Origin: a virus
DNA length: 24,169 nucleotides
Direction: 5' to 3' (one strand)
IMG/VR virus record: IMGVR_UViG_3300020185_000260
Location: 1-24,169 of that record
In this document: piece after piece, positions 1-24,169 of the stretch
Numbering within the stretch: position 1 is the stretch's first letter
Layout of the letters: every line of letters starts with the position of its first letter
Program-made: the position numbers and the translations under genes
Notes under the pieces: generated by a model
The model's database searches: none
The model's input: the letters and a program-made list of their open reading frames with translations, nothing else
What the model was told of the DNA's origin: nothing

Positions 1-440
1 GAACCACCCGCAACGGTCATCACTGTAGCGCTGGCATTATCATCGATGCCTGTAGAGGTCAGATTACCCACAGTTACAGCGTTAGTGGTTGTCGCACCAC
101 GACCTGTGACGGCGTCTAGAGTATCTGTTTCCGCGTAGGAAAAAGCTTCTTCAATAATCCCTGCGGTGATCCGCAGTTCCGCCTTGTCGGCTGTGGAAAA
201 AGAGCGAGCCGTCGTCCCTTCCTGCGCCCTGACCACCGTTAAGGTGTTTCCAGAAATGGCCGTTACCTTAACAATCTCCAGTGCATCTGCATCACCCGCC
301 TCGGCTAAAGTACATAGGGTATGATCGCCCGACCCCAGTGTCGGCCACGCAGAAGCATCCACTACAGCAATGCTAGTAGCGGATGAGGTAATGCCTGAAG
401 AGAGCGTAGTCTTGGCGTTATTGCTAAACTTAACCGCCAT
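1..440 (-). CDS. Phage tail fibre / appendage protein, N-terminal part (runs off left edge)
   Basis: The first 146 codons are present and the gene continues beyond base 1. The start is ATG at 440, preceded by a strong AAAAAGGAG ribosome site about 7 nt upstream. The protein begins MAVKFSNNAKTTLSSGI and contains the pattern EIVKVTAISGNTLTVVRAQ followed by EGTTARSF, which I recognise as the N-terminal domain of many fibre or virion-appendage proteins of aquatic phages. The rest is rich in Ser, Thr, Ala and Gly, typical of beta-structured fibres. It is the last gene seen in the fibre block, so it is probably a virion surface protein that contacts the host. The receptor-binding tip would lie outside the window, so its specificity cannot be read. 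Confidence 0.75.
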   Translation of the reverse strand, partial: MAVKFSNNAKTTLSSGITSSATSIAVVDASAWPTLGSGDHTLCTLAEAGDADALEIVKVTAISGNTLTVVRAQEGTTARSFSTADKAELRITAGIIEEAFSYAETDTLDAVTGRGATTTNAVTVGNLTSTGIDDNASATVMTVAGG

Positions 441-454
441 CAAAAGACTCCTTT

Positions 455-877
455 TTAACTAACGGTTACGGCCCAGCTTATCGTCATCGAGTCAGACGCG
501 CCTTTATTTACAACACTGAAAACCGTGCGACACAGCATCGTTCCACTAGAAGCCGCATTGAACAAGCCGGCCTCAGTGACTGCGCCCGTGCCGTTTCCTG
601 CGCCAAAGGTAGCGGAATAAGTAACAACCGCACCCGAAACACTGGATGTGGCGGATTGACGGTCGAGTTCTGAGCCTAGCGCCGTATCGCCTGCCGCTGC
701 TGCCGTAGACCCGCTGCCAATAGCCATGTTGCTCATGACGTTAAAAGATGTTCCGATCATCCTAGCCGCAACAAATGCCTTTCCTGTCGTGACAACCAAG
801 TTGTCAATTTCCTGAACCACGTTGTCGTTGATTGAAATGATGAGCCGTCCGGTCATCTTCATGTCGTCTTTAAACAT
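455..877 (-). CDS. Small phage structural protein, fibre/baseplate-associated (140 aa)
   Basis: The start at ATG 877 is supported by a GTAGGAG ribosome site 7 nt upstream, although two further in-frame ATGs follow within 8 codons. The protein carries the segment NMAIGSGSTAAAAGDTALGS and then TEAGLFNA, a pattern I recognise from small conserved phage virion proteins encoded beside fibre genes. It is predicted to be mostly beta strand, with no transmembrane segment or signal peptide. It sits 14 nt upstream of the fibre gene and 10 nt downstream of the repeat protein, so all three are probably co-transcribed. A fibre-attachment or decoration role is inferred from position only; no enzymatic motif is visible. 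Confidence 0.65.
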   Translation of the reverse strand: MFKDDMKMTGRLIISINDNVVQEIDNLVVTTGKAFVAARMIGTSFNVMSNMAIGSGSTAAAAGDTALGSELDRQSATSSVSGAVVTYSATFGAGNGTGAVTEAGLFNAASSGTMLCRTVFSVVNKGASDSMTISWAVTVS

Positions 878-887
878 TCCGTTTCTC

Positions 888-1799
888 CTACTCGTTAAAT
901 GCTAAAGCGTTAAAAACGCTGTTGTTAAATTGGCTGGATGTTCCAGAAGTTAGATTTACCGTTATCGAGTCTGAAACTCCAAAAACCTCCGAGAGATTTC
1001 TGTTAAAGGCAATTGATGGAGAGTCAGCTACTGACATGCTGTCTGACTTCCCAAGCGCCGAAGAAAAGATTAGATCCTCAGAAGTAGAGAGCGCTTCTGA
1101 CAAATCAGAAGCCATCTGCTTTGATAGCTCCTCCTGAACTTGCAGTGTGTCTAATACTGATTTTTGGGCGGCGAGCGCGAGGCTTTCTGTGACGCCAAAG
1201 ACGTTGCCCTTGTCGAGATTCGTTTCTTTGGACAGATCACCGATGCTCGCCAAGTCATCCATGGTGAAGGCGTCTGAGAAAGATCTGCTAAATGCCACGA
1301 CCTTGGTGAGCGTCTCTACCGCTGAAACCGAATCGCTCTTAGCAAGCTCCGGTGTCAAAGAAGCAGCGTCTGATACGGACAGGCTATCTATTTGAGCAGT
1401 GCCAAAACTAATACTGTGAATTTCAGCAACAGAGGCAGAGTCAGTAAAAGTTCGGCCAAAGGTTATAGACTTACTAAAAACGTCAGTAACCCCGACCGCA
1501 TCGCTCTCAGCCTTGCCTACGGAGAATGCTGTCAATTCGGCGAGGCCAAATGAATCTGCTTCTGATTTTGTTACCGACAATGTCGCCAGTTCTGCCACAG
1601 CCATTGAGTCAGTGAGGAATCGGTTGAGAGACTCGGCGATAACAAGGTAGCTCGCTTCCAAGTTGATGTATTCGAGGCCAGCCTGTATATCGGCAAAGCT
1701 AACTCTGAGGCTTGTGTTTACTGAATCGGAGGCAAACGAAATCGCCGCTCTTTTGGCGGAGGCGCGTACTCTAGAAAATGAGTAGGACGCTCTAAGCAT
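888..1799 (-). CDS. Ser-rich repeat protein, probable fibre or adhesin (303 aa)
   Basis: From about residue 60 to the end the protein is built of roughly 11-12 imperfect units of 18-21 residues. Units follow the pattern Asp/Glu-Ser/Ala-hydrophobic-x-Val/Leu-x-Glu/Asp, a hydrophobic stretch, then Lys/Arg and Ser/Thr. Examples are DSMAVAEL, DSFGLAEL, DAVGVTDV, DSASVAEI, DSLSVSDA, DSVSAVET and DSMSVADS. Such periodic units are typical of fibrous, often trimeric, phage stalks. There are no cysteines, signal peptide or membrane segment. The ATG overlaps the upstream gene's TAA by one base (TAATG), implying translational coupling. It lies between a BppU-like protein and two fibre-type genes, so a stalk or spacer fibre is the best guess; sequence identity to known fibres is not obvious. 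Confidence 0.6.
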   Translation of the reverse strand: MLRASYSFSRVRASAKRAAISFASDSVNTSLRVSFADIQAGLEYINLEASYLVIAESLNRFLTDSMAVAELATLSVTKSEADSFGLAELTAFSVGKAESDAVGVTDVFSKSITFGRTFTDSASVAEIHSISFGTAQIDSLSVSDAASLTPELAKSDSVSAVETLTKVVAFSRSFSDAFTMDDLASIGDLSKETNLDKGNVFGVTESLALAAQKSVLDTLQVQEELSKQMASDLSEALSTSEDLIFSSALGKSDSMSVADSPSIAFNRNLSEVFGVSDSITVNLTSGTSSQFNNSVFNALAFNE

Positions 1800-2176
1800 T
1801 AGTCAAAATCTTCCCGAATCTTCAGCTTCAGTAAGTCATTGACGGTCTGCTTTCCGCCGCCGCTGTAGGAAATTTCTACTTCTGCCTCAAACAGCCCGGC
1901 CTCACTAAGCGTTCCAGCTGGAAAGTTTGTAAACGCTTTACCATCTGTTGCTGGGTTAGGGGTTGTCATGGTCAATGTGCTATGTACTGTGGTTGACCCT
2001 ACTTTTCGGATTCGCATAACAACGGTTGCGCCCGTAAGATCAATCGGGTCCCAAGTGGCAGAATTGTTAGGGTCCAGGACTTGCCCAGGCGCAGCTTTGT
2101 TTGAGTCACGCAGAGTCACAGTGACCTCTGGGAGTGTATCTCCCACCACCAAATTAATTGTGTCTGAGTACGCCAT
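1799..2176 (-). CDS. BppU-like N-terminal baseplate/fibre adaptor domain protein (125 aa)
   Basis: The sequence begins MAYSDTINLVVGDTLPEVTV and continues with PIDLTGATVVMRIRK, a late SEAGLFEAEVEISYSGG and a closing LKLKIRED. This is the layout of the Ig-like N-terminal domain found in BppU-type upper baseplate proteins and related phage adaptors, which anchors receptor-binding proteins to the virion. At 125 residues it is essentially this single domain with no receptor-binding extension. The ATG at 2176 has AGAGG about 8 nt upstream. It is the first gene after the promoter at 2197-2225 and is coupled to the repeat protein by a one-base overlap, so it opens the fibre operon. Confidence 0.65.
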   Translation of the reverse strand: MAYSDTINLVVGDTLPEVTVTLRDSNKAAPGQVLDPNNSATWDPIDLTGATVVMRIRKVGSTTVHSTLTMTTPNPATDGKAFTNFPAGTLSEAGLFEAEVEISYSGGGKQTVNDLLKLKIREDFD

Positions 2177-2196
2177 AGTTATTCCTCTGCAGCATT

Positions 2197-2225
2197 ATAT
2201 TACCACTACTAATATCTTTTAGTAA
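2197..2225 (-). promoter_or_regulatory. Predicted late promoter upstream of the fibre block
   Basis: Read on the minus strand: TTACTA, a 17-nt spacer containing ATATTA, then TAATAT. A start near 2190 would give a leader of about 13 nt that contains the AGAGG ribosome site of the gene at 2176. The core ATATTAG-N4-GGTAATATA (2196-2215) is nearly identical to the element upstream of the terminase block. The -35 box lies in the 3' end of the endolysin gene. The match to sigma70 is moderate (3/6 and 4/6); the support comes from recurrence at three sites. Confidence 0.5.
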
Positions 2226-2566
2226 GCCCAAACCACTGGTTCTGAGTTTCGAATATCGACGTGAACGAAGGTTTTAGCCACCCCAATACCCCCAAAACCA
2301 AGCTCAAGGGCGTGTTTAATTATTGCTCTGCGCTGCGCGCCATTGCTTACAGTGATATCTGCAGCAATTCCTTGAGCGTGAGTACCGGGGGTCTGCTTAG
2401 CAGCCTCGATACTGTGTCTTTCCGACCTAAAACCTGACGTTACGTTGAACGAAAAACCGCATCGCGCTCTCAACTCGTCCAAACTAAGCAGGAACTCAGA
2501 TTTCATGTCGTTCTCACCTGTCTCTGAGCAATCAAACTCAGCTATGTCGAAGTATCGATAACTCAC
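2219..2566 (-). CDS. Endolysin, M15-family zinc peptidase (115 aa)
   Basis: The protein cleaves peptide cross-links of peptidoglycan at the end of infection. It has the M15 core in order: SGFRSERH (residues 44-51), GTHAQGIAADI (61-71) and FVHVDIR (100-106). H63, D70 and H102 are the expected zinc ligands, with D104 in the catalytic HxD motif. C13 and C36 flank a conserved CSETGEN stretch. The size fits single-domain phage endolysins of this type; no signal peptide or wall-binding domain is present, so release depends on the adjacent holin. The start is GTG at 2566, overlapping the TGA of the preceding membrane protein (GTGA). A later ATG at 2506 has a good ribosome site, but using it would remove the conserved N-terminal motif. 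Confidence 0.92.
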   Translation of the reverse strand: MSYRYFDIAEFDCSETGENDMKSEFLLSLDELRARCGFSFNVTSGFRSERHSIEAAKQTPGTHAQGIAADITVSNGAQRRAIIKHALELGFGGIGVAKTFVHVDIRNSEPVVWAY

Positions 2567-2763
2567 TCTTTACGTCCCGACCCCAGAAACAATCCAAAAG
2601 CGCCTGTGAGCGCTCCGGTCATGACACTCACCAAGGATGCCTGCTGCGTGTTGGGGTCAGGCAGCGACATGAACCAGTCCAACGTGTTCCATGTCATAGC
2701 CATCATCGTCAAAATTAGTAATCTCGGGATGATTCTCCACCTGTCAAACGTCTCAGGACTCAT
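2563..2763 (-). CDS. Small two-helix membrane protein of the lysis cassette (66 aa)
   Basis: Two hydrophobic helices are visible: about residues 11-32 (IIPRLLILTMMAMTW onward) and 42-63 (SLVSVMTGALTGAFGLFLGS), separated by a short polar loop with LPDPN. Both ends are charged. It overlaps the upstream holin by ATGA and the endolysin by GTGA, so the three genes are translationally coupled. The size and topology fit a class II holin, an antiholin or a holin partner. The sequence type recurs beside M15 endolysins in aquatic phages, but I cannot say which membrane protein is the pore former. Confidence 0.75.
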   Translation of the reverse strand: MSPETFDRWRIIPRLLILTMMAMTWNTLDWFMSLPDPNTQQASLVSVMTGALTGAFGLFLGSGRKE

Positions 2764-3158
2764 TTGTCGCGATGCACCCCTTTAAGCTTTTCGAAGGTGC
2801 GTAAGCCACCTAGGCCCAACATACCCATAAGCACTGGAAGCATTTCGCTTAGATCCAAGGCCGGTAACAAAACATCCACACCAGATAAACCACAGATAAA
2901 ATTCCCAAGAGGGACGCAGATAAAATTAAACGCCATTCCGCTAACACAGACCCACCCAACCGCTGGCCGCCATCCAGACACGAAGAGCGAAGAACTTTTA
3001 GCTTCTTCTTTGTTAACCGCAATCTGGGCTTTAGCCAACTCCTGAGCGTGTCTTTCAGCCAGCGTAGATATTTCATGGGCGAGTCTGCTCCTTTCATCTG
3101 CGTCAGGAATAAATTTGTCTAATAAACCAGTAACGGGGGCTATCAAGGCTTCCAACAT
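2760..3158 (-). CDS. Holin, 3TM family (132 aa)
   Basis: This resembles the three-transmembrane holin family also known from gene-transfer-agent release (Pfam-type GTA holin 3TM). The N-terminal half is a charged amphipathic helix (about residues 15-58, rich in Ala, Glu and Lys). It is followed by the family's signature SGWRPAVGWVCVSGMAFNFI (about 61-80) and further hydrophobic stretches to about residue 120, ending in a basic tail. The ATG at 3158 is preceded by TAGGAG, in which the TAG is the stop of the giant virion gene. It would open the inner membrane so that the M15 enzyme encoded two genes downstream can reach the wall. Confidence 0.85.
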   Translation of the reverse strand: MLEALIAPVTGLLDKFIPDADERSRLAHEISTLAERHAQELAKAQIAVNKEEAKSSSLFVSGWRPAVGWVCVSGMAFNFICVPLGNFICGLSGVDVLLPALDLSEMLPVLMGMLGLGGLRTFEKLKGVHRDK

Positions 3159-3167
3159 TTTTGTCTC

Positions 3168-6100
3168 CTACAGCTGGTTGTATATTGGTGCTAAGCGATT
3201 GTTAAATGTCCTATCTACGCGCCAGCCGTTCTGAAATGCCTCTTCAATAGTTTCTGCAGTAGGTCCAAGCAAACTAAATATGGCCGAGTTACCCCACTCT
3301 GCGTTCTGATGCGCCATCCGGGCCATGCTCATAGGCCCTAAGAAGCCAGACTTGTCGACGATCTCGTACCAGTAGTCATCCCAGTCCATTTTGTCGGAAC
3401 GGAAATACTTGTCGTCAGCTTCTTTTCCCGGCAACAGCCACGCCAAACCGTTCTTAGCATGCTCACGTAACTCCATACCCATCATGGCAAGCGGCATTGT
3501 TGCTACTGCGGTGAGCAACAGGATCGAGGAAACTGCTGTCAACTGCGCCATTCCGGTAGTGTCATCAGTACGAGCATTTGCCTCGCGTAATACGCCGCCC
3601 ATAATAGTTTTGTAGTAGCTATAGAAATATGCCTTTAGCTGCCACACTAATGCGAAACGAGGATCAGAAGCCCATACTGGACGCTCTGCAGCGTTCGGAC
3701 GCATGATTGATGACTCTACAAACCTAGCTAAAGCGTCTCGAACCTTAGCCCCTTCAGCCGTGTCAAAGCTCTTGCCGCCCTCGTGCCAAGCCATAATCTC
3801 TTCAGCAGTAACGCCAAGCTCTTCGAGATAGCGAGTAGAGTTCGGATTATTAAACTCGTTGCGAGCGTGGTTCATCAGAAATTGCACGCCCATATTTGAA
3901 GCAAACTCACGACTAAACTTGGTAAAAAAATCAAGGCCGATTAGCCGAAAAAAACCGTCTGACAGCTTACGGACCATCGGGTCCATATAGTCCTGCTCTG
4001 CCTGTGTTACCCATGCGTTTGCTACCGTCTCGCTAGTAACAACCCCTATGTCCCTGGCAAGTTGCTGTGCTTCATCACGGTCTTTTACGGTGGCTACGAT
4101 TTGCTTGAAGCCAACCCACAAGCCGCTAAAGTCCTTGTGGTTAATAATTGGACCCGCAAGGTCTGGCAAAGAAGCAATTGTGGCGAACGGCAGGATTGTT
4201 ACAAACTGCAGGAACTGACCCCAGCTATTTAACTTCCGCATCCACGGAGCTATCGGCTGCTTTTGATAGCCCAAGTAACTACTAATCACGTCCTCGGCAG
4301 TCTTACGATCTTCGTCTGATAACGCCGCTAGTCTTGCTTGCAGCGCCTCCGGTCCACCAGTGGCTTTGTTAAATTCAACACGCTTAATTACATGGCGCAT
4401 GTAATCGATGAATGCAGCGTCCGGTGCGTTTACGAAGTCACCCAATATAGCTCGGTCTTTTATATTCGCTGTCAGCTTGATGGCCTGTTCGACGGCAGCT
4501 GCCGGGTTCGTCGGGTCTATTGCGGGCTCTTCTTCAATAGACTGACCGAGCTTCACAAGGCGGTCGATTGCCGCGTCAACAGTTTTTGCGTCAATGGTTG
4601 GGTCATTATCAAGTAACAACTGCTTAAACTCTACGCGACGCTCTGTAATCTCAAACAGGTTTAGTGAGATTGGGAAATAATCGAGCCGCTTGCCGATACC
4701 CGTATTACTGGGCTCAATATATTCTTCGTAGAACGCCTCTAAGTAGTCTCGTATCTGCCGTGGTACACCAGTAAGCTCAGCAGTTGGGGTACTCGCAAAA
4801 GCCGCTTTAAATCCGTCTTGTACTTCTGGCGAACTCATGTCACCAATCTCACGCTCGAAACGGTTTTTCCACCGACCAATAGTGACGTTGGTTGCTCGCA
4901 GGAATCCCAGCTTGCCTCGCGCCGCCAAATCTTGAGCGCGCACATAAAACATATCTGCAATCTCGTCCCCAGCAACTTTCCGAAGAATGTTATCTGCAGG
5001 GAGTAGTAAGCTACGGATCGCGCTTGCAAGGTTGCTTTTTGTAACCTTGCTATAGGCTCGTGCAACAGATCGTGCCCCTGGAAGGTCTTGCGTCTGTTCC
5101 ACAATGTCGGGGATTAGTGTCTGTTGCAGCGTGGTGGTGTTGGTTACCTCAGTGTGAGTCGCTGCTGAACCCAACACACCTTCAATGTATTGCTCAAAAG
5201 TCTCGTTTACTACATCGTACTCAGCGAATATGCGCTTAAAATTCGGGCTCGTTATACTGTTAAATAGGTTTTTCATACGGCGCGCTAACTTCTTAAAGTG
5301 GCGCTCAGTCAGACTACGGGCCTGCCTATTGATGTACTGCTTGGTTGCCCAACGAGCTACTTGATCGGCATACCATTCTTCAAAACCAAGCAGTTCCGGT
5401 ACACCACGCTGATCAGGTCTTAGCGTTTCATAGCTTTTATATTTAGGGCTATTCTTATAAGCCTCTTCTAGGCGTTTACGCAGAGCCGGGTTAGCCATTC
5501 CTTTTTTCTGCTCCTGTCTAAACAGAGCATGTCCAATCTCATGAGCGATTACCAAGGCATCTGCCATGGCATTCCCAGTCTCCCTTATAATAATGGTGTT
5601 GGTATCTGAGGAGTAAAAGCCCATAGTAGTTTTTCTTTCTCGCAGAAGATTCCGCAATCGAATTACATCAGTCGCGATCTCCGGCCTGAAATTAGCTCGT
5701 ATTTCGGCATCTGACATTTTGTCTACTATTGAAAAGCTAACAACGCTAGGTCGCTCATCAAGCTCTAATGTGTCTAGCAATTGATCGTGTACGCCCTTTA
5801 CAAGGGGGTCACTATCCCAAGTCGCAGTTGGGCGCAAAGGTTGAGATGGTTCTACAGAAGCCTTTGTAGAAGGTGCTGCGCCTCTTCGTCGATCAGGATC
5901 TCCGCCAAATGCCTCATCACGGGTAGGCTCCTGCAGCCCTATTTCTTGGCTTTCCATCCCAGCACGCTCAGACGCGGGCGCAACTTTAGCGGGAACCGTG
6001 TTAATCACGGACTCTTCACGCGCCTCCTGAGTATCAACTTCGGGGTCGAAGTCTCGACTAACAGTATCAGTTTGGCCCCTACCAAAATCATTCGGCAGCG

Positions 6101-9050
6101 CGTCGTCATCCGTTGTATCTCGCTCAGCCGTTTCTTGTACTTCAGATGCAGTAACTTCAGACCCACGAGGTCCGCGCCCTAATAGATCATTAATTCTTCC
6201 GATATGGTCCCTGACTTGCAGATTTCTGCCTTTAAAAGTGCCATCAGGGGCAAAATTACGCTGGTCTAACAGGCTTACCCCATCTCCATCTTGTATATCA
6301 AACCGACCCGTCGCAGTAGTCACCGAATCACCTAACAGATCTGCGAGAGAGGCTTGAAAGGCAGCGTTATCTTTATACAAGATTAGCTCTGCTAGAATTT
6401 CTAACATCGCGGCGCGGTCAGTATTAAGGCGTCCTCCCCCACCGACATATTCTGTACCCTCTCGGGTCCGCAACAACCCTCGGCCCATGTTGATTAGCCG
6501 ACTCAGATCAATAGTTGTACGGCTCCCATCGGGTCGTACAAGTACCGCTGTGCGGTTCTTTTGTTTGCCTCCTTGCGCGTACCCAATCGCTTTTAATAAA
6601 TACTGATCTTTCGGTAACCTTTGCTGCCTTCCATTGGCCTCAAACGTATACATTTCGTCAAAGCTTTCACGAATAACTTGAAACACGCCGTTTTTTTCTT
6701 GTATTGAGATAACCGAATTTGGGTTAGCAGCCTGCTCTTTTAGCGCTGTTCTCATGGTAGCGCCACTGTATTCGTCTAAACGCGCGTCTTCGCCAAACTG
6801 CTCGACAAAGTCTCTTCTCAGCTCTACTTCATTATCGAAAGGTTCCCTAGAGGTGTCTCGCGGAGCATGCTCAGCAACAACCTCAATTTCTGACTCACTA
6901 GTGGTTCTGTTCTCATTGAACTGGTCGTTATCCTCAAAACGCTGTCGCTGCTCCTCATCCATATTTTCGAATTGAGACTGATCGGTCATGCCAAGCTCTT
7001 CGAGGGCCTCGTCATCGAACTCCATGGCGCGAGTACCCTCATCCGCAAGCTTACGTTTACGGGTTTCAAGGGCTTGATCTGCTGAAATAACACGCACGCC
7101 TGCCGCGCCTAGGGGCGATAATCCCGCTGCGTTCTGCTGCGCGGCCTCTAGGTTAGTGACGTTTGTAAGCTCGGCAGAGACAACATTTCCATTGGCGTCG
7201 AGGGCTTCAACCACCAAATCTGCGCCATCGACCTTCTGAGATGTATATCCCAGTGCGGCTGCGAGAGACTGTTCATCGGCGCCTGACTTGACCACTTCGT
7301 CAGCTAGCTTCTCGCTCTTAGTAACGATGGTGCCGCGACCAGGGATATACCTCGCATAAAAGACTTTATCGTTAATAATGTAACGACCGTCTTCGGGAAA
7401 CTGCTCTCTGCCTTGCTCTCCAGCAATCCACACAGCAGATTTTGTGCTGTTACTATCATGGATAGCATCGAGCTGAGCGTTAAGGTCTGATGTGGGTTCG
7501 GGGGTGGTTACTCCCGTATCGGTTTCACCAAACTGTTCGGCATCAATCTCATCACTAACGCGCTTTTCTTGCGCTTTGCGGAGCTGCTCCTTTGACTTGT
7601 CGAAGATGCGCTTAGACTCGCCTGCTGCTGCGCCTAGGGTTCCCCCAGCGCCGCCTGCCGCGCCACCGCCGATAAGGCCCGCAAAAAATGACTCTGCCAA
7701 GCGTAGTACCGCATCCTCTTGAGTAAAGGTATCATCGAGGTCAAAGCGATTAGCTACGCTAATACCCTCTTGCACAAACTCTGTCGTACCCTCGATTGCT
7801 CCGCCTTTGACGGCAGCACCTCCAATATCAGACGCCAAACGACTAAAGATGCCACCATCCTTGGCAGCGCGTTTACTGGCTACGTTCCCCACCAGCTTGA
7901 GCAAAGCAACTTCACCCAAAACCCCTACGGCAGCTTGCGGAGCACCGAGCGCAGCTGCGCGGAACGCCTGCATCGGGTCTAGCTCCTTACCGGAGTCCAA
8001 TGCTTCGGACAAATTGCTGCCCGACAGCGGTGCATATTCGGAAGCAAACGCGCCCGACAGTGCTCCGCGTCGGAAGTACTTATACATTTCGTCTGCAAGC
8101 TGACTCTCATCTGGAGTAGCGACGCCCTTTGCTACTCTTTTTAATGAGTCAGAAACAACGCGCTTGGCTGCGCTACGACCTGTTGCTGACAGGACTCCTC
8201 GCCCCGCTACTGCTGCGATGCCGCCTATCCCTGCGCCCGCTATAGATGAAAGGGCAGAGGGCGTAATCTGCCCTCCCGCTTTAACTGCCTGAGTAATAAA
8301 GCCGCCGAATGTTGGCTGCTCCACAAACTCCTCAAAGGACGGAATGTCCTCCATAAGAGAAGCTGTGTACTCTTCGTTTTGACGGGCTTGGAAGATGTTT
8401 TCTGCAGCAGCTTCATCCGCCCCAACAAGCGTCTGTGCAAGCGCTTGAAAGTAGTCTATGTCGGTAGCGAGACCTTCGGCACCCGCCTGTACAGACCTAG
8501 AAAAAACCTCCGTAAGAGGCATTTCTCGCACCAGTCTGCCATTTTCGATTTTTGGGGCTTTTGCTTGTTGGCGCGCTTCTGTTGGAGGCGTTGAGGATGC
8601 TCGCTTTGCAACGGGAGGTGCATCGCCAGCAGCAGTAGCCCCTATACCACGCGCTTGATCCATCATTGCCGAAGAGTACAACTCTGCCGCTTGCGGCGTT
8701 TCAAAGCTTACCATTGCGCTAAGCATCTGCTCACGAACAGCGGGATCGCTTAAATCAATTTTGTCATCAGGAGAGAGACCCATCTTATCCGCCACATAAG
8801 CTGCATAAGCGGGTGTTGGATTATTATCCTCCGGTGGAGCAAACCTTTGTATTGTATCTGTTACGGTATCAATGCTGTAGTTTTTGCCGTAGTTAGACAG
8901 GAGTCTGTCTGCCGCACGAAGTCCATTAACGGGATCATCAAACTGAACAAACCCGCCACCATCGCTACCCGTTTGTCCAACCCAGTCATTCGCGGGGTTA
9001 TACCGAATATTAAGCCAGTTATTGTTGCGAATGCCTAAATTAGAAGCCAA
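3168..9050 (-). CDS. Giant internal virion (ejection) protein with wall-hydrolase-like and metallopeptidase motifs (1960 aa)
   Basis: The start is TTG at 9050, with AGGGA 8 nt upstream. No in-frame ATG occurs before about residue 90, and the first domain begins at once, so TTG is required. Residues 5-118 (GIRNNNWLNIRYNPANDW, then FVQFDDPVNGLRAADRLL) match the N-terminal domain of phage virion peptidoglycan hydrolases related to P5-type structural proteins. Ala/Gly-rich hydrophobic stretches follow (about 255-295 and 455-480), then a long acidic region. A HEIGH zinc motif lies at 1170-1174, with GFEEWYAD some 50 residues later as a likely third-ligand site (E1224/E1225). Hydrophobic helices occur near 1606-1632 and 1835-1857. 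Length and position match T7 gp16-like ejection proteins; the multi-domain layout recalls large 'polyvalent' phage proteins. It is probably injected with the DNA. Confidence 0.85.
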   Translation of the reverse strand: MASNLGIRNNNWLNIRYNPANDWVGQTGSDGGGFVQFDDPVNGLRAADRLLSNYGKNYSIDTVTDTIQRFAPPEDNNPTPAYAAYVADKMGLSPDDKIDLSDPAVREQMLSAMVSFETPQAAELYSSAMMDQARGIGATAAGDAPPVAKRASSTPPTEARQQAKAPKIENGRLVREMPLTEVFSRSVQAGAEGLATDIDYFQALAQTLVGADEAAAENIFQARQNEEYTASLMEDIPSFEEFVEQPTFGGFITQAVKAGGQITPSALSSIAGAGIGGIAAVAGRGVLSATGRSAAKRVVSDSLKRVAKGVATPDESQLADEMYKYFRRGALSGAFASEYAPLSGSNLSEALDSGKELDPMQAFRAAALGAPQAAVGVLGEVALLKLVGNVASKRAAKDGGIFSRLASDIGGAAVKGGAIEGTTEFVQEGISVANRFDLDDTFTQEDAVLRLAESFFAGLIGGGAAGGAGGTLGAAAGESKRIFDKSKEQLRKAQEKRVSDEIDAEQFGETDTGVTTPEPTSDLNAQLDAIHDSNSTKSAVWIAGEQGREQFPEDGRYIINDKVFYARYIPGRGTIVTKSEKLADEVVKSGADEQSLAAALGYTSQKVDGADLVVEALDANGNVVSAELTNVTNLEAAQQNAAGLSPLGAAGVRVISADQALETRKRKLADEGTRAMEFDDEALEELGMTDQSQFENMDEEQRQRFEDNDQFNENRTTSESEIEVVAEHAPRDTSREPFDNEVELRRDFVEQFGEDARLDEYSGATMRTALKEQAANPNSVISIQEKNGVFQVIRESFDEMYTFEANGRQQRLPKDQYLLKAIGYAQGGKQKNRTAVLVRPDGSRTTIDLSRLINMGRGLLRTREGTEYVGGGGRLNTDRAAMLEILAELILYKDNAAFQASLADLLGDSVTTATGRFDIQDGDGVSLLDQRNFAPDGTFKGRNLQVRDHIGRINDLLGRGPRGSEVTASEVQETAERDTTDDDALPNDFGRGQTDTVSRDFDPEVDTQEAREESVINTVPAKVAPASERAGMESQEIGLQEPTRDEAFGGDPDRRRGAAPSTKASVEPSQPLRPTATWDSDPLVKGVHDQLLDTLELDERPSVVSFSIVDKMSDAEIRANFRPEIATDVIRLRNLLRERKTTMGFYSSDTNTIIIRETGNAMADALVIAHEIGHALFRQEQKKGMANPALRKRLEEAYKNSPKYKSYETLRPDQRGVPELLGFEEWYADQVARWATKQYINRQARSLTERHFKKLARRMKNLFNSITSPNFKRIFAEYDVVNETFEQYIEGVLGSAATHTEVTNTTTLQQTLIPDIVEQTQDLPGARSVARAYSKVTKSNLASAIRSLLLPADNILRKVAGDEIADMFYVRAQDLAARGKLGFLRATNVTIGRWKNRFEREIGDMSSPEVQDGFKAAFASTPTAELTGVPRQIRDYLEAFYEEYIEPSNTGIGKRLDYFPISLNLFEITERRVEFKQLLLDNDPTIDAKTVDAAIDRLVKLGQSIEEEPAIDPTNPAAAVEQAIKLTANIKDRAILGDFVNAPDAAFIDYMRHVIKRVEFNKATGGPEALQARLAALSDEDRKTAEDVISSYLGYQKQPIAPWMRKLNSWGQFLQFVTILPFATIASLPDLAGPIINHKDFSGLWVGFKQIVATVKDRDEAQQLARDIGVVTSETVANAWVTQAEQDYMDPMVRKLSDGFFRLIGLDFFTKFSREFASNMGVQFLMNHARNEFNNPNSTRYLEELGVTAEEIMAWHEGGKSFDTAEGAKVRDALARFVESSIMRPNAAERPVWASDPRFALVWQLKAYFYSYYKTIMGGVLREANARTDDTTGMAQLTAVSSILLLTAVATMPLAMMGMELREHAKNGLAWLLPGKEADDKYFRSDKMDWDDYWYEIVDKSGFLGPMSMARMAHQNAEWGNSAIFSLLGPTAETIEEAFQNGWRVDRTFNNRLAPIYNQL

Positions 9051-9055
9051 CGTCT

Positions 9056-10996
9056 TTATCCCTGACCAGGTACATTTTTCGCTATCACCGCGATCTCAAG
9101 AATCCTGTAGACGTTCTCATTCAAATCTTTCAGTACGCGTGGCTCGACCATTTCGTCAAGTGTCTCTCCATAAGCGTCGGTATATGTAAAGCCGATTATT
9201 TCTCCTTTGCTGTTAAACTTCCCATTGACTCGATCGAGGTCAAAGTCGGTGGTGTCTATGTTCTCGCCCGTAGCATCACCCCGAAATAACGAATTCCACG
9301 TCTCAGATAGACCTCCCTCCTCTTCCGCTGCATAAACAGCCAATATCTGACTAGCTATAGGCTTGAGAGCATCCATCGCGTACTTAGCTGCGCTTGGATT
9401 CTTTTTATAAAATGGCGCTGCTTCTACAAAGAACTGAGTAAGGGAAGGCATAAACCTCTCGACAGCCTGTGGGTCTAACACGCCATCTTCGTCTCGTTCT
9501 TTATTGAACGCCTCTACCAGATCGCCCCCGATAGTTGATGCGGCAGCTGCATCGGTAAAGTCTTGGGCTTTTATAGCTTGCATAAGACGGCCCAAGTTAG
9601 TGTCTGCGTTCTGCTTTTGTATGCCCGCCGTAGTTGCGTCTTTCGCGGACATCGATGTTGTGCCGGTTTCGAAGATGTTGTTGATTTCAGCCAGCATTTG
9701 TCGTTGGTTAGCGCGATCTGGATTTTTACCGCCCCCGATGGCTGCAATCATGGCAACCCGAGCCATGGCCCGGTCTCGTCGATTCTCAAGATTCGCCAAG
9801 TCGTTGACAGTCTGCACGCCTGCCTGCTGCAACTGTGTTGCAACTACAGCTTGCTCTTCTGGCGAGACAGTAATTTCGCCGGACATAACCTTCTCTACTA
9901 CCTGATCGGTCGGCATGTCCTTGGTTTGTTCAACCACCTTATCGACAGACGCCTGTTGCTCGGGGGTGTTCATGGCGAATGTTGCGGGTTCGAGTTCGGC
10001 TATTTCGTTTTCTAGCCGCGCGATTTTGCCTTGAGAAACCTGTCTTGCGGAAATCGCTAGGCGTCCAGTCTTCCCTTCAAGATTCGCTAAGCGCTTTTTT
10101 TCCTTAACTAGCTCTTCGGGCGCTTTCTTTATCCTCCCTTCCTTACGAGCGTCGAGCCCCCGTTGCTCTTGCTCACCCATGAGGGCAAGCGGACCTCGGA
10201 CTTGGCGCGTGGCTTGCGTAGGCTCCTCATCGGGAGTCATAGTAATTTCTGGTGCTGGAGTTTCGGATTCAGCGGGGGGCTCACCGGATGCAACGGAATC
10301 AATGAACTTCTGCTTCTCAGCTGGGTCATCAATGTTTGCAGCGGTCGCTATGACACCCCTCTTGGTTGCAACCTGCTGTTCCTGGGGCAAACCTGCTATC
10401 GCATCTTCTAGCCCCGCGTAGTCAGCAGTCACGATGCCTTCAGCCGCAAGTGCCGCAGAATTATCAAATTTCGTTTGATACTTTAAAGTGTTCGCAAGGG
10501 CCTCGTTTGTCACGTTGACAAAATCTTCGAGCGTCTTGAATGAAGCAACGGGGGAATCAGGGTCGCTGCTGCCATCCAGCGTAATCACGCCAAACGAGCC
10601 ATCCTCGTTAGAAGTCTGAATAACCCATCCGTCGTTTGGTCCTTTGACCCATCTAGCATCTTTTACTGAGGGATCAATTAAGCGATTCGATCTCGCAATA
10701 CCAAGCGCCACACTTCTAGCCTGAGCGTCACCAGCTTCTAGCCCCGCAGCTAACTTTTTGCCATCAATGCGAGTCTTAGTGTCGTTCAAAAACCCCGCGT
10801 TATCAATTAATGTCATGGTGCCATTCGCGGCGGCTACGTCTAACCGCTCTCGCTCTTTGGTAGATAAACGTGCCCCCTCTTGTTCAGCAAGGACAAGCTG
10901 TCGTTCCGCGCGGTCACGCTTGTCTCTGGCGGAAATAGCCGCCCCAGCTCCCGCCACACCCATACCAAAACCTGCTAACCCTTCTAAAACGCTCAT
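9056..10996 (-). CDS. Probable internal virion protein (646 aa)
   Basis: The N terminus has a Gly/Ala-rich hydrophobic stretch (GLAGFGMGVAGAGAAI, about residues 6-21). A long, mostly helical and charged chain follows, with coiled-coil-like segments around residues 290-340 (KKRLANLEGKTGRLAISARQ and following). No enzymatic motif is visible. The ATG at 10996 has AAGGGAAAG upstream, and only 5 nt separate its stop from the giant protein's TTG. The order of two small helical proteins, this one, then a giant hydrolase-bearing protein parallels the gp14-gp15-gp16 ejection set of T7-like phages and gp7/gp20/gp16 of P22. I infer that it is the middle-sized ejection protein; sequence-level homology is not claimed. 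Confidence 0.65.
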   Translation of the reverse strand: MSVLEGLAGFGMGVAGAGAAISARDKRDRAERQLVLAEQEGARLSTKERERLDVAAANGTMTLIDNAGFLNDTKTRIDGKKLAAGLEAGDAQARSVALGIARSNRLIDPSVKDARWVKGPNDGWVIQTSNEDGSFGVITLDGSSDPDSPVASFKTLEDFVNVTNEALANTLKYQTKFDNSAALAAEGIVTADYAGLEDAIAGLPQEQQVATKRGVIATAANIDDPAEKQKFIDSVASGEPPAESETPAPEITMTPDEEPTQATRQVRGPLALMGEQEQRGLDARKEGRIKKAPEELVKEKKRLANLEGKTGRLAISARQVSQGKIARLENEIAELEPATFAMNTPEQQASVDKVVEQTKDMPTDQVVEKVMSGEITVSPEEQAVVATQLQQAGVQTVNDLANLENRRDRAMARVAMIAAIGGGKNPDRANQRQMLAEINNIFETGTTSMSAKDATTAGIQKQNADTNLGRLMQAIKAQDFTDAAAASTIGGDLVEAFNKERDEDGVLDPQAVERFMPSLTQFFVEAAPFYKKNPSAAKYAMDALKPIASQILAVYAAEEEGGLSETWNSLFRGDATGENIDTTDFDLDRVNGKFNSKGEIIGFTYTDAYGETLDEMVEPRVLKDLNENVYRILEIAVIAKNVPGQG

Positions 10997-11005
10997 ATCT
11001 TTCCC

Positions 11006-11650
11006 TTACAGTAAAAACGCGCCGAGAATCGCTGCCGATCCTAAACTACCAATCAGCCCGTAGGTCTGAGCTTTTTGGGCGGCCTTGGCTTGCGTGTATG
11101 CGTTGTTCCGAGCAGTTGCATCAGCAGCAGCAGATCCCATCTGCTGCAAAGATGAGCGATTCACGCCCTGCCCGATATTAATAAGGTCCGATAGTGCTCT
11201 CTGGTTCGCGTCGCGCTGTGCTAAGCGAGCGTCCGAGACAGCTTGAATACCGCCGAGCGTGTTACTCCGACCCAGACTGCGCTGCATCTCTTGTTGTTGT
11301 GCTGGTGTGAGACTTGCGCCGTAACGACTGATATTGCGCTGTGCAACATCACTTGCCATCTGCTGGGCACCCGCCACGTCCTCGCGCGCCTGATCAATTA
11401 GCCCGGTGTCATTTTGTGCTTGGTTAATCAGTTCCTCTTCAAACTGCCCATATTCATTGACATAGTCGAGATACTGCTGACGAGTCATATCAGCAAATGT
11501 TTTGTCGGGGTCGCTTACTGTTGGTATCTGCCCGCCTGTATAAAGGTTTCCGCCAGTGGTTGGACCTCTTCCTGTTGGAAACTGCTCGCCAATGTTGGGA
11601 TTTACACCCAGCTGTATAGCAGCTACATCTGGAATGTTGTCCAGTGACAT
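11006..11650 (-). CDS. Probable internal virion protein, T7 gp14-like in layout (214 aa)
   Basis: A Pro/Gly-rich start is followed by a long helical, Gln/Ala-rich middle (about residues 55-195). The C-terminal hydrophobic helix (YGLIGSLGSAAILGAFLL) ends the protein. Amphipathic helix plus terminal membrane helix suits a protein that inserts into the host envelope during DNA ejection. Its ATG overlaps the preceding gene's TGA by one base (TGATG), indicating translational coupling. It has no signal peptide, no cysteines and no catalytic motif. The assignment comes from composition and position in the ejection cluster; a generic tail-associated helical protein is the alternative. Confidence 0.6.
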   Translation of the reverse strand: MSLDNIPDVAAIQLGVNPNIGEQFPTGRGPTTGGNLYTGGQIPTVSDPDKTFADMTRQQYLDYVNEYGQFEEELINQAQNDTGLIDQAREDVAGAQQMASDVAQRNISRYGASLTPAQQQEMQRSLGRSNTLGGIQAVSDARLAQRDANQRALSDLINIGQGVNRSSLQQMGSAAADATARNNAYTQAKAAQKAQTYGLIGSLGSAAILGAFLL

Positions 11651-12237
11651 CAGATACCTCCTTGAGCCGTAAGGGCGTCGTAAGTGCCTAGCGCGAACTT
11701 ACCAAGACCCGACTTTGCCGCATCTGGGTTAGCGTCTAGATATTTGTTTAACGCCCCACCAGCAACCGCGCCGATCAACTGACCGCCAGCTCTGTACTTA
11801 GCAGCGGAAACCTGCTGATTGGCTTTCGCTTTGGTGAGTGCCTCAGAGGTGCCAAGTCGAGAAGCTTTTGCTAGGCCAACTTGCGCCTCTGCTGCTTGTC
11901 CCCTAGCAGTCCCAAGAACGCCGGTTTTCATAGTGTTCTCAATGCCTTTGGCGGCGGCAGTGGCTTGACCAAGCTGACCTTGTATAGCAGCAGAACGATC
12001 GCCCGCTGCATCCACTCTCTGCGTCTCTTGAAAGCCCCCACCGGACAGCGCTTGCTGCGTGTCTGCGTTGGCCCTGCCTCGCAACGTAGTCTTGTAATCG
12101 TCAGTCATGGACTTATCACGCATCTGCTGAAGCAGGGGGTCATACAACTGCTTAAAACGGTCGTATTCCGCCTTCGCTACGCCCGCTGAGACTTTCTCGG
12201 CTTCTGAGGGTTCGACTTTCTCTGGACCTTTACCCAT
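11650..12237 (-). CDS. Probable small internal virion protein (195 aa)
   Basis: This Ala/Gln/Lys-rich, predominantly helical protein carries a weakly hydrophobic glycine-rich stretch near residues 150-163 (GGQLIGAVAGGALNKYL). Its composition closely resembles the next gene (11006-11650), suggesting two related, perhaps anciently duplicated, ejection components. The ATG at 12237 has GAAGGATG as ribosome site and overlaps the end of the preceding gene by 8 nt. There is no recognisable enzymatic domain or signal peptide. The role is inferred from location at the head of the ejection-protein cluster. Confidence 0.6.
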   Translation of the reverse strand: MGKGPEKVEPSEAEKVSAGVAKAEYDRFKQLYDPLLQQMRDKSMTDDYKTTLRGRANADTQQALSGGGFQETQRVDAAGDRSAAIQGQLGQATAAAKGIENTMKTGVLGTARGQAAEAQVGLAKASRLGTSEALTKAKANQQVSAAKYRAGGQLIGAVAGGALNKYLDANPDAAKSGLGKFALGTYDALTAQGGI

Positions 12238-12700
12238 GTCTTACATCCTTCTTTAAAGTAAGGAGCTCTAACTCCCAACCGACTTTCTCCTGTAAATACT
12301 CGGCCAGCTTTACGCTCGCTGTTTTTGTTTCTAGGTACTTAGCGCCAATATCCCGAGCAACCTGCTCAAAAAAAGCGCAATGGCTAATCCCCACTGCGTC
12401 ACCGCGCTGACGGGCATACGAGAACCACAAGAGTAAAGAGCGCACCCCGGTGTATGCCTCTGTAGTGACTGTAGTCACAACAAACCCAACATCTGAAACC
12501 CAAAAATGTGCATCCTCTGCTTTACATGCTGCATAAACATCTTCGGGTATGAGGTCCACAAACAAACTTTCATCAATAATTTCTTCAAGCGCTGGCCTAA
12601 CCCAGTACCAATGCGACCTAATATCTGAGAGAACCCAGTCACTAGACTTCTCTTCCATATCGGTTTCTTGAGTACTTGGGGGAGCGGTACAACCCTCCAT
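12230..12700 (-). CDS. Uncharacterised virion-cluster protein, possibly GNAT-fold (156 aa)
   Basis: The protein has an N-terminal WYWVRPALEEII helix, alternating strands around EDAHFWVSDVGFVV and a late helix AFFEQVARDIGAKYLE. These are followed by ending strands (KVGWELELLTLKK). This order and the closing helix/GW motif resemble the GNAT acyltransferase fold seen in small phage proteins beside head-tail genes. The acetyl-CoA P-loop (R/Q-x-x-G-x-G/A) is not clear, so activity is doubtful. The start at ATG 12700 has a good AGGAAGGTG ribosome site but overlaps the upstream gene by 59 nt. An ATG at 12658 would cut the overlap to 17 nt but has a poor site. The gene itself is credible; its function is uncertain. 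Confidence 0.55.
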   Translation of the reverse strand: MEGCTAPPSTQETDMEEKSSDWVLSDIRSHWYWVRPALEEIIDESLFVDLIPEDVYAACKAEDAHFWVSDVGFVVTTVTTEAYTGVRSLLLWFSYARQRGDAVGISHCAFFEQVARDIGAKYLETKTASVKLAEYLQEKVGWELELLTLKKDVRHG

Positions 12701-13328
12701 AATTCACCTTCCTGGCTATTGGCATATCTTCATGGCGCGATCTGCGCTCGGCTTCTTGAATACTTTGCTGAAAAAGGGTGCCGTATACCTGCGCCCCGGT
12801 AAGGTCAGTCCACTCCCTACTGGGCATACGCAACAAACGAAACAGCGCGCCTTGGATAATTGCATCGCGGTAATCAGTCATAACGCCGTCGTCACAAGCG
12901 CTGGACGTGTATGTTGGCTTTAGTTGAGCTCGTAGGATGACAGCCTGTGACTCTGTCGCATTTGGGACTGGAACTAGCCAGAACGCGGCCTGCGTCACCT
13001 TTACGAAATACTTCGGCGTACCCGCATTACTCGCGTCCCGCCACTTCGGCAAACGCTGCTCTAGCAACCCCGTAGAGATAGGCTCCAGGTCGTGCCCTTG
13101 GTGCGTTACCCACAATATTTTATGCGTGACCGCCCCGCTTGGTGGCTCCAAGTCGTACTCGTAGATGTTGGCGACCGTTGTGACGGGGTCCAGCTCTTGC
13201 TGGTACACAGGTGCTTTCTCGCACAACTCAATTGCCGCTGCCCGAATATTCGTCTCGATAAGAGTATCGGGGCAGCCGGGCACCATCGGAATTACTTCTG
13301 GTAGTAGTGTTTCGTAAGTTGTAGCCAT
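12642..13328 (-). CDS. Head-tail adaptor / tail-tube-like connector protein (228 aa)
   Basis: The N terminus (TYETLLPEVIPMVPGCPDTL, then an AAIELCEKAPVYQQEL helix) is the opening seen in phage adaptor proteins that sit under the portal. A DLEPPSGAVTHKILWV strand region and a late helical stretch (DAIIQGALFRLLRMP) follow, with a basic C-terminal tail rich in Arg and Tyr. It directly follows another adaptor-like gene and precedes the ejection proteins, as tail-tube or adaptor genes do in podoviruses. The ATG at 13328 has CAGGTGATG just upstream, formed across the preceding stop. It could correspond to T7 gp11 or P22 gp4 by position; I do not claim orthology. Confidence 0.65.
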   Translation of the reverse strand: MATTYETLLPEVIPMVPGCPDTLIETNIRAAAIELCEKAPVYQQELDPVTTVANIYEYDLEPPSGAVTHKILWVTHQGHDLEPISTGLLEQRLPKWRDASNAGTPKYFVKVTQAAFWLVPVPNATESQAVILRAQLKPTYTSSACDDGVMTDYRDAIIQGALFRLLRMPSREWTDLTGAQVYGTLFQQSIQEAERRSRHEDMPIARKVNYGGLYRSPKYSRNRYGREV

Positions 13329-13331
13329 ACG

Positions 13332-14027
13332 TTACATCACCTGTGGTTGAGCTTGCTGCCTACGTTCCATATTTGGATTTGTAACTGCGTCGATCTGTCC
13401 CTTGCCTGTGACGGACGTTATGAATAATTGATAGTGCCCAGACCCTCGCTGCGAATTACCTGCATACTCCGCGTCCTTCATGTAAGCCATATATAAAACG
13501 TAATTCATCACTGCGTTGGCAAAGATGTCTGGAATAGATAAGTTACCCGACTGCGCTAGGACAGCTGGATTAGATGAGTAAATTATTTCCAAGAAAGCAT
13601 CGCCAGCAACGCCGGGGTACACGTAAAAGTTCCTGGGGTTGGCCTCTTCGTATATATAATGCTTTACGATATTTGTATGTGCGGCGTCACCCGAAATGGT
13701 AGGGTCGTGCCAGTTAGGAGTTTGAGCGTCGAGCACTTCTCGGTCTACGATACGCACTGAGCGTTTGCCAGTACCGTTACTCAGAGCAGACATATTTCTG
13801 ACTACTTTAAGCAGCCTATTACCGCTGTTAGGAATGGTTTGCTTCGTACCAGTAACTAACTGAACTGTCTCGTTGTTTGCAGACGCGTCTGGCTTTAATA
13901 ATGCAATCTCCCGCTGTGCGTCGTTTACCCAAAGTACGAGCTCATCAACAACAGGCCATCTGACGCCAGTTGTATCTTGTAAAACCGTTTGCACTCTATC
14001 GATTACGCTTTGCACCGTGATTGCCAT
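13332..14027 (-). CDS. Phage adaptor protein, DUF6682-like (231 aa)
   Basis: The opening TVQSVIDRVQTVLQDTTGVR followed by WPVVDELVLWVNDAQREI and a Pro/Asn-rich strand region (NFYVYPGVAGDAFLEIIYSS) is the pattern I associate with the DUF6682 phage adaptor family. A terminal helix pair (NAVMNYVLYMAYMKDAEYAG) fits this too. Such proteins form the ring between portal and tail. The ATG at 14027 has AGGT just upstream, and gaps to both neighbours are 3-10 nt. It sits directly after the capsid gene and the small head protein, where adaptor genes are normally found. Family name from memory; a profile search would settle it. Confidence 0.7.
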   Translation of the reverse strand: MAITVQSVIDRVQTVLQDTTGVRWPVVDELVLWVNDAQREIALLKPDASANNETVQLVTGTKQTIPNSGNRLLKVVRNMSALSNGTGKRSVRIVDREVLDAQTPNWHDPTISGDAAHTNIVKHYIYEEANPRNFYVYPGVAGDAFLEIIYSSNPAVLAQSGNLSIPDIFANAVMNYVLYMAYMKDAEYAGNSQRGSGHYQLFITSVTGKGQIDAVTNPNMERRQQAQPQVM

Positions 14028-14037
14028 GATATTTTAC

Positions 14038-14391
14038 CTACGAGTTAAGTGTTGATTCCCAAGCTGCTTCACGCTCTGAAGTTGAAACAGTGCGGCCTGC
14101 ATATTTATTGACAACGGCTGCTTTCGGCGTTCCGTCTGCTTTGAAATCACCGGGGTTCGCCGCCTCGATAATATCTTCCATAACTTGGACCAGCGGCTTC
14201 TCGACCTTGGTCTCTTCTTCTCGTGCGGCTACCTGCTTCTCTTTTGGCGCGCTCGAAACAATATCCGCGCCCATAACCAATGCTGCTTTCCCAATTTCCT
14301 CGCCTACTTCACGAGGTACACCGGCTTCGAATAGCACTACGGCCCCAGACAGAGTGGCGACTCTGAGAGACTCCTTGCAAATAATCTTCAT
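14038..14391 (-). CDS. Small head-region protein of unknown function (117 aa)
   Basis: The N-terminal half is compact and hydrophobic (MKIICKESLRVATLSGAVVL, then FEAGVPREV). A charged linker (about residues 48-65) leads to a small C-terminal helical motif: FKADGTPKAAVVNKYAGRTV then STSEREAAWE. That motif, a 'x-DGxPK-x3-V-x7-S-x2-ER-x2-AW' pattern, recurs in small proteins encoded next to phage capsid genes. The ATG at 14391 has AAGGGA upstream, only a few bases after the U-tract of the terminator, so it may be expressed by read-through. It could be a capsid-associated or head-completion protein; no enzymatic motif is visible. Confidence 0.6.
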   Translation of the reverse strand: MKIICKESLRVATLSGAVVLFEAGVPREVGEEIGKAALVMGADIVSSAPKEKQVAAREEETKVEKPLVQVMEDIIEAANPGDFKADGTPKAAVVNKYAGRTVSTSEREAAWESTLNS

Positions 14392-14402
14392 GAATTTCCC
14401 TT

Positions 14403-14424
14403 AAAAAAGCCCCCCGAAGGGGGC
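14403..14424 (-). terminator. Intrinsic terminator after the major capsid gene
   Basis: On the minus strand the RNA reads GCCCCC-UUCG-GGGGGC followed by UUUUUU. This is a 6-bp all-GC stem closed by the very stable C(UUCG)G tetraloop with a six-U tail. It lies 8 nt after the capsid stop codon. The downstream head and tail genes have no obvious promoter of their own, so partial read-through is the likely design, giving more capsid than connector mRNA. Confidence 0.92.
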
Positions 14425-14432
14425 GATTATTA

Positions 14433-15590
14433 TTACTGAGCAGTGTCGAGGCAGATGACCCCGAAATCTTGGACGCTGCCGCTGACATCACTGTTGTACT
14501 TAGGCTTGCGAAGACCGAAGATCTTGCCAACCGAAATACCCAGTTGATTACCGTAGTCGAAGGTATCTTCTACGATCTCTGGCAGGCCAATATCAGCCAT
14601 AGCCAAGGCTTGAGCACCGACAAACAGAGCTCGTGCTCCATTTACGTCTGCGTTTGCCCCCCACTTGTACCCAGCTGCTCCAGCGTTGCCAGAAGCGCCA
14701 GCTGTTGCACCCTCGGTTGAGAAGACGTGTCGGAACTCATGGACCATGACGCCATCAACCATCAGGCTAGAGGAACCAGCAAACAACTCGTTGTTGGGTC
14801 CACGGACACCTGCATTACGGACGTTAGCAAGGAAGTCTGAATCGAGCTTCAGATCAGCCATTTGCTGCGGAGTAAGGAACAAGTGGAACACCTCTTGGTT
14901 GCCAGCAGCTCGCATGCCTCGGATATAGTTATCTTTGGCGTATGCCTTCAGATTAACGATATCGCGATAAGCAATCTTGTCAGCTGAAGTTACTGCAGTG
15001 GTATCACCCGCGACCAACGTGCTGGTGTTACCCGCAACATCGACGCGCAAGTGCCGAGCAGAACTTGGAGCAGATACGTCAGACGCAAACTCCAGGTCAA
15101 CTAGCTCGTGTCCAGCAGTACCGGAAGTAGGTCGCAAACCGCCGTTTGTCTTCATCGTATAAGCAACACCTGACAAGGTCAGGAACGCTAGCTGGTCCAT
15201 ACGATCAGCCATTGCATAGGCCAACATGTCGCGCGACGTTTCACGGAAGTTTACAATCGTCTTCTGGTCAGCAACTCGGCCAGCAATACGGTTTGCGAAG
15301 CGCAACTGATCCAGCTCAATGGTGATGTCATACGCGCGGAGGGCTTCTTCGTTGCCTTCCAGCGTGTTGTCGCCAGTGATACCGTCTCCAGTCATGTCAG
15401 CGAGCAGCGTCAAGTTAGCCTTGGTGCCTTTCTCCGACTTGGTAAGCTCAGTAATCCGCTGAACAGCAGCGTTCTGACCAGTACCAGCGAACTGGTTGAT
15501 GAAAGAAGCGTTACGAGCAACGCGCCAAAAATCACGGGACCACGCCTGAAGCTGGTCACCCGAGAGTGTTCCAAAGTTAGTATTAGCCAT
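14433..15590 (-). CDS. Major capsid protein, N4-gp56 / DUF4043-like (385 aa)
   Basis: The opening ANTNFGTLSGDQLQAWSRDF and the following FINQFAGTGQNAAVQRITEL are typical of the N4-gp56-family capsid proteins, which use the HK97 fold. Later sections agree: a TIELDQLRFANRIAGRV stretch (about residues 90-106), a FHLFLTPQQMADLKLD stretch, and a C-terminal DYGNQLGISVGKIFGLRKPK. The length is normal for the family and there is no separate decoration domain. The ATG at 15590 has an ideal AAAGGAG ribosome site 7 nt upstream, fitting very high expression. The gene has its own predicted promoter, a long structured leader and a strong terminator, so it behaves as a separate high-output unit inside the late block. 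Confidence 0.93.
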   Translation of the reverse strand: MANTNFGTLSGDQLQAWSRDFWRVARNASFINQFAGTGQNAAVQRITELTKSEKGTKANLTLLADMTGDGITGDNTLEGNEEALRAYDITIELDQLRFANRIAGRVADQKTIVNFRETSRDMLAYAMADRMDQLAFLTLSGVAYTMKTNGGLRPTSGTAGHELVDLEFASDVSAPSSARHLRVDVAGNTSTLVAGDTTAVTSADKIAYRDIVNLKAYAKDNYIRGMRAAGNQEVFHLFLTPQQMADLKLDSDFLANVRNAGVRGPNNELFAGSSSLMVDGVMVHEFRHVFSTEGATAGASGNAGAAGYKWGANADVNGARALFVGAQALAMADIGLPEIVEDTFDYGNQLGISVGKIFGLRKPKYNSDVSGSVQDFGVICLDTAQ

Positions 15591-15810
15591 TATTTGGCTC
15601 CTTTAGTGCATAGATAAAAGTTGATGACACAGCGTCACCGTTTTTAGCCGACTTTAAGGAGCGGCTAATCCGTATCTCCGTATCGTGGAGCGACGAACTA
15701 GCGCTGTTTTAAGAGGGGCGACCTCTGCTTATTTAACGCCTGTGCAGGCGAAGACGTTTTTAACGTGACCGACACGATCAGATATCGTTCTGATGGACGA
15801 ACCTACCATG
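15591..15810 (-). promoter_or_regulatory. Structured 5' leader of the major capsid mRNA
   Basis: No gene lies between the small basic gene and the capsid ATG. On the minus strand this leader holds several perfect inverted repeats: TTAGCCG/CGGCTAA with an 11-nt loop (15644-15668), AGAGG/CCTCT (15712-15726), CGCCTG/CAGGCG (15737-15750) and ACGTT/AACGT (15754-15766). It also has a tandem 8-mer duplication (15669-15684). The 11-nt loop reads CTCCTTAAAGT and can pair with the capsid ribosome site AAGGAG (7 bp when the closing G is included). A role in mRNA stability or translational control is inferred. Confidence 0.5.
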
Positions 15811-15811
15811 T

Positions 15812-15840
15812 ATATTAGCGTGGGTAATAATATGAAGCAA
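15812..15840 (-). promoter_or_regulatory. Predicted late promoter for the major capsid gene
   Basis: Read on the minus strand: TTGCTT, a 17-nt spacer containing ATATTA, then TAATAT followed by ACA. The layout matches the other two late promoters of the window, although ATATTA sits 3 nt further upstream in the spacer. On the plus strand the same site also reads ATATTAG-N4-GGTAATA, so orientation is ambiguous. A start near 15805 would give a leader of about 215 nt before the capsid ATG. There is no other candidate in the gap. Confidence 0.45.
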
Positions 15841-15845
15841 GCCAT

Positions 15846-16076
15846 TTATACCCTGTAACTACCACGATTCTTCTTCCTGCTTACAACGGTGGTGTTGCTG
15901 CTTTTGTTATTTCGTGGGTTACCATCTTTATGGTGCACGTCCTTCTTGTCACCTTTTTTAACCTTCCCTTTTGCTAAAGCAGCTCGACGCGCTTTGTTGC
16001 GGGCGGCACGACGTTTCTTTTGTGCGTCCGTCTTGTGATACTCGTATTCTTTTTTGTAGTCGCGTGTATTGACCAT
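15846..16076 (-). CDS. Small basic protein with HNH-like motif (76 aa)
   Basis: The ATG at 16076 is chosen because AGGTGAG lies just upstream; the longer in-frame extension to 16181 would overlap the preceding gene by 101 nt and is unlikely. About a third of the residues are Lys or Arg. Residues 1-40 are a basic helix-like region (DAQKKRRAARNKARRAA), followed by DVHHKDGNPRNN and then NTTVVSRKKNR. The HH-x-DGN-x-x-NN block resembles the core of HNH nucleases, but the protein is too short to hold a full beta-beta-alpha fold. It may therefore be a DNA-binding relic, a mini-nuclease or a structural protein. It is the last of four basic genes before the capsid. Confidence 0.6.
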   Translation of the reverse strand: MVNTRDYKKEYEYHKTDAQKKRRAARNKARRAALAKGKVKKGDKKDVHHKDGNPRNNKSSNTTVVSRKKNRGSYRV

Positions 16077-16080
16077 AATC

Positions 16081-16476
16081 TCACCTGTATCGAGATGTTT
16101 TCTTTGCAACTTTTTTGGGCTGCGATGAGAACTGCTTCCCTTTGGCGGTGTCAGCACGCTTTTTACGGGACGTAGCTGCATATTCTTTTTTACTGAGAGC
16201 TTCTCTGGCTTTCTTAGGTAAGTACCGCTCGCCAGTAGCCTTGCTGCCCTGTGTGCTGTTCTCCCCGCTTTTGGTGCCCCACTTCTCCTTCGTCCACTTC
16301 GACAAGGACTTCTGTGCTTCTGTCTTGGAGCCTGTATAACTCCCGCCGGATTTTTTATAACGCTGCGTAGCCAGCTGCGCCTTCCTAGCGCTCCACTGCC
16401 CCGGCTTCCCGCCTTTAGAACCAGCTTTTACTGATGCAACGATGCGCTTCCATTTCGCTTCGTCTTTTCTAGCCAT
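16081..16476 (-). CDS. DUF5872-like basic protein (131 aa)
   Basis: The sequence opens MARKDEAKWKRIVASVKAGS, has QWSARKAQLATQRYKKSGG, a middle SLSKWTKEKWGTKSG and a later GERYLPKKAREALSKKEYAA. It ends in a Lys/Arg-rich tail. I recognise this as the DUF5872 type, a lysine-rich family shared by phages and some large eukaryotic viruses, with no proven function. There are no cysteines, signal peptide or membrane segment; it is strongly basic along its full length. The ATG at 16476 lies just after the stop of the repeat-containing basic gene, and 4 nt separate its stop from the next start. It may bind DNA or RNA or act in the capsid; this is inferred from charge and position. Confidence 0.75.
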   Translation of the reverse strand: MARKDEAKWKRIVASVKAGSKGGKPGQWSARKAQLATQRYKKSGGSYTGSKTEAQKSLSKWTKEKWGTKSGENSTQGSKATGERYLPKKAREALSKKEYAATSRKKRADTAKGKQFSSQPKKVAKKTSRYR

Positions 16477-16478
16477 TA

Positions 16479-16727
16479 CTACTTCTTCTTTTTAAGTAGC
16501 TTTTTTAAAGCGGGTGTCATCGGCTGCTTATTACTAGGTACTGCCTTTTTTGGCCTAGAAGCATTAGCTTTAGGCTGCTTATTACTAGGCACTGCTTTTT
16601 TTGGTTTAGAAGCGTCAGGTTTAGGCTGCTTATTATTAGGCACTGCTTTTTTTGCAGTCTTTGCCTTAGCTGCCGCCGCGCGGCCTTCTTTGGTATATGG
16701 GTACTTCTTTCCACCTACATTTGGCAT
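16479..16727 (-). CDS. Very basic histone-H1-like repeat protein (82 aa)
   Basis: The ATG at 16727 is chosen because AAGGAAG precedes it; this puts the conserved MPNVGGKKYPYTKEGRAAA opening at the N terminus. The longer in-frame start at 16784 would overlap the upstream gene. By my count 23 of 82 residues are Lys and 2 Arg, against only two acidic residues. The centre is a 17-residue repeat, KKAVPSNKQPKANASRP and variants, present nearly three times, followed by LKKLLKKKK. Pro/Ala/Lys repeats of this kind resemble the tails of histone H1 and of bacterial H1-like proteins. Nucleic-acid binding is the natural guess; no other domain is present. Confidence 0.7.
   Translation of the reverse strand: MPNVGGKKYPYTKEGRAAAAKAKTAKKAVPNNKQPKPDASKPKKAVPSNKQPKANASRPKKAVPSNKQPMTPALKKLLKKKK
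16522..16654 (-). repeat. In-frame 51-bp tandem repeat (about 2.6 copies)
   Basis: Copies begin at 16522, 16573 and 16624 with period 51 bp, a multiple of three, so each unit encodes 17 residues of the basic protein. The part GCTGCTTATTA..AGG.ACTGC is nearly identical in all three copies; the linker between differs more. Copy number is likely to vary between related phages through slippage. Confidence 0.85.
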
Positions 16728-16729
16728 AA

Positions 16730-17041
16730 CTAGCTTCCTTTTTTCCATTTGTTTGAGGGTGATTTGGTCTTGCTTGGCGACCATTTAACTTTGTCGGCCC
16801 AATACGCGGCTGACATCTTTCCTTTAGCGATGTTTTTACCGTGACGTGACTTAAATGCCTTCCTCTGCCCCGCCGTTTGGTTGGTTTTGACGCCCTGTTG
16901 ACCAAAACGAATGGTTTTGACCTGATCACCTTCCTTCGCCACCACGATGTGCGACTTTTTCGGGTGAGACGGGGTGCGTTTTGGCTTGTTGAAGCCAGAT
17001 ACACCCGCTCGCTTTAGTCGAGAGTCTTTTTCACTAGGCAT
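16730..17041 (-). CDS. DUF6321-like basic protein (103 aa)
   Basis: Distinctive blocks are SRLKRAGVSGFNKPKRTPSH, then PKKSHIVVAKEGDQVKTIRF, GQQGVKTN and AFKSRHGKNIAKGKMSAAYW. I recognise this set as the DUF6321 type, often found beside DUF5872 proteins in phages. By my count 21 Lys and 6 Arg occur in 103 residues. The middle block may form a small beta sheet, with a basic helix after it. The ATG overlaps the scaffold gene's TAA (TAATG), so its output is coupled to scaffold synthesis. Co-translation with scaffold and position before the capsid gene suggest a part in head assembly or in the packaged genome; function is not known. Confidence 0.7.
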   Translation of the reverse strand: MPSEKDSRLKRAGVSGFNKPKRTPSHPKKSHIVVAKEGDQVKTIRFGQQGVKTNQTAGQRKAFKSRHGKNIAKGKMSAAYWADKVKWSPSKTKSPSNKWKKGS

Positions 17042-18063
17042 TACAAGAGGTCTCCTCGCAATCGTTTGATGGTTGCATCAGGAAGGGCGTTAAACTCGTC
17101 TTCCGTCATGTTGCTAATGTCCAACGCCTTCTCCCCGCGTGCAGCAGAGCTCTCCCCAGGTAACTCGGGCGGTTGCGACTTAGCTGCTTTAAGCTTTTTG
17201 TTTACCTCGGCCCGTTTTTTGGCAACTTCGTCCTGCATAGGGGCCGCTGTTTGCGTCAAAGTGGACTCCTGCGCGGCATCAGTAACCAGATCGTGGTCCT
17301 TAATGACGAAACTGGCGGCTTTTGACAGTGCGTCTACCGCCTCGAAGCCCTGAACGATGAATGCGTCTCGCAAATCGATGACTTCTTGAGTGAAGTCGGC
17401 GTTATATTCGGCGGCATTCTGGTCAAATACTGGGAAAGTCGCCTCCAGCTCGTTTGCAGCAGCCTGTAACGCAGTCGCCTGCGCGTTTTGCGAAACTGTT
17501 TGCTGCATCTTCTGGCTCATGTCGAACTCAAGCTGGGTTTTTTCGGCAGTGCGGATCTGCTGCCGCAGCTGCACAGCCTCTGCTTCCTTGCCGTCGAGCA
17601 GTAAGTTCATGTACTCGCGCTCTTTCGCGTCAAAATCGTAAGAGTCGGGCGCATCTGCAGCAGGTTCTTGCGCCTTTTTCATGTCCTCAACCTGCTTCTG
17701 AAGCGCTTTTTGCTTCGCGAGCACCTCATCTAGCCGCGATTTCGGCACCATGGGCTTGCTAGTAGTAACGTCGGGCTCCTGGGCGGGCTCCGGCGCTGCT
17801 TCTTCAGCAACAACTTCTTCAGTTTCCTCGGCTACGGGCTCCTCTTCGGCTGCCGTTTCCTCTGCTTCCTCGGCTTCAGCAACAACCTCTTCCTCGACCT
17901 CTTCCTCGACCTCTTCGGCTTCGGCAACTGGCTCTTCCGTGGGCTCATCGCCCAACCCGAAGTTCAGATCAAGTGTTTCGTCCTGCTCTGTGGCTTTATC
18001 GGCACCGGGCATAGCATCAAAAACGGTGTCGAACTGATCGGCTGGGGTATCTTTCTTCGCCAT
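17041..18063 (-). CDS. Capsid scaffolding protein (340 aa)
   Basis: Residues about 37-95 are an extreme acidic stretch of Glu, Val and Ala (for example EEVEEEVEEEVVAEAEEAEE). A helical, coiled-coil-prone middle follows (about 108-205: RLDEVLAKQKALQKQVEDMK and onward). The C-terminal part ends EDEFNALPDATIKRLRGDLL, a short helical tail of the kind that binds the capsid protein. Composition, length and position between portal and capsid genes are those of phage scaffolds, which guide procapsid assembly and then leave or are degraded. No protease motif is visible in it. The ATG at 18063 is preceded by AGGAG. Confidence 0.85.
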   Translation of the reverse strand: MAKKDTPADQFDTVFDAMPGADKATEQDETLDLNFGLGDEPTEEPVAEAEEVEEEVEEEVVAEAEEAEETAAEEEPVAEETEEVVAEEAAPEPAQEPDVTTSKPMVPKSRLDEVLAKQKALQKQVEDMKKAQEPAADAPDSYDFDAKEREYMNLLLDGKEAEAVQLRQQIRTAEKTQLEFDMSQKMQQTVSQNAQATALQAAANELEATFPVFDQNAAEYNADFTQEVIDLRDAFIVQGFEAVDALSKAASFVIKDHDLVTDAAQESTLTQTAAPMQDEVAKKRAEVNKKLKAAKSQPPELPGESSAARGEKALDISNMTEDEFNALPDATIKRLRGDLL

Positions 18064-18074
18064 AAGGCAATCTC

Positions 18075-20237
18075 CTATTGGGGGTTACGAAAATTCGGTA
18101 CGTCTGTTTGCTTCGGACGGGCTGCTTGCTTCTTGGCTGATGTCTGCATAGCCGTAGCAGCCATACGCGTTGCAGCGTTCGTTTCCGACTGGCTGCGCCG
18201 TGTCTGGTTAGTAAGGTCAGCAAGCTCACGTCGTAGCATCAGCTCCTGCTCCTTCATGGTCATCTTGCCTTGCAGCTCAGCGACTCTGACCTGCGGATCA
18301 ACCTCGGCAATATCCTGAACCTTGGCGGCGTTAAGCGCAGCTTCGGTCTGAGTCTTCTTAACGTCTGCGTCGAGCTGTGCGATCTCAAGCTGCAACTTCT
18401 GAATAGCCATCTGTTGCTGCATCGCCATAACCTCGGCCTGCTCCGGTGTGGGCGGCTCAGCGCCTGTGATCTGACGGATACGTTTGGCAAGCTCACCCTT
18501 CTTGGCGAGGTGGCTATACTCAATAATCGCGTCGTCAGGAATAGCCACGCCCACTTGGCGAAGGTTGAGGGCTTCAGCGAACTGGACCTCATCGAACGAG
18601 TCGCGCGCAGGTGCAGTAGCAATAACTACGTCGTACTCACCGAGCGTTAAGTCGTTGAGTATCTGACCTTCTGGGGTCATCTCGTTGACCACCATTGCCT
18701 CACGGGGCTGCAGCGGATCAGACTCATCTGTGACCATGATGATGCGCTGCTCGGTATAGAACGCTTGGACCAGATCGAGCACCTTCTCGGCTAGGTACTG
18801 ACGTGCCTTCCGCAGATTGTCGAGGGGCACCTGAATCATCACCACACCACGATTCTGCTTGGCTTGAATCGCGACCCCTGACACCTCGGCACTGTCTGAG
18901 CCGAGCATGCTGTCGTTGATACCCGAGATAGTCTTGATGTTGAGCGCAGCTTTCTGACTGATGCGGTCCAGACCAGTAGGAATCTGATTCGGCTGAATCT
19001 TTACAGGTGGCGTAGAACCACGGTTGTACTCGACAACCAGGCCCGTCTCTGCACCATGCTCCTCTAGGTCATCGGCAGACATACCTACCAATGAACCACT
19101 CTCCACCATCCATCCACTATTAGCTGTGGTATTAACGATATGCAGCTCTTGGCTGGCGATCTTGTTTAGCTGTTCCTGCGGTGAGAGCAAGTTTCGCACC
19201 ATGCCGAATGGTCGCCCTCGGCGGAAATATGCGAAGAAAGGCACGATGGTGAGATCGTTATACGGGCTCCAGTCATCATGCAGCACGATGTGGTCGCATG
19301 TCACAGTCCACCTGACTCGCCGCTTCACCTTACTAATAATGTCGAGGCCGTACTGCTTAGCGAACTTCTTGGCCTTAGCGTCAGACCAGTTCTCTGGTAC
19401 ATCTCTCGTGTCGCCTGTGTTCGGGTCCACGTAGCAGTCAACACGGTGCATGCGTTTGTGCTGGCGCTCGATAACCCGCAGCGCTCTGACGTTGCGGTAC
19501 TCGTCTTCGCCGGGGACACCTGCGCCGAAATAGTCGTCCGCAGAGTCTGTATCACCGAAGCGATTCTCCTCGTACTCGATGGAATCTCTGCCGAATCCAG
19601 ACCCGTTCTCAGCAATGAAGCGCAGATCCTCGGCTTTCTTTTTGCCGTACAGCTCTTCGATCTCGTCCAGAGTCATCCACTTAGTCTCGAAGACTTCGTT
19701 CCAGCTCTTGGGGTCTGAGTCTTTGGCGTCTGGATCAATCAGAATATCGAGTGGGTCTTTGGCGGTTATGCGGATCTCGCCTTCAACGTGATCGCTGAAG
19801 TCCATCCGCACATCAAAATAGCCTCGACCATCAAGGATTAACCCATCGCTAAACACTTGCTGCTCAACCCAATCGAGCTTGTTGTTGTCAGCAATCTGCA
19901 TGTACAGCTTGGTCAGGGTCTGCGCTACGTCCATCTCTCCTGCGCGACGAGGTTTAAACTGTACATCCGCGCGACGTGTGGACTGCTCACCCAGTACCGT
20001 GTTCACTGTAGGAAGGATGGTGTTAATTGTCAGTGCTGGGCGTCCTTCATTATCCAATGCGTGAAGATCTTCTAGCTCCCACTGATCGCCGCGGTAGAAG
20101 GCGTCGCACTTCTTCGCCATGTCGATATATTCAAGGTGGCCGTTATCACGCGCTCGGATATAACGATCCCACTGCTTAGAGGCTACTTCCTGTTGCTCAG
20201 CCGCCGTCATCCTTGACAGTTTCTTTTTATAACTCAT
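18075..20237 (-). CDS. Portal protein, P22-like (720 aa)
   Basis: The portal forms the dodecameric DNA channel at one capsid vertex. The N-terminal part (QWDRYIRARDNGHLEYIDMA, then KCDAFYRGDQWE and NTILPTVNTVLGEQSTRRAD) and the core (KDPLDILIDPDAKDSDPKSW) match the P22 gp1 family, as does the length. Residues about 590-700 are a long Gln/Ala/Leu-rich coiled coil, equivalent to the helical barrel of P22-like portals. I start at ATG 20237. An in-frame GTG at 20246 would overlap the terminase stop and has no better ribosome site. It lies directly after the large terminase and 11 nt before the scaffold. Confidence 0.93.
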   Translation of the reverse strand: MSYKKKLSRMTAAEQQEVASKQWDRYIRARDNGHLEYIDMAKKCDAFYRGDQWELEDLHALDNEGRPALTINTILPTVNTVLGEQSTRRADVQFKPRRAGEMDVAQTLTKLYMQIADNNKLDWVEQQVFSDGLILDGRGYFDVRMDFSDHVEGEIRITAKDPLDILIDPDAKDSDPKSWNEVFETKWMTLDEIEELYGKKKAEDLRFIAENGSGFGRDSIEYEENRFGDTDSADDYFGAGVPGEDEYRNVRALRVIERQHKRMHRVDCYVDPNTGDTRDVPENWSDAKAKKFAKQYGLDIISKVKRRVRWTVTCDHIVLHDDWSPYNDLTIVPFFAYFRRGRPFGMVRNLLSPQEQLNKIASQELHIVNTTANSGWMVESGSLVGMSADDLEEHGAETGLVVEYNRGSTPPVKIQPNQIPTGLDRISQKAALNIKTISGINDSMLGSDSAEVSGVAIQAKQNRGVVMIQVPLDNLRKARQYLAEKVLDLVQAFYTEQRIIMVTDESDPLQPREAMVVNEMTPEGQILNDLTLGEYDVVIATAPARDSFDEVQFAEALNLRQVGVAIPDDAIIEYSHLAKKGELAKRIRQITGAEPPTPEQAEVMAMQQQMAIQKLQLEIAQLDADVKKTQTEAALNAAKVQDIAEVDPQVRVAELQGKMTMKEQELMLRRELADLTNQTRRSQSETNAATRMAATAMQTSAKKQAARPKQTDVPNFRNPQ

Positions 20238-20238
20238 G

Positions 20239-21909
20239 CTATGCACTCATCGCTGATTTTGAGGCACGCTCTGGCCCCGCCATGTTTTCCAGCCGATCTC
20301 GCCAAGAAGGCGGCTTAATAACTGGGGCTTGGTACGTTGAGAACTCAGACATCATTAATCCAAGCCACGCGAGTGCGTCCACTTGGTCGTCGTGGATACC
20401 GTTGGGGAACCGCAACAGCTCGGCTACTAATGAGCCAGTAAAGTCCTCATCTCTTGGGAAGAACACCATGCCTTGCTGCATACGCCCTTGAATCGCTCTG
20501 GCTCTTGCTTCCTTATCGCGGCGTCCGGTCTTCAAATCCTTAAAGTACGCCTCATATAAGCCACGCTCTCTAACGCGCTTCTCAAGAAATGGCCCCAGGG
20601 CCATTTCAATGTGGCCTTTTTCGATCCCCACAATTGAAGGTTTCCAGCGTTCGTACAGATCTAAGATCTGCTCTACCAGCTCAAAACCATCGTACTTACC
20701 ACGAACAACGTCGATGACGAACAGTCTGTCCTGATCGTCCACACCAATTACCATACCCACTGAATAATCGTTACGATCTCGCTTACCGATGGCTAAGTCC
20801 CATGCTGCGTAGTACCGCATCTGGTTGTAATCAAGGTGTTCTGGCTCGTAGTACTGGATCATATGACGAGTAAAGTAGTCGCCGTCATCGGCCACCGGAT
20901 TCTGCTGGTAGAGGGCCGACCAATCTCGTGGCCCAACGGCTCTCTGGATCTGTTTGAGAGCAGGCACGTTGTAGCGTTCAGGGTGCAACGCCTCCCCTTG
21001 CGCTCTGTACTCTTCATCCTCTTCAGCGATAGCGGGGTACTTAACAACGGTCCACTCATCACCGCCTTCGGCTGCTGCCTTGAGGAGTCGCCCAGCCAAG
21101 TCATCGTCGTGCCAACGTGTGAGAATAACAAGCACACCACCACCGGGAGCAAGACGCGTGTAAGCAGTCGACGTGTACCAGTCCCAGTTAGCGTCACGGT
21201 TATTTTGGCTCTCGGCGTCCTCACGGTTCTTTACAGGATCGTCGATGACAAGGACGTGTGCGCCTTTACCAGTGATACCACCACCGACGCCAGCAGCAAC
21301 ATAGCCACCACCTCCAGTAGTAAGCCATGCCTCTGCACTCTGGCTATCTGGATCGAGACGCGTCTTAAACGCTGTTTTATAAGTTGGTTCTCTGAGGAGC
21401 TGACGGACTTTCCGGCTGAAACCCATAGCAAGCGAGCCCGAATACGAGCAAGATATAAATTCGTGATCTGGGTAGCGGCCCAGGTGCCAAGCTGGGAAGG
21501 CCACCGACGCCAAGGTACTTTTTCCATGACGAGGTGGCATGAAGAGCATAAGGCGTGGGCTTTTCTTCTCAGCCACGTCACGGCTGAACTGCTCCAATCG
21601 CTGACAGATGTCTTTGTGTACCCAGCCAGCGCTATAGTCTGCGTTGAAACGCTCGACAAAAGGCAGTAAGCGCTTGCGCGTAAGGATTCTAAGCGCGAGC
21701 TCAACGCGCGCTTTATCTTCCAAGCTTTGTTCTTTCGGTTGTTCTTCAACGGGAGCCTCTTCTACATGTGCCACAGTTGGCGCTGGTAACGCCTCTTCTC
21801 TTGCGGCATGACAGAAGACGCACTCATTATCCGCATCGTTAGAAAACAATGTCTCGGGCTGGAGTGTTTTACAAAACCGACACTCTCGCTTTTCGACATT
21901 AATCTCCAA
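20239..21909 (-). CDS. terL: Terminase large subunit with N-terminal zinc ribbon (556 aa)
   Basis: This is the ATP-driven DNA-packaging motor and headful/site nuclease. Motifs, numbered from the TTG start: Walker A PPRHGKS (125-131), Walker B VLVIDD (219-224), and the RNase H-like nuclease acidic residues in AAWDLA (D371), VGIEKG (E430) and HDDQVDA (D511). Before the ATPase lies a CxxC-x16-CxxC zinc ribbon (C10, C13, C30, C33), unusual for this enzyme. I choose TTG at 21909 because GGAG stands 7 nt upstream and the overlap with the small subunit is only 11 nt. An ATG at 21996 would overlap by 98 nt and add 29 residues with no family likeness. Confidence 0.95.
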   Translation of the reverse strand: MEINVEKRECRFCKTLQPETLFSNDADNECVFCHAAREEALPAPTVAHVEEAPVEEQPKEQSLEDKARVELALRILTRKRLLPFVERFNADYSAGWVHKDICQRLEQFSRDVAEKKSPRLMLFMPPRHGKSTLASVAFPAWHLGRYPDHEFISCSYSGSLAMGFSRKVRQLLREPTYKTAFKTRLDPDSQSAEAWLTTGGGGYVAAGVGGGITGKGAHVLVIDDPVKNREDAESQNNRDANWDWYTSTAYTRLAPGGGVLVILTRWHDDDLAGRLLKAAAEGGDEWTVVKYPAIAEEDEEYRAQGEALHPERYNVPALKQIQRAVGPRDWSALYQQNPVADDGDYFTRHMIQYYEPEHLDYNQMRYYAAWDLAIGKRDRNDYSVGMVIGVDDQDRLFVIDVVRGKYDGFELVEQILDLYERWKPSIVGIEKGHIEMALGPFLEKRVRERGLYEAYFKDLKTGRRDKEARARAIQGRMQQGMVFFPRDEDFTGSLVAELLRFPNGIHDDQVDALAWLGLMMSEFSTYQAPVIKPPSWRDRLENMAGPERASKSAMSA

Positions 21910-22438
21910 CAGTCGGCTCCAAGTACGCAGTTTCTTTACCCGCAATCTTGACGAGCTCTTCGTCTGATAGGCGTTCCAGCTGTTTAGTTGTTGCATTAAT
22001 ATTTACATTCACCTGCGCTTGCGGCTCCGGTTGAATCAGACCGTGGAGCTTTACTAAGCTGTCGGTGGTGTTTTTCATTTCTGTGGCATTTGCCGACGCG
22101 TTGTACGCCTCCATATACATAGAGTGCGCGTTGGTAATACCAAACCTGACTTCTTCTCTAGCTTGCTCTCGGAAATAGCCAAGGGCCTTCTGCATCTCTG
22201 GGCGACGCATCGCCTGTAGTGCGTGGTCGTAACTTTTATATCCCGCAGCGCGAGAGCCAGCTCGAATCGACATGCCTGACGCTACAAGCATGACCATCTT
22301 CTCCTGCTGCATGGTTAATGCACCAAGCGCAATGCCCATGTACGGCATGCGTGCTTGGAATTCAGTGTGAGTAAGGTCGACGCCTTTACTAATGGAGTCG
22401 ATTACTTCCTCCTGCGCCTCTGAAACTTTTGAACCCAT
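21899..22438 (-). CDS. terS: Terminase small subunit (179 aa)
   Basis: Residues about 40-85 form a helix-turn-helix of the small-terminase type (LTMQQEKMVMLVASGMSIRA, then GSRAAGYKSYDHALQAMRRP), which recognises the packaging site. A helical middle (about 85-130) fits the oligomerisation region. The tail ends in TKQLERLSDEELVKIAGKET, the kind of segment that contacts the large subunit. The gene immediately precedes terL and overlaps it by 11 nt. The ATG at 22438 overlaps the upstream gene by 50 nt and its ribosome site is weak, so its translation may depend on the upstream ribosome. Confidence 0.82.
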   Translation of the reverse strand: MGSKVSEAQEEVIDSISKGVDLTHTEFQARMPYMGIALGALTMQQEKMVMLVASGMSIRAGSRAAGYKSYDHALQAMRRPEMQKALGYFREQAREEVRFGITNAHSMYMEAYNASANATEMKNTTDSLVKLHGLIQPEPQAQVNVNINATTKQLERLSDEELVKIAGKETAYLEPTVGD

Positions 22439-22670
22439 CTAATAAGTTCTCATCGAGCCAAATAAACATAGGTGCGCGTTCACCCAGGCTAGCCATATCA
22501 AGCTCCTGTATAAACGCCCACAACGAGAGCTCTGAACCACTACTCTCTAATAATCTCTCTACGCGTGCGGCGTCATACACAAGTACTTCTTGGCCGCTTT
22601 CTCTTAGTCCAATACCTACTAAGGCTGCATATAACCCTTCAATCGCATAAGCCTCAGTAATCTCGGACAT
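22389..22670 (-). CDS. Small acidic protein of unknown function upstream of terS (93 aa)
   Basis: The sequence is acidic and helical at the start (MSEITEAYAIEGLYAALVGI). It has a repeat-free middle (VLVYDAARVERLLESSG), a hydrophobic patch RAPMFIWLDENLLDGF, and a tail that runs into the small terminase gene by 50 nt. I do not recognise the family. It is the first gene of the packaging operon after the promoter at 22677-22705. The predicted transcription start falls at or next to its ATG, so it may be translated with little or no leader. The ribosome site is poor (ACAGG). A packaging accessory role is a guess from position. Confidence 0.6.
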   Translation of the reverse strand: MSEITEAYAIEGLYAALVGIGLRESGQEVLVYDAARVERLLESSGSELSLWAFIQELDMASLGERAPMFIWLDENLLDGFKSFRGAGGSNRLH

Positions 22671-22676
22671 GCCTGT

Positions 22677-22705
22677 ATATTACCTGTACTAATATTTAAT
22701 CACAA
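22677..22705 (-). promoter_or_regulatory. Predicted late promoter for the packaging/head block
   Basis: Read on the minus strand: TTGTGA, 17-nt spacer containing ATATTA, then TAATAT. The core ATATTAG-N4-GGTAATATA is shared with the site at 2197-2225, differing only in the N4. Arms ATATTA and TAATAT are inverted copies, so the element could also be a regulator site. The -35 lies in the last codons of the HNH gene. The predicted start is about 22670. Confidence 0.55.
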
Positions 22706-23172
22706 GAGTAGTCATGCACAGTCTTTACCCACCACCAGAACATATCTGTAGATAAAGTATGTCGCATGATGTTGATGCGGTAGGCAACAAGACGCACGTT
22801 TTGCCTGGTGTAACCTTCGTCGTTATTAATCCTGTCGATGGATGCGTTGAAATCTTTAGTGCCCGTCCCATCGCAGTGATGAGTAAGCGCAACGCCTGAC
22901 ACAGCGCATTTCCCACCCTGCTCTTCCCACGCACTTAGTATTTCTGACACCGACAACGTAAAACTATGCGTCTTGCTACGTTTATTTTTAGATTTCGATA
23001 GCAGGTTCCTGAGATAAGGCTCATACGACGCGCTCATGCTCTCATAGCGCCTTCGATTTTTCTGAAGCATGAGGCATGGTGTGCATTTCTTGCGTCGAGT
23101 ACCAGTTGGATACGCATTGAATTCGCTTTCTGGTAATTCTTTGTTACAGGTCGTACAGACTCGTAATGTCAC
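22696..23172 (-). CDS. HNH-type endonuclease with N-terminal zinc ribbon (158 aa)
   Basis: The N terminus has a zinc ribbon, CTTCNKELPESEFNAY then KKCTPC (about residues 6-33). The C-terminal half carries an HNH-type core: GKCAVSG (about 87-93), NASIDRINNDEGYTRQNVRL and a final NIMRH. The usual first His is replaced by the IDRIN form common in phage HNH enzymes. The start is GTG at 23172, with GGAGG 6 nt upstream. HNH proteins encoded next to terminase genes are known to help packaging cleavage in some phages, HK97 being the studied case, so a packaging role is as likely as a homing one. Its stop codon lies directly against the packaging promoter. Confidence 0.82.
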   Translation of the reverse strand: MTLRVCTTCNKELPESEFNAYPTGTRRKKCTPCLMLQKNRRRYESMSASYEPYLRNLLSKSKNKRSKTHSFTLSVSEILSAWEEQGGKCAVSGVALTHHCDGTGTKDFNASIDRINNDEGYTRQNVRLVAYRINIMRHTLSTDMFWWWVKTVHDYSCD

Positions 23173-23441
23173 GGCCTGCCTCCATGAGTAGCTTACCTAG
23201 GAAGATAGGGCTTAAAAAAAATATTGCAAAAAAAAATTTGAAAACTATTTCTGAATCGCTGACGCACTGTCTCCCTGCCGGACTATTACACGCCCCTTTC
23301 CCCCGATTTCTTATCTGGAACCTTGTTTCATATCGATTTACATGAACCTTGTCCCGTCAGTAACCCCTTACGACTGCTCGTTCCTCGCATTCGAGCATAA
23401 AAGTATGTGAGCTATGTTGCTCAATTACTTGGAGATATACC
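23173..23441. other. Divergent intergenic switch region between late and leftmost plus-strand genes
   Basis: This 269-nt stretch separates the minus-strand late block from the plus-strand small genes. It holds an AT-rich core with A8 and A9 tracts (23214-23221 and 23228-23236), a candidate minus promoter, and a GCTCG/CGAGC inverted repeat (23376-23396). A TGAGC/GCTCA hairpin (23408-23423) lies just before the ribosome site of the first plus gene. I see no convincing plus-strand -35/-10 pair, no tRNA and no open reading frame with a good start. Confidence 0.6.
23202..23229 (-). promoter_or_regulatory. Candidate sigma70-type promoter for the HNH gene
   Basis: On the minus strand: TTGCAA (23224-23229), a 16-nt AT-rich spacer, TATCTT (23202-23207). 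The start would be about 20 nt before the GTG. The flanking A8 and A9 tracts would bend the DNA, which often strengthens promoters. It does not carry the ATATTA spacer element of the three late promoters. Confidence 0.35.
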
Positions 23442-23642
23442 ATGCTTGGAGATTACTCAGTTACCTTCACCGATGAGGTGCTCAACCACGACGCCCCCGA
23501 CCAACTGGCCCTTCCGTTTGGTCAGCTTGAATCAGAGTTCAACGAGTACTCAGAGTTCTTCAGTGCTTGCTTCATGCACTCCGACGACCCGCTGCAATCC
23601 TTCATCCGCTATGAACTTAACCGCATGGAGCATGACTCATGA
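23442..23642 (+). CDS. Small acidic phage protein, first gene of the plus-strand cluster (66 aa)
   Basis: The ATG at 23442 has GGAG 7 nt upstream, within TTGGAGATATACC. The protein is acidic, starts MLGDYSVTFTDEVLNHDAPD and has a hydrophobic-aromatic middle with EYSEFFSACFMHSDD. It ends RMEHDS. The last codons are supplied by the repeated junction sequence that also carries the start of the next gene. No domain is recognised. Location next to the divergent region, small size and opposite strand fit an early, host-directed accessory gene; this is inference. Confidence 0.7.
   Translation: MLGDYSVTFTDEVLNHDAPDQLALPFGQLESEFNEYSEFFSACFMHSDDPLQSFIRYELNRMEHDS
23624..23642 (+). repeat. Gene-junction repeat, copy 1
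   Basis: The 19-mer CATGGAGCATGACTCATGA ends one gene (codons Met-Glu-His-Asp-Ser-stop), provides GGAG as ribosome site and gives the overlapping ATGA start of the next gene. It is identical to copies 2 and 3. Confidence 0.95.
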
Positions 23643-23848
23643 GATTCCACAAGTTCGACATCCCTCGTCCCGAACAGATGCAGCAAGCCTTCGACTTCAT
23701 GGACCTCGACAAAGAACAGCAGAATGAAGCAGTCATTGAGATCTACAAAGCGGCAGCTGCTGCCTCTGCCCACGACATCGTCGACACCGTCAAGCGCAAC
23801 CCCGGCAAGTTCCTCACTGCCTTCCTCGCTGGCGCATTCACTTTCTAA
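23639..23848 (+). CDS. Small helical protein of unknown function (69 aa)
   Basis: The ATG overlaps the previous stop as ATGA, with GGAG 8 nt upstream inside the junction repeat. The N terminus is polar and helical (PRPEQMQQAFDFMDLDKEQQ). An Ala-rich segment follows, then a C-terminal hydrophobic stretch (FLTAFLAGAFTF, residues 58-69) preceded by KRNPGK. The KxNPxKxLxAFLAG ending resembles small membrane-anchored or DUF883-like tails. It is the only complete gene of the four that does not end in MEHDS; its stop is followed by an independent TTGGAG ribosome site. Function unknown. Confidence 0.7.
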   Translation: MRFHKFDIPRPEQMQQAFDFMDLDKEQQNEAVIEIYKAAAAASAHDIVDTVKRNPGKFLTAFLAGAFTF

Positions 23849-23860
23849 TTGGAGATCATC

Positions 23861-24070
23861 ATGAAAGCATTCATCACAATCGCTCTTTCCTGCCTAACCG
23901 TCTACGGCCTTGGCATCGCTTACGCCGCATCAACCCAATCCGTCGTTCAACCCAGCGACATCTCAGCCGACTACATCTGCATCAAAGACACGATGCCTGA
24001 CGCTTACATCTGCCTACCCAAAGCAGAGAACCCTGTCCCTTGGTATCTCAACATGGAGCATGACTCATGA
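23861..24070 (+). CDS. Small secreted protein with signal peptide and two cysteines (69 aa)
   Basis: The ATG at 23861 follows TTGGAGATCATC, an ideal ribosome site; an in-frame TTG at 23849 overlaps that site and is not the start. Residues 1-22 form a Sec-type signal (MKAFITIALSCLTVYGLGIA, then YA), with cleavage likely after AYA. The mature part of about 46 residues has two cysteines 12 apart (ICIKDTMPDAYIC), which could form a disulfide in the periplasm. A lipobox is not convincing. It ends NMEHDS through the second junction repeat. A periplasmic or surface role such as superinfection exclusion is possible but unproven. Confidence 0.7.
   Translation: MKAFITIALSCLTVYGLGIAYAASTQSVVQPSDISADYICIKDTMPDAYICLPKAENPVPWYLNMEHDS
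24049..24070 (+). repeat. Gene-junction repeat, copy 2
   Basis: The same junction sequence as copy 1, here identical to copy 3 over 22 bases (CAAC plus the shared 18-mer). It ends the secreted-protein gene and starts the 28-codon gene through ATGA. Copies 2 and 3 are 83 bp apart and frame that gene. Confidence 0.95.
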
Positions 24071-24153
24071 TTCAGTTCACAATACTCATGGGGGTCTTAT
24101 TGGCCTCTGTCTTTCTCGCCATAGTTCTTGCCAACATGGAGCATGACTCATGA
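24067..24153 (+). CDS. Single-helix membrane microprotein (28 aa)
   Basis: This is a very short gene between junction repeats 2 and 3. It starts at the ATG overlapping the previous TGA, with GGAG 8 nt upstream. After MIQF comes one continuous hydrophobic helix (TILMGVLLASVFLAIVLA, residues 5-22), then NMEHDS. The length and single helix resemble phage and bacterial membrane microproteins that modulate host membrane proteins. Its reality is supported by coupled start, ribosome site and the shared ending, not by homology. Confidence 0.6.
   Translation: MIQFTILMGVLLASVFLAIVLANMEHDS
24132..24153 (+). repeat. Gene-junction repeat, copy 3
   Basis: Identical to copy 2 over 22 bases. It ends the 28-codon gene and provides ribosome site and ATGA start for the next gene. 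Confidence 0.95.
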
Positions 24154-24169
24154 ACCATGCACCTACCGA
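24150..24169 (+). CDS. Start of a further plus-strand gene (partial, right edge)
   Basis: Only six full codons are visible (MNHAPT). The ATG overlaps the preceding TGA and has the same GGAG-8 nt-ATG context as the other repeat-linked starts. It is included because the junction logic predicts it; the product cannot be known from this window. Confidence 0.45.

Follow-up and report, generated by a model that had tools for sequence, protein, structure and literature searches.

A repeated stop/ribosome-site/start joint between reassorting small genes in a group of uncultivated phages

How phages swap single small genes without harming the operon is an old question, in which recombination at boundaries is set against illegitimate recombination followed by selection. 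For the lambdoid ninR region, a boundary model (as cited in PMC3029335) places recombination at short conserved boundaries. Start-associated sequences (SAS) have been described in cluster K mycobacteriophages (PMC3203893) and cluster EF Microbacterium phages (PMC7302621), and PeSL of T4-type phages is a repeated regulatory element between small genes for which modular shuffling has been proposed (PMC4503421). Here we report on a locus in a viral DNA fragment of 24,169 nucleotides (the window, that is, the whole stretch analyzed) and in its relatives. The locus provides natural recombinants, several of them recent, with break points resolved to 16-22 bases, and thus allows a direct comparison of the two models.

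The joint, its small genes and their genomic setting

The 19-mer CATGGAGCATGACTCATGA occurs three times without mismatch, at 23624-23642, 24052-24070 and 24135-24153, always on the + strand and at a gene boundary; the rest of the window has no match even when up to three mismatches are allowed, and 100 dinucleotide-preserving shuffles gave 0 matches. Copies 2 and 3 are the same over 22 nt, and copy 1 agrees at 20 of the 22 positions. In the upstream frame, all three copies read ATG GAG CAT GAC TCA TGA, encoding Met-Glu-His-Asp-Ser-stop (MEHDS), and each contains GGAG 8 nt ahead of the next ATG, with stop and start overlapping as ATGA. The proteins upstream of the three copies are unlike one another outside the MEHDS tail. 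The three copies at gene boundaries, the 22-base match of copies 2 and 3, the MEHDS end, the GGAG spacing, the ATGA overlap and the unrelated upstream proteins had been put forward in a preceding sequence-only reading and held on re-examination.

The cluster starts with a ribosome site, TGGAGATATACC (23430..23441, +), and relatives have a similar TTGGAGATACACC-type site ahead of the exchanged first gene. The cluster genes in the window lie on the + strand. Gene a (23442..23642; 66 aa; dN/dS between relatives 0.16-0.42) has the C-terminus MEHDS. Joint copy 1, with its core GGAGCATGACTCATGA at 23627-23642, comprises the end of gene a, the ribosome site and the start of gene c (23639..23848; 69 aa; dN/dS between relatives 0.13-0.20), and is reassorting. 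Gene d (23861..24070; 69 aa; dN/dS 0.43-0.81) also ends in MEHDS, and its start is signal-peptide-like by inspection. It begins at a second joint of the same cluster, GGAGATCATC-ATG, which is of unrelated sequence and is represented in the window by TTGGAGATCATC-ATG (23849..23863, +). This second type also reassorts, occurring in the pairings c/d, c/h, c/g, b/c, c2/d and c2/k. Copy 2 (core 24055-24070) joins the end of gene d to the start of gene e, and copy 3 (core 24138-24153) joins the end of gene e to the start of gene i, so that gene e (24067..24153; 28 aa, hydrophobic, with an MEHDS end) is bounded exactly by copies 2 and 3, as the sequence-only reading had noticed. In L008, L012 and L033, gene e is the last gene and ends LEDRGE. 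Gene i (24150..24169) is cut by the end of the window, a linear viral fragment that stops 16 nt past copy 3, but it is whole (517-741) in L011, a near-identical contig in which the cluster goes on with a gene whose product ends MEYYA, followed by a diverged joint ATGGAGTACTACGCATGA and the last gene. In most pairwise comparisons of the cluster families dN/dS is well below 1, the highest values being those of close pairs with few changes, and the families therefore look like real genes.

Transcription of the cluster points away from a conserved block on the opposite strand, which holds an HNH/endonuclease VII-type gene, two small genes, terminase, portal and head genes. Two GAACCTTGT-like stretches, possibly regulator or promoter sites, were noted by eye to the left of the cluster, in the intergenic region between the divergent genes (window 23290-23360). 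A related 53.9 kb record supplies the rest of the genome, with replication genes, an integrase and a repressor-like regulator. The L012 genome encodes a tyrosine integrase and a repressor-like regulator (L114:18811-19857 and 17511-18098), and given these two genes the phages of this group may be temperate. To the right of the cluster, the L011 continuation carries a CTGTGACAG-type repeat array, with CTGTGACAG in direct and inverted arrays at L117:1040-1440 (the L011 contig). An iteron-like array is also found right of the cluster at L008:4040-4440, with a GTGTGCCAC-type unit unlike that of L011. This region looks like an iteron origin of replication, in which the sequence recognized has shifted from one relative to another.

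The exact 19-mer was found in eight other IMG/VR contigs, seven with the same small-gene cluster and L011 continuing the cluster of the window; the search of relatives suggested by the sequence-only reading thus yielded more copies at the same locus. Searches with the terminase, with cluster genes and with the 16-base core added further relatives. The relatives are contigs of uncultivated viruses. Among named phages, only distant portal relatives were found, at most 42% identical, and the named phages searched contained no convincing DNA relative of the cluster. A scan of genome contigs returned two terminase relatives (77% and 60%), and the small cluster proteins gave no informative family match. 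Single matches to the 16-mer core in L092 and L094-L098, outside the clade, lie in unrelated contigs, and their number is, by estimate, about the chance level for a 16-mer in such a collection.

Reassortment of gene families and break points at the joint

Gene families reassort across the joint, identity starts and stops there, and its bases are kept independently of the reading frame. About 15 small gene families are common to ten distinct arrangements, in varied order and number. The window together with L011 reads a-c-d-e-i-j. L012 reads a-b3-c-h-e, L008 a-b3-c-d-b4-h-e and L033 b-c-g-e; L009 has b-c2-d-f-j and L005 b-f-g-j. The first gene is a2 in L006 (a2-f-j) and L007 (a2-c2-d-f-j), and a3 in L004 (a3-c2-d-f-j) and L108 (a3-c2-k-f-h-j). 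L010 is arranged like L006 and does not enter the counts, and in L013 only gene a is visible. Gene content between the copies, which the sequence-only reading had proposed to compare, thus differs across relatives.

Several pairs of relatives capture single exchanges. In L005 and L006, genes f and j are 98% and 95% alike, respectively; between these two genes L005 additionally has gene g with one more copy of the joint, and it starts with b where L006 starts with a2. Genes c2, d, f and j of L004 match those of L007 at 94-99%, but the two phages have different first genes. L012 and L008 show little or no difference in genes a, b3, c and e, with h in L012 versus d-b4-h' in L008. Neighboring genes of L005 and L009 are unequal in identity (b 95%, f 93%, j 66%). 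Swaps were aligned at the level of bases for L005/L006 (gain or loss of gene g; first gene), L004/L007 (first gene), L012/L008, L012/L033 and L108/L004.

The core GGAGCATGACTC-ATGA was found in 23 instances between 16 different left/right family pairs; as the definition of the joint required GGAG and TCATGA, its informative part is the remaining spacer. Where the left gene is the same and the right gene different, identity is 93% at -30..-21, 92-100% through the joint and 100% at ATGA, and then drops to 37% over the next four bases and to 23-33% beyond. Conversely, where the right gene is the same and the left gene different, identity is 24-48% up to -17 and 100% from GGAG on. Even when both flanking genes are unrelated, the eight spacer positions are still 92% identical, and when both flanks are orthologous, diverged to about 50-67%, the joint is 98-100% identical.

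Break points show the same pattern. When the hits are limited to those with 93% identity or more, 19 of the 22 break points lie within -26..+12 of a start codon, a zone containing 19.6% of bases; at 85% identity or more, 48 of 100 do so, the remainder mainly representing a few repeated within-gene joints (c/c2, b/b3, j). Break points are the ends of local alignments and the counts share phages, so they are non-independent and nominal P values are not to be taken literally. That a short joint serves the swap, gain or loss of small genes with stop/start coupling maintained, as the sequence-only reading had it, is supported by these break points and by the varying gene content. Exchange joints also lie inside genes (c/c2, b/b3, h and j), so the connector is not the sole site of exchange. 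In comparisons such as L012 versus L009 and L033, families c and c2 have only about 62 bp in common, near the 3' end, while what b shares with b3 is limited to roughly the final 150-170 bp.

What is conserved is the nucleotide sequence. In L005 and L006 the core directly follows a TAA stop, which lies ahead of GGAG, at the b/f and a2/f boundaries, and in L008, L012 and L108 the upstream gene h ends in another frame across the core, as ..INGA-stop. In addition, the tail variants seen (MEHNS, TEHAS, MEHGS, VEHDS and MEQAS) are all non-synonymous. On account of the differing upstream frames and these variants, the common C-terminus is a by-product of the conserved joint; the MEHDS tail had been read as a feature shared by the encoded proteins, which is accurate for the three window copies but does not describe what is kept among relatives. 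The nearly complete L012 genome, with genes called by a simple script, has 11 other overlaps of this type, with differing spacers, and only one pair among its 79 called starts shares at least 11 of 12 upstream bases, namely this joint.

Local tandem duplication does not account for the copies, as the genes between them are unrelated and flank identity falls to background; simple gene duplication, raised as the counter-explanation in the sequence-only reading, is excluded in the same way. The suggestion that GAG and CTC within the repeat pair and hide the ribosome site was not borne out: on its own, the 19-mer has a fold hardly more stable than those of shuffles (z -0.5), folding in three contexts gave -0.25, -0.41 and -2.0, and the pairing is disrupted in L013 and at the last joint of the window cluster.

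A proposed exchange mechanism and its alternatives

We suggest, with a probability of roughly 0.7, that the joint combines a coupled ribosome site with a short recombination joint for the exchange of small genes. It would act as the ribosome site of the next gene through GGAG, an 8-nt spacer and an ATG, which in most cases shares bases with the prior stop (ATGA); judging from this layout, translation of neighboring genes can be coupled by the stop/start overlap. With the same 16-19 bases between many genes, recombination could take place there between co-infecting phages or between two copies in one genome, and its product would be the loss, gain or replacement of a whole gene with stop and start both left intact. 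We infer that homologous or annealing-type recombination at the joint itself caused the exchanges, and that such recombination, together with selection for a working ribosome site, would keep the spacers identical.

According to PMC2327257, the length for RecA and Red recombination is roughly 30 bp, while RecET reportedly works on 5-13 bp, though at low frequency. The homology of the joint is 16-22 bases, often about 30 if the conserved end of the left gene is included, and joint length is thus the main weakness of the recombination reading, being at or below the approximately 30 bp for RecA and Red. No annealing recombinase was recognized among the replication-region proteins searched; L114:16415-17104 encodes a Pam3 gp34-like protein.

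Illegitimate recombination at random sites followed by selection, with the joint kept as a particularly good ribosome site, is the standard model for mosaicism, and the finding that most mosaic phage boundaries are without shared sequence (PMC3029335) fits random joining. The within-gene joints in this cluster and the obvious functional constraint on GGAG and ATGA are likewise in line with it. Selection for a ribosome site, however, leaves the identical 8-nt spacer unexplained, given its 92% identity between unrelated genes and the differing spacers of other overlaps in the same genome, and recombination at the repeat predicts that an inserted gene brings an exact second copy of the boundary with it, as is also the case for the 20-21 base direct repeats between terminase and portal. 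We therefore consider random joining unlikely as the source of these exchanges. The repeat might instead be a recognition site for a translational or RNA regulator of the phage or its host, as has been proposed for SAS (PMC3203893), so that shuffling would be incidental; a repeated, oriented element at the starts of co-transcribed small genes is shared with SAS. Yet only part of the cluster genes have the joint, others using GGAGATCATC, and orthologues switch type (gene c is preceded by the first type in the window but by the second in L012, L008 and L033). As the joint also has no stable hairpin, a regulator site seems very improbable.

Nor does MEHDS behave like a selected C-terminal peptide tag, e.g. 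one setting stability. Families a, d, e, f and g do carry MEHDS or a close variant in some genome, but elsewhere the same bases encode other residues or follow a stop codon, the tail of gene e is missing in three phages, and none of the tail variants seen is synonymous. Conservation of the joint independently of the upstream frame contradicts the tag, and we give it next to no credence.

Comparable joints were seen at other loci. The replication-side slot holds a different small gene in each of L009, L011 and L012, and in L009 both sides of it read TGGAGGTCGCATGA, giving ..EVA tails. The slot genes, 40-62 aa in length and different in each case, were located at L122:11209-11734, L117:4940-5450 and L114:3230-3806. 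Between terminase and portal, L022, L023 (L023:2990-3600), L042, L048 and L051 have a gene of 184-188 aa that is unassigned to a family, and copies of the boundary flank the gene as a direct repeat of 20-21 bases, which is exact in L022, L023 and L048 and has one mismatch in L042. L024 and L056 are without this gene and have a single boundary copy; identity between L023 and L024 is 98% in the terminase flank and 99% in the portal flank. The sequence of this boundary is specific to each clade. Distant relatives (L032, L053, L086-L088, L108 and L110) have other repeated pre-start sequences. In a downstream small-gene cluster of L108 (L108:3135-3630), three starts lie behind the same AGGAGACATGCACC, another repeated ribosome-site joint.

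Somewhat speculatively, there may be several independent, lineage-specific connector sets, comprising GGAGCATGACTC-ATGA, GGAGATCATC-ATG, GGAGGTCGC-ATGA, the terminase-portal GATGAGTGCGTGAT-ATG and others in distant relatives, which would be homogenized within a genome by recombination and allow whole frames to be exchanged like cassettes at several loci. If true, this would be a general gene-exchange system made only of stop/ribosome-site/start joints. Repeated ribosome-site joints also offer a handle for searches and may mark hypervariable loci of small unknown genes. As a general expectation, loci of this class would often hold anti-host functions.

Comparison with boundary sequences, SAS and PeSL

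The boundary sequences of lambdoid phages lie between small genes whose stop and start codons overlap or abut, and the genes vary while the boundaries are kept. The present locus resembles them in that a short conserved boundary stands between differing genes and break points fall on it. In lambda and HK620, in contrast, joints differ from gene to gene; neither ninR region contains the same joint twice, and a joint of one phage had close matches in the other only at the corresponding position. Here, one joint occurs up to three times per operon and between 16 gene pairs.

With SAS, the joint shares a repeated sequence with a Shine-Dalgarno core, in one orientation, ahead of non-structural genes of different families, and the upstream stop codon can fall within the element there as well (PMC3203893; PMC7302621). 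The SAS consensus is GGGATAGGAGCCC, usually 3-7 bp before the start, while the present joint has another sequence and a fixed 8-nt gap. The SAS gap to the start codon is variable, as seen directly in phage Anaya, and the joint here usually overlaps the stop. Extended inverted repeats lie upstream of about half of the SAS copies, whereas the window cluster has no joint-linked inverted repeat. The sections of the SAS papers drawn on here do not propose a role in gene exchange.

PeSL, as summarized in PMC4503421, carries an early promoter and a stem-loop, while the joint described here would act at the stop, the ribosome site and the start. The joint has no sigma-70-like promoter match, bearing in mind that the host's own promoter type may differ from sigma-70, and it showed no stable stem-loop on folding. 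We read the joint as a variation on phage boundary sequences and start-associated sequences, in a repeated form that is not seen in the ninR regions of lambda and HK620.
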